Source: an uncultured Pelagibacteraceae bacterium
GTDB taxonomy: Bacteria > Pseudomonadota > Alphaproteobacteria > Pelagibacterales > Pelagibacteraceae
Direction: 5' to 3'
DNA: 64,000 nucleotides
NCBI GenBank assembly: GCA_902631535.1
Contig: CACOYX010000001.1
Location: 1-64,000 of the forward strand
In this document: in pieces, positions 1 through 64,000 of the stretch
Layout: the number at the start of each line of letters is the position of its first letter
Numbering within the stretch: the first letter of the stretch is position 1
Notes under the pieces: model-generated
What the model saw: only the letters and a program-made list of their open reading frames with translations
Database searches by the model: none
Told to the model about the DNA's origin: nothing
Made by a program: the position numbers and the translations under genes

Positions 1-1051
1 AATTATGGGAATATATTTACCTTTGATGCTGATAATATTTTATTTTTTAGAATATTTAATTCAAAATTTTACCTTTAAAATTTTTTTATATAATTCAATT
101 AAAGTATTAATTCTTTTTTACTTTTTTTTACTTCTACACTATCCTTATTTATGGGAACTAAATATTTTTGAATTAAAAAAATGGTTTCAGAATTTTTTTT
201 ATTGGATGGATATTGAGCTTCTTTTTAATGGTAATTATTACACGATTAAATATCTTCCAAGATCATATCTACCTACCTGGATAATAATTTCAACACCACC
301 TATAATATTAATACTTTTTTTCTTAGGTTTCTACGAAGTAACTAAGACAATTATTAAAAGGATTTTCTCAATTGATTTTGTTAAAAAAAATAACAAAAAA
401 GGTGATTTATGGAGTTCGTTAAATGAAAAAAAAGATTTGTTTATTTTTATAAGTTTTTTCAGTTTTTTGTCGTACGCAATCTTATTGAATGTAGCAATGC
501 TAAGTGGGTGGCGTCATTTTTATTTTTTGCATATATTCATAATATATCTAGCCACTATAGGTTTAAATTACGTATACAAAAATTTTTTTAGAAACGTAAA
601 TCTAAAAATTATTTATTTAGTATCTTTTTTGATTGCTATTAATTTGATTCATGTAAATTATAGGTTCCACCCTTACCAAAGTTTATATTTTAATGACTTT
701 CTGAACTCTAGTATGATAAAAAAATTTCAAGTTGACACACCTAATTTAAGTCGTGCAGATGCCTTAAAATTTATAATTAAAAATGAAGACCCAAATAAAG
801 AAAGAATTTTCGTTGCAAATGCATCATGGACACCTTTGTATAATGGCAAAGATATGCTAGAAAAACATGAACAAGATAAATTAATATTTGTAGGTCAAGA
901 ATTTGAACAAGCAGACTATATTTATACCAATTATGTTTTTAAATCTGATGAAAAATATAATAAAAATTATAAAATACCTAAAAAATTCGACAAAATTCAA
1001 GATTTTAGATTAAATGATGTTCTAGTTTATTCTATTTATAAAAGAAAGTAA
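1..1051 (+). CDS. Glycosyltransferase-39-like integral membrane protein, C-terminal part (partial)
   Basis: The reading frame is open to the left edge, so the ATG at 5 is probably internal and the gene starts upstream. The visible 348 residues hold several hydrophobic helices (about 5-25, 30-50, 95-110, 145-165, 175-195, 205-220) followed by a soluble tail of about 110 residues. The 'WRHFYFLH' stretch at a helix start and a 'YLPTW' segment resemble the C-terminal half of polyprenol-phosphate-sugar (PMT/ArnT-type, GT39) glycosyltransferases. The catalytic loop would lie upstream and cannot be seen, so substrate and activity are unknown. It probably works in the inner membrane on cell-surface sugars. 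The family call is moderate and the hydrophobic topology is certain. Confidence 0.55.
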   Translation, partial: IMGIYLPLMLIIFYFLEYLIQNFTFKIFLYNSIKVLILFYFFLLLHYPYLWELNIFELKKWFQNFFYWMDIELLFNGNYYTIKYLPRSYLPTWIIISTPPIILILFFLGFYEVTKTIIKRIFSIDFVKKNNKKGDLWSSLNEKKDLFIFISFFSFLSYAILLNVAMLSGWRHFYFLHIFIIYLATIGLNYVYKNFFRNVNLKIIYLVSFLIAINLIHVNYRFHPYQSLYFNDFLNSSMIKKFQVDTPNLSRADALKFIIKNEDPNKERIFVANASWTPLYNGKDMLEKHEQDKLIFVGQEFEQADYIYTNYVFKSDEKYNKNYKIPKKFDKIQDFRLNDVLVYSIYKRK

Positions 1052-1055
1052 TAAA

Positions 1056-1319
1056 ATGAGAGAATTTGTTTATAAAATGATAATATTTTTTATCTTTATA
1101 TTTTTTTTATATCATTCTACCATTGGTTATACAATTTATAAATTTCAGAATAAAATATATTCATCCTTAGATAAAAAAGCAGTTGGCGATTTTAAAGATA
1201 AATTAAGAAATGAAATTAAAGATTCATTAAAAAAAGATAAAATTTTGAAAGATGAAGATGCACTATTATTGAGAAATTTAATAGATAAATTGAGTTTTGA
1301 AATTAAGAGCGCAAAATAA
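1056..1319 (+). CDS. Small membrane-anchored protein of unknown function (87 aa)
   Basis: It starts 4 bp after the preceding membrane gene, so the two are probably co-transcribed. The product has one N-terminal hydrophobic helix (about residues 6-28) and then a short lysine- and acid-rich, probably helical tail ending in 'LIDKLSFEIKSAK'. I do not recognise a family. The topology suggests an inner-membrane protein with about 55 residues on one face. The opposite-strand ORF at 1145-1354 is a shadow. It is supported by position and by a composition like its neighbours, not by homology. Confidence 0.6.
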   Translation: MREFVYKMIIFFIFIFFLYHSTIGYTIYKFQNKIYSSLDKKAVGDFKDKLRNEIKDSLKKDKILKDEDALLLRNLIDKLSFEIKSAK

Positions 1320-1475
1320 TTAAATTTCAAAATTATAATAAAAAAATAATGCAAATTTTTTTTATTTATGCTATGAGAAACATAATTATTAATCGCACAA
1401 ATATTATAAACTAAACAAATTTGTTACTCAAAAAATAAAAAAAAATTTTTATAAAAAAAGAGGATGAAATAAATT
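1320..1475 (+). promoter_or_regulatory. gap upstream region with a 12-bp palindrome and strong Shine-Dalgarno
   Basis: This is 156 bp of very AT-rich non-coding DNA. It contains the perfect palindrome AACAAATTTGTT at 1414-1425, and an AAAGAGGATG ribosome-binding site at about 1458-1467 that fixes the gap start at 1476. A TATTAT/TATAAA stretch near 1403-1410 could be a -10 box. No riboswitch fold was recognised. In such AT-rich DNA the palindrome may be chance. Confidence 0.35.
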
Positions 1476-2480
1476 ATGATTAAAGTTGGTATAAACGGCT
1501 TTGGAAGAATAGGTAGGTTAATTTTAAGGGCTATTTTAGAAAATTATGAGGGTAAAATTCGAGTTGTCGGTATAAACGATCTTGGTTCAATTGAAGCTAA
1601 TGCACATTTAATAAAATTTGATAGCACTCATGGAACATTGTCTCAACAAGTAAAAACTTCACCCGAAGGATTTCAGATTGGTGATCAAAACATTAAAGTT
1701 TTTGCAGAAAAAGATCCTGCTAAATTACCATGGGGTAAAATTGGTGCAGATGTTGTTTTAGAATGCACAGGTTTCTTTTTAGACAAAACCTCTGCAGGAA
1801 AACATATCGAAGCTGGTGCTAAAAAAGTAATTATTTCTGCGCCTGCCAAAGAAGTTGATTTTACAGTTGTTCAAGGAGTCAATAGTAAAGAACTTAAAAA
1901 AGATCACAATATAATTTCAAACGGATCATGTACAACCAATTGTCTTGCTCCGGTAGCAATGGTTTTAGAAAACACTTTTGGAATTGAGTATGGCTACATG
2001 ACCACAATTCATAGTTATACCGGTGATCAAAAATTATTAGATACACTTCATAAGGACCTTAGAAGAGCAAGAGCTTCAGGTGATTCAATGATACCGACAT
2101 CTACAGGTGCAGCAAAAGCAATGAGTCTTGTTTTACCGAGTTTAAAGGGTAAATTAGATGGCACTGCTATAAGAGTACCTACGCCTAACGTATCTTTAAT
2201 TGATCTAACTTTTGTACCGAATAAGGAAGTAACAGCTGAAAGTATTAATGACGCGATGAGTAAAGCTGCCAACGGCTCTCTTAAAGGTATTTTAGCAATA
2301 AATTCAGCTCCATTAGTTTCTAAAGATTTTAATCATAATTCGCATAGTTCAATTTTTGATTTAACCCAAACTCAAGTTATAAAAGGAAAATTTAGCAGAG
2401 TACTTTCCTGGTATGATAATGAGTGGGGATTCTCAAACAGAATGTGTGATACAACTATTCAGATTGCTAATTTAATTTAG
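1476..2480 (+). CDS. gap: Glyceraldehyde-3-phosphate dehydrogenase
   Basis: Catalyses the NAD(P)-dependent oxidative phosphorylation of glyceraldehyde-3-phosphate to 1,3-bisphosphoglycerate, or the reverse, in the cytoplasm. The N-terminal Rossmann motif is 'NGFGRIGRL' (residues 7-15), the active-site cysteine lies in 'SNGSCTTNC' (about 147-155), and the C-terminal 'SWYDNEWGFSNR' is typical. The 334-residue length is normal. A strong Shine-Dalgarno precedes the start. It converges on the pyk pair, and its stop codon overlaps the end of the 56-aa gene on the other strand by 4 bp. With pyk it makes this a central-carbon locus. Confidence 0.97.
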   Translation: MIKVGINGFGRIGRLILRAILENYEGKIRVVGINDLGSIEANAHLIKFDSTHGTLSQQVKTSPEGFQIGDQNIKVFAEKDPAKLPWGKIGADVVLECTGFFLDKTSAGKHIEAGAKKVIISAPAKEVDFTVVQGVNSKELKKDHNIISNGSCTTNCLAPVAMVLENTFGIEYGYMTTIHSYTGDQKLLDTLHKDLRRARASGDSMIPTSTGAAKAMSLVLPSLKGKLDGTAIRVPTPNVSLIDLTFVPNKEVTAESINDAMSKAANGSLKGILAINSAPLVSKDFNHNSHSSIFDLTQTQVIKGKFSRVLSWYDNEWGFSNRMCDTTIQIANLI

Positions 2481-2647
2481 CTTTTATTTTTTTCAGCTTC
2501 CTCAATTAGTTTCAAAGTATCTTTTGGAATATTTGATCTGTCAAGCTTAGGTGAAACTTTAAAACCTTTATCTTTTTTTTCTTTTTTTATTTTTTGAAGA
2601 TCTTCAACTGCGGATAGGATCTCTTCAATACTATAAATATTTTCCAT
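2477..2647 (-). CDS. 56-aa acidic/lysine-rich microprotein coupled to pyk (not in ORF track)
   Basis: Read from the minus strand, starting MENIYSIEEILSAVEDL and ending in EEAEKNKS. Its ATG overlaps the pyk stop in a TGATG junction, which implies translational coupling, and its stop overlaps the gap stop on the opposite strand by 4 bp. It fills the whole pyk-gap gap. The first 20 residues could form an amphipathic helix, and a lysine-rich linker and a second short helix follow. No family recognised. It could be a soluble regulator or partner of pyruvate kinase, but only the position suggests this. Confidence 0.6.
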   Translation of the reverse strand: MENIYSIEEILSAVEDLQKIKKEKKDKGFKVSPKLDRSNIPKDTLKLIEEAEKNKS

Positions 2648-4059
2648 CAGGAACCCACTTTATAGAGCCTGATCATATTTGTCATCCCAGCCTTTCCAAA
2701 AGGCAATCCTGCTGTTATTACTACGAAATCATTTTTTTTTATAAATTTTAGCTTTCTAATAATTTCTTTTGAAATTGACATCATATCTTTCCATCCATTT
2801 GCATCCCTACTATTAATAGATTGAACACCCCAAAGTAATGATACTTGTCTACTTACATTAATATTTGGTGAAATTGTAACTATTTTAGCTGCAGGGCGCA
2901 TTGCCGAAACTAGTTTTGCCGACTTGCCAGAGTTAGAGAATACGATTATAGCTTTCACATTTGGATTATAAGCAATGTCTTTAACAGAAAGAAGTATAGA
3001 TTTCACAGGGTCCTTATTTGTAATTATAGAATTTTTAAAATCTTCGATGTGTTCCTTTTTGTATTTTTCAGTTGAAAGAATGGTTTTACTCATTGTAGAA
3101 ACTGCTTGTGCTGGAAATTTGCCAACTGCAGCTTCAGCAGATAACATTACAGTGTCAGCTCCTTGAAAAATTGCAGTTGCAATATCATTAATCTCTGCAC
3201 GTGTAGCAGTATTATTTTCAATCATACTTTCAAGCATTTGAGTAGCCACGATTACGGATTTTGAAAATTGAGAACATTTTTTTATTAAGCTTAATTGTAC
3301 TTTTGGAACCTCGCTATGACCAATTTCAATTGCTAGATCACCCCTAGCTATCATTATCGTGTCAGCGGCCTTAATAATTTTGGTTATATTTCTTAAAGCT
3401 AATTTATTCTCAATTTTAGCTATAATTCCAACGTCTTTTTTTAAAATTCTTCTTGTTTCTAATATAATTTTTTCATTTTGTAGGTATGATAAAGCTATCC
3501 AATTAAATCCTAATCTGGTTGCTTCTTTAATGTCTTTGCGATCTTTAGGCGTTAACCTGTTAAAAGGAACCTCAATTTTTGGAATATGAACACTTTTATT
3601 ACTATTTAGTAGGCAGTTTTGACTCTTACATTTTGTTATTATTTGATTATTTTTGTTTCCTAATACAATAAAAATATATTTTCCATCATCTATAAGAATC
3701 TTGTTACCTTTTTTAATTTTTTTTAGAATTGATGGAAAAGGAAATTTTACTCTTTTATTATCTCCTTTATTATTTTTATTATCAAAAATATACTTTTGAT
3801 TGAATTTAATTTTAATATTTTTACTTTTTAATTCTCCAATTCTCAACTTAACACCCTGTAAATCTGCGATGATAGGGATATGTTTTCTTTTATTTTTTTC
3901 GATTTTTCTTATTCTAGCAATTATTTTACTAATACCTTTTGTATTATGACTAAAATTTACTCTAAAAGCGTCTACACCTAAATCTACGATTTTTCTCAAT
4001 TTATTTTCGCTGTAAATCGAAGGGCCCAAAGTTGCGATAATCTTGGCTTTTTTTTCCAT
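2647..4059 (-). CDS. pyk: Pyruvate kinase
   Basis: Transfers phosphate from phosphoenolpyruvate to ADP, giving pyruvate and ATP, the last step of glycolysis. Diagnostic segments are 'ATLGPS' near residue 9, 'FRVNFSH' near 33, 'IADLQGVKLRIG' near 64, the substrate/metal loop 'IARGDLAIEIG' (about 236), and 'ATQMLESM' (about 268). The 470-aa length fits a bacterial enzyme with A, B and C domains. It is divergent from the hydratase-family gene with only 29 bp between starts. A 56-aa gene overlaps its stop codon. Confidence 0.96.
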   Translation of the reverse strand: MEKKAKIIATLGPSIYSENKLRKIVDLGVDAFRVNFSHNTKGISKIIARIRKIEKNKRKHIPIIADLQGVKLRIGELKSKNIKIKFNQKYIFDNKNNKGDNKRVKFPFPSILKKIKKGNKILIDDGKYIFIVLGNKNNQIITKCKSQNCLLNSNKSVHIPKIEVPFNRLTPKDRKDIKEATRLGFNWIALSYLQNEKIILETRRILKKDVGIIAKIENKLALRNITKIIKAADTIMIARGDLAIEIGHSEVPKVQLSLIKKCSQFSKSVIVATQMLESMIENNTATRAEINDIATAIFQGADTVMLSAEAAVGKFPAQAVSTMSKTILSTEKYKKEHIEDFKNSIITNKDPVKSILLSVKDIAYNPNVKAIIVFSNSGKSAKLVSAMRPAAKIVTISPNINVSRQVSLLWGVQSINSRDANGWKDMMSISKEIIRKLKFIKKNDFVVITAGLPFGKAGMTNMIRLYKVGS

Positions 4060-4088
4060 TTATTAATTAATATGTTATAACATTTTAT
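4060..4088. promoter_or_regulatory. Divergent 29-bp pyk / hydratase control region with palindrome ATGTTATAACAT
   Basis: A perfect 12-bp palindrome sits at 4072-4083, squarely between the two start codons, in a 29-bp spacer that must serve both genes. The core resembles the Zur operator core (TGTTATAACA) known from proteobacteria, but neither flanking gene is a zinc gene. The resemblance may be coincidental in AT-rich DNA. Confidence 0.3.
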
Positions 4089-4865
4089 ATGGTAAATAAA
4101 AATATGAATTTATTAGCAAATAAGCTTGTTAAGGCTTTTATTAAAAATAAGTTAATAGCACCTTTACCCTCCCTATATGTAAAAAATATGAAAAATGCAG
4201 AAAAGTTTAGAAAACTTTGTGAAAGTAAAATTAAAAAACCTGTTAGTGGATTTAAAGCAGCAGGCACAGGTATTCCTGTTCTAAAAAAATTAAAAGAAAA
4301 AGAACCGTTTTATGCAACTGTATATAAACACAATGTATTAAAAAATAAAAAAACTGTAAAAATAAATAAATTTACTATGGGTATCGAATTAGAAGTTTGC
4401 TATTTGATAAAAAAAAATTTCTTCGATTTAAAACAAAAAGCCACTAAAAAAAATATAAAAAAATTTATAACCCACATCGCTCCTTGTATTGAGGTTGTTG
4501 GCTACAGACAAAAGAAGAAAGGTATAAAAAGTCTTGGCGATTTGTGTTCTGATTTTGGTGCTAACGTAAAATTTGTTATTGGTCCTAAAAAAAAATTTAA
4601 AAATCAAAATGTAAAGAATCTTAAAACTAATATTTACAATAAAAAAATTAATCAATCGGTATATGGTAATACAAATACTGTTTATGTTGACCCAATAAAT
4701 TCTTTAAGATTTGTACTATCTAAATTACAAAAAGATAAAATTAAATTAAATAAAGATTTTTATGTTTTCACAGGCTCCACTGTTGGCGTTGTACCTATTC
4801 TAGGAAAAGGATTCTACAAAGGAGTGATTAAAAATATAGGGTCTGTTGAAAGTAGAATTAATTAG
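4089..4865 (+). CDS. 2-keto-4-pentenoate hydratase / fumarylacetoacetate-hydrolase-family protein
   Basis: 258 residues with the layout of the MhpD hydratase/decarboxylase branch of the FAH superfamily: a metal-site segment 'GIELEVCYLI' (about residues 98-107), then 'IAPCIEVVGYR' (about 130-140), 'LGDLCSDFGANVKFVIG' (about 149-165) and a C-terminal 'IKNIGSVESRI'. Members hydrate 2-oxo-pent-4-enoates or decarboxylate related oxo-acids using a divalent metal. No other meta-cleavage pathway gene is nearby, so the substrate is unknown. An internal Met at residue 6 (4104) is an alternative start. The last 8 bp overlap the convergent small gene. Confidence 0.75.
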   Translation: MVNKNMNLLANKLVKAFIKNKLIAPLPSLYVKNMKNAEKFRKLCESKIKKPVSGFKAAGTGIPVLKKLKEKEPFYATVYKHNVLKNKKTVKINKFTMGIELEVCYLIKKNFFDLKQKATKKNIKKFITHIAPCIEVVGYRQKKKGIKSLGDLCSDFGANVKFVIGPKKKFKNQNVKNLKTNIYNKKINQSVYGNTNTVYVDPINSLRFVLSKLQKDKIKLNKDFYVFTGSTVGVVPILGKGFYKGVIKNIGSVESRIN

Positions 4866-5073
4866 TCAAAAAGTAACCACCCACTAAAATAAACGAGAGT
4901 ATAGTAATTAGTCTAATATTTTTAATTAGTTTAATTTTTTTTTCACTACTTACTTTTCTTTGAGATAAGAAATAGATGTTTGATTGTGCTTTTTGCCTAA
5001 ATTTTGGTCGCAAAGGGTTAGGTATAGTCTTATTTTTTATTACTTTAAATTTTTTTGGATTTATTTGATGCAC
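4858..5073 (-). CDS. Small C-terminally anchored membrane protein (71 aa), unknown function
   Basis: This ORF uses a GTG start. The N-terminal 50 residues are basic with proline and arginine ('IPNPLRPKFRQ'), and a single hydrophobic helix ('LITILSFILVGGYFL') ends the protein. Its end overlaps the upstream convergent gene by 8 bp, the pattern seen at other real convergent junctions here. The composition is protein-like. No family is recognised, and there is no independent support such as a clear Shine-Dalgarno. Confidence 0.45.
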   Translation of the reverse strand: MHQINPKKFKVIKNKTIPNPLRPKFRQKAQSNIYFLSQRKVSSEKKIKLIKNIRLITILSFILVGGYFLTN

Positions 5074-5150
5074 TACTTATTAAACTCTATTTTCAATATA
5101 CAGGCAACTTTTAGTTGCGCATACTCAGCATTTGACCTGGTGCGACATTA

Positions 5151-5199
5151 TTGCAAATGATAATCATTCGCAAATTATTGTAACTGATAATCATTATCA
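5151..5199 (+). promoter_or_regulatory. Tandem Fur-type iron boxes upstream of futA
   Basis: Two palindromes sit side by side. The first is 23 bp at 5151-5173 (ttgcaaatgataatcattcg...), symmetric except for two paired positions and the centre. The second is TGATAATCATTATCA at 5185-5199. Both contain the GATAATCATT core of the classical Fur box, and they end about 16 bp before the futA start. Fur-family repression under iron sufficiency follows from the motif and from the gene downstream; Fur itself is not in the window. Confidence 0.8.
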
Positions 5200-5215
5200 A
5201 CAAACGAGGGAAATA

Positions 5216-6235
5216 ATGAAAAAGTCAATAATAATTAGCTATTTATTTTTAGTTGCATTCGCAAGCAGCTTGTTCGCGAATGAGGTTAATATATTTAGCG
5301 CCAGGCATTATGACTCAGATGTTCAACTTTATGAAAAGTTCACTGCAAAAACAGGAATTAAAGTAAACGTTGTGTCTGGTAAGTCAGGTGCTTTAGAAAA
5401 AAGGATAATTGAAGAGGGAGCAGACAGTAAAGCAGATCTTTACATTACTGCAGATGCTGGAAGATTAGGTGCTTTCGAAGCAAACCTTCAGGGTGGACTA
5501 ACAAGTTCAACTATCAAAAATGCTGTTCCAAGCAATTTTAGAACATCAAAATGGACTGGTATTGCGAAGAGAGCTAGGATTGTCTACTTTGCTCCAGAAA
5601 GAGTAAGTGGTTCAGAATTATCTGGTTTAACTTATGAAAGTTTAGCTGATCCTAAATGGAAAGGTAGACTAGTAATAAGAGCCTCAAATAATATCTACAA
5701 TCAATCACTAGTAGCTTCATTAATTAAAAATAATGGAAAAGGAAAAGTAGCTGATTGGTCTAAAGGTATGGTTTCTAATATGGCAAGGTCGCCTAAAGGA
5801 AATGATAGAGCTCAAATACTAGCTGTTGCCGCAGGAGAAGCAGACATAGCAGTAGCCAATACTTATTATCTAGCTCTTATGTTGTCTGGAAAAAAAGGCC
5901 CAGAACAGCAAGCAGCTGCCAAAAAAGTAAAACCTTTTTTTCCAAATCAAGATGGAAGAGGAACTCATATGAACATTAGTGGTGCAGGACTAGTAAAAGG
6001 AGCACCGAATAAAGCTAATGCGATAAAATTAGTTGAGTTCTTATTAAGTGAGGAAGCTCAAAATCATATTGTAAATAATACTTTTGAGTATCCAATGATA
6101 AAAGGTGTGTCTCCACATCCACTTGTTGTAAATATGGGATTAGATTTTAAACAAGATCTAAAAACAAAAGTTGTTAATTACGGAAAAAGACAAGCAGATG
6201 CTTTAGAAGTAATGACAGCAGCAGGCTGGAAGTAG
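5216..6235 (+). CDS. futA: Ferric iron ABC transporter periplasmic binding protein (FutA/FbpA type)
   Basis: Captures Fe(III) in the periplasm for the AfuBC-type transporter encoded just downstream. The listed ORF begins at 5132, but that start lies inside the operator region. The ATG at 5216 has a CGAGGG ribosome-binding site and opens a clean signal peptide, 'MKKSIIISYLFLVAFASSLFA'. The mature part begins with the FutA-type 'IFSARHYDSD' segment, and a twin tyrosine in 'ANTYYLA' matches the iron-binding tyrosines of the family. 339 residues is normal. Studies of Pelagibacter iron limitation identify this type of gene (sfuC) as the iron-responsive one. It leads the iron operon. Confidence 0.93.
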   Translation: MKKSIIISYLFLVAFASSLFANEVNIFSARHYDSDVQLYEKFTAKTGIKVNVVSGKSGALEKRIIEEGADSKADLYITADAGRLGAFEANLQGGLTSSTIKNAVPSNFRTSKWTGIAKRARIVYFAPERVSGSELSGLTYESLADPKWKGRLVIRASNNIYNQSLVASLIKNNGKGKVADWSKGMVSNMARSPKGNDRAQILAVAAGEADIAVANTYYLALMLSGKKGPEQQAAAKKVKPFFPNQDGRGTHMNISGAGLVKGAPNKANAIKLVEFLLSEEAQNHIVNNTFEYPMIKGVSPHPLVVNMGLDFKQDLKTKVVNYGKRQADALEVMTAAGWK

Positions 6236-6245
6236 TTGTTAATTT

Positions 6246-6416
6246 ATGAGGCGAATAACAAAAAAAGAAATTAACTTAAATAAGTTAAAAATAGGTTGTT
6301 CGCCTTGTATGGCTGAGGCAAAAAAAATGGAACAAAAAATTTCAAATAGAAAAGTTTCAGAAATTAAAATTGAAGAAGTTAAAATGATTGTGTCTTCAAT
6401 GTTTAAAAAAGATTGA
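6246..6416 (+). CDS. 56-aa CxxC microprotein within the iron operon (not in ORF track)
   Basis: The frame starts 10 bp after the futA stop and encodes 'MRRITKKEINLNKLKIGCSPC...' ending 'SSMFKKD'. The single CSPC motif (residues 18-21) could bind metal or form a redox disulfide, and the rest is basic and predicted helical. No signal peptide is visible, so it should be cytoplasmic. The opposite-strand ORF at 6239-6430 is its shadow. It lies between the iron-binding protein and a flavodoxin, so a role in iron or redox handling is a reasonable but unproven guess. No family recognised. Confidence 0.6.
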   Translation: MRRITKKEINLNKLKIGCSPCMAEAKKMEQKISNRKVSEIKIEEVKMIVSSMFKKD

Positions 6417-6420
6417 AAGT

Positions 6421-6430
6421 TTGACGTCAA
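6421..6430 (+). promoter_or_regulatory. TTGACGTCAA palindrome / possible internal -35
   Basis: A perfect 10-bp palindrome follows the CxxC gene stop by 4 bp. Its TTGACG could serve as a -35 for an internal promoter, with weak -10 candidates near 6441-6450. The alternative is an operator half or chance. It sits immediately before the long hairpin. Confidence 0.3.
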
Positions 6431-6488
6431 TTTCCCTGGTTTAAATGCTAGCTGAATTCTACACTCCAGCCGCTTTAACCAGGGAATT
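6429..6488 (+). ncRNA. Long imperfect hairpin (candidate cis-regulatory RNA) ahead of the flavodoxin
   Basis: The RNA can fold as AATT-CCCTGGTT-AAA-GC-GCTG, a 12-nt loop, then CAGC-GC-TTT-AACCAGGG-AATT. This gives about 21 base pairs interrupted only by one- or two-base bulges. It ends 10 nt before the flavodoxin ATG. No U-tract follows, so it is not a standard intrinsic terminator. No clear Shine-Dalgarno separates it from the start codon. It could be a processing or stability element, an attenuator or a translational switch. It matches no riboswitch class I recognise. Confidence 0.6.
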
Positions 6489-6498
6489 ATAAATTCAA

Positions 6499-6948
6499 AT
6501 GAAATTAGATATACTATACGCTACACAAACTGGAAACGCAGAGGAAGTCGCGCTAAACCTTAGTTCATTAGCAAAAAATCAAGGATTTATCGTAAATATA
6601 GATGAAATGAATAATTATACAATTGATCAATTTAGAAAATTAAAAAATGTTGCAATAGTGACTTCAACATACGGTAAGGGAGAAGTTCCCGAGATGGGCG
6701 TGGAATTCTGGAAAGATCTAGAGACTTCAAAAATCAAAATTAGCAAATTAAAATACGGCTTAATTGCATTAGGGGATAGATCCCACGAAATATTTTGCGG
6801 AGCAGGTAAAGCAATCTCAAAGAAATTAGACGAACTTGATAGTAAAAAGGTGATTGAAAATTTAGAATGTGATGGTGATACTGAAGGAACTCAAGAATGG
6901 AGTGTTAAATTTTTAGATATTTTAAAATCTAAATATCAAAATGACTAA
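6499..6948 (+). CDS. Flavodoxin-like FMN protein (CysJ/CPR-domain type)
   Basis: 149 residues forming a single flavodoxin domain. The phosphate-binding loop is 'YATQTGNAEEVA' (residues 7-18), then 'TSTYGKGEVPE' (about 55-65) and 'ALGDRSHEIFCGAGK' (about 91-105), which match the FMN domains of sulfite and cytochrome P450 reductases and MioC rather than classical long-chain flavodoxin. It should be a cytoplasmic one- or two-electron carrier. It is inserted between futA and the permease and overlaps the permease by 8 bp, so it is translated with the iron transporter. A role replacing Fe-S carriers or reducing incoming Fe(III) is inferred from that position. Confidence 0.88.
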   Translation: MKLDILYATQTGNAEEVALNLSSLAKNQGFIVNIDEMNNYTIDQFRKLKNVAIVTSTYGKGEVPEMGVEFWKDLETSKIKISKLKYGLIALGDRSHEIFCGAGKAISKKLDELDSKKVIENLECDGDTEGTQEWSVKFLDILKSKYQND

Positions 6949-8557
6949 ATACAATATATGGTTCTTTAGTTCATTATTAATAGCGTCAATAGTAGCTTTT
7001 CCTATAATTACAGTTTTTTTAAGCTTTTTTAGCGATACTAGTGATTATTATACTTTACTAAAAGACACTTTTCTTTTTGAATATATTTATAACTCATTAA
7101 TCATATTATTTTTTGTCGTATTAATTACTTTTCTTTTAGGTGTATTGTCAGCTTACTTTGTGTCGTTTTATAAATTTCCTTTTTCCAATTTTTTTAGCTG
7201 GTCATTAATTTTAGCTTTTGCAGTACCAGGGTATATTTACGCATTTTCAATAATTGCTTTTTTCGAAAATTATGGAACAGCTTTTTCAATATTAACTTAT
7301 TTATTTGGAGAAGATAATTACAACCTAATTATACCTAAAATTGACGGAATTATTGGAGCAATTTTAGCAATTTCTTTCTCACTTTTTCCGTATGTATATG
7401 TTTTAACACGGGCCTCGTTTCATTATCAGTCTAATAATTATATTGAGGTTGGAAAAAATTTAGGGCTTTCATCAAAAGAGTCTTTTTTTAAAATAATTTT
7501 ACCTTCAGCAAGACCAGCAATATTCGCTGGACTTGCGCTTGTTTCGATGGAGTGTTTATCAGATTTTGGTACAGTATCTTTTTTTAGCGTAAACACTTTA
7601 ACTACAGGAATTTACAATTCTTGGTTATCTTTTGATGATTTAAATACAGCAAATCAAATATCTTTTATATTGTTACTATTTATACTTTTTTTATTATCTT
7701 TAGAAATTTACTCGAGAAAAGAGGCTAGATACCATCAACCTGGCAGAGGGTTTAAACCTATTACTAAAATAAAATTAAGTGGAAAAAAAGCCTTTTTACC
7801 ATTTATTGTCTGTACATTAATATTATTTGTAAGCTTTGTATTTCCAGTATCTCAAATGATTTATTGGACAATTAAATTTCCTAAATATTTTCAGGATATA
7901 AATATTATAAAAATTAACATAAATACTTTACTCTTAGTATTGCTGGCAAGTATATCTATAGTTATCATTTCTCTTTTTATTAATTATGGAAGCCGTATCT
8001 CAAAAAGTAAAATTTTAACGTATCTAACAAACTTTTCAATTTCCGGATATGCAATACCAGGAGTAATTCTTGCAGTAGCTTTTATAACTTTTTTTTCTAA
8101 TGCAAGCGATTTTCTCTCTGAAAATTTTGGATTTGAAAGCTCTAAAGGTATTTTTATTGGTTCTATTTTAGGATTAATTTTAGCTTATTTTATAAGATTT
8201 TTCTCACTGTCTTTTAATGGAATTAAATCTAGCTATGAAAAAATTAATAATTCAATTGATGAAAGTGCTTATCTTCTGGGATACTCAAAAGTTAAAACTT
8301 TTTTAAAAATTCATGTCCCTTACTTAAAAATAAATATTATTTTAATAATGCTTCTTATAGCATTAGAGGTAATAAAAGAATTACCGATTACTTTAATATT
8401 GAGGCCTTTTAATTTCGAAACATTTGCCACACAAGTATATATTTATGCTTCACAAGATTTACTTGAAGCTGCAGCCTTACCATCTCTTTTTCTTATATTT
8501 TGGTCAACAATATTAATACTACTATCATCTAAATATATACTTTCTAATAAAAACTAA
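6941..8557 (+). CDS. afuB: Ferric iron ABC transporter permease (FbpB/AfuB type)
   Basis: 538 residues with about 12 membrane helices arranged as two homologous halves, as in FbpB/SfuB proteins. Each half carries an EAA-like coupling loop, 'EVGKNLGLSSKESFFKIILP' in the first and 'ESAYLLGYSKVKTFLKIHVP' in the second. It forms the inner-membrane channel for Fe(III) delivered by FutA. The start overlaps the flavodoxin end by 8 bp and the ATPase gene follows after 12 bp, so the genes form one operon under the tandem Fur boxes. Length is normal. Confidence 0.92.
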   Translation: MTKYNIWFFSSLLIASIVAFPIITVFLSFFSDTSDYYTLLKDTFLFEYIYNSLIILFFVVLITFLLGVLSAYFVSFYKFPFSNFFSWSLILAFAVPGYIYAFSIIAFFENYGTAFSILTYLFGEDNYNLIIPKIDGIIGAILAISFSLFPYVYVLTRASFHYQSNNYIEVGKNLGLSSKESFFKIILPSARPAIFAGLALVSMECLSDFGTVSFFSVNTLTTGIYNSWLSFDDLNTANQISFILLLFILFLLSLEIYSRKEARYHQPGRGFKPITKIKLSGKKAFLPFIVCTLILFVSFVFPVSQMIYWTIKFPKYFQDINIIKININTLLLVLLASISIVIISLFINYGSRISKSKILTYLTNFSISGYAIPGVILAVAFITFFSNASDFLSENFGFESSKGIFIGSILGLILAYFIRFFSLSFNGIKSSYEKINNSIDESAYLLGYSKVKTFLKIHVPYLKINIILIMLLIALEVIKELPITLILRPFNFETFATQVYIYASQDLLEAAALPSLFLIFWSTILILLSSKYILSNKN

Positions 8558-8569
8558 TATAATTAAAAA

Positions 8570-9640
8570 ATGTTTGAGAATTTTTTTGAAATTCAAAACG
8601 GTAATTTTACCGCCAGTGAAAAAAATAAAGTAAATAATGTCAATCTAATAATTAAAGACCAGGGTGATATAATTTCATTATTAGGTCCTTCTGGTATTGG
8701 AAAAACAACCATATTAAGAACTATTGCTGGATTGCAAAAAATTTCAAAAGGAATGATTATTTTAAAAGGGAAAATTTTATCTTCAGCTAACATAAATATC
8801 GAGCCAGAGGATAGAAATATAGCTTTGTCATTTCAGGATAACTCTTTATTTCCCAATTTTAATGTAATTGATAATATTAATTTTGGAAAAAAAAGAGTAA
8901 ATGGAAATGGTTCTTTTTTAAATGCCTCAGAAATTATAGAGATATTACATATAGAGCCGATTTTAGAAAAATTTCCACATCAAATAAGCGCTGGTGAAGC
9001 ACAAAGAGTATCTTTAGCTAGATCTCTTCTTTCAAAACCGGACTTACTTCTATTAGACGAACCTTTTTCTAATATCGATCAAAATTTGAAGGATGAGATC
9101 CAAGTATCGGTAAAAAAACTATTAAAAAGAATAAATTTAACAACAATTATTGTTACCCATGATTCGTACGAAGCTTTCTCAATGGCAGATAAGTGCGGAA
9201 TAATTTTAGATCAACAGTTAAAACAATATGATGTTCCGTATAATGTTCACCATGAACCAAACTCAATTGAAGTAGCGAATTTTCTAAACAAAGGAGTTTT
9301 CATAGATGTTGAAATAATTGATAGCGAGTGTGCAGTACATAAGTTGAAACATGCAGAACTAGGTGAAATTAGGGGTAAATTATCAAATAAGCTTCCCACA
9401 GGATCTAAAGCTAGATTGCTCTTACAACCTGAAGATTTAATTCATGATGATCAAAGCAAATTAAAATTAGAGGTAGTGGATAGAAAATTTAGAGGAACAA
9501 ATTTTATATATACTTTAAAAACTAAAACGGGTGTACATTTACCTGTTTCTGTACACTCTCATCACATCCATCAGCATGAGGAGAATGAAAAATTTGGTGT
9601 TCAATCTCCGATTTATATTGACCACTTAGTATGTTTTTAA
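8570..9640 (+). CDS. afuC: Ferric iron ABC transporter ATP-binding protein (FbpC/AfuC type)
   Basis: Powers iron import through the preceding permease. The Walker A is 'GPSGIGKTT' (about residue 38), the signature loop is the variant 'ISAGEAQRVSLARSL' (about 139, SAGEAQ in place of SGGQQQ), and the Walker B is 'LLLLDEPFSNID'. A C-terminal regulatory (TOBE-like) region of about 120 residues follows and ends in a histidine-rich 'SHHIHQHEE' stretch. The length of 356 residues is usual for FbpC. It is the last gene of the iron operon, and a tRNA-Arg gene begins 19 bp later. Confidence 0.92.
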   Translation: MFENFFEIQNGNFTASEKNKVNNVNLIIKDQGDIISLLGPSGIGKTTILRTIAGLQKISKGMIILKGKILSSANINIEPEDRNIALSFQDNSLFPNFNVIDNINFGKKRVNGNGSFLNASEIIEILHIEPILEKFPHQISAGEAQRVSLARSLLSKPDLLLLDEPFSNIDQNLKDEIQVSVKKLLKRINLTTIIVTHDSYEAFSMADKCGIILDQQLKQYDVPYNVHHEPNSIEVANFLNKGVFIDVEIIDSECAVHKLKHAELGEIRGKLSNKLPTGSKARLLLQPEDLIHDDQSKLKLEVVDRKFRGTNFIYTLKTKTGVHLPVSVHSHHIHQHEENEKFGVQSPIYIDHLVCF

Positions 9641-9659
9641 GTAAATATAATATTATTTG

Positions 9660-9736
9660 GCGCCCTTAGCTCAGCTGGATAGAGCATCGGTTTTCTAAAC
9701 CGAGGGTCGTAGGTTCGAATCCTTCAGGGCGCGCCA
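9660..9736 (+). tRNA. tRNA-Arg (anticodon TCT)
   Basis: A full cloverleaf can be drawn: acceptor GCGCCCT/AGGGCGC, anticodon stem TCGGT/ACCGA around loop TTTCTAA giving anticodon TCT, T-loop TTCGAAT, discriminator G and an encoded CCA. It reads AGA codons, the favoured Arg codon in this AT-rich DNA. The dmlA-like start codon lies 9 nt after the CCA. Confidence 0.97.
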
Positions 9737-9745
9737 ACTCGAAAT

Positions 9746-10813
9746 ATGAAAAGTTATAAAATAGCATCTATCGCAGGAGACGGGATTGGTAAGGAAGTTC
9801 TACCTGAAAGTTTAAAGATATTAAAAGAAACTGCTAAAAAACATCAATTTAAAATTCAATTTGATGAATTTGAATTTGCTTCTTGTGAATACTATCAAAA
9901 GCACGGAAAAATGCTTCCTGAAGATTGGAAAGAAAAAATTGGATCTCATGATGCAATTTTTTTTGGAGCAGTAGGAGATCCAGTTAAAGTTCCTGATCAT
10001 ATCAGCTTATGGGGATCTTTATTAAAATTTAGGAGGGAATTTGATCAGTACGTTAACGTTAGACCTATAAAACTTTTTCCAGGTATTAATTCACCATTAG
10101 TTAATAAAAAACCTGGAGATATTGACATTATTATAGTTAGAGAAAATTCAGAGGGAGAGTATTCATCTGTAGGTGGGAGGATGTTTAAAAATACTGATCG
10201 TGAGATAGCTATTCAAGAAACTATAATGTCGTCACATGGAATAGATAGAGTACAAAAATTTGCGTTTGAAATAGCCAAGAAAAGGAAAAGAAAAAAGTTA
10301 ACTAATGCTACAAAATCAAATGGAATTTCAATTACTATGCCATTTTGGGATGAACGATTTAATAAAATGAAAAAAAAATATCCAGAAATTAAAACCGACC
10401 AATTTCATATAGACATTTTAGTTGCTAGATTTGTTCTTAATCCTGAATGGTTTGATGTAGTTGTTGCCTCAAATTTATTTGGAGATATTTTATCTGATTT
10501 AGGTCCTGCCTGCACCGGCACCATAGGTATTGCTCCATCGGGGAATATAAATCCTGAAAATAAATATCCATCTTTATTTGAGCCTGTTCACGGCTCAGCA
10601 CCAGATATAGCTGGAAAAGGAATAGCTAATCCAATCGGTCAAATATGGTCAGGTGCATTGATGTTTGATCATTTGGGAGAGAAAGAAGCTGCAAAATCTA
10701 TATTAAATTCAATTGAAAAAACTTTGGCTATTAAAGAAAATAGAACGAAAGACTTACAAGGTTCAAGTAGTACAGTCCAGTGCGCAAAAGCAGTTTTAGA
10801 TAACTTAAACTAG
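9746..10813 (+). CDS. dmlA: Tartrate/D-malate dehydrogenase (decarboxylating), isopropylmalate dehydrogenase family
   Basis: NAD-dependent oxidative decarboxylase of the LeuB/Icd superfamily. The N-terminal 'IAGDGIGKEV' is shared by the family, and the segment 'VPDHISLWGSLLKFRREFDQ' (about residues 85-104) is the hallmark of the tartrate dehydrogenase/DmlA branch rather than LeuB. The metal and substrate region 'FGDILSDLGPACTG' and the 'EPVHGSAPDIAGKG' adenine-binding segment are intact. 355 residues is normal. The true substrate (D-malate, tartrate or a related 2-hydroxyacid) cannot be fixed from sequence. It begins 9 nt after tRNA-Arg without a Shine-Dalgarno, and abuts zapE. Confidence 0.85.
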   Translation: MKSYKIASIAGDGIGKEVLPESLKILKETAKKHQFKIQFDEFEFASCEYYQKHGKMLPEDWKEKIGSHDAIFFGAVGDPVKVPDHISLWGSLLKFRREFDQYVNVRPIKLFPGINSPLVNKKPGDIDIIIVRENSEGEYSSVGGRMFKNTDREIAIQETIMSSHGIDRVQKFAFEIAKKRKRKKLTNATKSNGISITMPFWDERFNKMKKKYPEIKTDQFHIDILVARFVLNPEWFDVVVASNLFGDILSDLGPACTGTIGIAPSGNINPENKYPSLFEPVHGSAPDIAGKGIANPIGQIWSGALMFDHLGEKEAAKSILNSIEKTLAIKENRTKDLQGSSSTVQCAKAVLDNLN

Positions 10814-11851
10814 ATGCAAAGAAAAAATTTACAAGATTCATTTAAAGAATTTTGTAAACAAAATAAACTTGAAGTTAATATTAATCAAATAGAAATTATA
10901 AATTTAATAGAGAGATTTTTTAATAATAAAAGATCTTTTTTAAGTAGATTTTTTAAAAAAAAAGAAAAACTTTGTTTTTACCTTTATGGAAAAGTTGGCG
11001 TAGGTAAAACAATGTTACTTGATTTCGCATATGACAGGTTAGAAATTAGAAAACATAGGCAACATTTCAATGAGTTTATGATAAATTTTCATGATTTTAG
11101 ACACAAAAAAAAGGATAATAACTCATTAACTGCTTTCGTAAAAAATCTTAAGAAAAAATTTGATTTAATCTATTTAGATGAATTTCAAGTAACCAATATC
11201 GTTGACGCAATGATATTAGGAAAATTATTTAAAGTTATTTTTGAAGAAAAAATTAAAATAATGATTACCACAAATATTAAGCTAAATGACCTTTATAAAG
11301 ATGGATTACAAAGAGATCAATTTTTACCTTTTATTTCAATTATAAAAAAATTTTCTATACAAGAAGAGCTAATAATAAAAGACGATTACAGAACAAAAAA
11401 TTATAAAAATATTCAAGAAATATTTTTCCCTCTTAATGAAAAAACTTCTTTTAAAATTAACATAAGATTTCACGAATTAACTAAAAACAAAACTAAAGAA
11501 AGAAAAATAGTAAAAACTAAAGGAAGAGATTTTATAATTGAAAATTTTTTTTATGGTATAGCAAGATTTGAATTTAAAGATCTATGTGATAAAAATTTAG
11601 GAGCTGAGGATTACATTAATATATCTAATATTTGTAAACATATATTCATTGAAAATATTCCATTATTTGACGATTTAAATTCTAACCAACAACTAAGATT
11701 TATCACTTTAATTGATATATTTTATGAAAAAAAAATTAGACTAACTTTATCTATTGAAAAAAATCTGGATAATTTAAGCACTTCGAATAAACACTCAGAG
11801 ATTTTCAAAAGAACAGTAAGTAGATTGTTTGAGATGACGAAGAGTCCCTAA
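10814..11851 (+). CDS. zapE: AFG1/ZapE-family P-loop ATPase
   Basis: 345 residues. The Walker A is 'GKVGVGKTMLLD' (about residues 58-69), and 'LDEFQVTNIVDAMILGKLF' (about 120-138) is the Walker B and signature of the AFG1/ZapE family. E. coli ZapE acts on the division ring, and mitochondrial AFG1 acts in protein quality control. Either role is possible here. It starts right at the end of the dehydrogenase gene, so co-transcription is likely. In many alphaproteobacteria zapE lies next to malate dehydrogenase; here the neighbour is a DmlA-type enzyme instead. Confidence 0.9.
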   Translation: MQRKNLQDSFKEFCKQNKLEVNINQIEIINLIERFFNNKRSFLSRFFKKKEKLCFYLYGKVGVGKTMLLDFAYDRLEIRKHRQHFNEFMINFHDFRHKKKDNNSLTAFVKNLKKKFDLIYLDEFQVTNIVDAMILGKLFKVIFEEKIKIMITTNIKLNDLYKDGLQRDQFLPFISIIKKFSIQEELIIKDDYRTKNYKNIQEIFFPLNEKTSFKINIRFHELTKNKTKERKIVKTKGRDFIIENFFYGIARFEFKDLCDKNLGAEDYINISNICKHIFIENIPLFDDLNSNQQLRFITLIDIFYEKKIRLTLSIEKNLDNLSTSNKHSEIFKRTVSRLFEMTKSP

Positions 11852-12020
11852 TTCTAAGTAGTATTATCATATATATTGGAAGTGATTAATGAATTGCTCT
11901 ATATTTAGTACCTGCTTAAAATTGTAATTCGAACCAAAAAAGATAATAATTCATTCGTTTTGAAACATCGTTTCAAAAATATTGTTAACAATAATAATAA
12001 CTAAAGAGGATTATAATAAT
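11852..12020 (+). promoter_or_regulatory. aapJ upstream region with two adjacent palindromes
   Basis: Within this 169-bp gap lie TTTTGAAAC-atc-GTTTCAAAA (11958-11978) and, 1 bp later, the 14-bp palindrome TATTGTTAACAATA (11980-11993). They end about 10 bp before an AAAGAGGAT ribosome-binding site (12003-12011). Given the distance to the ATG they could be operators, or hairpins in the 5' leader. A nitrogen-response regulator such as NtrX is one candidate ligand by analogy with other alphaproteobacterial amino acid transporters. Confidence 0.5.
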
Positions 12021-13067
12021 ATGATCAAATCAATCAAAACTTGGATTTTCGTTGGATTTGCATCTTTGCTTTTAGTCGCTTGCGGCCAAGGCGGAGGTGG
12101 AGCTGGTTCAAAAAAATCTAAAACTTTAGACAATACTAAGAAAGCTGGTTTTGTGAAATGTGGTGTTTCACAAGGACTACCTGGTTTCTCTAATGCTGAT
12201 GCATCAGGAAATTGGTCAGGTATTGACGTAGATGTATGTAGAGCTGTAGCTGCTGCCGTATTAGGTGATGCAGACAAGGTTAAATATACTCCGTTAAGTG
12301 CTAAAGAAAGATTTACGGCTTTAACATCAGGTGAAATCGATGTTCTTGCACGTAACACTACTTGGACATTATCAAGGGATGCTGACATTGGTTTAACTTT
12401 TGTTGGTGTAAACTTTTATGATGGTCAAGGTTTCATGGTGAGAAAAAATTCTGGAATTAATTCTGTGAATGATTTCAAAAACGGTATTTCTGCTTGTACA
12501 AACACAGGTACGACTACTGAGCTTAACATGAGAGACTTCTTTAATTCTAAAAACATAAGCTACGAACCAATCGCTTTTGAAAAAGCGGATGAAGTGGTAC
12601 AAGCTTATGATGCTGGAAGATGTGATACTTACACTACAGATAAATCTGGTTTAGCGGCACAAAGAACTAAAATGTCAAATCCAGACGAACACAAAGTATT
12701 ACCTGAAACGATCTCCAAAGAACCATTAGGTCCTGTTGTAAGACAAGGGGATGCAGTATGGGAAGATATTGTAAGATGGTCTCTAAATACTATGATCGAA
12801 GCTGAAGAATATGGTGTTAATTCATCAAACGCTTCAAGCCTAAAAGACTCTGAAAACCCTGCAATCAAAAGATTAGTAGGATCTGAAGGAGAATTAGGTG
12901 CAGCATTCGGTTTAGATAACGAGTGGAGCTTAAGAATTATCGAGCAAGTTGGTAACTACGGTGAAAGCTATAAAAAACACATAGCTGATACTGGAATTTT
13001 ACCTAATAGAGGTCCTAATCAATTATGGACTAAAGGTGGAATTCTTTACGTACCACCAGCAAGATAA
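12021..13067 (+). CDS. aapJ: General L-amino acid ABC transporter substrate-binding protein (AapJ/YhdW)
   Basis: Periplasmic receptor of the AapJQMP system for polar L-amino acids. The ORF track starts at 11982, but the ATG at 12021 has the good ribosome-binding site and opens directly into a signal sequence with a lipoprotein-type site, 'LLLVACGQ'. The mature protein has the AapJ signature segments 'WSGIDVDVCRAVAAAV', 'NTTWTLSRD' and 'YDGQGFMV'. 348 residues is usual. An intrinsic terminator separates it from the permease genes, so the receptor can be made in excess. Codon use is cleaner than its neighbours, consistent with high expression. Confidence 0.94.
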   Translation: MIKSIKTWIFVGFASLLLVACGQGGGGAGSKKSKTLDNTKKAGFVKCGVSQGLPGFSNADASGNWSGIDVDVCRAVAAAVLGDADKVKYTPLSAKERFTALTSGEIDVLARNTTWTLSRDADIGLTFVGVNFYDGQGFMVRKNSGINSVNDFKNGISACTNTGTTTELNMRDFFNSKNISYEPIAFEKADEVVQAYDAGRCDTYTTDKSGLAAQRTKMSNPDEHKVLPETISKEPLGPVVRQGDAVWEDIVRWSLNTMIEAEEYGVNSSNASSLKDSENPAIKRLVGSEGELGAAFGLDNEWSLRIIEQVGNYGESYKKHIADTGILPNRGPNQLWTKGGILYVPPAR

Positions 13068-13081
13068 TTGCTAATAAAATT

Positions 13082-13114
13082 AAAAAGGGCTGGATTTATC
13101 TGGCCCTTTTTTTT
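13082..13114 (+). terminator. Intrinsic terminator/attenuator between aapJ and aapQ
   Basis: AAAAAGGGC, a 12-nt loop, then GCCCTTTTTTTT gives a 4-bp GC core extended by A-U pairs and an eight-T run. It lies 15 bp after the aapJ stop and 13 bp before the aapQ start. Partial readthrough would give the usual excess of binding protein over permease. It is the clearest intrinsic terminator in the window. Confidence 0.85.
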
Positions 13115-13126
13115 ACTCTCAAAATA

Positions 13127-14302
13127 ATGATTTTTAAAAAATTCAATATTGAAAACAAAAAAGCAAGAGATTTAATCCCTCAAGCAATAACTGTTTTAGC
13201 TTTACTGTCTGTAATTATTTATTTTGCTACTAATGCTCAAATTAACATGGGCAATAGAGGAATATCATTTGGTTTTGGTTTTTTAAATCAAGAAGCATCA
13301 TTTGATATTACATTTTCAATGATCGAGTATGATGGTTCGCACTCGTATGGGAGAGCATTTTTAGTAGGCTTATTAAATACAATTTTAGTCTCAGTAATAG
13401 GAATATTTTTTGCAACAATTATTGGAGTAGTAGTAGGAGTATCAAGATTATCAGATAATTATTTAATAGCTAAAGTAGCTGAGTGGTATGTAGAAATCTT
13501 TAGAAATATACCTTTGATTTTACAAATTTTTTTCTGGTATTTCGCTGCTTTACGAGCACTTCCTTTGCCTGAAAACGGTATAAGTTTTAATGACATATCA
13601 TTTTTAACGATTAAAGGCTGGTATGTACCAAAATTTATATGGACTAATTTTAATATTTTTCTTTTATCAGTTATAGCTGCGTTTATTGCAATTTATTTTA
13701 TTAATTCTTACGCAACTAAACAAAGAGAACAATTTGGAAAACAGCTGCCAGCAACATCTATCTCTTTAGCGACATTGATATTGATACCTTTAATTACATT
13801 TCTTTTTCTAGGAGTCTCTCTCACTTTTGAATATCCAGTTTTAAAACAATTATCATCAACAGTTTATACTTATGAAGGTGGAGTAAGTATAATTCCAGAA
13901 TTAATTGCACTAGCTTTAGCTTTATCGATGTACACAGCAACATTCATTGCTGAAAATGTCAGAGCTGGAATATTGGGAGTAGGCAAAGGTCAAAAAGAAG
14001 CTGCAGCAAGCATAGGATTGAATAAAAACCAAATTTTAAAACTTGTAGTAATGCCTCAAGCATTAAGAATTATTATTCCACCAACTACAAATCAATATTT
14101 AAACTTAACGAAAAATTCCTCTTTGGCAGCGGCTATAGCTTACCCAGATATAGTACTAGTTTTTGCTGGAACTGCCTTAATGCAAACAGGAAGAGCTATT
14201 GAAATAATTTCAATCACTATGCTTACTTATTTAACTTTAAGTATCTCAATTTCAATGTTTATGAATTGGTATAACAAAAAAATGGCTATCAAGGAAAAAT
14301 AA
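13127..14302 (+). CDS. aapQ: General L-amino acid ABC transporter permease AapQ
   Basis: First of two inner-membrane permease subunits. 391 residues with about eight hydrophobic helices, including one near residues 15-35, a conserved 'LVGLLNTILVSVIGI' helix near 80-95 and the C-terminal HisM-type domain. The ATPase-coupling EAA loop is 'EAAASIGLNKNQILKLVVMP' (about 285-304). The length matches AapQ/YhdX rather than shorter polar amino acid permeases. Its stop overlaps the aapM start by 1 bp. Confidence 0.93.
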   Translation: MIFKKFNIENKKARDLIPQAITVLALLSVIIYFATNAQINMGNRGISFGFGFLNQEASFDITFSMIEYDGSHSYGRAFLVGLLNTILVSVIGIFFATIIGVVVGVSRLSDNYLIAKVAEWYVEIFRNIPLILQIFFWYFAALRALPLPENGISFNDISFLTIKGWYVPKFIWTNFNIFLLSVIAAFIAIYFINSYATKQREQFGKQLPATSISLATLILIPLITFLFLGVSLTFEYPVLKQLSSTVYTYEGGVSIIPELIALALALSMYTATFIAENVRAGILGVGKGQKEAAASIGLNKNQILKLVVMPQALRIIIPPTTNQYLNLTKNSSLAAAIAYPDIVLVFAGTALMQTGRAIEIISITMLTYLTLSISISMFMNWYNKKMAIKEK

Positions 14303-15555
14303 TGAATTTAATTGCAAAACCTTCAAAAGATAATATTAAAACTTATGTTCCTATAGGTTTATTTCTTGTCTCTTTAAGTTTTTTAGATGTTTTTATTAAT
14401 GCTTTTTTTAATTTAAATTTAATGGGTTTTTTGCCTTCTCAATTAAGCTATTTTCTACCGTTGATATTAGGCTTTATTGGATTTTATCTTATCAGAATTG
14501 AATTTAGCGGTGTTCATTCTTTAGATGTTTTAAATAAAAATATAAATTCTAATAATTTTAATGCTTTATTAACACTTTTCACAATTTTTATTATTATAAA
14601 ATCCATTCCTCCAATGTTGGACTGGTTTATTTTAGAGGCTAATTTTGTAGGTAATTCAAAAGATGACTGCACAGGCGATGGAGCTTGTTGGGTTTTTATA
14701 AAAGTTTGGTTCAATAGGTTTATGTATGGTCTTTATCCTGACGCGGAACAATGGAGAATAAATACAGCTTTTTTAATCCTATTTGCTGTTGTAGGAGCTT
14801 CATTTTTTGTATCTGAAAAACTTAAAAAGTACTTTGTTTTATTCTTGGTTTTTGTTTTTCCATTCTTAGGAATTAAACTTATTTCGGGTGGAAGTTTTGG
14901 ACTTGAGTATGTAGAAAGTGCAGCTTGGGGAGGACTTTCATTAACTTTTATTATTTCTGCTTTCGCAATACTTTTTTGTTTTCCGATTGGTGTAATTTTA
15001 GCTTTAGGAAGAAGATCATCCCTGCCAGCAATAAAATATATTTCTATAGGTTTTATAGAACTTTGGAGAGGTGTTCCTCTAATTACCGTTTTATTTATGT
15101 CAGCTGTAATGTTTCCTATGTTTTTACCTGATGGTACTTTTATTGATAAATTAATTAGAGTTTTGATAGCAATTACATTATTTGAAGCTGCATATATGGC
15201 TGAAGTTGTTAGAGGAGGATTACAAGCTTTGCCAAAAGGTCAATATGAAGCGGCTAAGTCTTTAGGAATGGGATATTGGAGAATGAATGCCCTTATTATA
15301 TTGCCTCAAGCTCTTAAATTAGTGATACCAGGAATAGCAAATACTCTTTTGGCACTTGTAAAAGACACACCATTAATTTTTGTTGTAGGGTTGATGGAAC
15401 TGGCAGGTATGATAGGTTTAGCAAAAACTAATCCTAAATGGCTTGGGATGGCAATGGAGGGCTATGTTTTTGCAGGTTTAGTTTTTTGGATAATATGCTA
15501 TGCAATGAGTAGATACAGTCAAAACTTAGAGAAAAAACTAAGCACAGAAAGATAA
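14302..15555 (+). CDS. aapM: General L-amino acid ABC transporter permease AapM
   Basis: Second permease subunit, partner of AapQ. 417 residues with an N-terminal block of helices (about 15-60, 90-110, 150-195) and the conserved permease domain from about residue 210. The EAA loop is '[20 protein letters not shown]' (about 312-331). It overlaps aapQ by 1 bp and is followed after 2 bp by aapP. This spacing marks a tightly coupled operon. Confidence 0.93.
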
Positions 15556-15557
15556 CA

Positions 15558-16289
15558 ATGGGAAAAATAATCGAATTAAAAAATGTAAACAAATGGTTTG
15601 ATAAATTTCAAGTTCTTAAGGACATAGATCTTGAGGTGTCTCCACAAGAAAAAATAGTTATATGCGGACCTTCTGGATCTGGTAAATCAACGTTAATTAG
15701 ATGTATTAATAGATTAGAAGAGCATCAAGAAGGAAATATTATTGTTGATGGCACTGAACTTTCTGAAAGTACAAAAAATATTGAAAAAATAAGAGCTGAA
15801 GTTGGAATGGTATTCCAACAGTTTAATTTATTTCCTCACTTATCTATCTTAGACAATTGTTCTTTGGCACCTATATGGGTAAAAAAACTTCCAAAAAAAC
15901 AAGCTGAAGAAATCGCAATGAATAATTTAAAAAGGGTTCAAATTGATGATCAAGCTTTAAAATTCCCAGGACAACTTTCAGGTGGCCAACAACAACGTGC
16001 AGCGATAGCAAGAGCATTGTGTATGGAACCTAAAATTATGCTATTCGATGAACCAACATCTGCACTTGATCCAGAAATGATAAAAGAAGTTTTAGATGTA
16101 ATGGTTGATTTAGCAAAAGGAGGAATGACTATGATAGTTGTAACACACGAGATGGGTTTTGCTAAGGAAGTTGCAGACTACATGATTTTTATGGATGAAG
16201 GTAAAATTGTAGAGAGAGCAAAAACACAAGAATTTTTTGAAAATCCTAAATCTGAACGTACGAAACTTTTCTTAAGTCAAATCCTATAA
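15558..16289 (+). CDS. aapP: General L-amino acid ABC transporter ATP-binding protein AapP
   Basis: Cytoplasmic ATPase of the transporter. The Walker A is 'GPSGSGKST', the Q-loop '[11 protein letters not shown]', the signature '[15 protein letters not shown]' and the Walker B '[12 protein letters not shown]', followed by the switch histidine in 'VVTHEMGFA'. All lie at normal spacing in 243 residues. It ends the operon and its last 6 bp overlap the convergent cysK end. No terminator is visible between them. Confidence 0.95.
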
Positions 16290-17279
16290 CCATTTAGGTA
16301 TTGGTAAATTTTTACTCTCTAAAAATTTTTTGTTGAATATTTTACTAGCATACCTTTTTCCATGATCACATAAAATTGTAACAATAGTTTTACCTGGACC
16401 CATTTTCTTTGCAAGTTTAATTGCACCAGCTATATTTATTCCAGATGAACCACCTAACACGATTTTTTGTTTTTCTATTAAATCATAAACTAAATTTAAA
16501 GCCTCGGCGTCATCTGTTTGGAAAGCATCATCAACTAAAGCCTTTTCAAAATTTTTTGTTATTCTTCCAGTTCCAATACCTTCTGTTATTGAATTACCTG
16601 CGCTTTCAAGTTTATCATTCTTAATATAAGAGTATAGAGAAGAGCCCATAGGGTCTGAAAGAGCAATTTTAATATTTTTATTTTTATCTTTAAGTCCTAT
16701 TGAAATACCTGCTAAAGTTCCACCTGTTCCAACTGCGCATGTAAAGCCATCAACTTTACCAGCTGTCTGATCCCAAATTTCCTTTGCTGTTGTTTGAATA
16801 TGAGATTCTGTATTAACTATATTATCAAATTGATTTGCCCAATATACACCATTTGGATTATTTTTACTAAGATCATTGGCAATTTTTTTCGATTGCTTTA
16901 TATAATTTTTAGGATTACTGAATGGAACTGCGTCTACCTCAATTAATTCAGCTCCTAATTTTTTTAAAGTTTCTTTTTTTTCTATTGATTGAGTGTTTGG
17001 TATTACAATTTTTAATTTTAAACCATATTCTTTGCACACTATACCTAAACCTATTCCAGTATTACCAGCTGTACCCTCTACAATTGTACCACCTTTAGAT
17101 ACAAGTTTTCTTTTTAATGCATCTTGGACTATGAATAAAGCTGCTCTATCTTTAACAGACTCACCAGGATTAAAATACTCGGCCTTACCATAGATATTAC
17201 AACCTGTTAATTCTGAGGCTTGTTTTAATTTAACTAATGGTGTATTTCCAATCTGAGATAAAATTGTATTAGTGTCCAT
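16284..17279 (-). CDS. cysK: Cysteine synthase A-like PLP enzyme
   Basis: O-acetylserine sulfhydrylase family, making cysteine from O-acetylserine and sulfide. The PLP lysine is in '[10 protein letters not shown]' (about residue 43), the phosphate-binding loop is '[10 protein letters not shown]' (about 183) and the substrate loop is the variant '[12 protein letters not shown]' (about 69-80). 331 residues is normal. 'EGTAGNTG' in place of the CysK 'EPTSGNTG' is characteristic of one branch of the family, so relatives such as cystathionine beta-synthase-like enzymes remain possible. It is divergent from the DUF6134 gene with a 12-bp gap. Confidence 0.88.
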
Positions 17280-17291
17280 ATCATTAAATAT

Positions 17292-17975
17292 ATGAAAAAA
17301 TTTATACTTTCAATTGCATTCTTTTTGTTGCCAATTATTGAGTCTACAAGCCATGTAGATCATTATTCAAAATATAACTACTTAGAGTACGAGTTATTTA
17401 GAAATAATAATTCAATTGGATATCATAGGTACGATTTTAAAAGAGATGGTAAAAATCTTTCAATTCAAAGTGAGGTGAGTTTTAAAATTACTAAAATGGG
17501 TGTTAATTTATATAAATACTTTGCTAAAAGTGAGGAAAATTACAATAATGGTATATTCCAGAATTATACGTCAAAAACAAAGCAAAATAAAAAAGATAGA
17601 TACGTGAATATCAAATTAGATCAAAAAGAAAATCTTTTAATAATTGATGGATCTTCCTACAAGGGAAAAGCCGACAAAAATTATATTGTAGGAACCTGGT
17701 GGAACCATGAAATAATAAAAAAAAAAGCTCAGATAAGCGGTATTTCTGGAAGAATTATTGAACAAACTGTAACTTTTGTTGGCAAAGAAGATGTAAAAAT
17801 AGAAGACAAAATTTATAAAACATTACGTTTTAATTTTAAATCTACTGATAAGACTTTGCCAGATAGCAAAAAATTAAATACAGATATCTGGTATGAGGAA
17901 AACACATACTTATGGGTAAAGGCTGCTTTCGATAAAACAGGTTATTGGGAATATAGGCTTAAAAAAGTTAATTAA
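17292..17975 (+). CDS. DUF6134-family secreted protein
   Basis: 227 residues with a signal peptide ('MKKFILSIAFFLLPIIEST'). The mature part is beta-rich: repeated 'SIGYHRYDFKRDG'-like and 'GTWWNHEI' segments and a C-terminal 'WYEENTYLWVKA' match the DUF6134 family of predicted periplasmic proteins of unknown function. It starts 12 bp from the cysK start on the opposite strand. That arrangement suggests a shared promoter region rather than a shared function. Confidence 0.65.
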   Translation: MKKFILSIAFFLLPIIESTSHVDHYSKYNYLEYELFRNNNSIGYHRYDFKRDGKNLSIQSEVSFKITKMGVNLYKYFAKSEENYNNGIFQNYTSKTKQNKKDRYVNIKLDQKENLLIIDGSSYKGKADKNYIVGTWWNHEIIKKKAQISGISGRIIEQTVTFVGKEDVKIEDKIYKTLRFNFKSTDKTLPDSKKLNTDIWYEENTYLWVKAAFDKTGYWEYRLKKVN

Positions 17976-18118
17976 TTTAAGTTTAGGTCGAAATTTTTTG
18001 AGTTTAGTCAATAGGTAAAATGAATATTTTTAAGGTTTTTTTTATGATTAATTTTTTTTTTTTGGGTATTGCTAAAAACATCATAATAAGGTTCTATAAT
18101 AGAAAATAGGGAGTTCTA
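17976..18118 (+). promoter_or_regulatory. Upstream region of the XRE regulator with TATAAT and Shine-Dalgarno
   Basis: This AT-rich gap holds a 13-T run near 18050, a consensus -10 TATAAT at 18095-18100 without a good -35 at standard spacing, and an AGGGAG ribosome-binding site at about 18108-18113. The leader would be very short. Confidence 0.4.
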
Positions 18119-18484
18119 ATGGAAGAAAATTTCAATATTCATCTCGGTAAAAAGTTAAGAATGAGAAGACTTTCCTTAGGTCTTACTCAAACAAAAGTCG
18201 CTCAGGCAATAAACGTAACGTTTCAACAAATTCAAAAATACGAAAAAGGTACTAACGGTGTAAGTTCAAATAGATTGATGCAATTATCTCAATTTTTAAA
18301 AGTTCCAATTATTTATTTTTTTGAAGATTATAAAGAATTTAAAGATGCAAATTTTAATGATGAGAGTAACGAAGATTTAAACTACTCTTTTTTAAGTAGA
18401 ACCTTTTCAGCTTTGTCAAAAATCCAAAAAGATAAAATTTTACAAATTTTAAATAATACTACTAAAATTGAAAAAGTCGGATAA
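18119..18484 (+). CDS. XRE-family (Cro/CI-like) transcriptional regulator
   Basis: 121 residues. A helix-turn-helix domain at about residues 12-66 has the family pattern 'RLSLGLTQTKVAQAINVTFQ' followed by 'QIQKYEKG', and a C-terminal segment of about 50 residues could be a dimerisation helix ('LSKIQKDKILQILNN'). This short XRE type is widespread in alphaproteobacteria as a chromosomal regulator, so it need not indicate a prophage. No operator-like repeat is obvious beside it. It converges on tRNA-Asn with 1 bp between stop and tRNA end. Confidence 0.85.
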   Translation: MEENFNIHLGKKLRMRRLSLGLTQTKVAQAINVTFQQIQKYEKGTNGVSSNRLMQLSQFLKVPIIYFFEDYKEFKDANFNDESNEDLNYSFLSRTFSALSKIQKDKILQILNNTTKIEKVG

Positions 18485-18485
18485 G

Positions 18486-18561
18486 TGGCTCCTCGGGCAG
18501 GACTCGAACCTGCGACCAATTGATTAACAGTCAACTGCTCTACCAACTGAGCTACCGAGGA
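18486..18561 (-). tRNA. tRNA-Asn (anticodon GTT)
   Basis: Read on the minus strand: acceptor TCCTCGG/CCGAGGA, D-stem GCTC/GAGC, anticodon loop with GTT, T-arm GCAGG-TTCGAGT-CCTGC and an encoded CCA. 76 nt. Confidence 0.97.
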
Positions 18562-18609
18562 ATAAATGGCAACATACTTTTTTTAATTAAATAAAACAAC
18601 TTAATTTTT

Positions 18610-18683
18610 TGGAGGCCACGCCCAGAATCGAACTGGGATAAAAGGATTTGCAATCCTCTGCGTAACCATTCCGCCACGTGGCC
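18610..18683 (-). tRNA. tRNA-Cys (anticodon GCA)
   Basis: Minus-strand cloverleaf with acceptor GGCCACG/CGTGGCC, anticodon loop TTGCAAA giving GCA, T-arm CCCAG-TTCGATT-CTGGG and an encoded CCA after discriminator T. 74 nt. It is 48 bp upstream of tRNA-Asn, so the pair is probably transcribed together. Confidence 0.97.
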
Positions 18684-18873
18684 AATTTTAATATTATAAT
18701 TAAATCTCAATAAGATTTGTAAATATCAAAAATATAGGTATTTCTACTATATTGATTAATAGAAAAAAACTTAAAAAAATGACTATATCGTTTTAATAGG
18801 ATTAAATTACGTAAAAAAAAACATTAAAAGCTAAATATCAATAGTATAATTTTAAACTTAAAGTTAATAGATC

Positions 18874-20061
18874 ATGTTAAGAATTACAATTTTTATATTA
18901 TCCCTAATCACTTTTGATTTCATAATCTCACAATTATTTTTACTTGATATTCTATATAAAAAAAAAATAGAAATTTTTAGAAGTGATATTGAAAATAGGG
19001 TCCCTCACAGTGAGTACAAATATACATTTAAAGAAAATTCTAAGTTTATTGCAAGATATGATCATAAGTATTCTTTAATAGACTATTTAATAAGTACAAA
19101 TAATCTTGGGTTCAGAGATAAAGAAATAAGAACGTTAAAAAAAGAAAAAGATTATTCAATAATTATTGGAGATAGTTTTGTAGAGGGAGTTGGCCTTGCA
19201 TATAATGATACATTAACGGCAATACTAAATAAGAAATTAACTAAAAATGAGTTTAAAAATTTTGAATTTTTAAATGCAGGAGTCTCATCTTACTCTCCAT
19301 ATATTTACAAAAAAAAAATAATAGATGTAATAAATACAAATGAGTGGTTAAAAGTAAAATCTGTAGTTATTTTGTATGATAAGTCAGACATAGCTGATAA
19401 TACAGGTTTTTATAATGAGCCTAAAAACTTTCCAACTGAAAAAAAAGTATTTAAAAATAGAAAAAAAGAAAAATTAATTGATGATTTAAAAAAACTACAA
19501 TTTATAACTATTTTTACAGAGCAAACAATATCAGGGATTTTTTTGAGAGAAATAATAGGCGGATCAGCTGAAAGTATTTTAAGGTATTTAAAATTTTATC
19601 TAAAATCTCAAAAAGTTTTTGATAAACAATTTTATAATATTAAGAAAGCCCACATAAATTCTTTATATGCTAGTGATTTTCATAGATTACAAAGTTTTTT
19701 TTATCATCCAAAATGGGAAAATGAAGGAAAAAATTCAATTAATTTTGCTTTTGAAAACTTTTATACCTTAAAAAAATTTTTAAAAGAAAGAGGAATTAAA
19801 TTAGTAGTGGTAATATATCCATGGCCTTTTGAGTTACTTGACAATAAAGTAAGAAATAAATATTTAAATTATATTGATTTAAAGTTTAATGAAAAAGACA
19901 TAGATAATTTAGTTATATACGATAAATTTATTAAAGGAAATGTAGCTGATAATATTTTAAAATTTTATATTCCCAAAGATGTACATTATAATAGGTTTGG
20001 TAACAAAGTTTTAGCTGATGAGATTTTTAAAAAAATTTATACATTAGAAAGAATTAAATAA
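18874..20061 (+). CDS. Membrane-anchored SGNH/GDSL-type hydrolase
   Basis: 395 residues with one N-terminal hydrophobic helix (about 3-25), so it is probably anchored with its domain in the periplasm. 'IIGDSFVEGVGL' (about residues 95-106) is the block I nucleophile motif, 'NAGVSSYSPY' (about 131-140) supplies the block II/III Gly/Asn, and 'DVHYNRFGNKVLA' near the C-terminus is the Asp-x-x-His pair. Such proteins act as esterases or acyltransferases on surface polymers; the substrate is unknown. A 190-bp AT-rich gap precedes it, with a TATAAT-like 'agtataat' near 18843. valS begins directly at its stop. Confidence 0.75.
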   Translation: MLRITIFILSLITFDFIISQLFLLDILYKKKIEIFRSDIENRVPHSEYKYTFKENSKFIARYDHKYSLIDYLISTNNLGFRDKEIRTLKKEKDYSIIIGDSFVEGVGLAYNDTLTAILNKKLTKNEFKNFEFLNAGVSSYSPYIYKKKIIDVINTNEWLKVKSVVILYDKSDIADNTGFYNEPKNFPTEKKVFKNRKKEKLIDDLKKLQFITIFTEQTISGIFLREIIGGSAESILRYLKFYLKSQKVFDKQFYNIKKAHINSLYASDFHRLQSFFYHPKWENEGKNSINFAFENFYTLKKFLKERGIKLVVVIYPWPFELLDNKVRNKYLNYIDLKFNEKDIDNLVIYDKFIKGNVADNILKFYIPKDVHYNRFGNKVLADEIFKKIYTLERIK

Positions 20062-22707
20062 ATGAAATTTGAAAAATATAATCATAAAAAACAAGAAAAA
20101 ATAATTTCAGAATATTGGATTAAAAATAAATGTTTTAAACCAAAAAAAAGCAATAATAACAAAAAATTCTCAATTGTTATTCCTCCACCTAACATTACTG
20201 GGAGACTTCACATGGGACACGCTCTTAATAATAGTCTTCAAGATGTACTTATTCGCTTTAAAAGAATGAAAGGTTTTGAGACATTATGGCAACCAGGAAC
20301 CGATCACGCTGGTATAGCAACCCAAGCAATCGTAGAAAAAAATCTTGAAAAAGAAAATCTTAACAAAAGACAACTTGGCAGAAACAAATTCATTAAACGT
20401 GTTTGGGAATGGAAAGATGAATCTGGTGGTATTATTTTAGATCAACTAAAAAAATTAGGTTGTTCATGTGATTGGTCAAGAACAAGGTTCACTATGGACA
20501 AAGATTTATCAAAAGCAGTTATAAAAGTTTTTGTAGATCTTTATAGAAATAAGCTTATCTATAAAGATAAGAAATTAGTGAACTGGGACACTAAACTACA
20601 AACTGCTATCTCTGATTTGGAGGTGATACAAAAAGATGTTCAATCTAATTTATACTATATAGACTATCAGTTTTCTGACTCAACAGATAAAATAACTATC
20701 GCAACAACAAGGCCAGAAACGATGATGGGAGATACTGCAATAGCAGTTAATCCTAAAGATGAAAGATATAAATCATTTATTGGAAAAAATGTCTTAATAC
20801 CAATAGTTAATAGAACCATTAAGATAATCGCTGATAACTACGCAGATCCCAAACAAGGTTCTGGAGCAGTAAAAATAACACCTGCTCACGATTTTAACGA
20901 TTATGATGTTGGAAAAAGAAATAAACTTGAAATAATTAATATCTTAGAGAAAAATGGATCAATAAATAAAAATGGAATTAAAGAATTAATTGGATTAGAT
21001 CGTTTTGAAGCTAGAAAATTATTAATAAAAAAACTTAAAGAGAATGGCCACCTAGTAAAAATAGAAAACATAAAAAATAAAGTACCTTACGGTGACCGCT
21101 CAAACTCAATTATTGAACCTTTACTAACTGAACAATGGTTTGTAGACGCAAAAAAACTAGCTCAAAAACCAATTAAAATTGTTAAAGAAAAAAAAACCAC
21201 TTTTTATCCAGAAACTTGGACTAATACTTTTTTTCAATGGATGAAAAATATAGAACCATGGTGTATCTCCCGTCAAATCTGGTGGGGTCATAGAATTCCA
21301 GCCTGGTATGATTCGAATAATAATATTTTTGTGGCAGAAAATGAGAATGCAGCTTTAAAGTTAGCAAAGAAAAAAAATAAAAAAATTAATAAACTTAATC
21401 AAGAAACTGATGTTCTTGATACTTGGTTTTCATCAGCTTTATGGCCGTTTGCTACATTAGGTTGGCCTTCTAAAACTAAAGAACTGTCTAAATTTTATCC
21501 TACTTCTGTTTTGGTTACAGGCTTTGATATTATTTTTTTCTGGGTAGCCCGAATGCTGATGATGGGTAATTTTTTTAAAAATAAAACTCCATTTAATAAA
21601 GTTTATGTACATGCTCTTGTAAGAGATGAAAAAGGACAAAAAATGTCGAAATCTAAAGGTAACGTAATTGATCCATTAGAATTGATAAATGAATATGGAG
21701 CAGATAGCTTAAGATTTACCTTAACCTCTATGGCCTCACCAGGCAGAGATGTCAAACTATCAAAAGAAAGAGTAATAGGTAACAGAAACTTTGTTACAAA
21801 AATCTGGAGTGCAAATAATTTTTTGAAATTAAACAGGTGTAGATATGACAAAAAAATGAATATTAATTCAATTAAATTACCCATTAACCAGTGGATTTTT
21901 AATGAGTTTGTATTGACACAAAACCTAGTATCTAAAAGTTTAGAAATTTTTAGATTTGATGAAGCCGCTAAGCATATATATCAGTTTGTTTGGCATTCTT
22001 ATTGTGACTGGTATTTAGAATTTTTAAAACCGATATTTAATTCAAAAAATAATTCTGAAGTTAAAGAGGCTAGATTATTTGCGTCTTTTATGATGGCTAA
22101 TATACTTAAATTACTCCATCCATTTATCCCTTTTTTTACGGAGTCAGTCTGGAAAAATAATAATTACAAAAAGATATTTAAAACTAATTTAATTTTATCT
22201 GAATGGCCGGAATATAAAACAATTGCAAAGTTTAAAAATAATTATTCAAATATAAATAATTTAATTGAATTTATCTCATGCATCCGATCTTCTAAATCTG
22301 AATTGAAAATTACTCCAAAATTACATTGCGATGTCCATTTTTTAGAGAAATCTTCTAAATTAGACAAAATTGTTAAAAATAATTTGATCTTAGCTAAACA
22401 TGTAGGCAGAATAAGAAATATCTTAAAATTAAAAAAGATAGATCACAATACCATTGAAATTTTATCCCTAAAAGAAAAAATTTCTTTAAGTTTTAGTGAG
22501 GATGTAGATTTAGCACCTCAAAAAATTAGAATTTCACAAAAAGTTAAAAAATTAAATGAACAAATTAATGTTCTAGAAAATAAGCTTAAAAATAAAGCTT
22601 ATGTTAAAAATGCACCAAAAGAGATAGTTCAAAATGATAAAAAATTGCTAAAAGAATTAACTATTGAAGATAGTAAATTAAGAAGTATTGTATCTAGTAT
22701 AAATTAA
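20062..22707 (+). CDS. valS: Valine--tRNA ligase
   Basis: Charges tRNA-Val. The class I HIGH signature is '[14 protein letters not shown]' (about residues 38-51), the editing domain segment '[13 protein letters not shown]' is at about 215-227, and the KMSKS loop is '[13 protein letters not shown]' (about 523-535). A C-terminal coiled-coil arm rich in lysine and leucine ends the 881-residue protein, as usual for ValRS. It starts one codon after the SGNH gene, and ilvD follows after 1 bp. This couples valine charging with branched-chain amino acid synthesis. Confidence 0.97.
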
Positions 22708-22708
22708 A

Positions 22709-24427
22709 ATGCCTAAATTTAATAAAAAAAAATTACCGAGTCGTCATACGTCATTAGGGCCAGATAGAGCTCCTCACAGATCATTTTATTACGCTATGGG
22801 AGAAACTGAGCAAGATGTTGCTAAACCCTTTGTTGGTGTTGTTTCCACTTGGAATGAAGCCGCACCATGTAATACAGCTTTAATGAGACAAGCTCAATCT
22901 GTTAAAAAAGGAGTAAAAGAGAGCGGAGGAACTCCTAGAGAATTTTGCACGATCACTGTTACAGATGGAATAGCAATGGGTCACGAAGGAATGAAATCCT
23001 CTTTAATTTCTAGAGAAATAATAGCTGACTCGGCTGAACTAACTGTAAGAGGACATTGTTATGATGCTTTAGTTGGTATCGCAGGATGTGATAAATCTTT
23101 ACCAGGATTAATGATGTCTATGCTTAGGTTAAATGTACCAAGTGTTTTTATTTACGGTGGATCTATTTTACCTGGAAAATTTAAAGGTAAGGATGTAACT
23201 GTAGTAGATGTGTTTGAAGCTGTAGGAAAACATTCATCAGGAAAAATGACTTCTGAAGAATTAAAAGAATTAGAATTAGTAGCTTGCCCAAGCGCTGGAG
23301 CTTGTGGTGGACAATTTACTGCAAACACAATGGCTTGTGTATCTGAGGCCATTGGTCTCGCGCTCCCTTATTCAGCTGGAACACCCGCTCCATACGAAGA
23401 AAGAGATAAATATGCTTTTGACAGCGGTCAATCAGTTATGAAACTACTAGAAAAAAATATTAAACCTAGAGATATTGTAACCAAAAAGGCTTTGGAAAAT
23501 GCAGCAACAATTGTTGCAGCTACAGGTGGATCTACTAATGCAGCGTTACATCTTCCAGCTTTAGCTAATGAAGTTGGAATAAAATTTGACTTAATGGATG
23601 TAGCAAAAATTTTTAAAAGGACGCCTTATCTTGCAGACTTAAAACCTGGAGGAAAATACGTAGCTAAAGATATGTGGGAAGCTGGAGGGGTTCCAATGTT
23701 ATTAAAAACATTATTTGATGGCGGTTATATCCACGGAGAATGTATAACGGTAACTGGTAAAACAATGAAAGAAAATTTGGCTAATATTAAGTTTAATACT
23801 AACCAAAAAGTTTTAAGAGAATATAATAACCCGCTTTCCTCAGATGGTGGAGTTGTTGGACTAAAAGGTAATTTAGCTCCAGAGGGAGCGATCGTAAAAA
23901 TTGCAGGATTAAAAAAATTACAATTTACAGGCAAAGCTAGATGTTTTGACAACGAAGAGGACGCAATGAAAGCAGTACAAACAAAAAAATACAAAGACGG
24001 TGATGTAATAATAATTAGGTACGAAGGCCCAAAAGGTGGACCAGGAATGAGGGAAATGCTTTCAACAACTGGAGCTATTTACGGACAAGGCAAGGGTGAA
24101 AAAGTTGCACTTATAACTGATGGAAGGTTTTCAGGAGCTACAAGAGGTTTCTGCGTTGGTCACGTTGGCCCAGAAGCTGCAATGGGTGGTCCGATTGCAC
24201 TTCTTAAAAATGGAGATGTAATTGATATAGACGCAAAAAAAGGTTCAATTAATGTAAGGCTTACAAAAGCACAATTAAAAGCCAGAAGAAAAAAGTGGAA
24301 AGAAAAAAAATCAAGTTTTGGATCTGGAACAATTTGGAAATACGCTCAAACAGTAGGACCTGCTTATCTCGGAGCTCCAACACATCCAGGTAAGAAAAAA
24401 GAAGTTAAAGAATATTCAAAGATTTAA
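22709..24427 (+). CDS. ilvD: Dihydroxy-acid dehydratase
   Basis: Fe-S enzyme converting 2,3-dihydroxy-isovalerate and -methylvalerate to the 2-oxo acids of valine and isoleucine synthesis. Cluster ligands are seen in '[11 protein letters not shown]' and '[16 protein letters not shown]', and '[12 protein letters not shown]' near the C-terminus is typical. 572 residues is standard. It sits directly after valS and overlaps the manC start by 1 bp (TAATG). A 5'-leader attenuator cannot be assessed because there is no leader. Confidence 0.97.
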
Positions 24428-25629
24428 TGAAGATACGTCCAGTAATTTTGTGTGGTGGCTCTGGTACTAGACTTTGGTCTGATAAAAAACACCATCAACC
24501 AAAGCAGTTTATTGATTTTGGAAAATGGACATTATTCGGTAAAACTCTAGAGAGGATTAAAAATTCGATATTTGATTATCCTATAATAAGTACAAATAAA
24601 AAATATATAATTGAAATTAAAAAGCATTTAAGATTAAAAGGTTTTAAGAAATATAAAATTATTCTTGAACCAGCAAAAAGAAATACTGCTCCTGCTATAC
24701 TCAGTTCTGCATTAATAAAAGAAATACCTGAGAAGCAACCCTTAATTTTTTTAACATCAGATCATTTAATTGAGAAAACGAGCCTGTTTAATAAATCTAT
24801 TAAACAAAACCAAAAATACCTGACAGATAAAAATATCTTTATATTTGGCATTAAACCCTCTAACCCGTCATCTGAATTTGGTTATTTTTTATCAAAAAAG
24901 GTGAGTAGCAAATACAAGGTAACAAAATTTATTGAGAAACCAAATTTAGAAAAAGCGAAAAAAATAATTAAAAAAAATGCTTATTGGAATTCAGGAATGT
25001 TCTTTCTAACAAAAAAATCAATAATTAATAACTTCAAGAAGTATCAAAACAGAAACTTTAATTATTGCTTAAATTCTGTGAATAAAGCAAAATTTAAAAA
25101 TAATATTTATTATCTTAATAAAAATAACTTTTTAAAATGTAAGACAATTTCATTTGATTACGCAATTTTAGAAAAATCAAATGATATAAATGCTATAAAA
25201 TTGAATATATCATGGTCTGATCTTGGTAGTTGGAAAGAAATTTGCAAAGTCTATGATAAATTAAAGACTAAATATCGAAAAAAGAAAAATATTTTTTACA
25301 GACCTTGGGGCAGTTATACAAATTTATATAATGGTAAAAATTTTTTAATTAAAGAACTTTATGTAAAACCTAAAGGGGTTTTAAGTCTTCAAAAACACTT
25401 TCATCGTTCTGAACATTGGGTTGTAACTCAAGGAACTCCAAAAATAACTCTCAATAAAAAAAAATTTATTTTAAAAACAAATGAAACTATTTTTATACCA
25501 GTTCAATCTATTCACAGAATAGAAAATCCATATAAGAAACCAGTAAAAATAATTGAAGCTCAATTAGGATCAATTTTAAAGGAAACTGATATTGTAAGAT
25601 ATCAAGATATATACGGTAGAGTTAAATAA
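24427..25629 (+). CDS. manC: Mannose-1-phosphate guanylyltransferase / mannose-6-phosphate isomerase type II
   Basis: The N-terminal nucleotidyltransferase has 'ILCGGSGTRLWS' (residues 7-18), 'PKQFIDF' (about 26-32) and the GMP-type 'FIEKPN' (about 170). The C-terminal cupin holds the PMI II motif 'QKHFHRSEHWVV' (about 325-336). GDP-mannose feeds surface polysaccharide and glycoconjugate synthesis. 400 residues is about 70 shorter than E. coli ManC, mostly in loops, so both domains look complete but compact. It overlaps ilvD by 1 bp and the convergent xth end by 8 bp. Confidence 0.9.
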   Translation: MKIRPVILCGGSGTRLWSDKKHHQPKQFIDFGKWTLFGKTLERIKNSIFDYPIISTNKKYIIEIKKHLRLKGFKKYKIILEPAKRNTAPAILSSALIKEIPEKQPLIFLTSDHLIEKTSLFNKSIKQNQKYLTDKNIFIFGIKPSNPSSEFGYFLSKKVSSKYKVTKFIEKPNLEKAKKIIKKNAYWNSGMFFLTKKSIINNFKKYQNRNFNYCLNSVNKAKFKNNIYYLNKNNFLKCKTISFDYAILEKSNDINAIKLNISWSDLGSWKEICKVYDKLKTKYRKKKNIFYRPWGSYTNLYNGKNFLIKELYVKPKGVLSLQKHFHRSEHWVVTQGTPKITLNKKKFILKTNETIFIPVQSIHRIENPYKKPVKIIEAQLGSILKETDIVRYQDIYGRVK

Positions 25630-26398
25630 TTTCTAATTCGATTGGCGTGTGATCAGATGGTTTTTCTTTGGATCTTGGTTTCTTGTTGATATTAATTGAT
25701 TTTACATTTTCAATTAAACTGTTTGAAAGTAAAAAATGATCTATTCTCATACCATAATTTTTTTGCCAGGAACCTGCAAAGTAGTCCCAAAAAGTATATT
25801 CTTGTTTAGTTTTATTTTTAAAACGATACACATCTTTAAAACCTAAATTAATAAGTTCTCTATATTTTTTTCTTATTTCTAATCTTCCCAAAGCATCGTT
25901 TTCATATCTTTTAAAATCGTGTACATCTATTTCTTCAGGAATAATATTAAAATCGCCAGCAATAAGAATATGCGAATTTTTCTGAATTTTTTTTTTAATA
26001 CTAGTTATAAATTTTTTTAACCAATTTTTTTTATATTCGTATTTCTCTGTATCAACAGGATTTCCGTTAGGAACATAAATATTTATTAGTTCTATCTTCT
26101 TCTTTTTTAATTTTAATTCTGCAGTAATTATTCGTGATTGATTTAGATCATCTTTAATAAAGTTATTATTAGTATTATCTAATTCATGCTTTGAAATAAT
26201 AGCAACACCATTGTAACTTTTTTGGCCGAAAACATATGATGTGTAACCTAAATTTTTAAATTCATCGTTTGGAAAATTTTCGTTTTGTGTTTTAATCTCC
26301 TGCAACATGAGCACATCAGGAGCCGAGTCTTTAATATAATTTTTAATATTTTCTATTCTTGCTCTTACAGAGTTGACGTTCCAAGAAATAATTTTCAT
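25622..26398 (-). CDS. xth: Exodeoxyribonuclease III
   Basis: Mg-dependent AP endonuclease and 3'-exonuclease of base excision repair. 'MKIISWNVNSVRAR' opens the protein, 'MLQEIKTQ' carries the metal-binding Glu, 'AGDFNI' the catalytic Asp/Asn, and 'KPSDHTPIEL' the C-terminal Asp-His pair. The listed ORF begins 10 codons earlier at 26428 inside the erpA-like gene. The ATG at 26398 overlaps that gene's TAA by 1 bp (TAATG) and matches the family N-terminus, giving 258 residues. Confidence 0.95.
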   Translation of the reverse strand: MKIISWNVNSVRARIENIKNYIKDSAPDVLMLQEIKTQNENFPNDEFKNLGYTSYVFGQKSYNGVAIISKHELDNTNNNFIKDDLNQSRIITAELKLKKKKIELINIYVPNGNPVDTEKYEYKKNWLKKFITSIKKKIQKNSHILIAGDFNIIPEEIDVHDFKRYENDALGRLEIRKKYRELINLGFKDVYRFKNKTKQEYTFWDYFAGSWQKNYGMRIDHFLLSNSLIENVKSININKKPRSKEKPSDHTPIELEII

Positions 26399-26712
26399 TA
26401 AACAGAGAAAGAAAGGCCGCAACCGCACGATGCAGTAGCTTTAGGATTATCAATCACAAATGATTCACCTATCATTTCTTTTTTGAAATCAATAATTGAT
26501 CCAGATATTATATCAAGAGAGGATTTATCAATAATTGCATTACCAAAAATTACATCATCCTCATTTGATTTAGTGTCAAAACCAAAATCATATTTAAATC
26601 CTGAACATCCACCACCTTGAACAGTGATTCTAAAAAATTTTTTTTCATCACCTTTTGTTATCAAGTTTATTTGATTTAAGGCTTGATCAGTGAAACTTAA
26701 TTTCTTTTCCAT
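26398..26712 (-). CDS. erpA: A-type iron-sulfur cluster carrier (ErpA/IscA)
   Basis: Delivers Fe-S clusters to apoproteins. The three family cysteines are present: one in 'GGGCSGFKYDF' (about residues 33-43) and two in the C-terminal 'SCGCGLSFSV'. 104 residues is normal. It is the first gene of a two-gene unit with xth and is divergent from dgt across 38 bp. Assignment between ErpA, IscA and SufA by motif alone is not certain. Confidence 0.88.
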   Translation of the reverse strand: MEKKLSFTDQALNQINLITKGDEKKFFRITVQGGGCSGFKYDFGFDTKSNEDDVIFGNAIIDKSSLDIISGSIIDFKKEMIGESFVIDNPKATASCGCGLSFSV

Positions 26713-26750
26713 AATAGCTATATATTTAGTATATATTCTATGTAGTTAGC

Positions 26751-27890
26751 ATGCAAAAAAAATCAATTGTAAATTTATCTAAATTTGCTGTTCCTCTTAA
26801 GTCTAAGGGAAGATTTTTTAATGAAAAAAAAACAGATTTGAGGAATGATTTTCAGAGAGACAGGGATAGAATCATTCATTCTACTGCTTTCAGAAGATTG
26901 AAGCATAAAACGCAAGTTTTTGTTAATACGTCAGGAGATCATTTTCGAACAAGAATTACTCACTCACTCGAAGTATCTCAAATAGCTAGAACATTATCTA
27001 AATTTTTTAATTTAAATGAAGATTTATCTGAAACTTTAAGTTTAGCGCACGATTTGGGACATACACCATTCGGTCATGCTGGTGAGGAGGCTTTAAATTA
27101 TTGTATGAAAGATTTCGGTGGATTTGATCACAACATACAAACATTAAGAATTATAACGATTTTGGAAAATAGATATTATGAATTTAAGGGACTAAATCTA
27201 TCAATTGAAACTTTAGATGGTCTGATAAAGCATAATGGACCGGTTAAAGACGTTACTAAATTAAATAGAATTTTAGGTGATAATTTCTTTAAAAAAAAAA
27301 TAAATTTTTCCATTAACTCCTCACTCGAAGCACAAATTGCTTCAATTTCAGATGATATAGCATACAACAGCCATGATCTTGAAGATGGATTAAAATCAAA
27401 CTTATTTAAGTTAAGCCATTTAAAAAATATTCCAGTGCTTAATAAAATTATATCAAAACATGTTAAAAAATTAAAAATACATTCAATTGATTTAGTAATT
27501 AGGCAAATTATAAGAGAAATAATAAACGAAATGGTTAGCGATGTAATTAAAACAACCAAGAAAAATATAAATCTTCAAAATATTCAAAATTTAAAAGATA
27601 TTTATGAAGCAAAAAAAAATCTGGTAAGCTTTTCCGAAAAAATGAAAAATTTTGATAAAAAAATTAAAAGTTTTTTAAAACAAAAAATGTATTTTCATAA
27701 AAATATTAATTCAAAAACTAATTTTGGAAGAAAAGTAATAACAAAACTATTTTCACAAATTAAAAAAAATCCAAAGCAATATATAAAAATTAAAAAATAT
27801 GGTAATTCAAATATAGAGCGTATTATTTGTGATTATATTGCTGGAATGACAGATAGATATGCAATAAATCTATATAATCGATTAAAATGA
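26751..27890 (+). CDS. dgt: Deoxyguanosinetriphosphate triphosphohydrolase-like protein
   Basis: HD-domain hydrolase removing triphosphate from dNTPs. The metal site is 'THSLEVSQIA' followed by 'LAHDLGHTPFGH' (about residues 101-112), and 'SDDIAYNSHDLEDG' (about 203-216) carries the second aspartate. 379 residues matches the alphaproteobacterial dGTPase-like group 2, which precedes argS in many genomes, as here. The end overlaps argS by 4 bp (ATGA). Confidence 0.94.
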   Translation: MQKKSIVNLSKFAVPLKSKGRFFNEKKTDLRNDFQRDRDRIIHSTAFRRLKHKTQVFVNTSGDHFRTRITHSLEVSQIARTLSKFFNLNEDLSETLSLAHDLGHTPFGHAGEEALNYCMKDFGGFDHNIQTLRIITILENRYYEFKGLNLSIETLDGLIKHNGPVKDVTKLNRILGDNFFKKKINFSINSSLEAQIASISDDIAYNSHDLEDGLKSNLFKLSHLKNIPVLNKIISKHVKKLKIHSIDLVIRQIIREIINEMVSDVIKTTKKNINLQNIQNLKDIYEAKKNLVSFSEKMKNFDKKIKSFLKQKMYFHKNINSKTNFGRKVITKLFSQIKKNPKQYIKIKKYGNSNIERIICDYIAGMTDRYAINLYNRLK

Positions 27891-29608
27891 ATATTTTTGA
27901 ACACCATCTATCTGAAATAAAAAAAGTAGTTTTTAATGAGAAAGATTATCTTAAATTAGATAAATTAGATAATCTAAAGGGTATAAATTTGGAAATACCA
28001 CCAGCTCAATTTAATTATGATTTATCATGCAATATTGCGATGGTTCTTGGAAAAAAAAATAAGACAAGTCCCAAAACTCTAGCGCCAAAATTAAAAGATA
28101 TTTTTCTAGATAAGATAAAAAATTTTTCAGATATTCAAATTGCTGGTCCTGGTTTTTTAAACATAAAATTATCTAAGTCTGCATTATTAAACAATATAAA
28201 TTCAATTTTAAAAAATGATAAATATGGATCATCTAATAATGATGAAACTTATAATATTGAATTTGTTTCAGCTAATCCAACTGGCCCAATGCATGTCGGT
28301 CATTGCAGAGGAGCAATCTATGGAGATGTTCTAGCTAACTTATTGAAGTTTAATGGCAACAAAGTTACCAAGGAATATTATGTAAACGATTATGGTAGTC
28401 AAATTAGAAATTTTGTTGAGTCTGTTTATTACAGAATAATAGAAATTAAGTATAAAAAAGAATTTCCACAAAAAGAAGATTTATATCCTGGTCTTTACAT
28501 AATAGATATTGCTAACAAAATAATTAATAAGAATTTGAAATTAGATTTTAAAAATTTTGAAAAAAATTTTGACTTTTTAAAGAAAGAGTCTTTAAAGTTA
28601 TCGATGGAACTAATAAAAAAAGATTTAAATCTCCTAGGCATTTCACACGATAATTTTTTTTCAGAAACAGAAATAGTCAATAAAGATTTAGTAAATAAAG
28701 CCATAAATAAACTTAAAGAAAAAAAGTTTGTAAAAGAAGGCTTTCTTCAACCGCCAAAAGGAGAATCGAATGAAAATTGGAAAAAAATAAAAAGGTTAAT
28801 TTTTAAGTCAACAATGTTTGGTGATGACACAGATAGAGCACTTCAAAAAAATGACGGGTCTTGGACTTATTTCGCAAATGATATTGCCTATCATATGGAT
28901 AAAGTAAACAGAAATTATAAAAATTTAGTCAATATTTTGGGTGCAGACCACACAGGCTATATAAAGAGAATAACTGCAGCAGTTTCTGCCTTATCTGAAA
29001 ATAGAGTAAAACTCGATTGCAAAGTATGTCAACTAGTAAAACTTTATAAAAATGGCGAGCCATTTAAAATGTCAAAAAGAGCAGGTGATTTTATTTCAGC
29101 TCAAGATCTTTTAAATGAAGTAGAAAAAGATCAAATAAGATTTATGATGCTTAATAGAAGTAACGATGTAGATCTAGATTTTGATTTTGATAAAGTAAAA
29201 GAAAAAACAAAAGATAACCCAGTTTTTTATGTCCAATACGCTTATGCAAGAATTAATTCTCTTCTAAGAACTTTAAATTTAAATTTATTACAAAAATTGA
29301 ATTTTACCGAAAAGAATATTAATTTTAATGAATTAGAAATGAGAATTATTAGAAAGGTTTTTGAGTGGCCAAAAATTATAGAGTCAGTATCTAGAAAATT
29401 TGATTTACATAAAATTACATTTTACTTATATGAACTCTCAACATTATTTCATGCTTATTGGAGCAAGGGAAATGATGATAAAGATTTTAAATTCATAGAA
29501 AAAGGAGAGATCAAAAGAGAAGAAATATTAACTATTATTAATCTTGTTGCTGTTGTATTGCAAATTGGCATGAGTATTCTAGGAGTATCACTACCTAAAA
29601 AAATGTAA
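27887..29608 (+). CDS. argS: Arginine--tRNA ligase
   Basis: Charges tRNA-Arg, including the tRNA-Arg(TCT) encoded in this window. The HIGH element is 'SANPTGPMHVGHCRGA' (about residues 127-142), the KMSKS variant is 'FKMSKRAG' (about 391), and the C-terminal DALR anticodon-binding domain ends in 'GVSLPKKM'. 573 residues is usual. The dgt-argS pair and the genes that follow match the conserved alphaproteobacterial order. Confidence 0.97.
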   Translation: MNIFEHHLSEIKKVVFNEKDYLKLDKLDNLKGINLEIPPAQFNYDLSCNIAMVLGKKNKTSPKTLAPKLKDIFLDKIKNFSDIQIAGPGFLNIKLSKSALLNNINSILKNDKYGSSNNDETYNIEFVSANPTGPMHVGHCRGAIYGDVLANLLKFNGNKVTKEYYVNDYGSQIRNFVESVYYRIIEIKYKKEFPQKEDLYPGLYIIDIANKIINKNLKLDFKNFEKNFDFLKKESLKLSMELIKKDLNLLGISHDNFFSETEIVNKDLVNKAINKLKEKKFVKEGFLQPPKGESNENWKKIKRLIFKSTMFGDDTDRALQKNDGSWTYFANDIAYHMDKVNRNYKNLVNILGADHTGYIKRITAAVSALSENRVKLDCKVCQLVKLYKNGEPFKMSKRAGDFISAQDLLNEVEKDQIRFMMLNRSNDVDLDFDFDKVKEKTKDNPVFYVQYAYARINSLLRTLNLNLLQKLNFTEKNINFNELEMRIIRKVFEWPKIIESVSRKFDLHKITFYLYELSTLFHAYWSKGNDDKDFKFIEKGEIKREEILTIINLVAVVLQIGMSILGVSLPKKM

Positions 29609-29871
29609 TGAGTAAATATATTAATTTTTTTCTTTTCATATTAGTAATTATTTTTTTTATAAGCACATATAAATATTATTCTTCAAATAAAAATATTGAA
29701 GTTAAAAATTACAATAGAAAAAATATAGATATGATTATTAATAATAAGATTTCTAATTTACCAATTATTAATAATGATACTGACAATGTAATAGAATTTA
29801 ATGATGGTTATTCTAATGAAATTCAAAATGAAAATTCTAGAAGTTTTTGGCAATTATTAAAATTTGAATGA
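29608..29871 (+). CDS. Small single-helix membrane protein in the SPOR-protein position (87 aa)
   Basis: The start overlaps the argS stop (TAATG) and the end overlaps nagZ by 4 bp, so it is translated within the operon. One N-terminal helix (about residues 5-24) is followed by about 60 Asn/Ile-rich residues ending in 'RSFWQLLKFE'. In other alphaproteobacteria the gene between argS and nagZ encodes a membrane-anchored SPOR-domain protein. No SPOR domain is visible here. It is either a shortened relic that kept the anchor or an unrelated protein. Confidence 0.65.
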   Translation: MSKYINFFLFILVIIFFISTYKYYSSNKNIEVKNYNRKNIDMIINNKISNLPIINNDTDNVIEFNDGYSNEIQNENSRSFWQLLKFE

Positions 29872-30812
29872 AAAAAAAAGCAATAATAATAAGTATCAAA
29901 GGAACAAAATTAAGCAGTAAAGAAAAATTACTTTTATCGAAAGAAAAACCATGGGGTTTAATCTTATTTAAAAGAAATATTAAATCATTTACACAAATTA
30001 AAAACTTAGTAAAAAATATAAAAAAAAACACAAAAGATAAAAACTTTCCTATTTTAATTGACGAAGAGGGCTCTACGGTTTCAAGGCTAGGAAATGTGTT
30101 TAAACATAATATAGACTGTTATTTTTTTGGAAATCTTTATAAATATGATAAGAAAATAGCTTTAAACTTATACAAGCTTTACTTAAGATCTCTCTGTAAA
30201 ATTTTAAAAAAAATTGGAATAAATATCAATACAATCCCTGTATTAGATATATTAAGAAATCATACCAATAAAATTATTGGTAGAAGAAGTTTTTCTGAAA
30301 AAAAAGAAATTGTAAAAAAATTAGGTCAAGTAACAATCCAAGAATGCAATTCTCAAAGAATTATTAATGTAATCAAACATATACCAGGACACGGATGTTC
30401 ATCTGTAGACAGTCATTTGAGTATGCCTAAAGTCAGTTTAGAAAAAAAGATTTTAAATCAAATTGATTTTTACCCATTTAAATCTTCTTCGGCTAAATTA
30501 GCTATGACAGCTCATATACTTTATTCAAAAATTGACTCTAAAAATGTTTCCACTTTTTCAAGCAAAATAATTAGAGAAATAATAAGAAAAAAAATTGGTT
30601 TTAAAGGAATTTTAATTTCCGATGATATTTCAATGAAAGCTTTGAAATATGACCTTGTTACAAACGCAAAAAAATCCTTAGCCGCAGGCTGTAATTTAAT
30701 TTTATATTGTGCAGGGAATATCAAAGACAACTACAAATTGATTAATTCAGTTCCATATATTGATAAATTTACTTTAAAAAAAACTTCAGAAATTAATAAG
30801 ATTTTAAGGTAA
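29868..30812 (+). CDS. nagZ: Beta-N-acetylhexosaminidase (GH3), muropeptide recycling
   Basis: Removes N-acetylglucosamine from anhydromuropeptides in the cytoplasm. 'LIDEEGSTVSRLG' (about residues 63-75), the active-site loop 'KHIPGHGCSSVDSH' (about 169-182, canonically KHFPGHG....DSH) and 'LISDDISMKAL' (about 250-260) with the nucleophile Asp are all present. 314 residues is slightly short of the family mean. It lies in the argS-nagZ-scpA order typical of alphaproteobacteria. Confidence 0.92.
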   Translation: MKKKAIIISIKGTKLSSKEKLLLSKEKPWGLILFKRNIKSFTQIKNLVKNIKKNTKDKNFPILIDEEGSTVSRLGNVFKHNIDCYFFGNLYKYDKKIALNLYKLYLRSLCKILKKIGININTIPVLDILRNHTNKIIGRRSFSEKKEIVKKLGQVTIQECNSQRIINVIKHIPGHGCSSVDSHLSMPKVSLEKKILNQIDFYPFKSSSAKLAMTAHILYSKIDSKNVSTFSSKIIREIIRKKIGFKGILISDDISMKALKYDLVTNAKKSLAAGCNLILYCAGNIKDNYKLINSVPYIDKFTLKKTSEINKILR

Positions 30813-30821
30813 AATTATTTA

Positions 30822-31556
30822 ATGGAGTCGAATAAAACAAATCAGATTTCTATAAATATTCCCAACTTTAGTGGTCCACTAGAGCTCTTATTAGATTTAG
30901 CTAAATCACAAAAAGTTGATTTAGCCGAAATTTCAATAACAAAACTTGCTGATCAGTTTTTAGATTTTATCAAAAAAAATAAAGATTTAGATTTAGAAAC
31001 AGCTTCTGAATACTTGCTTATGGCTACGTGGTTAGCTTATCTAAAATCGAAATTGCTTTTACCTGAGGATGAGGACGATGATTTCAAAGCGTTAGAAGTA
31101 GCAGAAAAACTAAAACTACAACTTAAGAAACTTGAATTAATCAGGATTTTATCGGATCAGATGCTGAAAAAAAAAAGGTTAGGGGTGCATATTTTTACTA
31201 GAGGGATGAAAGGTGGCATAAGATCTATCAATACACCGATCTATGATGTTTCTTTGTATGAATTATTAAAGACTTATGCTGAAATTCAAATGCAAAAAAC
31301 ATTTAAAAATATTAGTATTCCAAAATTACCTGTTTTTACTACTGAGGAAGGGATTAAACAAATAAAACAAAATTTAAATAGTATTAAGGACTGGAAACAT
31401 TTAATTGAGTTAATTCCTGATTTTTATTTAAAAAATAAAATGAATAGAACAGGCATAGCTGGTATATTTGCAGCAAGCTTAGAATTAACTAAAGAAGGAA
31501 TTGTAAAAGTGTCTCAAAATAAAATCTTTGACAAAATAATGATTAAAAAAACTTAG
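30822..31556 (+). CDS. scpA: Segregation and condensation protein A (kleisin)
   Basis: Kleisin that bridges Smc heads in chromosome condensation. The N-terminal 'FSGPLELLLDLAKSQKVDL' (about residues 13-31) and 'YLLMATWLAYLKSKLLLP' (about 65-82) are ScpA hallmarks, and the C-terminal winged-helix part binds Smc. 244 residues is normal. ScpB follows after 1 bp. Smc itself is not in the window. Confidence 0.94.
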   Translation: MESNKTNQISINIPNFSGPLELLLDLAKSQKVDLAEISITKLADQFLDFIKKNKDLDLETASEYLLMATWLAYLKSKLLLPEDEDDDFKALEVAEKLKLQLKKLELIRILSDQMLKKKRLGVHIFTRGMKGGIRSINTPIYDVSLYELLKTYAEIQMQKTFKNISIPKLPVFTTEEGIKQIKQNLNSIKDWKHLIELIPDFYLKNKMNRTGIAGIFAASLELTKEGIVKVSQNKIFDKIMIKKT

Positions 31557-31557
31557 T

Positions 31558-32241
31558 ATGCCTAATAAAAAATCTAATGTGATAAAATTTCCTGCATCTC
31601 CTTCGAAACTAGAAAGACAAGTTGAAGCAATTTTATTTGCTGCTTCAGAACCTCTTGATATTGAAACTATTGAAAAAAGAATTGGGACAAATACAAATAT
31701 TAAAAAAATATTATTTAATTTAAGGGAATTTTACAAAAGTAGAGGGGTTAATTTGGTATGTATAAAAGATAAATGGTCTTTTAGAACTGCAGATGATTTA
31801 TCAAAATTGATGTCACTTCAAAAATCTACGCAAAAAAAATTATCAAAGGCTACAATTGAGACACTAGCTATTATAGTTTACCATCAACCCGTTACTAGAT
31901 CAGAAATTGAGGAAATTAGAGGAGTTACCTTTGCATCCAATACTATTGAAATTCTTTTAGAGTTAAATTGGGTCAGACCAGCAGGTAGAAAAGACGTTCC
32001 CGGTAAACCAATTCAATATGCGACAACTGAAAGTTTTTTAAATCACTTTAATATACAAAAATTAACTGATTTACCTACAATAGATGAATTAGGGTCAGCG
32101 GGCTTAATCGATACAGCGGCAATAGATAAATCTATTTTTGGAACAGGAAAATTTTTTAAAGAGCAGTCTATAAATGATAAACAAAATATTTATGAGGATA
32201 TTGATGATGCTATTAAAAAAGCTCCTGACGATGATAAATAA
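31558..32241 (+). CDS. scpB: Segregation and condensation protein B
   Basis: Dimeric winged-helix partner of ScpA. 'LERQVEAILFAASEPL' (about residues 17-32) and 'LETLAIIVYHQPVTRSEIEEIRG'-type segments (about 103-124), and the 'RPAGRKDVPGKP' wing, identify it. 227 residues with an acidic C-terminal tail. Followed after 40 bp by tatA, as in other alphaproteobacteria. Confidence 0.94.
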   Translation: MPNKKSNVIKFPASPSKLERQVEAILFAASEPLDIETIEKRIGTNTNIKKILFNLREFYKSRGVNLVCIKDKWSFRTADDLSKLMSLQKSTQKKLSKATIETLAIIVYHQPVTRSEIEEIRGVTFASNTIEILLELNWVRPAGRKDVPGKPIQYATTESFLNHFNIQKLTDLPTIDELGSAGLIDTAAIDKSIFGTGKFFKEQSINDKQNIYEDIDDAIKKAPDDDK

Positions 32242-32281
32242 ACAGGTTTATTTAAGTTGATTTATTGTATATAAAATACCT

Positions 32282-32482
32282 ATGGGAAATATTGGTTGGA
32301 CAGGTATTATTATTATTGCAATTTTGGTAGTTATACTTTTTGGCAAAGGTAAAATTTCTAGCATTATGGGAGACCTAGCCAAAGGTATTAAAAGTTTCAA
32401 AAAGGGTATGTCAGACGATAGTACCTCTGGAACAGAGGATCCAAACAATAATTCAGATAACTCAAATTCTGAAAATAAGTAA
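32282..32482 (+). CDS. tatA: Sec-independent protein translocase subunit TatA
   Basis: Pore-forming subunit for folded, twin-arginine proteins. One N-terminal helix ('[17 protein letters not shown]') is followed by the amphipathic '[13 protein letters not shown]' helix and an acidic, Asn/Ser-rich tail. 66 residues is within the TatA range. It leads tatABC. An in-window candidate substrate is the M48 protease with an RRKFLG signal. Confidence 0.94.
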
Positions 32483-32488
32483 CCTTAT

Positions 32489-32725
32489 ATGCCTCAAATA
32501 GGTTGGCTAGAGATTTTAGCTATAGTTATAATTGCAATTTTAGTGCTCGGACCTAAAGAGTTTCCTATTGCTTTAAAAAAAATTGGAACTTATTTTGGAA
32601 AATTAAAGAATACTATTAGCAGTTTTCAAAGAGAGGTAAATTCAGTTACAGAAAATATTGATCTTGAGAAAGATACAACTAAAGAAAATTTAAAAAAAGA
32701 AAATAAAAATAAAGAAAATGAGTGA
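32489..32725 (+). CDS. tatB: Sec-independent protein translocase subunit TatB
   Basis: Substrate-receptor partner of TatC. The 'IGWLEILAIVIIAILVLGPKEFP' helix and hinge are typical of TatB (LGPKE in place of the TatA FG hinge), and an amphipathic helix and a lysine/glutamate tail follow. At 78 residues it is much shorter than E. coli TatB (171) but retains the conserved parts. It overlaps tatC by 8 bp. Confidence 0.93.
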   Translation: MPQIGWLEILAIVIIAILVLGPKEFPIALKKIGTYFGKLKNTISSFQREVNSVTENIDLEKDTTKENLKKENKNKENE

Positions 32726-33485
32726 TAAAAATTCGTTTACGAGTCACTTTGTGGAATTACGATCTCGATTAATTAAGTCATTAGTATTTATTTTTATAAT
32801 TTTTGTTATTTCTTATACCTTCGCTGAATATATTTATTCTTTTTTAGTAAATCCATATGCTGAAGCAGTCAAAGATGACTCTGTTTCTAGACGTTTGATT
32901 TTTACAGCTTTGCATGAAACTTTTATTACTTATTTAAAGGTAGCTTTTTTTTCAGCTATTTTTTTAGGAAGTCCTTTCTTTTTAATACAGATATACAAAT
33001 TTATTGCTCCCGGATTATATAAAAATGAGAAGAATGCATTATTACCTTATCTTATTTCTACACCTATTCTTTTTTTTATTGGTGGAATGCTGGTTTATTA
33101 TTTAGTTATGCCATTAGCAATTAAATTTTTTTTATCATTTGAGACTATGGGATCAAACACTAGTTTACCAATTCAACTAGAAGCTAAAGTAAATGAGTAT
33201 TTATCTTTAATAATGAGATTAATTTTTGCTTTTGGGATAAGTTTTCAATTACCAATCCTATTAAATTTATTAGCTAGAATAGGTGTTGTTAATTCAGAAT
33301 ATTTGAGAAAAACAAGAAGATATGTAATAGTAATAATTTTTTCTGTAGCAGCGATATTAACTCCTCCAGACCCAATCACCCAAGTAGGTCTAGCAATACC
33401 TTTACTGTTACTCTATGAATTATCTATAATAACAGTTCGATTCACTGAAAAAAAAAATAAAAAAGAAAATATAGAAGATGCATAA
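32718..33485 (+). CDS. tatC: Sec-independent protein translocase subunit TatC
   Basis: Multi-spanning receptor for twin-arginine signals. 'SHFVELRSRLIKSL' near the N-terminus (canonical H-L-x-E-L-R) is the signal-peptide contact region. Six helices follow, with 'FIAPGLYKNEKNALLP' in the periplasmic cap region. 255 residues is normal. It overlaps both tatB and serS by 8 bp. Confidence 0.95.
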   Translation: MSDKNSFTSHFVELRSRLIKSLVFIFIIFVISYTFAEYIYSFLVNPYAEAVKDDSVSRRLIFTALHETFITYLKVAFFSAIFLGSPFFLIQIYKFIAPGLYKNEKNALLPYLISTPILFFIGGMLVYYLVMPLAIKFFLSFETMGSNTSLPIQLEAKVNEYLSLIMRLIFAFGISFQLPILLNLLARIGVVNSEYLRKTRRYVIVIIFSVAAILTPPDPITQVGLAIPLLLLYELSIITVRFTEKKNKKENIEDA

Positions 33486-34725
33486 TTTAAAAGAGTTAAG
33501 AAAAAATTTAGATGATCTGAAAAAAAAATTAAAAGATCGTAATACAGATTTTGATATTAACAATTTTAAAAAAAAAGATACCTTAAATAGGGATTTAATA
33601 AGTAAAAAAGAAAAGTTAGAGCAAGAAAAAAAATCTTTATCAAAATTTAAAGATAAATCAAATTTTGAGAAATCTAAAAAAATTTCTCAGGAAATATTAA
33701 ATCTAGAAAAAAAACAAATCATCAGTCAAAGTGAAATAGATAAAATAGTTTTTTCACTACCTAATTTAGCACATAATGATGTTCCAATTGGAAGAGATGA
33801 AAAATCAAATAAATTAATAAAAAAAAGTGGAAAAATTAAAAAATTTTTATTCAAAACTAAATCGCATGTTGAATTGGGAGCAAAAAATCAAAATATAGAT
33901 TTTGAAACTTCAATCAAATTAGCTGGATCAAGATTTGTGGTGTTAAAGGATAAATTTGCAATGCTTGAAAGAGCGCTAATAAACTTTATGTTAGATACTC
34001 ATGTTAACGAGTATAAATACACAGAAATCTCGCCTCCATTAATCGTTAATGAAGAAGTTATGTTTGGGACTGGTCAACTTCCAAAATTTGAGGAAGATCA
34101 ATTTGAGATAAAATTTGATAATTCTAATCAAAGAAAATTTTTAATACCGACTGCCGAAGTAGTTTTAACAAATTTGGTAAGAAAATCGATAATTGAAAAA
34201 AATTTATTACCAAAAAGATTTGTTGCTTCAACACCTTGCTTTAGAAAAGAGGCAGGAAGTTATGGAAAAGATACAAAAGGAATGATTAGGCAGCATCAAT
34301 TTTATAAGGTTGAACTTGTGAGTATAGTTGAGCCGAAAAAATGCCTAGAAGAATTAGAAAGGATGTTAGGTTGTGCTGAAAGCATTTTAGAAAAGTTAGA
34401 GATACCTTACCAAATTTTATTGCTTTCCTCAGGAGACATGGGTTTCAGCGCTGAAAAAACCTATGATCTTGAAGCTTGGATCCCCTCAGAAAATAAATAT
34501 AGGGAAATTTCAAGTTGCTCATCTTGTGGAACCTTTCAAGCTAGAAGAATGGGAGCAAAATATAAGTCTGAAAAAGGAAATGATTTTGTAGGAACTCTTA
34601 ATGGATCAGGTTTAGCAGTAGGAAGACTAATGATCGCTTTATTAGAAAACAATCAAAATGAAGATGGCTCAATTAATATCCCACATGTATTAAAAAAATA
34701 CATGAATAATCTAGAAAAAATTTAA
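33478..34725 (+). CDS. serS: Serine--tRNA ligase
   Basis: Charges tRNA-Ser, a member of which (TGA) is encoded later in the window. A long N-terminal lysine-rich coiled coil (about residues 1-100), motif 2 'FRKEAGSYGKDTKGMIRQHQ' (about 258-277) and motif 3 'NGSGLAVGRLMIALLE' (about 379-394) are clear. 415 residues. Gene order tatC-serS is the alphaproteobacterial one, but the surE-pcm-peptidase genes that often follow are absent here. Confidence 0.96.
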   Translation: MHNLKELRKNLDDLKKKLKDRNTDFDINNFKKKDTLNRDLISKKEKLEQEKKSLSKFKDKSNFEKSKKISQEILNLEKKQIISQSEIDKIVFSLPNLAHNDVPIGRDEKSNKLIKKSGKIKKFLFKTKSHVELGAKNQNIDFETSIKLAGSRFVVLKDKFAMLERALINFMLDTHVNEYKYTEISPPLIVNEEVMFGTGQLPKFEEDQFEIKFDNSNQRKFLIPTAEVVLTNLVRKSIIEKNLLPKRFVASTPCFRKEAGSYGKDTKGMIRQHQFYKVELVSIVEPKKCLEELERMLGCAESILEKLEIPYQILLLSSGDMGFSAEKTYDLEAWIPSENKYREISSCSSCGTFQARRMGAKYKSEKGNDFVGTLNGSGLAVGRLMIALLENNQNEDGSINIPHVLKKYMNNLEKI

Positions 34726-34772
34726 TTATAATTTACTTGTTAATCTAAACTTTTTAATATAATTGTTCATTC

Positions 34773-35057
34773 ATGAGTGGACAGGGAATAGCACAATTTA
34801 TACCATTAATATTAATTTTTATAATCTTTTATTTCTTTTTAATAAGACCTCAACAAAAAAGAGTTAAAGACCATAAAGCAATGGTAGAGTCTCTAAAAAG
34901 AGGTGATGAAGTCATCACTTCAGGTGGTATTATAGGCATTGTTGATCGTGTAATGGAAGATGATCGCATCGAAGTTACTATTGGTGAGAATACTAAAGTT
35001 CAAATAATAAGATCTACAATTACAAGTTTATTAAAAAAAGAAGAAATTAAAAAATAA
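34773..35057 (+). CDS. yajC: Preprotein translocase accessory subunit YajC
   Basis: Small inner-membrane protein of the SecDF-YajC complex. One helix ('FIPLILIFIIFYFFLIRPQQKR') followed by a conserved cytoplasmic domain with 'GDEVITSGGIIG'. 94 residues. It precedes secD by 9 bp, the usual operon. Confidence 0.95.
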   Translation: MSGQGIAQFIPLILIFIIFYFFLIRPQQKRVKDHKAMVESLKRGDEVITSGGIIGIVDRVMEDDRIEVTIGENTKVQIIRSTITSLLKKEEIKK

Positions 35058-35066
35058 TTCTTTTTC

Positions 35067-36611
35067 GTGTTAAATTTTTCTAAAATAAACGTTTTAATCA
35101 TTTATCTTTTGTTTATATTTATAGCTGTATTTTCAGTCTTAAATTTTCAAGATGAAAGTAATCAATTTATTAAAAAAAAGATTAACTTGGGACTAGATCT
35201 ACAAGGTGGATCTTATTTATTATTGGAAATTAATTCAGACAGTTTAATTAAGGAAAAAATTCAATCTAAAGTCATACCTATAAAAAAATTACTTAAAGAA
35301 AATGGGATAAACTACAAAAATTTTAAAATTAACAATAACAATTTATCGTTATCAATAGATAACTTGGAAAAATTTGATTTATTATTTAATTCAAGAAAAG
35401 ATAATATTGTAAATCCTTACATTGATAATTATAGATCTTATGAATTAGAATATAAAAAAAATGATAATAACCAAATTGAAATATTTTTCTCAAAATTTGG
35501 ACTACTAACTATTAACAATTCAGCGTTAAAACAATCAATAGAAATAGTTAGACGTAGAATAGACGATGTAGGAACAAAAGAACCGTCAATACTTCAAAGA
35601 GGAGAAAAGAGAATACTCGTCGAGCTTCCAGGATTGAAAGACCCTGAAAGAATAAAAGCCCTATTAGGTAAAACTGCTCAACTAAATTTTAGACTTGTCT
35701 CAGATAATAATGAGTTTGGAACTGAAGAGTTAATTTCTGAAAACGGGGAAAAACTTAATATTAGTAAAAGAATAATTATGAGTGGAGAAAACCTAATTGA
35801 CGCTCAGCCAAGTATTCAAAATCAAAACAATGAACCTACAGTATCTTTCACTTTGGATAGATTAGGAGCTCAAAAATTCGGAAGAGCAACTACTGATAAT
35901 GTTGGAAAAAGATTAGCTATTGTTTTAGATGGTGAAATTGTAAGCGCTCCAAATATCAATGAACCTATAACCTCTGGTAATGGAATGATTTCAGGAAATT
36001 TTACTTTTCAAGAAGCAACAGATTTAGCATTATTACTTAGGTCTGGGGCTTTGCCTACACCATTAATTGTAGTAGAGGAGAGAACAGTAGGTCCCGATTT
36101 AGGGGAAGACTCAATAAAGTCTGGAGTTACATCTTTAATAGTTGGATTTATTTTAGTTATCTTATTCATGATATATAAATATAGAGTATTTGGACTGATT
36201 GCTAATTCAGCTCTTATTGCTAATTTATTAATGTTAATAGGTATACTCACAATTTTAGAGGCAACACTTACATTGCCTGGAATTGCTGGAATTATTTTAA
36301 CTGTAGGTATGGCTGTTGATGCTAATGTCTTAATTTTTGAGAGAATAAGAGAGGAATTAAAAACTGAAAAATCAATAATACATGCATTTGACTCAGGTTA
36401 CTCAAGAGCAAAAATAACAGTTTTAGACGCAAATATTACTACTTTAATTGCTGCCATTATTTTGTTTGCCTTTGGTTCAGGCCCAGTTAAAGGTTTTGCT
36501 ATTACTTTAGGGATTGGAATTATTACGACACTTTTTACAGCATACTTCTTAGCGAGACACCTTACTTCGTTAGTTGTTTTAAATGCTAAAAATAAGGAAA
36601 TTAAAATTTAA
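35067..36611 (+). CDS. secD: Protein translocase subunit SecD
   Basis: RND-type subunit that uses the proton gradient to pull secreted proteins into the periplasm. 'LGLDLQGGSYLLLEI' near residue 40, the periplasmic P1 head, and six helices from about residue 350 with 'AGIILTVGMAVDANVLIFERIREE' are diagnostic. 514 residues is normal for the short alphaproteobacterial form. The stop overlaps the secF ATG by 1 bp. Confidence 0.96.
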   Translation: MLNFSKINVLIIYLLFIFIAVFSVLNFQDESNQFIKKKINLGLDLQGGSYLLLEINSDSLIKEKIQSKVIPIKKLLKENGINYKNFKINNNNLSLSIDNLEKFDLLFNSRKDNIVNPYIDNYRSYELEYKKNDNNQIEIFFSKFGLLTINNSALKQSIEIVRRRIDDVGTKEPSILQRGEKRILVELPGLKDPERIKALLGKTAQLNFRLVSDNNEFGTEELISENGEKLNISKRIIMSGENLIDAQPSIQNQNNEPTVSFTLDRLGAQKFGRATTDNVGKRLAIVLDGEIVSAPNINEPITSGNGMISGNFTFQEATDLALLLRSGALPTPLIVVEERTVGPDLGEDSIKSGVTSLIVGFILVILFMIYKYRVFGLIANSALIANLLMLIGILTILEATLTLPGIAGIILTVGMAVDANVLIFERIREELKTEKSIIHAFDSGYSRAKITVLDANITTLIAAIILFAFGSGPVKGFAITLGIGIITTLFTAYFLARHLTSLVVLNAKNKEIKI

Positions 36612-37507
36612 TGACAAATTATAATTTTTCATCAAAATTTAAGCATGCAAATATTATTTCAGCAACTTTTTTTTTGATAAGTATCATTCTAATTGTACTT
36701 AAAGGGCTAAATTATGGAATTGACTTTAAAGGCGGTACACTTATTGAATTAAGATCGAATAATACTGAAGCTTCATCAATTAGAGATGTTCTAAAAAATA
36801 TGGATTTAGGGGATGTAAATGTAAAAAAATTTGGTAAAGAGGGAGATTTTCTAATAAAGGTTGAGCAAAAAGGTGATAACAATAAATTAATTCCAGAAAT
36901 TAAAAAAAATCTATCAGATAATTTAAATTCTGATGTTAACTTTAGACGAGTAGAAAATGTTGGTCCTAAAGTAAGTGCTGAACTGTTAGAGTCCGGATTA
37001 ATTGCTATATCATTATCTCTAGCTGCGATGCTTTTTTATATTTGGGTTAGATTTGAGTGGCAATTTAGCATTGGATCCATAATAGCTTTATTTCATGATG
37101 TAACAATAACACTTGGTATTTTTTCACTTTTATCGTTAGAGATTAATCTTTCAATAATTGCTGCAGTTTTAACAATTGTCGGTTATTCAATGAATGATAC
37201 GGTTGTTATATATGATAGGATTAGAGAAAATCTCGGTAAATTTCATAAACTAAATATCAGTGACATTGCAAATTTATCAATAAATGAAACTTTGGCTCGT
37301 ACAATTATAACTTCTGTTACTACTCTTCTAGCTCTTTTTTCAATATTTATTTTAGGTGGAGAAATTTTAAGAGGATTCTCTTTTGCTATGATATTAGGTG
37401 TGCTAATAGGGACATATTCGTCAATATTCGTTGCCTCGCCAATGCTTAAATACTTCAAGGTGAGTTATAAAACTATAGAAAAAGAAGATGAAAAAATAGT
37501 TCCTTAA
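36611..37507 (+). CDS. secF: Protein translocase subunit SecF
   Basis: Partner of SecD. 'GIDFKGGTLIELRS' (about residues 37-50) starts the periplasmic base, and the helical half carries 'VGYSMNDTVVIYDRIREN' (about 194-211). 298 residues. It is the last gene of the long forward block that began at dgt, and a hairpin with a T-tract follows. Confidence 0.96.
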   Translation: MTNYNFSSKFKHANIISATFFLISIILIVLKGLNYGIDFKGGTLIELRSNNTEASSIRDVLKNMDLGDVNVKKFGKEGDFLIKVEQKGDNNKLIPEIKKNLSDNLNSDVNFRRVENVGPKVSAELLESGLIAISLSLAAMLFYIWVRFEWQFSIGSIIALFHDVTITLGIFSLLSLEINLSIIAAVLTIVGYSMNDTVVIYDRIRENLGKFHKLNISDIANLSINETLARTIITSVTTLLALFSIFILGGEILRGFSFAMILGVLIGTYSSIFVASPMLKYFKVSYKTIEKEDEKIVP

Positions 37508-37535
37508 AATTAGTAAAGATTTTGAGCGGCTACTA

Positions 37536-37567
37536 CCGATAATGTAGTCCTATTAGGCGGTTTTTTT
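37536..37567 (+). terminator. Possible terminator after secF, overlapping the uvrA 3' end
   Basis: CCGATAAT and ATTAGGCGG can pair with a bulge around an 8-nt loop and are followed by seven T. The structure is imperfect, and its right half overlaps the final uvrA codons on the other strand. It is weaker than the aapJ terminator but is one of very few hairpin-plus-T structures here. Confidence 0.4.
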
Positions 37568-40432
37568 CATGGAATTATTACCCATTATTTCTTTAATAAA
37601 TTTACCCGTAAAACTGTCTTTAACTGTTGAAATTTTTTCAGGTGTACCTTCAGCAATAATTTTTCCGCCATTTATACCCCCTTCAGGACCCATATCAATA
37701 ATATGATCAGCTGTTTTTATTACATCTAAGTTATGCTCAATTACAACAACCGTATTTCCAGTATTTGCAAAAGCCTGGAGAATTTCTAATAATTTTTTAA
37801 TATCGTGTGAATGTAAACCTGTAGTTGGTTCATCTAAAATGTATAGCGTTCGTCCCGTTGGTCTTTTTGATAATTCCTTTGCAAGTTTTATTCTTTGAGC
37901 TTCACCCCCAGATAATGTCGTAGCTTGCTGTCCTATTTTCATATATCCGAGACCTACGTGTTTTAAAGTTATTAATTTTGATCTAATACTTTGAATATTT
38001 TCAAAAAATTCACAACCCTCTTCAACAGTCATATCTAGAACATCCGCAATATTCTTATTCTTGAACCTAATTTCTAATGTTTCTCTGTTATACCTTGCTC
38101 CTTTACAAGTATCACAAGGAATAAACACATCAGGTAAAAAATGCATCTCATAAGTTATTACACCGTCACCTTCACATGTTTCACATCTTCCACCTTTTAC
38201 ATTAAACGAGTACCTTCCAACTTTATAACCTCTAGCTTTCGACTCAGGTAAACCTGCAAACCATTCTCTGATAGGTCCGAAGGCACCTGTGTAAGTAGCA
38301 GGATTAGATCTAGGAGTTCTTCCTATTGGAGATTGATCTATATCAATAATTTTATCAATTAATTCTGTTCCTTTAAACCCTGTAAAAGCTTTAGGAACTT
38401 TACGACTTTTATTTTTATTTAACATTAAATTAAAAGCATTATACAAAGTATGTAAAATTAAAGTTGACTTTCCACTACCAGATACACCTGTCACACATGT
38501 AAATGTTCCAACAGGAATTTTTAAATTAACTTTTTTTAAGTTATTTCCACTCGCGCCACTAATTTCAATATATCTCCCATTTTTTGCGGATCTTCTTTTT
38601 TTTGGAATTGCAATAAATTTCTTTCCCGATAAATAATCACCAGTTATACTTTTTTCATTAGAAATAATTTCTTTGACAGTTCCGTTGGCTACTATTTGTC
38701 CTCCATTCAATCCAGCTTCAGGTCCAATATCAATAATATGATCAGAATTTTCCATAGTTTCAATATCATGCTCAACAACAATTACAGTATTTCCTAAATC
38801 TCTTAATTTTTTAAGGGCTTTTATTAATTTTTTATTATCTCTTTGATGTAAACCTATTGAAGGTTCATCTAATACATACAAAACACCCGTAAGACCCGAA
38901 CCAATTTGAGAAGCTAATCTTATCCTTTGTGCTTCACCACCAGATAAAGTTCCAGATTCTCTAGATAATGTTAAATAATTTAAACCAACATTTAAAAGAA
39001 AGTTTAATCTTTCATTTATTTCTTTTAAAATATGTTGTGCTATTTTATTTTCACGTTCATTTAATACATTTTGTAAATTTTCAAACCACTTTTGTGCTTC
39101 ATCAATAGATTTTTCAGTAACTTCACTAATGTTTAGTGAATTTATTTTTATACAAAGCGCCTCATCTTTAAGTCTCATCCCTTTGCACTTTTCACAAGCT
39201 GTTTCACTTTGATATTGCGATATTTCTTCTCGTTTCCATTCACTATCTGTTTCTAAATAGCGTCTTTCAAGATTATTGACTACTCCTTCAAAAGTTTTTT
39301 TAGTTGTATATGCCTCATATCCATCATCGTATGAGAATTTAATTTCTTCATCATCAGATCCGTATAATATTATATCTTGAATTTTTTTCGGGATTTTTCT
39401 CCATGAGTCTGTCATGGAAATCTTATAATGTTTTGCTATTGATGCTAAAGTCTGTGCATAGTAAAGAGACGTGGATTTAGCCCAAGGTTCAATAACTCCA
39501 TCCTGAAGACTTTTTTTAGGATTAGAAATAACTAAATTCGGATCCACATTTAAGTTATGTCCAATCCCTTCACATTCTTCACATGCTCCATATGGAGAAT
39601 TGAATGAAAATAATCTTGGTTCAATTTCTTCAATAGTAAAGCCACTTTCTGGACATGAGAACTTCGAAGAAAAAGTTATTGTTTCAAGTTTTCTAAACTT
39701 CTTTGGCAGAGTTTCATTTTCATATTCCACAACAAGAAGTCCATTTGAGAGATTTACAGCTGTTTCAACACTGTCAGCCAGTCTATTACCGAGATTTGAG
39801 TTTAGAATTACCCTGTCAACAATGATTGAAATTTCGTGCTTAAGTTTTTTATTTAAATTTGGAAACTCATCGATATTTAGGTATTTTCCGTCAACTTTAA
39901 TTTTAGTAAATCCTCTTTTTTTATAATTCAAAATTTCTTTTTTATATTCTCCTTTTCTACCTCGAACTATTGGAGCAAGTAAATATATAGTACTATCTTT
40001 TGGAAGTTTTCTAATTCTATCAACCATCTCACTTATTGGCTGAGATACAATAGGTTTCCCAGTAAACGGAGAATAGGGAATTCCAACTCTAGCAAAAAGA
40101 ACTCTCATGTAATCGTAAATTTCTGTGACTGTCGCTACAGTTGACCTCGGATTTTTTGAAGTATTTTTTTGTTCAATAGAAATAGCTGGGCTAAGTCCTT
40201 CAATAAGATCCACTTTAGGTTTTTTCATTTTATCAAGGAATTGTCTTGCGTAAGAAGATAAACTTTCAACGTACCTTCTTTGCCCTTCAGCGTATATTGT
40301 ATCAAATGCCAAAGATGACTTTCCTGATCCAGATAGACCAGTTATTACTACTAGTTTCTCTTTTGGGATTTCAAGAGAAACATTTTTTAAGTTGTGTTCT
40401 TTAGCCCCTTTTACAACGATTTTTTTCAACAT
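37553..40432 (-). CDS. uvrA: UvrABC excinuclease subunit A
   Basis: DNA damage-recognition ATPase with two ABC modules. N-terminal '[15 protein letters not shown]' and C-terminal '[11 protein letters not shown]' are the two Walker A loops, and '[12 protein letters not shown]' and '[12 protein letters not shown]' the signatures. Zinc cysteines occur in 'CEECEGIG' and 'CETCEGDG...CDTCKGARY'. 959 residues is full length. It is divergent from ssb across 100 bp in which no alphaproteobacterial LexA box (GTTC-N7-GTTC) is present. Confidence 0.97.
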
Positions 40433-40532
40433 ATTTTTTCACTTAAATAACATACATCTTATATTTATTAGGTAATTATGTTATAAATAATTACAATTAT
40501 AAATAAATATTCAAAATTTATTCAAAATTATT
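40433..40532. promoter_or_regulatory. Divergent uvrA/ssb control region with a 23-bp inverted repeat
   Basis: GTAATTA (40472-40478) and TAATTAC (40488-40494) form an inverted repeat with a 9-nt spacer near the middle of the region. Two near-copies of TTCAAAATTTA/TTCAAAATTAT lie just before the ssb start. Neither GTTC nor GAAC occurs, so there is no canonical alphaproteobacterial SOS box. Confidence 0.35.
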
Positions 40533-40991
40533 ATGGCTGGAAGTTTAAATAAAGTACAATTAATAGGTCGTTTAGGCGCAGACCCTGAAATTAAACAGAT
40601 GGTTAATGGAAAAAGTGTTGCAAGACTGAGTATTGCTACTAGTCAAAGCTGGAAAGATAAATCTAGTGGAGAGAGAAAAGAGAAGACTGAGTGGCATAGA
40701 GTAGTAATATTTAATGAAGGCCTAGTTAACGTTGTTCAACAATATGTCAAAAAAGGTGCTAATGTGTACATCGAAGGTTCATTGAGCACAAGAAAATGGA
40801 AAGATGAGTCTACGGGTCAAGACAAATATTCAACAGAAATCGTGCTTCAAGGATATAACTCAAGCCTTACTATGTTAGATAGCAGAGGTAGTAATGGCAA
40901 TTCAAACCTAGTTTCTGAGAACAAAAGTTCATTACCAAATGATAACCTAAATCAAGATAGTAAAGATTTAGATGATGAAATTCCTTTCTAA
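40533..40991 (+). CDS. ssb: Single-stranded DNA-binding protein
   Basis: OB-fold protein coating single-stranded DNA. 'NKVQLIGRLGADPEI' at the N-terminus, 'TEWHRVVIF' (about residues 48-56) and 'GANVYIEGSL' (about 73-82) define the OB fold. A flexible Asn/Ser-rich linker leads to the acidic interaction tip 'DDEIPF', one residue different from the usual DDDIPF. 152 residues. gyrA follows after 5 bp. Confidence 0.96.
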   Translation: MAGSLNKVQLIGRLGADPEIKQMVNGKSVARLSIATSQSWKDKSSGERKEKTEWHRVVIFNEGLVNVVQQYVKKGANVYIEGSLSTRKWKDESTGQDKYSTEIVLQGYNSSLTMLDSRGSNGNSNLVSENKSSLPNDNLNQDSKDLDDEIPF

Positions 40992-40996
40992 ATTTA

Positions 40997-43570
40997 ATGG
41001 AAAAAAATACTGTAACGAATAATAAATCTTTTAAACCTATTTACGTACAAGATGAAATGAGCTCGTCTTATTTATCTTATGCTATGAGCGTAATTGTGAG
41101 TAGAGCTCTTCCCGATGTAAGAGATGGTTTGAAACCAGTCCACAGAAGAATAATTTATGCAATGTACAAAGGAGGCTATGACTGGTCTAAGCCTTTTAGG
41201 AAATCGGCTCGTATAGTAGGGGATGTTATTGGTAAATATCACCCACATGGGGACCAGTCTGTTTATGATGCTTTAGTAAGATTAGTTCAGGATTTTTCTA
41301 TGAGCGTACCATTAATTACTGGGCAGGGAAATTTTGGATCTATCGATGGAGATCCGCCAGCAGCCATGAGATATACAGAAACAAAATTAGGTAAAATCGC
41401 GCAATTTTTAACTGAAGATCTTGAAAAAAATACTGTGAATTATCGAAGCAATTATGATGAAACTGAAAAGGAACCTGTAGTTTTACCTTCACAATATCCT
41501 AACATTTTAGTAAATGGAGCGGGAGGAATAGCGGTTGGGATGGCCACGAGTATACCTCCACATAATTTAGGGGAGATAATTAATGGTACAATTGCATACA
41601 TAAATAATAAAGACATTACCATTGCTCAACTCATGAAGCATGTTCCTGGGCCAGACTTTCCCACTGGAGGTATAATAATAGGTAAAGATATTATTAAACA
41701 AGGATATAATAAAGGAAGAGGTTCATTTAAAATTAGGGGTGAAATAGATTTAGAAGAAAAAAAAAGTGGAAGAGAAACATTAATAATAAAATCTATTCCG
41801 TATCAGGTAAATAAATCAGCATTGATAGAAAAAATTGCTCAATTAGTAAGAGATAAAAAAATTGAGGGAATAAGAGATATCAGAGATGAGTCAAACAGAG
41901 AGGGTATACGTGTTGTTATTGAACTAAGAAAAGCAGTAGAACCGGAGACGATAAGAAGACAGTTATATAAATTAACGAATATTGAAAGTTCTTTCGGTTT
42001 TAACACATTAGCAATTGTTAATAACAAACCGAAAATACTAAATTTAAAAGAATTTATTTCTGAATTTCTAAAATTTAGGGAAGATACTGTAATTAAAAGA
42101 GTAAAATTTGACTTAAAAAAAGCCGAAGAGAGGGCACATATTTTAATAGGTTTGGCTACAGCAGTTGAAAATATTGACGAAATTATTAAAATTATAAAAA
42201 ATTCGAAAGACACAGAAACTGCTAAAAAAAGTCTCTTATCTAAAAAATGGAAAATTAAAAAAAGTATTAAATTAATTACATTAATTGAAAAAAAAAGAAA
42301 TATAACAGGTTATTCGCTTTCAATTGAACAAGTAAACGCAATATTAGAACTTAGACTACAAAAAATAACAGCATATGGAATTGGAGAAATAGAAAGTGAA
42401 ATTAGCAAACTTTCAAAATTAATAATAGAATACAATAAGATTATTAATTCAAAAAAAGAACTTTATAGATTAATTATTGAAGAATTAGAAAGCATTAAAG
42501 ACAAGTTTTCAACCCCCAGAAAAACTAAAATTATTGATGCCGTTCTTAACTACAATATTGAAGAAACTATACAAAAAGAGTCTGTTGTTATAAGTATTAC
42601 AAATCAAGGATATATTAAGCGTAGTCCATTGAGTTCTTTGAGGGCTCAAAAAAGAGGTGGAAAAGGAAAAACTGGAATATCAACAAGGGAGGAAGACTTC
42701 GTTGTACAAATATTTACAGCTAATACTCACACTCCAGTTTTATTTTTTTCTACTCAAGGACTTGTTTATAAAGTTAAAGCTCATAAAATTCCTGAAGGAA
42801 CTGCCGCTTCTAAAGGCAAATCAATATTTAATTTGCTCCCATTAAAAAGTCATCATTCAATAAGTTCAATAATGCCTTTACCAGAAGATGAGTCTGAATG
42901 GAAAAATTTAATGGTAGTTTTTGCTACATCTAAAGGCAATATTAGAAAAAATACCTTAGAGGATTTCGTCAATATTAACAATAGTGGAAAAATTGCAATG
43001 AAATTAGACCAAGATGATAGAATTATAGGTGTTAAAATTTGTAGAGATGATCAAGATATTTTACTAAGCACTCAATTGGGGAAATGTATAAGATTTAAAT
43101 CAAAAAAACTCAGATTATTCAAAGGAAGAGCTTCAAAAGGGATAAAAGGTATACAATTAAAAGAGAACGATAAAGTTATATCATTATCAATTCTAGATAA
43201 CAGTAAGATTGATCCAAAAACATTAAGCGAAGATAAAAAAATAAAAAGTGCAGTAAATAAATTTATTTTATCAGTTTCTGAAAATGGATATGGTAAAAGA
43301 TCTTCTTATCTTGATTATAGGGTTACTAACAGAGGCGGTAAAGGTATTATTGGTATAATCAACTCTCCTAGAAATGGCAATATATCCTCCTCCCTTGTGG
43401 TAAGCGAAACCGATGAAATTATATTATCAACTGATAAAGGAAGTATTATGCGTTGTGCTGTTAAGGAAATTAGAGTAGCAGGTCGTAACACGCAAGGTGT
43501 AAGAATAAAAAAATTATCAGGTAGCGAAAAAGTTGTTTCTGTGATTAAAATTGAAGACAACATACAATAA
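40997..43570 (+). CDS. gyrA: DNA gyrase subunit A
   Basis: Breakage-reunion subunit of gyrase. '[22 protein letters not shown]' type N-terminus, catalytic tyrosine in '[10 protein letters not shown]' (about residue 118), and the C-terminal beta-pinwheel with a GyrA-box-like '[10 protein letters not shown]' (about 551-560). 857 residues is a normal GyrA length, which with the GyrA-box argues against ParC. coaD starts directly at its stop codon. Confidence 0.96.
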
Positions 43571-44062
43571 ATGAACACTGCTATTTATCCAGGTACTTTT
43601 GATCCTATAACTTTCGGGCACATAGATGTTATAAAAAAATCACTGAATGTTTTTGATAAACTTATTGTTGCTACAACTGATAATATTAACAAAAACTATC
43701 ATTTTTCAATTGAGGATAGGTTAAGTATAATTAATAATTCATTATTTAAGGATTTAAAATTTAATAAAAAAAAAATAGAGGTTGTATCATTTGATGATTT
43801 AACAATTGACTTATGTAAGAAATATAAAGCGAATACAATTATTAGAGGATTAAGAGCTGTATCAGATTTTGAATATGAATTTCAATTAGCTGGTATGAAT
43901 AAAAAACTAAACTCAAAAATTGAAACAATGTTTTTAATGTCTGATGTAGAAAATCAAATTATTTCATCAAAATTTGTGAAAGAAATTGCTAGTTTAGGAG
44001 GAAATATAGATCGATTTGTTACTAGATCTACTGTAAAAATGCTTCAAAATAAAATTTTATGA
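43571..44062 (+). CDS. coaD: Phosphopantetheine adenylyltransferase
   Basis: Forms dephospho-CoA from 4'-phosphopantetheine and ATP. The nucleotidyltransferase motif is 'YPGTFDPITFGHIDVI' (residues 5-20), with 'RGLRAVSDFEYEFQLA' (about 91-106) and the 'ISSKFVKEIA' segment (about 136). 163 residues is standard. It lies between gyrA and the peptidyl-prolyl isomerase as in many alphaproteobacteria, overlapping the latter by 4 bp. Confidence 0.96.
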   Translation: MNTAIYPGTFDPITFGHIDVIKKSLNVFDKLIVATTDNINKNYHFSIEDRLSIINNSLFKDLKFNKKKIEVVSFDDLTIDLCKKYKANTIIRGLRAVSDFEYEFQLAGMNKKLNSKIETMFLMSDVENQIISSKFVKEIASLGGNIDRFVTRSTVKMLQNKIL

Positions 44063-44616
44063 AAAAAATTATCTATTTATTTATTCTTTTTTTTAGTTTA
44101 CTAACAAATAATACTTTTGCAAAAAATAATCTTATGATTTTAAAATTATCTTATGGAGACGTGGAAATAGAACTCTATCCGGAGAAAGCACCTAATCATG
44201 TTAAAAGATTTAAAGAATTAGCTGATAGTGGAAAATATGACGGTGTCGTATTTCATAGAGTAATAGATGGATTTATGGCGCAAACAGGCGATGTTAAATT
44301 TGGTAATTCAAATAATCCTGAATTCAATTTATCATTAGCAGGTACAGGAGGTTCTGATTTACCAAATCTTAAAGCCGAATTCACCGATATAGCACATACA
44401 AGAGGAATAATTTCTGCAGCAAGGTCATCTGACCCGGACAGTGCTAATAGTCAATTTTTTATTTGTTTTGACTCAGCCCCTCATTTAGACAGGCAATACT
44501 CAGCATTTGGTAAAGTAATCAAAGGAATGGAATTTATTGATAAGATTAAAAAAGGTGATCCTAACAGTGGAACGGTGCCAGATCCTGATAAAATAATATC
44601 TCTTCGTTCAAAGTAA
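44059..44616 (+). CDS. ppiA: Secreted cyclophilin-type peptidyl-prolyl cis-trans isomerase
   Basis: 185 residues: a signal peptide ('MKKIIYLFILFFSLLTNNTFA') followed by a cyclophilin domain with 'FHRVIDGFMAQTGD' (about residues 71-84) and 'NSQFFICF' (about 131-138). It should fold proline-containing proteins in the periplasm. A tgt gene follows after 7 bp; in related genomes queA often lies between them. Confidence 0.92.
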   Translation: MKKIIYLFILFFSLLTNNTFAKNNLMILKLSYGDVEIELYPEKAPNHVKRFKELADSGKYDGVVFHRVIDGFMAQTGDVKFGNSNNPEFNLSLAGTGGSDLPNLKAEFTDIAHTRGIISAARSSDPDSANSQFFICFDSAPHLDRQYSAFGKVIKGMEFIDKIKKGDPNSGTVPDPDKIISLRSK

Positions 44617-44623
44617 AATTTTA

Positions 44624-45739
44624 ATGTCAGCTAAAAAATTTTCTTTTGAGTTAATTACTCAGGATGGTAAAGCTAGACTTGGAAAAATTCATACACCTAA
44701 AGGAATTATTAATACTCCTGCGTTTATGCCAGTAGGTACTCAAGGTACAGTTAAAGGAGTTTTTACTGAAGATATTTTAAAAACTAATACTCAAATTATC
44801 TTAGGCAATACTTATCATTTGTTATTAAGACCCGGAATTGAAACACTAGAAAAATTTAAAGGTTTACACAATTTTATGAATTGGAAAAAACCAATTCTAA
44901 CTGACTCTGGTGGATATCAAATAATGTCCTTATCAAAATTTAACAAGATAGATTTAAAATTAGGTGCTATCTTTAATTCTCATTTAGACGGTAAAAAAAT
45001 AATTCTAAGTCCAGAAAAGAGCATACAAGTTCAGAAATCAATAAATTCTGATATTATTATGGTTTTAGATGAATGCCCCTCACTCACCTCTGATAAAAAA
45101 ATCCTATCAAATGCAATTAATGTTTCTACTAATTGGGCAAAAAGAAGTAAAACAGAATTTGGAAATAATAAATCTAAGGCTTTATTTGGAATTGCGCAGG
45201 GAGGATTATATAAGGATTTAAGAATTGAAAGTATTCAAAAACTAATTGATATAAATTTTGATGGATATGCTATGGGTGGTTTGGCAGTTGGTGAAAAACA
45301 GTCAGAAATGTTTAAAATTTTAAATGAAACAACAGACTTTTTACCAAAAAACAAACCCAGATATCTTATGGGCGTTGGCACACCTTCTGATATACTAGGA
45401 GCTGTTAAAGAAGGTATAGACATGTTTGATTGCGTGATGCCAACCAGATCAGGAAGGACTGGATTGGCGTTTACATGGAAGGGTAAGGTAAATCTTAAGA
45501 ATTCAAAGTATCAAGATGATTTGTCCCCGCTAGATGAAAATTGTAAAATCAGAGACCTTTATAAATATTCAAAAAGTTATTTAAATCATTTGATTAAATC
45601 AAATGAAATGATGGCATCAATGCTTATTTCTTTACACAATATATATTTTTATCAACAATTTATGGGTGAAATTCAAAAAAGTATTCATAATGGCACATTT
45701 CAATTATTCTTTAAAAAATATATAAATTTGTTTGATTAA
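44624..45739 (+). CDS. tgt: Queuine tRNA-ribosyltransferase with altered zinc site
   Basis: Exchanges guanine-34 for preQ1 in GUN-anticodon tRNAs (Asn, Asp, His, Tyr). The catalytic parts are intact: 'LTDSGGYQIMS' (about residues 88-98), 'GIAQGGLYKDLR', and the nucleophile region 'MFDCVMPTRSGRTG' (about 267-280). The zinc site is not. Where E. coli Tgt reads ECDCYTC, this protein aligns without gaps as NCKIRDL, so two of the three cysteine ligands are missing while flanking 'PLD' and 'YL.HL' are kept. 371 residues is normal. Function may persist without zinc or with another support. Confidence 0.92.
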   Translation: MSAKKFSFELITQDGKARLGKIHTPKGIINTPAFMPVGTQGTVKGVFTEDILKTNTQIILGNTYHLLLRPGIETLEKFKGLHNFMNWKKPILTDSGGYQIMSLSKFNKIDLKLGAIFNSHLDGKKIILSPEKSIQVQKSINSDIIMVLDECPSLTSDKKILSNAINVSTNWAKRSKTEFGNNKSKALFGIAQGGLYKDLRIESIQKLIDINFDGYAMGGLAVGEKQSEMFKILNETTDFLPKNKPRYLMGVGTPSDILGAVKEGIDMFDCVMPTRSGRTGLAFTWKGKVNLKNSKYQDDLSPLDENCKIRDLYKYSKSYLNHLIKSNEMMASMLISLHNIYFYQQFMGEIQKSIHNGTFQLFFKKYINLFD

Positions 45740-45783
45740 ACATTTGAAATTTAATTAATTAGTATATAAGAGTATTATTTTTA

Positions 45784-45859
45784 GGGCCCTTAGCTCAGTT
45801 GGTAGAGCACCTCCCTTTTAAGGAGGGTGTCGATGGTTCGAGTCCATCAGGGCTCACCA
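45784..45859 (+). tRNA. tRNA-Lys (anticodon TTT)
   Basis: Acceptor GGGCCCT/AGGGCTC (one G-U), D-arm GCTC/GAGC, anticodon stem CTCCC/GGGAG around CTTTTAA giving TTT, T-arm GATGG-TTCGAGT-CCATC, encoded CCA. 76 nt. Lys is one of the commonest residues in these proteins. Confidence 0.97.
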
Positions 45860-45864
45860 AAATT

Positions 45865-46710
45865 TTAAGTCTTAATTGGAGGATATTTAATTATAACTTC
45901 ACTAATCCAGTTTTCCAAATTTTCAATTCTTTTTTTGCTACTGGGGTGAGTGCTTAAAAAAACTGGTGGTTCTTTCCCTTTATTTTTCGCACTCATTCTT
46001 TGCCAAAGTTTAACAGACTCTCTTATATCGAAACCAGATAGAGAAGAAAAAATCAAACCTAAGTAATCTGCTTCAGTTTCTTGTTTTCTTCCAAATGGAT
46101 TCATTATACCCAGTTGAAAAATGTCTAAACCAGTATTTTGTCCTACAGTGTTTCTGGTTCTATTAATTGCACCACCTAGAAATATATCAGCTACAGTTGT
46201 ACCTAAATTTATAGTCATTGCATGGCTCATTCTTTCAAGAGAATGCCTTGCTACTGCATGAGCGATCTCATGACCCATAACAACTGAAAGAGCATTACTA
46301 TTTTTTGTTACTTTTAATAATCCAGTGTAAACTGCTATCTTTCCACCTGGCATGCACCAAGCATTAACTACTTTATCATTATCTACTAAAATATAATCCC
46401 ATCCAAAATTTTTAGTTGGATCTTCTTTACCTTGTCTTTTAAAAAAAGTACTTACGGCGATTTCCATTTTTTTTCCAATTTCTCTGATTTCTTTTAATTG
46501 AGATCCTTTTGTAATTAATTTTGATTTACTTCTGAAATTTTCATAAGCCGCAGCAGCTTGTCTATTAATTCTAGACTCTGGTATTATACTTAATTGCTTT
46601 CTCTCAGTAATGGGTACAGTAGAACAGGAAGGCAATATTAATGAGCAACAGCTACACCCAAAATAGCCAAGAAATTTTCTTCTATTTATGTTATACATAT
46701 TTAGATTCAT
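45865..46710 (-). CDS. M48-family zinc metalloprotease with a twin-arginine lipoprotein signal
   Basis: The zinc site is 'VMGHEIAHAVARHSLERM', with the third ligand Glu in 'ETEADYLGL'. A 'NRRKFLGYFG' twin-arginine motif is followed by a cysteine-rich core and an 'LPSC' lipobox, so the protein is predicted to be exported folded by Tat and lipid-anchored. I place the start at the ATG at 46710 (281 aa); the tracked start at 46767 would put 19 more residues before the signal, and an ATG at 46698 is also possible. Related M48 lipoproteins (LoiP, YcaL) degrade misassembled outer-membrane proteins. It is divergent from the DUF502 gene. Confidence 0.85.
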   Translation of the reverse strand: MNLNMYNINRRKFLGYFGCSCCSLILPSCSTVPITERKQLSIIPESRINRQAAAAYENFRSKSKLITKGSQLKEIREIGKKMEIAVSTFFKRQGKEDPTKNFGWDYILVDNDKVVNAWCMPGGKIAVYTGLLKVTKNSNALSVVMGHEIAHAVARHSLERMSHAMTINLGTTVADIFLGGAINRTRNTVGQNTGLDIFQLGIMNPFGRKQETEADYLGLIFSSLSGFDIRESVKLWQRMSAKNKGKEPPVFLSTHPSSKKRIENLENWISEVIIKYPPIKT

Positions 46711-46789
46711 GATTTTAAATAATAAATTATTAATTGCAATTTTTATCTTAATATTAATCTTCATCATATACTCAAGTTATTCATAATTG

Positions 46790-47404
46790 ATGTCTGATCC
46801 AAACATTAAAAAATCGATTTTTGCTAAAATTAGAAATAATTTTATAGCTGGTATTGTTGTTCTAATACCGATTGGGATAACTTTGTACCTTACTCTTTTT
46901 CTTATTAGAATTTCTGGAAAAATAATTCCAAAAGAAATTAATCCAAATAATTATCTTCCCTTTGATATACCAGGAGTTGAAATATTAATGGCCCTCGTCA
47001 TAATTACCCTTACAGGTTGGTTATCACTTTCTTTTTTGGGAAAAAAATTTTTTGAATTTTTTAATAACATTTTAAAAAAGATACCAATTCTTCGGACTAT
47101 TTATTCTGCCATCGGTCAAATGACAGAAAGTTTCACCAAGTCAGATAACAAACAGAAAAGTGTTGTACTCCTTGAATATCCTAGAAAAGGTGTTTGGGCC
47201 GTAGGATTTGCAACTAAAGAAAATGAGGGAATTATAAGAGATAATATCAATGAGGATATAATCAATGTATTTGTTCCAACAACACCCAACCCCACAAGTG
47301 GTTTTTTATTAATGGTTCCTAAAAAAGATTTAATATATCTCAACATTTCTTTTGAGCAGGCGTCAAAATTTATTGTTTCAGCAGGAACAACAAATATTGA
47401 TTAA
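46790..47404 (+). CDS. DUF502-family membrane protein
   Basis: 204 residues with two hydrophobic helices near the N-terminus ('FIAGIVVLIPIGITLYLTLFL' about 17-37 and a second near 65-85), then 'IPILRTIYSAIGQM' (about 103-116) and 'VFVPTTPNPTSGFLLMVP' (about 163-180), the hallmark of DUF502. Function unknown. I use the ATG at 46790; the ORF track begins one codon earlier at a TTG. It overlaps the recG end by 4 bp (TTAA, stop on both strands). Confidence 0.85.
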   Translation: MSDPNIKKSIFAKIRNNFIAGIVVLIPIGITLYLTLFLIRISGKIIPKEINPNNYLPFDIPGVEILMALVIITLTGWLSLSFLGKKFFEFFNNILKKIPILRTIYSAIGQMTESFTKSDNKQKSVVLLEYPRKGVWAVGFATKENEGIIRDNINEDIINVFVPTTPNPTSGFLLMVPKKDLIYLNISFEQASKFIVSAGTTNID

Positions 47405-49446
47405 ATTTTATCTATATTAATTATTTCTGCTTTATCAAAAAGTTTAAGAAGAAAATAATATTTATTTTGATTTATTTCTTCTCCAATATTTCTTACAAAA
47501 TTTTCAGCTAATTTAAAAAGATCTTCATGATGCACTGGGTCAGCAAATCTAAAATTTTTAATACCGCTTTGTTGAAAACCTATTAAATCTCCAAAACCTC
47601 TTAGTTTTAAATCTTCCTCTGCAATAAAAAAACCGTCATCTGACTCTTTTAAAATTTTTATTCTTTTAATTGCATTCTTACTCAATCCATCTTTAAATAA
47701 TAAAATGCATGTGCTTTGTTTAGCTCCTCTGCCAACTCTACCTCTTAATTGGTGTAATTGTGCTAGACCGAATTTATTTGCGTTTTCTATAATTATTAAA
47801 TTTGCGTTTGGAAAATCAATGCCTACTTCAATTACTGTGGTAGAAACTAAAATCAAAGTTTTCTTATCTAAGAATTTTTTTAAAATATTTTCCTTTTCTT
47901 CTTTCTTTAAAGCTCCATGTATTAATCCAACTTTATTTTTAAATTTTGTATTAATTAATTCATACTTCTTTTTAGCGGAAGAATAATCTAAAAATTTTGA
48001 CTCTTCAATAAGTGGGCAAACCCAAAAAACCTGATTATCAATTTCAATTTGTTTTTTTATAAAGGGCCAAAGTTCATCAATTTTTTTTTCTGGTTTACTC
48101 AACGTGATTATTTTTTTTCTTTTTGCCGGTTTCTCTGTAATTTTTGATATATCCATATCCCCATAAAGCGACATCATCATTGTTCTTGGAATTGGTGTTG
48201 CAGACATTAGTAACACATCACAATTATCACCTCCTTTTTTAGCTAGATCACTTCTTTGTTTTACTCCAAACTTATGTTGTTCATCGATAACTACCAACCC
48301 AAGTTTTTTAAAATTAATTTTTTTTTGAAATAATGCATGAGTACCAATTAATAATTTTGTTTTTCCACTTGATAAATTTGCTAAAATTTCTTTTCTCTTT
48401 TTATACTCAGTTTTTCCAGTTAAAAATTCAATTTGTAAATTAATTGAATTAAAAATTTTTTTTGCCAGCGCATAATGTTGTCTTGCTAATATTTCAGTTG
48501 GACTCATTAATGCACATTGGTATCCGCTAGTAATTACATTTATAATGGCTAATAGAGATACAATTGTTTTTCCAGATCCTACATCACCCTGTATAATTCG
48601 AAACATTCTGTTTTGACTTAATAGATCTAAATTTATTTCTGCTAATACATCTTTTTGACTGTTAGTTAATTCAAAAGGTAAATTCTTAATTATATTTTTT
48701 GCTTGATGATCGTTAAATTTTTTTGGAGATTTATTTTTTTTTATTTTTTTTCTGTTATGTGATAATGTTAGAAAATTGGCACAAAGTTCATCAAAAGCTA
48801 ATCTTCTATAACTATTTGATTGAGTGTTCTCGGCATCTTTAGAGTTGTGAAGATTTGTAATACATTCGTTCCAATTAATTAAATTATTTTTTTTAATAAA
48901 ATTATCATCTAACCAATCATTTATTATAGGAATATTATTAATAACTTGTTCACTTATTGATCTATATTTTTTTTCATTAATACCTTTAGTCAAATTATAT
49001 TTTGGAATATTTTTGATTACATATTCTTGATTTTCTAATTTAGTAACATATTCTGGATTTGTAATTTGATATTTTTTATTAAAATAGTTTACCTTCCCAC
49101 TAATAATAATCCATTCATTAATAGGAAATAATTTTCTTAAATATCCTTCTCTGCTATTAAAATATACTATATCTATTTTTCCAGTCTCATCTTCACAAAT
49201 AATTTTGTTCGGTAAATTTCTTATTCTTGGAAAATTCAATTTTATTGCCTTAACCTTGATTGAATGTATTTTACCAATCTCTAATTCATTTATCTTTGAA
49301 ATTTTAGATCTATCTGTTTTTGAATAGGGTAAATTTAAAATTATATCTTTAATTTTTTCTATTTTTTTCTTTTTTAAATATTTCGATAACTGAGGTCCAA
49401 CCCCTTTTAATTGACTAATTTCATTAAATATAAAATCTTTTTTCAT
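47401..49446 (-). CDS. recG: ATP-dependent DNA helicase RecG
   Basis: Branch-migrating helicase that regresses stalled forks. The N-terminal wedge/OB region covers about residues 1-230, followed by Walker A 'QGDVGSGKTIVSL', 'VVIDEQHKFGV' (DEQH box), 'LMSATPIPRTM' and motif VI 'QLRGRVGRG'. 681 residues is normal. It is convergent with DUF502 and divergent from sdhE across 32 bp, the arrangement common in alphaproteobacteria (recG-sdhE). Confidence 0.96.
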   Translation of the reverse strand: MKKDFIFNEISQLKGVGPQLSKYLKKKKIEKIKDIILNLPYSKTDRSKISKINELEIGKIHSIKVKAIKLNFPRIRNLPNKIICEDETGKIDIVYFNSREGYLRKLFPINEWIIISGKVNYFNKKYQITNPEYVTKLENQEYVIKNIPKYNLTKGINEKKYRSISEQVINNIPIINDWLDDNFIKKNNLINWNECITNLHNSKDAENTQSNSYRRLAFDELCANFLTLSHNRKKIKKNKSPKKFNDHQAKNIIKNLPFELTNSQKDVLAEINLDLLSQNRMFRIIQGDVGSGKTIVSLLAIINVITSGYQCALMSPTEILARQHYALAKKIFNSINLQIEFLTGKTEYKKRKEILANLSSGKTKLLIGTHALFQKKINFKKLGLVVIDEQHKFGVKQRSDLAKKGGDNCDVLLMSATPIPRTMMMSLYGDMDISKITEKPAKRKKIITLSKPEKKIDELWPFIKKQIEIDNQVFWVCPLIEESKFLDYSSAKKKYELINTKFKNKVGLIHGALKKEEKENILKKFLDKKTLILVSTTVIEVGIDFPNANLIIIENANKFGLAQLHQLRGRVGRGAKQSTCILLFKDGLSKNAIKRIKILKESDDGFFIAEEDLKLRGFGDLIGFQQSGIKNFRFADPVHHEDLFKLAENFVRNIGEEINQNKYYFLLKLFDKAEIINIDKI

Positions 49447-49478
49447 TAAAATGACAAAAATATGTATAGTACAATTTA

Positions 49479-49736
49479 ATGAATAATAAATTAGAAATAT
49501 TTAAAAAAAAATTGATTTATCGATCAGGATATAGAGGAACGAAAGAAATGGATATATTACTTAGTTCGTTTGTTAATAAATATATTGATACTTTTGACGA
49601 AAACCTTTTGATTGAACTGGAAAAATTTCTTAATTATGAAGATGAGGTAATACTAAATTATTACCATAAAAATATAATTGAGAAAGAAATAAACACAAAT
49701 AAAATTTCTAAAATATTTAAAGAATTTAAACTTTAA
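49479..49736 (+). CDS. sdhE: FAD assembly factor SdhE
   Basis: 85 residues of the SdhE/Sdh5 family, which promotes covalent attachment of FAD to succinate dehydrogenase. The key 'YRSGYRGTKEMDILL' stretch (about residues 14-28) holds the RGxxE motif. It lies opposite recG as in related genomes and its stop is directly followed by the tRNA-Ser gene on the other strand. Confidence 0.93.
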   Translation: MNNKLEIFKKKLIYRSGYRGTKEMDILLSSFVNKYIDTFDENLLIELEKFLNYEDEVILNYYHKNIIEKEINTNKISKIFKEFKL

Positions 49737-49826
49737 TGGCGGAGAGGGTGGGATTCGAACCCACGAACGAGTTGCCCCGTTGCTGGTTTTCAAGACCAGT
49801 GCTTTCAACCGCTCAGCCACCTCTCC
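49737..49826 (-). tRNA. tRNA-Ser (anticodon TGA)
   Basis: Minus-strand class II tRNA of 90 nt with acceptor GGAGAGG/CCTCTCC, anticodon loop containing TGA, a long variable arm (CAACGGGGCAACTCGTTC region) and an encoded CCA. It begins on the base after the sdhE stop. Confidence 0.97.
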
Positions 49827-49918
49827 TTGAAATTAAATATGGTTATTTAATACTATCAAAGAGGCAAAATAACAATAAATAAGTAGTATTAAGTTGAACT
49901 AGTTTATAGGTATTAATT

Positions 49919-50929
49919 ATGATAATTAGTAAAATGTTTAAATTATTTTTAAATACATTATTCTTATATTTTTTTATTACAACATATTCTTTTGCCAACA
50001 AAGATTTCAACGATTGGTTAAAAAAATTTCAAGTTAGAGCTATTGAGTCTGGAATATCAGATCAAGTAGTAGAAGATATAATGTCTAATGCAAAGTTCTT
50101 ACCAAAAGTTATTGAATATGATCGATATCAACCGGAATTTTATGAAGATACTTTTACATACATCAAAAAAAGGTCCTCTAATCGAAAAATTAAGGAAGGT
50201 TTAAGATTATACAGTAAAGAGAAAAATCTTATTGAAACTGTGGAAAAAGATTTTGAAGTTGAAAAGGAATTATTATTAGCTCTTATGGGTATTGAAACTA
50301 ATTTTGGAAAATATTTAGGAAAAATGGATATAATTTCCTCTTTAGCTACTTTAAGTTTTGATAAGCGAAGAAGTGAATTTTTTACTGAAGAATTGTTAAT
50401 TTTATTAAAACTTGTCGACAAAAATATAATAAATAAAGATATATTATATGGTTCTTGGGCTGGTGCATTTGGAAACTTCCAGTTTATGCCAAGAACAATT
50501 AGAAATTATGCTATTGATTATAATAATAATAAAACAATTGAGTTAAAAAAAATTGAAGACTCATTTGCATCAGCTGCAAACTATTTAAAAACTATTGGTT
50601 GGAGAAAAAATCAACCTTGTTTTTATAAAATTGAGTTGAAAGAAAATATTCCTAAAAAATATTTAAATTCCTCAGCGAGAAATATTAAAAATAAAAAAAA
50701 AGTATCTTTTTTAAAAAGATATATAAAAGATTTTGAAAAAATAGGAATTAAAGATAATCCTAAAGCAGCTATAATTATACCAGATAAAGACATTATACCA
50801 GGTGCAGAGACGCTTTCACCAGCTTATATTATCTTTGAAAACTACGAAAAAATATTGAATTGGAATAGATCATTAAGGTTTGCATTAGCAGTTTGCACAT
50901 TAAAGGAAAGTTTTGAAAATGAGATTTAG
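49919..50929 (+). CDS. mltB: Lytic murein transglycosylase (MltB/SltB type)
   Basis: Cleaves peptidoglycan to 1,6-anhydromuropeptides in the periplasm. Signal peptide at the N-terminus (with an alternative start at Met6, 49934), catalytic Glu in 'ALMGIETNFGKYLG' (about residues 121-134), and 'SWAGAFGNFQFMPRTI' (about 179-194), typical of family 3 transglycosylases. 336 residues. The end overlaps the rlpA-like gene. Products would feed NagZ, encoded at 29.9 kb. Confidence 0.92.
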   Translation: MIISKMFKLFLNTLFLYFFITTYSFANKDFNDWLKKFQVRAIESGISDQVVEDIMSNAKFLPKVIEYDRYQPEFYEDTFTYIKKRSSNRKIKEGLRLYSKEKNLIETVEKDFEVEKELLLALMGIETNFGKYLGKMDIISSLATLSFDKRRSEFFTEELLILLKLVDKNIINKDILYGSWAGAFGNFQFMPRTIRNYAIDYNNNKTIELKKIEDSFASAANYLKTIGWRKNQPCFYKIELKENIPKKYLNSSARNIKNKKKVSFLKRYIKDFEKIGIKDNPKAAIIIPDKDIIPGAETLSPAYIIFENYEKILNWNRSLRFALAVCTLKESFENEI

Positions 50930-51656
50930 ATTGATTTTTCTAATTTTTTTCACTTTTTCTTGTTCAACAGATCTTATCACTTATAATCAAAAAGAAATTT
51001 ATTCTGCGAAAGGATTTGCATATATTTTTAACGATCAAGATTTTAATAATAAAATTATTAAAGGAAAATTGAATAAAGATATGATGCAAATTTCACATCA
51101 AAATTTAAAAACAGGTACATTAATACAAATTACAAATCCAAGAAATAAAGAAAGTATGGTACTTAAAAATTTAAAAAGAATTAAGTATCCGGATTTTTAC
51201 AAAGTTTTAATTACAAAACCAGTTGCAGAAAAACTTGATTTAAATTTAGATTTACCAATATTAGAAATTACAGAAATAAAAAAAAATAAATCTTTCGTGG
51301 CAAAAAAAGCTAAAATATTTCAAGAAGAAAAAAAAATACCATCTAAAGCCCCTGTAGCTTCTGTTCAAATTTCAAATATTTCCAAAAACAAAATTAAAAA
51401 TAATAAAAAAAAAACTAATCAAATTTATATTTTAATCGGTTCTTTTTACTCAATGCAAACTGCAAAATTTCTAAAAGAAAGAATCATTAAAGATGTCCCT
51501 AATTTAGATAGTGATAAACTTAAAGTTAAAAAAATAAATGATAAAGAAACCCATGTCATTTCGGGCCCATATAGCTCTGTTAATTTGTTAAAAAATGATT
51601 ACATTAAGATAAAAAGTTTTGGATTCGAAGAACTAGATATTTTTACCAATGAATAA
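50919..51656 (+). CDS. rlpA: RlpA-like septal protein with C-terminal SPOR domain, atypical catalytic loop
   Basis: About 245 residues from the ATG at 50919 (an earlier ATG at 50913 adds two residues). An N-terminal signal ends in a possible lipid-attachment Cys ('FTFSCST'). A double-psi beta-barrel-like region holds 'ISHQNLKTGT', matching the RlpA AAHRTLPLGT with its histidine. The usual NDRGP aspartate loop aligns with 'NLKRIKYP', so the second catalytic residue seems lost. The SPOR domain ('YILIGSFYSMQTAKFL') at about 168-245 binds denuded septal glycans. Lies between mltB and dacC, a cell-wall cluster. Confidence 0.75.
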   Translation: MRFRLIFLIFFTFSCSTDLITYNQKEIYSAKGFAYIFNDQDFNNKIIKGKLNKDMMQISHQNLKTGTLIQITNPRNKESMVLKNLKRIKYPDFYKVLITKPVAEKLDLNLDLPILEITEIKKNKSFVAKKAKIFQEEKKIPSKAPVASVQISNISKNKIKNNKKKTNQIYILIGSFYSMQTAKFLKERIIKDVPNLDSDKLKVKKINDKETHVISGPYSSVNLLKNDYIKIKSFGFEELDIFTNE

Positions 51657-52797
51657 ATTTTTATTAATCATAATTATTTTTCTCAGTTTGATTGTAAACT
51701 CAGCTGCTAACCCTAATTTACAAGCGAGAACAGGAATATTAATAGATTATCACTCGGATGAAATATTATTTGAATTAGATCCAGATGCTCAAATATACCC
51801 AGCCTCAATGACTAAAATAATGACTTCAATAGTCGCTTTTGACCTTATTAAGAAAGGCAAACTTTCACTAGATGATAATTTTACAGTTTCAGAAAATGCT
51901 TGGAGATTATCACAAGCTGGATACTCTTCCATGTTTATAATGATTAATGATCAAGTTAGTGTTGAAGATTTACTTAAAGGAATAATCATAGCCTCAGGAA
52001 ATGATGCGTGTGTGGCATTAGCTGAAGGTATCGCTGGTTCAGAAGAAAATTTTGCAGATATGATGAACGAAAAGGCAAGTGAGATTGGAATGACTTCTAC
52101 TAATTTTACAAATTCATCTGGCATAAATGACCCAGATAATACATCAACTGTAAGAGACATTGCATTGATGAGTAAACATTTAATTCAAAATTATCCAATT
52201 TTCTACGAATTATTTGCTGAAAAAACTTTTACCTGGGATAGAACTGGTGGTGAGCCTATTAAACAAGGTAATCGTAATCCACTATTGTATAAAAATGTTG
52301 GAGTAGATGGTGTGAAGACTGGTTACTTAGCGGTAGAAAAATATTCACTAGCAAGTTCTATGAAAAAAAACGATAGACGATTAATTGCTGTTGCATCAGG
52401 ATTTGAAACAAAAAATACACGTAGTACACAGTCTTTAAAAATACTCAACTGGGGTTTTAGAAACACAAATACCTTTGAGATATCAAAAAAAGGGGAAACG
52501 TTATTTGAACTAGATACGTGGTTAGGTAAAAAAAATAAAATTAAAGCTACAACAAAAGAAGATTACTATGTAACAATTAATAAAAAAGATATTCGTCATT
52601 TAACTGTTTCCTTAGAATATGAGGGTCCAGTAGAAGCTCCAATAGATAAAGGTACAATGATAGCAAATATTGTTGTGTCTAATAAAGATCAGGTTATAAA
52701 GAAATTACCTTTATATGCATCAGAAGATTTAAAAAAAGTTAACTTTTTTAAAAGCTTATTAACTTCTCTCAATTATTTGATTTGGGGAGATGTTTAA
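51649..52797 (+). CDS. dacC: D-alanyl-D-alanine carboxypeptidase (PBP5/6 type)
   Basis: Trims the terminal D-Ala of peptidoglycan stem peptides. Signal peptide, then the SxxK motif 'PASMTKIM' (about residues 46-53), SxN in 'IIASGNDACVA' (about 114) and KTG in 'VDGVKTGYLAV' (about 223). A C-terminal beta domain and an amphipathic end ('FFKSLLTSLNYLIW') anchor it to the inner membrane. 382 residues is normal. It overlaps rlpA and tmk by 8 bp each. Confidence 0.95.
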   Translation: MNKFLLIIIIFLSLIVNSAANPNLQARTGILIDYHSDEILFELDPDAQIYPASMTKIMTSIVAFDLIKKGKLSLDDNFTVSENAWRLSQAGYSSMFIMINDQVSVEDLLKGIIIASGNDACVALAEGIAGSEENFADMMNEKASEIGMTSTNFTNSSGINDPDNTSTVRDIALMSKHLIQNYPIFYELFAEKTFTWDRTGGEPIKQGNRNPLLYKNVGVDGVKTGYLAVEKYSLASSMKKNDRRLIAVASGFETKNTRSTQSLKILNWGFRNTNTFEISKKGETLFELDTWLGKKNKIKATTKEDYYVTINKKDIRHLTVSLEYEGPVEAPIDKGTMIANIVVSNKDQVIKKLPLYASEDLKKVNFFKSLLTSLNYLIWGDV

Positions 52798-53434
52798 AAA
52801 AAGACCTTTTTTTGTGGCATTTGAGGGCGTAGAGGGTAGCGGGAAATCTTTCCAAGCAAAAAAACTTTATAAAAATTTAAAAAAAAATAAAATAGATGTA
52901 ATTTTAACAAGAGAACCGGGCGGCACAAAGAGCTCTGAGTTAATAAGAAATTTAATTTTAAAAGACTATTTTGCAAAAGGAAGAAAGGAAAAATTTGATA
53001 AATACACAGATACTTTGTTATACTTAGCAGCTAGAAATGAACATATAAAAAATAAAATCAAACCTGCTATTTTAAAAAAAAAAGTTGTCATTTGTGATAG
53101 GTTTATCGACTCCACAATTGCGTATCAAGTTTATGGTAAAAAAGTTGATAAAAAATTTATTGATAACATCCATAAAAAAATACTCCAAGGTATAAGGCCT
53201 AACATTGTTTTCGTCTTAAAAGTTTCTGAAAAAACCTCAAAATCTCGATTAAAAAAAAGAAAAACTAAGAATCGTTATGACAATTTTAAACAATCTTTTT
53301 ATACAAAAGCTCAAAAATCTTTTATCAAAATTGCAAAAAACAAAAGAAATTATTTTATATTAGAGTCTTCATCAAATGATAACTCTCTACAAAAAAAAAT
53401 TTTTAATATAATGAAAAGATATTTAAATATTTAA
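52790..53434 (+). CDS. tmk: Thymidylate kinase
   Basis: Phosphorylates dTMP to dTDP. P-loop 'FEGVEGSGKSFQAKKL' (about residues 10-25), 'LTREPGGT' (about 39-46) and the 'CDRFIDSTIAYQ' DRx motif (about 103-114). 214 residues. Order dacC-tmk-holB-metG-tatD is conserved in alphaproteobacteria. The stop overlaps the holB ATG by 1 bp. Confidence 0.95.
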   Translation: MFKKRPFFVAFEGVEGSGKSFQAKKLYKNLKKNKIDVILTREPGGTKSSELIRNLILKDYFAKGRKEKFDKYTDTLLYLAARNEHIKNKIKPAILKKKVVICDRFIDSTIAYQVYGKKVDKKFIDNIHKKILQGIRPNIVFVLKVSEKTSKSRLKKRKTKNRYDNFKQSFYTKAQKSFIKIAKNKRNYFILESSSNDNSLQKKIFNIMKRYLNI

Positions 53435-54369
53435 TGAATTACCCATTTTTTTTTGACTCTAAAAATACCCTAAATTTAATTGGTTTAGAAACTGACCTAA
53501 AATTTTTATTAAGTCTTTACTCTAAAAAAAAATTACCTAAGGTTTTGATGTTAACTGGTGACAAAGGTTCTGGTAAATCGACATTAATAAATCATTTTCT
53601 TTACTCAATTTTTGACTCCCATAATTACAATACAAAATCTTTGGTTTTGTGCGAATCATCAAATTTTTTAAAACAATTTAAGAATGATATTTTCCCAAAT
53701 ATTATTTATATAAATGGATCTAATTTTAAATCAGTAAAAGTTGACGATATTAGAGAATTAAAGAAAAAAATATTTCAATCATCTATTTTAAATAATGATA
53801 GATTTATAATTTTAAATGATATTGAAATTTTTAATAAAAACAGTCTTAATGCTCTACTTAAGATAATTGAAGAACCCACAAAAAATAACTATTTTTTTTT
53901 AATAAACAATAAGTCAAAACCAATTCTAGAAACTATTAAATCAAGATCATTAGAAATAAAAATTATTTTAAATGAAAGTAAAAGAGTTAAAATAATAGAA
54001 AATTTATTAAAAACTTTTAAACAGGAGCAGGTTTTAGACCCTAAATCCTCTCAATTATCACCTGGAAATTTTATTAAATTTAATTATTTATGTCGTGAAT
54101 ATAAAATTGACATCTTAAATAAACTTAAAGTAAATCTTCCAATATTATTAAATTTATATAAGAAAAATAAAGATATTTTATTTATAAATTTAGTTTTTTT
54201 TGTTGTTGATTATTACTTTAATTATTTGAGTAAAAAAAAGACTTTGAGAAATGATAAAATTTATGAAATTAAAACTTTTATATTCAATAATTTAAATAAA
54301 TTTATTTTGTATAATATAAGTCAAAGCTCTTTACTAAATGCTATGAATGAAAAATTAAATTATGAGTAA
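53434..54369 (+). CDS. holB: DNA polymerase III delta prime subunit
   Basis: Clamp-loader stator subunit. AAA+ fold with '[20 protein letters not shown]' near residue 39, 'NALLKIIEEPTKNNYFFL' (about 139-156) and 'IKSRSLEIKI' (sensor 1 / SRC-like, about 168). 311 residues with a divergent lysine/leucine-rich C-terminus. Identification rests on these motifs plus position between tmk and metG. Confidence 0.9.
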   Translation: MNYPFFFDSKNTLNLIGLETDLKFLLSLYSKKKLPKVLMLTGDKGSGKSTLINHFLYSIFDSHNYNTKSLVLCESSNFLKQFKNDIFPNIIYINGSNFKSVKVDDIRELKKKIFQSSILNNDRFIILNDIEIFNKNSLNALLKIIEEPTKNNYFFLINNKSKPILETIKSRSLEIKIILNESKRVKIIENLLKTFKQEQVLDPKSSQLSPGNFIKFNYLCREYKIDILNKLKVNLPILLNLYKKNKDILFINLVFFVVDYYFNYLSKKKTLRNDKIYEIKTFIFNNLNKFILYNISQSSLLNAMNEKLNYE

Positions 54370-55903
54370 GAATTTCTATATTACTACTCCTATATACTAT
54401 CCATCTGGGAAACCTCATATGGGCCATGCCTATTCTAGCATTGTTGCAGATATATTTGCTCGATTTAAAAGACTAGAAAGTTATAATGTTTTATTCCTGA
54501 CAGGTACTGATGAACATGGTCAGAAAATTCAAAAAGAAGCTGAAAAAAATAAAAAAGACCCTAAAATTTTTTGTGATGAACTTTCAGAAACTTTTAGATT
54601 ATTAACGAAATCTTTAAACTTATCGAACGATGATTTTATAAGAACAACAGAAAAAAGACATCACCTATCAGTAATTGAAATATGGAATAGACTTGTTAAT
54701 TCTGGTGATATTTATTTAGATAAATATAGCGGCTGGTACTCAGTTTCAGACGAAGCATTTTATGATGAAGATGAAATAGAAGATAAAAATGATGGCAAAA
54801 TATCTAAATCTTCTGGTTCTGCAGTTGAGTGGGTTGAGGAAGAGTCATATTTTTTCAAATTATCTTCTTGGTCAAAAAAACTTTTAGAATTTTATAAAAA
54901 AAATCCAAATTTTATTCTTCCTTTATCTAGAAGAAATGAAGTTATTAAATTTGTTGAAAAAGGATTAAAGGATTTATCTATAAGCAGAACATCTTTTACA
55001 TGGGGTATACCAGTGCCAAAAAATGAAAACCACATAATTTATGTGTGGTTAGATGCATTAACAAATTATATTAGTGCTCTAAACTTTCCTAATACACATG
55101 ACAAAAAATATAAAGATTTTTGGCCTGCTGATGTGCATGTGATAGGAAAAGATATTTTAAGGTTTCATGCTGTATTTTGGCCGGCTTTTTTGTTAGCAGC
55201 AAAATTACCTGTACCTAAAAAAGTTTTTGGACATGGGTGGATACTTTCCGATGAAAAAAAAATGTCAAAATCATTAGGAAATATTTTAGACCCATTAGAA
55301 ATTATTGAAAAATATGGAATTGACCAATTACGATATTACTTAGTGAAAGAAGTCTCTCTTGGTAACGATGGATCGATTTCATTAGAAAATTTAAAAAATT
55401 GTGTTAACAATGATTTAGCAAACAATTATGGAAATTTATGCCAAAGAGTTTTTTCTTTTATAAAAAAAAACTGTGATAATAAGATACCGTTCAGCACAAA
55501 GTTAGACAACATTGACAAAAAACTTTTAAATAATTTAAAAGATAGTTTACCGAAACTTATATCATTAATGAATAATCAAGAATTAAATGAATACATAAAA
55601 AAAGTCGTAAGTTTTTCTTTTGATGCTAATAAATATTTTAATGACTCTGAGCCATGGGCGGTAAAAAAAAATGACCCAGAAAGAATGAATGCCATATTAT
55701 TTACTATTGTAGAACAAATAAAAAACATTAGTATATTGCTTAATCCTATAATTCCCAATGCCACAAACAAAGTACTTACTATGATTAATTTACCGGTTGA
55801 AAACATAAAAATTGACACAATTAAAGATGACAATATTTTAAACAATCAAAAGGAAATAGGTAATTTAGAAATATTATTTAACAAAATTGAAGATGATAAT
55901 TGA
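54362..55903 (+). CDS. metG: Methionine--tRNA ligase
   Basis: Charges tRNA-Met. HIGH region 'YPSGKPHMGHAYSS' (about residues 12-25), KMSKS loop 'DEKKMSKSLGNIL' (about 297-309). 513 residues with no zinc-knuckle cysteines and no C-terminal tRNA-binding extension, the compact form usual in alphaproteobacteria. It overlaps holB by 8 bp and tatD by 11 bp. Confidence 0.96.
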   Translation: MSKNFYITTPIYYPSGKPHMGHAYSSIVADIFARFKRLESYNVLFLTGTDEHGQKIQKEAEKNKKDPKIFCDELSETFRLLTKSLNLSNDDFIRTTEKRHHLSVIEIWNRLVNSGDIYLDKYSGWYSVSDEAFYDEDEIEDKNDGKISKSSGSAVEWVEEESYFFKLSSWSKKLLEFYKKNPNFILPLSRRNEVIKFVEKGLKDLSISRTSFTWGIPVPKNENHIIYVWLDALTNYISALNFPNTHDKKYKDFWPADVHVIGKDILRFHAVFWPAFLLAAKLPVPKKVFGHGWILSDEKKMSKSLGNILDPLEIIEKYGIDQLRYYLVKEVSLGNDGSISLENLKNCVNNDLANNYGNLCQRVFSFIKKNCDNKIPFSTKLDNIDKKLLNNLKDSLPKLISLMNNQELNEYIKKVVSFSFDANKYFNDSEPWAVKKNDPERMNAILFTIVEQIKNISILLNPIIPNATNKVLTMINLPVENIKIDTIKDDNILNNQKEIGNLEILFNKIEDDN

Positions 55904-56669
55904 TTCACACTGTCACTTAAATTATGAACCTATGTCTCTATCTCTTAAGGAAACTATAGATAGGGCAAATAAAGATGGTGTAAAATATTTACTTACTATC
56001 TCAACAGAGGATAAAAGTTATAAAAAGATACTAAACATTGTATCAAAAAACGAATGTGTTTATGGCTCTTATGGAATTCATCCGCATGAGGCCAAGAATC
56101 ACAAAACTATTAAATCTGAAGATATAATAAAAAAAACTAAACTTAATAAAAAAATCATTGGAATAGGTGAGAGTGGTCTTGATTTTTATTACAATCATTC
56201 TGATAAAAAGGATCAAATTAAATGTTTTGAAGAACACATAACTGCTTCACAAGAAACCCAGCTTCCACTAATTGTACACACAAGAAATGCTGAAATTGAA
56301 ACTTTAGAAATACTTAAAAATAGATTAAATGAAAAAAATTTTAAAATTTTAATACATTGTTTTACTGGATCAAAAGAATTTGCATTCAAGTTACTAGATT
56401 TGGGTAGCTATATTTCAGCAAGTGGAGTTGTTACTTTTAAAAAATCAATTGATTTAGCTAATATATTTAAAGAAATGCCAAATAATAAAATTTTGGTAGA
56501 AACAGACTCACCTTATTTAGCACCAGTTCCACTAAGAGGAAAACCAAATGAACCGAGCTATATTATTCATACAGTAAAGTTTTTATCTAAATTAAAGAAT
56601 CTTTCTTATGAGGAATTTTCAAATATAACTACCAAAAATTTTTTCAATTTATTTGGTGAACTAAATTGA
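55893..56669 (+). CDS. tatD: TatD-family metal-dependent deoxyribonuclease
   Basis: TIM-barrel hydrolase. 'IDSHCHLN' at the N-terminus supplies two metal histidines, 'GIGESGLDFYY' (about residues 88-98) the metal Glu, and 'ILVETDSPYLAP' (about 199-210) the C-terminal Asp. I start at the ATG at 55893, which begins MIIDSHCHLN; the tracked start at 55887 is a TTG two codons upstream. About 258 residues. Overlaps metG and the next gene. Confidence 0.93.
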   Translation: MIIDSHCHLNYEPMSLSLKETIDRANKDGVKYLLTISTEDKSYKKILNIVSKNECVYGSYGIHPHEAKNHKTIKSEDIIKKTKLNKKIIGIGESGLDFYYNHSDKKDQIKCFEEHITASQETQLPLIVHTRNAEIETLEILKNRLNEKNFKILIHCFTGSKEFAFKLLDLGSYISASGVVTFKKSIDLANIFKEMPNNKILVETDSPYLAPVPLRGKPNEPSYIIHTVKFLSKLKNLSYEEFSNITTKNFFNLFGELN

Positions 56670-57433
56670 AAAATAAATTTACTATACTTGGATGTGGTAG
56701 TTCTCTCGGTTCACCCTGGATAACTAGTTATTCAGCGAAACTAAAAAAAAATTCTAAAAATATAAGAACTAGATGCTGTGCACATATTCAAAAAGGCGAC
56801 CTATCAATTCTAATTGACACCTCACCAGATATAAAAAATCAATTTTTAAAAAATAAGATTAAAACTTTAGATGCTATAGTTTACACTCATGAACATGCTG
56901 ATCAAACAACAGGTATTTTTGAGATGAGACCTTTTTTTTGGAAAAACAAAAAAAAAATTCCAATTTATGGATCTTTGAGAACTATAAATGAACTAAAAGA
57001 CAAATATGCTTTTTGTTTCAAACAAAAACATGGATATAAACCAATCATGAAAGCTAACATTATAAAAAAGAAATTTAAAATTATTAATAAAAATTTTAAA
57101 ATTGATATTGAACCTTTTGAAGTTACACATGGAATGATCCAAGCTACAGGCTATTTATTCGATAAAATAGCTTATATCAGTGACTGTAACTACATTAATA
57201 AAAAAGTTACAAAAAAGTTGATGAATTTAAATTTTTTGATTATTGACTGTTTAAGAAAAAATAAGCATCCATCACATTTTAATTATGATGATGCTATTAA
57301 TTTTGCAAAAATTATTAAACCAAAGAAAACAATATTAACTAACCTACATGTTGATTTAGATTATTTTGATCTTAAAAAAAAATTACCCAAAAATATAATT
57401 CCTGCTTTTGATGGTTTAAGTTTTAAATTTTAA
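56666..57433 (+). CDS. MBL-fold metallohydrolase (PhnP-like)
   Basis: 255 residues. 'LGCGSSLGSP' N-terminus, the metal motif 'YTHEHADQTTGIFEMRPF' (about residues 73-90), a further His in 'VTHGMIQATGY', and 'SHFNYDDAINFA...LTNLHVDLDY' near the C-terminus match the family that follows tatD in alphaproteobacteria and is related to PhnP cyclic phosphodiesterase. The HxHxDH motif reads HEHADQ, so one second-metal ligand differs from the consensus. No ATG exists at the right place; the start appears to be TTG at 56666 within the tatD stop (TTGA). Substrate unknown. Confidence 0.85.
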   Translation: MKNKFTILGCGSSLGSPWITSYSAKLKKNSKNIRTRCCAHIQKGDLSILIDTSPDIKNQFLKNKIKTLDAIVYTHEHADQTTGIFEMRPFFWKNKKKIPIYGSLRTINELKDKYAFCFKQKHGYKPIMKANIIKKKFKIINKNFKIDIEPFEVTHGMIQATGYLFDKIAYISDCNYINKKVTKKLMNLNFLIIDCLRKNKHPSHFNYDDAINFAKIIKPKKTILTNLHVDLDYFDLKKKLPKNIIPAFDGLSFKF

Positions 57434-57966
57434 ATTAATTTTTCAATTAATTTAATGAATTTTTTTGATGTGGGTTTCGTAAATGATGCAAAAGTATCTA
57501 CTACTTTTCCATTTTTATCGATAATAATTTTATGAAAGTTCCATTTAGGTATAGCACTAATCCCGTAATCATCTTTTGCCCATTTATAAAATGGATGAGA
57601 ATTTGCTCCAATAACATTAATCTTTTCAGTCATAGGAAATGTAATACCAAAATTGGTCTGACAAAAATCTTTTATTTGATCATTTGAACCAGGCTCTTGT
57701 TTAAAGTTATTAGTGGGAATTCCTATCACTACTAAATTTTTATCCTTGTAGTTATTATAGAGTGATTGAAGGTCTTCATATTGAGGGGTATATCCACATC
57801 TACTCGCCACATTAACAATTACAATTACTTTATCTTTATAGTCACTTAGTTTTATCTGACCACCATCTAAACTATCGAATTTATAATCGTAAGCTACTCC
57901 AGAATTACCAAATACTGATTTATTAAAAAAACTAAGCATAAATAAGATTATTAAAAATTTCTTCAT
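57430..57966 (-). CDS. gpx: Secreted glutathione peroxidase-like thiol peroxidase (Cys form)
   Basis: 178 residues with an N-terminal signal ('KKFLIILFMLSFFNKSVFG'). The peroxidatic Cys is in 'NVASRCGYTPQ' (about residue 53), Gln in 'FKQEPGSN', and Trp/Asn in 'KWNFHKIIID', so the catalytic tetrad is kept. A second Cys in 'DFCQTNFGI' could resolve the disulfide as in thioredoxin-dependent GPx. The Cys codon is ordinary; there is no selenocysteine. Export suggests a periplasmic peroxide or lipid-peroxide role. It overlaps the nifU-like gene by 4 bp. Confidence 0.92.
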   Translation of the reverse strand: MKKFLIILFMLSFFNKSVFGNSGVAYDYKFDSLDGGQIKLSDYKDKVIVIVNVASRCGYTPQYEDLQSLYNNYKDKNLVVIGIPTNNFKQEPGSNDQIKDFCQTNFGITFPMTEKINVIGANSHPFYKWAKDDYGISAIPKWNFHKIIIDKNGKVVDTFASFTKPTSKKFIKLIEKLI

Positions 57967-58364
57967 AATTTCAATGCTTTGATTACTGCATCAAAAGGTA
58001 AAAATATACAATTATATTTATTAAAATTGTCGCTATTAAAAAGTTCATTAAAATCAGCAAATTTTTTAGGAATCTTAAACTCTTTATTTTTAGAAATATT
58101 TTTTAAATTTCCAAATTCATCTTTAATAGTTTGAATATTAAATTTTTTGATTTTTTTTGATAATAAACTAGCTGAAGCCTCACAATATATACAGGACTCA
58201 GTCTCATATTTCATAGACAATATTTTCTTTTTTAATACTATTAGTTCTAATGTTATTTTATCTCCACATAATTTATTCTTTAACGATATTTTATGAGAAT
58301 ATTCATTATTTAATCCCACATTTGATGTATTCGAAGCAATTCTAATAATTTTTTTGCTTATCAT
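57963..58364 (-). CDS. NifU/IscU-type Fe-S cluster scaffold-like protein
   Basis: 133 residues with the scaffold pattern: 'LKNKLCGDKITLEL' (first Cys-Gly-Asp, about residues 28-41), 'SCIYCEASASLLSK' (about 57-70) and a late Cys in 'YNCIFLPFDAVI' (about 117-128). These match the NifU N-terminal/SufU fold that holds nascent clusters. It sits between nhaA and gpx with 4-bp overlaps, so it is part of a three-gene unit. The extra Cys in CIYC differs from IscU. It is probably a SUF-linked scaffold, but divergent. Confidence 0.75.
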   Translation of the reverse strand: MISKKIIRIASNTSNVGLNNEYSHKISLKNKLCGDKITLELIVLKKKILSMKYETESCIYCEASASLLSKKIKKFNIQTIKDEFGNLKNISKNKEFKIPKKFADFNELFNSDNFNKYNCIFLPFDAVIKALKL

Positions 58365-59533
58365 TTTTTTGAGAATAACAATAATAAAACATATCCAAAA
58401 ACAGTTGAAAGTAACGAACCTGCCAGTACACCAATTTTTACACCGTCGATATATTGCATGTCATTCGCAAAAGCTAAATTTCCAACAAATAAACTCATTG
58501 TAAAACCAATTCCTGTTAAGATTGAAACTGCATAAAAGGCTGGCCAAGTGGAATTATTTGGTTTGTCTGCAATTTTAAGTTTTACAGATATATAAGATAA
58601 AACAAAAACACCAATTTGTTTTCCAAAAAATAAACCTAAAACAATCCCCAGTGGAACTGGATTTAAAAGAGTAGCAAAAGTTAAACCTTCTAAAGAGACA
58701 CCAGCATTTGCAAATGCAAAAATAGGCATTATTCCAAAACCCACATAAGGAGAAAGACCATGTTCTAATTTCAATAATAAAGAATTTTTGTTAACTTTTG
58801 TATTGTGAGGAATTGTTAAAGCTAAAAGAACACCTGCAATCGTTGCATGAATACCAGATTGGTGAGTAAAGTCCCATAAAAAAATTCCAATTATTAAATA
58901 TGGTAAAAAGTTATTAATTTTAAATTTATTCAATCCAATTAAAACTATTACAGATAAGAACATTAAAACTAAGTAAATAGATTGAATATTTCCAGAATAA
59001 AAGAAAGCTATAATTACTATTGCACCTAGATCATCTATAATTGCTAAGGCGGTTAAAAAAACTTTTAAAGAAATAGGAACTCTTTTTCCTAATAAAGATA
59101 AAACACCTAAAGAAAAAGCAATATCAGTTGCTGATGGAATGGCCCATCCATTTAAAGTTGTACTATCTGAGTAATTAATAAATATATAAAATAGAGCAGG
59201 AACTAACATGCCTCCTACAGCGCCTATTATTGGCAATAAAGCCTGCTTAGGATTTGACAACTCACCTTGTAAAAATTCTCTTTTAATTTCTAGGGAGACA
59301 AAAAAGAAGAAAATTGCCATCAAAACATCGTTGATCCAATGTAAAACACTTAATTTAAGTCCGAAACTATCAGTTCCGAGCGTTACGTATTTTTTTAAAA
59401 TTGAAAAATATTCATCACTATATGATCCATTACTTATTATTAATGCTAATATCGCTGCTATCAAAAGCATAATTCCAGATGAGGCTTCTAATTTAAAAAA
59501 CTCTCTAAATGGTTTAGTTAAACGGTGGATCAT
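58361..59533 (-). CDS. nhaA: Na+/H+ antiporter NhaA
   Basis: Inner-membrane sodium/proton exchanger. About twelve helices, with the ion-binding aspartates in 'ALAIIDDLGAIVIIA' (about residues 156-170) and the 'PSATDIAFSLGVL' segment (about 127-139). 390 residues matches E. coli NhaA. It is first in the nhaA-nifU-like-gpx unit and divergent from tRNA-Pro across 73 bp. Sodium handling suits a marine organism. Confidence 0.96.
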   Translation of the reverse strand: MIHRLTKPFREFFKLEASSGIMLLIAAILALIISNGSYSDEYFSILKKYVTLGTDSFGLKLSVLHWINDVLMAIFFFFVSLEIKREFLQGELSNPKQALLPIIGAVGGMLVPALFYIFINYSDSTTLNGWAIPSATDIAFSLGVLSLLGKRVPISLKVFLTALAIIDDLGAIVIIAFFYSGNIQSIYLVLMFLSVIVLIGLNKFKINNFLPYLIIGIFLWDFTHQSGIHATIAGVLLALTIPHNTKVNKNSLLLKLEHGLSPYVGFGIMPIFAFANAGVSLEGLTFATLLNPVPLGIVLGLFFGKQIGVFVLSYISVKLKIADKPNNSTWPAFYAVSILTGIGFTMSLFVGNLAFANDMQYIDGVKIGVLAGSLLSTVFGYVLLLLFSKK

Positions 59534-59606
59534 AGTTACTATTTACTTGTATAGCGGTTATCTTTCAATTGCCAAAAAGACATAATTAACCTATAAAAAA
59601 GACGAT

Positions 59607-59683
<77 letters not shown>

Positions 59684-59692
59684 TAAAAAAAC

Positions 59693-59977
59693 ATGAAAAA
59701 AGCTAAAATTTACATACCCTCTAAAACTGCCATGCAATCGGGTAGGGGCAAGCTTAAAAAATGGGTTTTGGAATTCGAAACAAAAGATCCATCTATTAAC
59801 CCTCTTATGGGTTGGGAAACCTCTTCAGATACCTTAGAAGAAGTTATTCTGAAATTTTCCACAAAAGAACAAGCCATAGAATATGCAAAAAAGAATAATA
59901 TTTCATTCAAAGTAATTGAACCAAAGAAGAAAGAATTTGTGATAAAATCTTATGCTGACAATTTTCTTAAAAATTAA
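59693..59977 (+). CDS. NDUFS4-like complex I accessory subunit
   Basis: 94 residues matching the ETC complex I subunit family (mitochondrial NDUFS4/18 kDa). '[17 protein letters not shown]' at the N-terminus, '[11 protein letters not shown]' (about residues 38-48) and '[15 protein letters not shown]' (about 55-69) are characteristic. It is a peripheral subunit of the NADH dehydrogenase in alphaproteobacteria. It stands alone here, 9 nt after tRNA-Pro with no Shine-Dalgarno, and sbmA-like follows after 2 bp. Confidence 0.9.
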
Positions 59978-59979
59978 TT

Positions 59980-60984
59980 ATGTGGCGTAGTTATTTTACC
60001 GAAAAAAAATGGTTACTTTGGTCGTGGGGCGGTTTTGCTTTTATTATTTTATCTCTTTTAGCTCAAACTTATATCGATGTTAAAATAAACGAATGGTATA
60101 AGGGTTTTTACGATCTTTTACAAAAAGCACCAGAGAGAGAATTATCTGAATTTTATGACGGGATAGCTTTATTTATGAAATTAGCTATTCCATATGTAAT
60201 TATTTATACAATAACAAATTACTTTACAAGAATATGGGCTTTTAGGTGGAGAGAAGCAATGACCTTTTCTTATATGCCTTATTGGCGTGCTGTTGATGCA
60301 AAAGTAGAAGGGGCTTCTCAACGTATACAAGAAGATGCAATGAATTTCGCTAAAATTGTAGAAAGTTTAGGTTTACAAATAGTTAGAGCAATTATGCTTC
60401 TTATTGCTTTTCTTCCAATTCTTTGGGGGCTTTCATCTAATGTTGTAATTCCATTTTTTAAAGATATTACAGGATCATTAGTTTGGGTTTCTTTGGTAGC
60501 TAGTTTAGGTGGTCTAGTGGTTAGTTGGATAGTTGGAATAAAACTTCCTGGTCTTGAATATAATAATCAAAAAGTTGAAGCAGCTTTTAGGAAAGAGCTA
60601 GTTTATGGAGAAGATGATAGAAAAAACTACGCTCAAGCGCCAACAATACTTCAATTATTTACAGGTATAAAATTCAATTATCATAGGCTTTTTTTGCATT
60701 ATGGATATTTTGATCTTTGGATAATTATGTATAACCAAACTATGATTATTGTACCTTATCTCTTAATGGGTCCAGGCTTATTTACTGGAGCAATGACATT
60801 AGGTGTCTTAATTCAGACCTCAAGTGCTTTTAGAGAAGTGCAAAGTAGTTTTTCACTATTTTTACAAAACTGGACTAGAATTACTGAATTAAGATCAATC
60901 CATAAACGTTTAATGGAATTTGAAGAAGCTATTAACTTTAAAAATAAGTTGAGAAAACCTAGGAAATCTGATGTAAGAGCTTAA
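59980..60984 (+). CDS. sbmA: SbmA/BacA-like peptide transporter, N-terminally short
   Basis: 334 residues with about six helices. 'INEWYKGFYDLLQKA' (about residues 34-48), 'RWREAM' (about 88-93), 'ASQRIQEDAMNFA' (about 111-123) and 'GIKLPGLEYNNQ...YGEDD' (about 185-212) align with E. coli SbmA, a proton-driven importer of microcins and proline-rich peptides. Relative to SbmA (406 aa) about the first 80 residues are missing, although this start has no upstream in-frame room. In alphaproteobacteria BacA also affects very-long-chain fatty acids. Its stop overlaps the AEC gene start. Confidence 0.85.
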   Translation: MWRSYFTEKKWLLWSWGGFAFIILSLLAQTYIDVKINEWYKGFYDLLQKAPERELSEFYDGIALFMKLAIPYVIIYTITNYFTRIWAFRWREAMTFSYMPYWRAVDAKVEGASQRIQEDAMNFAKIVESLGLQIVRAIMLLIAFLPILWGLSSNVVIPFFKDITGSLVWVSLVASLGGLVVSWIVGIKLPGLEYNNQKVEAAFRKELVYGEDDRKNYAQAPTILQLFTGIKFNYHRLFLHYGYFDLWIIMYNQTMIIVPYLLMGPGLFTGAMTLGVLIQTSSAFREVQSSFSLFLQNWTRITELRSIHKRLMEFEEAINFKNKLRKPRKSDVRA

Positions 60985-61883
60985 TGGAGCTCTACTTAAA
61001 ACTCATTGATGTAATTGCCCCTGTTTTTTTTGTGATTGGTATTGGTTATTACCTTGGAAGAAAAAATCCAGAAATTAACACTGATTTTATAACTACATTT
61101 GCAGGTAACGTAGGCACTCCTGCAATGATTTTCTACACAATAACAACTACTGGAGTCACTTTAAGTGTTTTTACTGAATACTTTATTTATGCACTAATTA
61201 TAATTGGAGGTTTTTCTCTTGTAGGTATTATATTTCTTATATTACTTAAAAAAGATTTTATAAGTGAATTGCCACCATTAATTTTACCCAATACTGGAAA
61301 TATGGGTATACCTATTTGTTTATTTGCTTATGGAACAGCTGGGCTAGGGGTCGCTTCCGCTATAGCATCAGTAATTATTCTTCTTCACTTTACACTTGGA
61401 GTTTTATTAGCAAAAAAAAGCTTTTCATTTAAAATATTAATTAAGAATATGCCAATTTACGGAATAATTGTTTCAGTCATATTTTTATATTTCGAATGGG
61501 ATGTTCCTGGATATTTAGAAAACACAACATTTTTACTTACATACGCTACTATATTTTTAGTTTTAATGTCTTTAGGTATTGCTTTATCAAGATTAAAAGT
61601 AGTGTCTTGGACCCATGCATCAATTCTTGGAGCGGTTAGAGTAATTATAGGACCTTTAATAGGATTCGGATTAATCAAATTTCTTAATTTAAACGGTTTT
61701 GCAGCCGGTGTTCTTCTCATTCAATCTTGCATGCCAAGCGCTGTTTTAACCTATTTGGTGGGTTCAATGTATTCAGAGAGAAAGGTAGTTGATAGCATTG
61801 CTAGTGTTATCGTAACGTCTACTGTTATGTCATTTATCACCATTCCAATTGTAGTTTATTATAGTCTTAAATATTTTCAATAA
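60984..61883 (+). CDS. AEC-family (auxin efflux carrier-type) transporter
   Basis: 299 residues with about ten helices. 'DVIAPVFFVIGIGYYLGRKNP' at the N-terminus, 'PNTGNMGIPICLFAYG' (about residues 98-113) and 'LIQSCMPSAVLTYLVG' (about 246-261) with the conserved PS..L pattern define AEC permeases, which move small organic anions such as malate or malonate. Substrate unknown. It overlaps sbmA by 1 bp and ends the run beginning at tRNA-Pro. Confidence 0.9.
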   Translation: MELYLKLIDVIAPVFFVIGIGYYLGRKNPEINTDFITTFAGNVGTPAMIFYTITTTGVTLSVFTEYFIYALIIIGGFSLVGIIFLILLKKDFISELPPLILPNTGNMGIPICLFAYGTAGLGVASAIASVIILLHFTLGVLLAKKSFSFKILIKNMPIYGIIVSVIFLYFEWDVPGYLENTTFLLTYATIFLVLMSLGIALSRLKVVSWTHASILGAVRVIIGPLIGFGLIKFLNLNGFAAGVLLIQSCMPSAVLTYLVGSMYSERKVVDSIASVIVTSTVMSFITIPIVVYYSLKYFQ

Positions 61884-62294
61884 ATACAGTTATTTACATT
61901 ATATTGTTAAAGTAATTTATAATCTAATAGGTAAGTATTACTTATATATATAATAAAAAATGTAAATAAACATTGTGAAATAAAGCTTATTTTAGCTAAA
62001 AAAAAAGAAAAAAAGATTTCAAGAGTTGCTAAAATTAATGTTTTACAAGAAAAACACCTAAATATTCAGAATCGAAAGGCTAAAATCCAGCAAAATAGGG
62101 TGTTTTAGACTACTCTAAAATAGGCTATAATCAATAATTCTTCAAGCATTGCGTGTACTGAATATAGCGTTTAAACGGCCGTAGAGGGTGTTTTTTTTGC
62201 AATCATTGATTTTAGAGTACAACTGACTGATGTGTGGATAAAAAATACAGTGAAATAGGGGCCAATAGACCCGATCGCCCGTCAAATAACAATT
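61884..62294. other. 411-bp non-coding region rich in inverted repeats
   Basis: No credible ORF or tRNA is visible. Structures seen: TAAGTATTACTTA (61932-61944); TTTTAGA-CTAC-TCTAAAA (62103-62120); TACTCTAAAAT (62111-62121) with its exact inverted copy ATTTTAGAGTA (62209-62219); AATCAATAATT (62129-62139) with AATCATTGATT (62201-62211), one mismatch; CGTTTAAACG (62168-62177) overlapping ACGGCCGT (62175-62182); and GGGTGTTTT twice (62098 and 62187), the second running into eight T. The region from about 62150 is less AT-rich than the rest. Confidence 0.6.
62103..62219. repeat. Nested inverted-repeat element with mutually exclusive stems
   Basis: The arm at 62111-62121 can pair locally with 62103-62109 (7 bp) or at long range with 62209-62219 (11 bp perfect, extended by a second, near-perfect 11-bp pairing). 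The enclosed loop carries two overlapping palindromes and a T8 run. It could be a structured RNA, a mobile-element remnant or a bidirectional terminator for the AEC and ogt genes. Confidence 0.45.
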
Positions 62295-62570
62295 CTAGAG
62301 CCTTATACCCTCTTTTTTTAGTAAAAATCTCTTTGTTTTTATGCCTCCTTTGCCTGAATAGCCTCCAAGCGACCCGTCAGATCTTATAACTCTATGGCAA
62401 GGTATTTTGGGCGCATTCGGGTTTTTCCCTATCGCATTGGCCACAGCACGTACAGCAAGCGGTTTTCCTATACCTTTTGCCACTTGAGAGTAGGTTTTAA
62501 CGCTTCCACGAGGTATTTTCCTCAAATAAGCCCATACTTTTAGCTGAAATTCAGTTCCTACTAGCTTCAT
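62295..62570 (-). CDS. ogt: Methylated-DNA--protein-cysteine methyltransferase domain (compact Ogt/MGMT)
   Basis: 91 residues comprising only the DNA-binding/active-site domain. The acceptor cysteine is in 'KIPCHRVIRSDGSLGGYSGG'-like order ('PCHRV' then 'GSLGGYSGKGG'), with 'GTEFQLKVWAYLRKIPRGSVKTY' (canonical start of the domain) and 'AVANAIGKNP' intact. It lacks the N-terminal ribonuclease-like domain of E. coli Ogt/Ada. The Cys argues for a suicide alkyl-repair enzyme, not an alkyltransferase-like (Atl) protein, where Cys is replaced. Its DNA is noticeably less AT-rich than that of its neighbours. Overlaps the upstream 54-aa gene by 1 bp. Confidence 0.9.
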   Translation of the reverse strand: MKLVGTEFQLKVWAYLRKIPRGSVKTYSQVAKGIGKPLAVRAVANAIGKNPNAPKIPCHRVIRSDGSLGGYSGKGGIKTKRFLLKKEGIRL

Positions 62571-62734
62571 TAGTCAAATATTAGGTAAATGGTTAGAGAT
62601 ATGCCTAATATAAGGGCTATTATTAAGCCTAAAGCTATCATTTTTTTGCCTTTTGAACTTGAATTAGTCCAGAAGTACGAAATTCCGTAAACCGCAGCTA
62701 TAAATACTATTATTGGAAGAACAAATTTAATCAT
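62570..62734 (-). CDS. 54-aa two-helix membrane protein coupled to ogt (not in ORF track)
   Basis: Starts MIKFVLPIIVFIAAVYGIS and ends in LTIYLIFD, with two hydrophobic helices (about residues 3-20 and 33-52) separated by a short basic 'SSKGKK' loop, so both termini probably face the same side. The stop overlaps the ogt start (TAATG), indicating one translated unit. No family recognised. The 77 bp to the integrase start on the other strand hold the promoter for both. Confidence 0.65.
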   Translation of the reverse strand: MIKFVLPIIVFIAAVYGISYFWTNSSSKGKKMIALGLIIALILGISLTIYLIFD

Positions 62735-62754
62735 TGGCTTTCAAATTATAGGTA

Positions 62755-62783
62755 TTGACATCTAAAATCACTTAATATATTAT
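62755..62783 (+). promoter_or_regulatory. Near-consensus sigma-70 promoter of the tyrosine recombinase
   Basis: TTGACA (62755-62760), a 17-bp spacer and TATTAT (62778-62783) make this the best promoter in the window by sequence. The -10 box overlaps the left arm of the inverted repeat at 62782-62810. Transcription would start near 62790, within the repeat. Confidence 0.8.
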
Positions 62784-62810
62784 TTCCGATAATTAATGGT
62801 TATCGGAAAT
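62782..62810 (+). repeat. Perfect 11-7-11 inverted repeat at the recombinase start (operator or core recombination site)
   Basis: ATTTCCGATAA, 7-nt spacer TTAATGG, TTATCGGAAAT. Arms are perfect. It overlaps the -10 box on the left and ends 1 bp before the ATG on the right, leaving no room for a Shine-Dalgarno. The arm and spacer lengths match the core sites used by tyrosine recombinases (for example Xer 11-6-11). It does not resemble alphaproteobacterial dif. No second copy was noticed in the window. Confidence 0.75.
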
Positions 62811-62811
62811 T

Positions 62812-63726
62812 ATGAATGATTTAACAACTGAAATTAAAAAACTTGAAATTGAGACTTTAGACAATCTAAAGCTTTCAAAAGCTAAAAATACTATTCGTGC
62901 TTATAAATCTGATTTTAATGACTTTGCGTTATTTTGTTCAAAACATGGGATGAAAAGTATGCCTACTGATCCAAAGATCGTTTCCCTTTATCTGACGCAC
63001 TTATCAAAACAATCTAAATATAGCACTTTAAAAAGACGTTTAGCGTCTATAAATGTCATGCATAAATACAAAGGTCATTATTTAGATACTAAACATCCTA
63101 TAATCGTTGAGAACTTATTAGGTATAAAAAGACAAATAGGCGTTCATCAAAAAGCAAAAAAACCGTTATTATTCAATAATTTAAAACAAATCATTAAAGT
63201 AATAAATGACTCCAAAACGAGTGAATTAAAAAAATTAAGGGACAAAGCTTTAATTTTAGTAGGTTTCTCAGGAGGGTTCAGAAGATCAGAACTAGTAGCG
63301 ATTACTAGAGATGATGTTGAATTTGTCAAAGAAGGAGTAAAAATTTTTGTTAAAAAATCAAAATCTGATCAATCTGGAGAAGGAATGACTAAAGCAATCC
63401 CCTCTTTTAAATATGTAGAATATTGCCCGGTAGATCATCTTAAAAATTGGATGATTGAAAATAAAAATGATTTAGTTTTTCCTATATCAGATAAGAATGT
63501 AGCTTTAATAATTAAGAAACATGCTCTAAGCGCAGGTTTAGATGAAAAAAAATATGCTGGTCACAGTCTTAGATCAGGCTTTGCAACTACTACAGCTGAA
63601 TATGGAGCCAGTGAAAGAAATATCATGGCTATGACCGGTCACAAATCAGTTGATATGGTTAGAAGATATATCAAAGAAGCTGATTTATTTAAAAATAATG
63701 CTCTAAACAAAATATCCAATGAGTAG
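62812..63726 (+). CDS. Solitary tyrosine recombinase / site-specific integrase
   Basis: 304 residues: N-terminal SAM-like core-binding domain (about 10-95, 'SKAKNTIRAYKSDFNDFALFC') and a catalytic domain with Arg I in 'SGGFRRSELVAI' (about 157-168), the beta-hairpin Lys in 'VKKSKSDQSGEG', 'HSLRSGFATTTAEYG' (H-x-x-R, about 251-265), 'MTGHKSVDMVRRYI' with His and the nucleophile Tyr (about 276-289). All catalytic residues are present. No excisionase, phage gene or adjacent tRNA is seen, so it may mark an island edge or work on the repeat just upstream. It is not an obvious XerC or XerD by context. Confidence 0.92.
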   Translation: MNDLTTEIKKLEIETLDNLKLSKAKNTIRAYKSDFNDFALFCSKHGMKSMPTDPKIVSLYLTHLSKQSKYSTLKRRLASINVMHKYKGHYLDTKHPIIVENLLGIKRQIGVHQKAKKPLLFNNLKQIIKVINDSKTSELKKLRDKALILVGFSGGFRRSELVAITRDDVEFVKEGVKIFVKKSKSDQSGEGMTKAIPSFKYVEYCPVDHLKNWMIENKNDLVFPISDKNVALIIKKHALSAGLDEKKYAGHSLRSGFATTTAEYGASERNIMAMTGHKSVDMVRRYIKEADLFKNNALNKISNE

Positions 63727-63756
63727 ACCAACAAAATACACAGAAATTAAAAATAT

Positions 63757-64000
63757 CTAAAAATTTTTAAGATAAAAATCGTTATTTATTCTATGTAACA
63801 ATTTAAATTGATTTTCATTTAAAAAAGATAAGATTTCGTCCTGAAGATGTGGAAATATTTCTATTTGTAAATAACAGTGATTATTTGAAAGAATGTCTGA
63901 TGCGCCTTTAAGAACGTTTAATTCGTGCCTTTCTACATCAATTTTAAAAAAAATCTTCTTATTTTTTAAAGGATACAAGTTATCTAATTTATCAGTGTCT
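63757..64000 (-). CDS. FkbM-family methyltransferase, C-terminal part (partial at window edge)
   Basis: The frame continues past 64000 without a stop, so the tracked start at 63978 (a TTG codon) is internal. The visible end contains 'FFKIDVERHELNVLKGA', the conserved KIDVEGxExxVLxG segment of FkbM SAM-dependent methyltransferases, here with R for the glycine. The rest of the SAM-binding domain lies outside. Such enzymes often O-methylate surface sugars, fitting an accessory surface-glycan region. Confidence 0.8.
   Translation of the reverse strand, partial: DTDKLDNLYPLKNKKIFFKIDVERHELNVLKGASDILSNNHCYLQIEIFPHLQDEILSFLNENQFKLLHRINNDFYLKNF

Follow-up and report, generated by a model that had tools for sequence, protein, structure and literature searches.

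A conserved structured RNA between the iron-binding protein and permease genes of a SAR11 fut operon

The fut operon and its internal hairpin

The window, by which we mean the entire 64,000-nucleotide stretch of DNA analysed, carries a fut iron-uptake operon in which genes for an iron-binding protein, a small basic protein, a flavodoxin, a permease and an ATPase follow one another on the plus strand (Table 1). Fur-box-like palindromes stand before futA in nearly all loci: the best 19-mer there matches at least 16 of 19 positions of the Fur consensus in 57 of 59 loci, while shuffled sequences reach at most 14. A tRNA-Arg (TCT) gene lies at 9660-9736, directly 3' of futC on the same strand.

A long hairpin had been predicted in what was described as the futA-flavodoxin gap. 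The hairpin is indeed found there, between the small gene on the futA side and the flavodoxin gene, but the gap is not empty, since most of it is taken up by the small gene, which the original prediction had overlooked. On the plus strand, positions 6410-6510 fold with -26.2 kcal/mol (z -3.7 relative to dinucleotide shuffles, 1 of 200 of which was as stable). In a scan of all 60-base pieces of the window, both strands included, the most stable fold was that of the hairpin piece on the minus strand (-27.6); its plus strand (-21.3) ranked 9th after neighbours were merged, with the sites above it being mostly tRNA genes. The stem had been put at about 21 base pairs; relatives support 18 (10 + 3 + 2 + 3), and the outermost AATT/AATT pairs are peculiar to the window and share bases with a single-stranded tract that is invariant. 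The stem does end close to the flavodoxin start codon, although the distance is 12 nt rather than 10, from the end of the hairpin proper at 6486 to the ATG at 6499. As predicted, no U-tract follows the hairpin, and it is not a normal terminator: AATTATAAATTC stands in place of a U-tract and the hairpin is missing from the terminator scan, which rules out an intrinsic terminator.

Table 1. Coordinates of the genes and RNA features of the fut operon in the window
Feature	Position	Strand	Remarks
Fur-box-like palindromes AATGATAATCATT (5156-5168) and TGATAATCATTATCA (5185-5199)	5156..5199	+	5' of futA
futA, periplasmic iron-binding protein	5216..6235	+	PDB 2pt1 (iron transport protein), E 7e-91; Pfam SBP families
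Small gene, 56 codons, basic, CxxC, MRRITKKEINLNKLKIGCSPCMAEAKKMEQKISNRKVSEIKIEEVKMIVSSMFKKD	6246..6416	+	Stop codon abuts RNA
Conserved structured RNA element	6417..6490	+	Extent of covariance-model match (R2/R3), E about 1e-20
Unpaired 5' tail TTTGACGTCAAT, invariant	6420..6431	+	Contains palindrome TTGACGTCAA
Stem P1, 5' arm TTCCCTGGTT	6432..6441	+	Changes on both sides in 8/10 P1 pairs
Inner part	6442..6476	+	P2 AAATGC/GCTTT, P3 GCT/AGC, apical loop 6454-6467
Stem P1, 3' arm AACCAGGGAA	6477..6486	+	Covariation across relatives
Flavodoxin gene	6499..6948	+	Flavodoxin_1, E 1.7e-25; optional insertion 3' of RNA
futB, permease gene	6941..8557	+	BPD_transp_1, E 2.7e-15
futC, ATPase gene	8570..9640	+	ABC_tran, E 1.1e-26

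Conservation of the stem, the tail and the inner core

The covariation that had been proposed as a check on the hairpin is present. In an alignment of 49 sequences, which was fitted to the covariance model and is hence biased towards it, 97% of the cells over the 18 pairs are paired and 8 of the 18 pairs have changes on both sides; cells with changes on both sides number 40, compared to 12.5 for shuffles and no more than 11 for controls with slid partners. An independent fold of the same alignment recovers the same stem, and a structure-free alignment of the first 11 sequences holds two fully compensated pairs and zero broken cells. All eight covarying pairs belong to stem P1; P2 and P3 are almost invariant, so that covariation neither proves nor disproves them.

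The level of constraint was compared in pairs of loci in which the silent (four-fold degenerate) sites are saturated, with 48% identity. In these distant pairs, the tail TTTGACGTCAAT is 95.6% identical and the letters of P2 and P3, which include the inner AUGC/GCUUU core, are 96.9% identical, while P1, which covaries, is 77.7% identical, the apical loop drifts at 57.7% and the bases 3' of the hairpin are at 41.9%. These values indicate that selection preserves P1 as a structure, and the tail and the inner core as sequence; an invariant tail and core around a drifting loop do not describe a generic hairpin. A candidate seed in the apical loop, CTACACTC, seemed invariant in the first 11 sequences and is gone in distant members. 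The palindrome TTGACGTCAA was also considered as the operator of a regulon and rejected, with 0-2 sites in eleven relatives, not above a reversed-pattern control.

A compact conserved RNA in an operon with a Fur-box in front might be cut from the operon message and act in trans on other mRNAs, as RyhB does. We consider this very unlikely, because there are no signals for transcript ends, the apical loop, the usual place of a seed, drifts, and the TTGACGTCAA site in the tail is the only one in the window's genome (in a search for perfect matches to the whole palindrome).

Searches of Rfam, riboswitch families included, gave no relevant match for the window or for 12 diverse members, even with the E threshold relaxed to 1 or 5, in line with the earlier remark that the hairpin resembles no known riboswitch, and we found no earlier account of an RNA in the SAR11 iron operon in the open-access literature, which leaves room for a description elsewhere. 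Taken with the covariation, comparative analysis identifies the hairpin as a real structured RNA that was previously uncatalogued.

Distribution and neighbours of the element

A covariance model built from 11 sequences finds the element in 55 of the 169 genomes of the window's genus, in exactly one copy each; futA is found in 121 of these genomes and the small gene in 94. With a model built from 49 sequences, matches among 347 genomes of the family are confined to the window's genus, 1 of 14 genera, and the element was not found in the 13 other genera sampled, including the Pelagibacter-like genus g5. These absences are soft, since many genomes are incomplete and the large scans used stricter filters. 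A search with the flavodoxin brought up the same element on five more genome contigs and in one further genome, and a pattern search found it directly 5' of futB without a flavodoxin. A reverse-strand match in L034 is the mirror of the true match, and in L051 inverted pieces of futA and futB surround the RNA, probably through misassembly.

The gene that follows the RNA is futB in 46 of 54 distinct loci and the flavodoxin gene in 8; the constant neighbour is the upstream pair of futA and the small gene. The flavodoxin is thus incidental to the RNA. The suggested link to flavodoxin is not supported, and a flavin- or flavodoxin-specific switch is unlikely because most loci lack the flavodoxin. 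In L008, L010 and L109 the flavodoxin occupies the same operon slot without the RNA, and the slot behind futA seems to be a repeated insertion point.

A new class of riboswitch is a further possibility, in which a small molecule such as iron(II), haem or flavin would bind the tail and core and control futB or the flavodoxin. A conserved, unpaired, aptamer-like core within a covarying stem, in a gap 5' of a transport gene and with no Rfam match, is what such a class might look like. However, the loci scanned show no terminator and no consistent Shine-Dalgarno sequence to mask before the next ATG, and hence no visible expression platform; both the identity of the following gene and the spacing between the RNA and its ATG vary between loci, and the element occurs in one genus and one gene context only. 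Known riboswitches and a terminator are excluded, and the evidence speaks weakly for a new riboswitch, which we regard as quite improbable.

The small gene's stop codon is where the RNA match starts in every located copy. Twenty-four diverse members of the small protein align with 18 invariant columns, among them two invariant cysteines, and homologues occur in five genera (the window's genus, g5, g9, g17 and g18). No relative above cut-off was found in Pfam, NCBIfam or PDB, nor any known RNA-binding fold; a similarity to HydF fell under the curated cut-off and was set aside. The small protein represents an unannotated family of the SAR11 fut operon. Nine loci (L080, L081, L084, L091, L093, L100, L108, L111 and L112) carry a divergent small gene (MKNKLN..CKxCNDDAK..), and in these loci an unrelated hairpin directly 3' of futA precedes the divergent gene, with none behind it.

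The small protein is a candidate reader of the RNA. If the RNA were the binding site of the basic CxxC protein encoded upstream, the two might form an autoregulatory pair that tunes the operon by iron or redox state, an arrangement that may coexist with a protective role of the hairpin. The RNA was found only together with the small gene, which itself also occurs where the RNA is lacking, the invariant unpaired letters resemble a specific recognition site, and the protein is basic and conserved, with its two cysteines. On the other hand, branches with support show no significant link between loss of the RNA and loss of the small gene (paired test, median p 0.06), the RNA is retained in L023 and L031 beside a small gene disrupted near its end, genera lacking the RNA still have the small gene, and the structure model of the protein is helical and of low confidence (pLDDT 69), with no fold known to bind RNA. 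We judge such a pair unlikely. The broader proposal of a new kind of iron- or redox-responsive pair, in which the CxxC protein or another factor would bind the tail TTTGACGTCAAT and the core and set the ratio of binding protein to transporter by iron, seems to us no more probable.

Hairpins of unrelated sequence recur in the same place. In g5, a strong hairpin of different sequence lies directly 3' of the small gene in 19 of 19 loci; 15 of these were tested against shuffles, with z from -2.5 to -7.5, and none matched the covariance model. Within the window's genus, unrelated hairpins lie directly 3' of futA in L008, L010, L121 and the L081 group. In g9 loci, where the small gene runs straight up to futB, no hairpin is present. 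The comparison indicates that the recurrent feature is a hairpin that closes off the futA segment, regardless of the next gene. The g5 hairpin loops often contain UCUCC (L153-L160, L162-L165 and L173-L179), the 3' end of the small gene in g5 holds AAGGAGGTTCCGC, and AAGGCGGATTATAA precedes futB; a pseudoknot between the loop and GGAGG, or control of a ribosome site, is possible there. Two g5 loci (L163 and L165) have a peroxiredoxin-like gene 3' of the hairpin and 5' of futB, in the slot that the flavodoxin occupies in the window.

We examined 59 loci that have futA or the small gene but not the RNA. In most of these, the small gene adjoins or overlaps futB or is missing as well; L106, L120 and L132 resemble clean deletions, and L102 resembles a decaying copy. 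On the futB tree, the RNA requires at least 25 changes of state and the small gene 12. The tree itself cannot separate gain from loss, but the constant site and the traces of deletion lead us to infer repeated loss of the RNA, with recombination.

Patchy presence of this kind, together with the palindrome TTGACGTCAA and a minus strand that folds more stably in 39 of 47 copies, could also point to a function of the DNA or of the minus strand, as an operator, an antisense RNA or a selfish hairpin element. Opposed to this are the single copy in a single place in each genome, the failure of the palindrome as a regulon site, and the unconserved 5' flank of the minus strand; no viral copies of the flavodoxin or of the RNA motif were found. 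Moreover, departures from Watson-Crick pairing comprise 29 G.U and 12 A.C on the plus strand (sequences counted, not independent events), the polarity expected if the plus-strand RNA is under selection. We consider a function of this sort the least probable of those weighed here. A REP-like hairpin or the end of an insertion sequence was also rejected, given one copy per genome (n=55), always in the fut operon. The minus strand of the element (6427-6490) has a z of -5.0 for 101 nt.

A proposed protective role and its relation to known systems

SAR11 bacteria, among the most abundant cells in the ocean, inhabit iron-poor environments and possess few transcription factors. In the reading that we favour, and consider somewhat better than an even bet, the element is an intercistronic RNA of the malE-malF type that acts through differential decay, stabilising the futA message and separating off the transporter genes, with a sequence-specific core that is probably read by a factor. 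The fut operon would be transcribed as one polycistronic message, within which the element acts in cis. After a cut downstream, the hairpin would block 3'-to-5' exonucleases, such that the futA part is preserved; the hairpin would also set the small gene apart from futB, which it otherwise abuts or overlaps, and so lower futB relative to futA. The outcome would be a shared message that yields more iron-binding protein than transporter. A protein, such as the small-gene product, a cold-shock protein or an RNase, probably recognises the invariant tail and inner core, and such a reader could make the effect dependent on iron.

Among the possibilities raised in the original prediction, unequal expression of futA and the genes after it stays the best reading, based on the covarying stem and the constant upstream futA segment. 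The protective reading is favoured as well because unrelated hairpins recur at this place and because there is no terminator: a stable hairpin lacking a U-tract stands between binding-protein and permease genes that are presumably co-transcribed. That the RNA separates the small gene from futB is suggested by the loci without it, where the two abut or overlap. The explanation is nevertheless incomplete, since protection alone would not require unpaired letters to be invariant, while those of the tail and core nearly are, and the many relatives without the element imply that its effect is optional. The more stable minus strand in most copies and the lack of a hairpin in g9 count against it.

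Measurements in a SAR11 relative agree with the protective reading, without proving it. Under iron limitation, mRNA rose 16-fold for sfuC, 10.4-fold for sfuB and 5.0-fold for sfuA, and of the three products only SfuC was observed to increase as protein (PMC2864753). RNA-level control with cold-shock proteins was proposed for the operon of this relative (Smith et al. 2010, PMC2864753).

The closest known parallel is the malE-malF type. In five E. coli ABC transport operons, hairpins without a U-tract stabilise the message, and the stabilised gene always encodes the binding protein (Dar and Sorek, PMC5927463). The SAR11 element shares the U-tract-less hairpin between binding-protein and permease genes and the conserved position, but differs in its near-invariant unpaired tail and inner core and in the intervening small gene, and its effect on decay is a proposal. 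The g5 hairpins share the operon position 3' of the small gene and the strong fold, but lie outside the covariance model and have loops that often carry UCUCC. Candidate RNAs of Ca. Pelagibacter ubique (Meyer et al. 2009, PMC2704228) were likewise detected by covariation and are bulged hairpins in intergenic gaps of SAR11; none of these motifs is described between binding-protein and permease genes, the gap listed there between sfuC and SAR11_1239 being on the opposite side of sfuC, and our element was not found in g5. In Bacillus subtilis, as cited in PMC2864753, the Fur-regulated small RNA FsrA acts with the small basic Fbp proteins, which resembles the small basic protein beside a regulatory RNA and the iron response considered here; this is an analogy only, since the SAR11 RNA sits inside the uptake operon and no sequence relation was seen. 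Finally, post-transcriptional control of the same operon had been proposed in a relative without a defined internal RNA element (Smith et al. 2010, PMC2864753). Such control becomes directly testable with an element supported by covariation, a conserved small protein and strains that naturally carry or lack the RNA.
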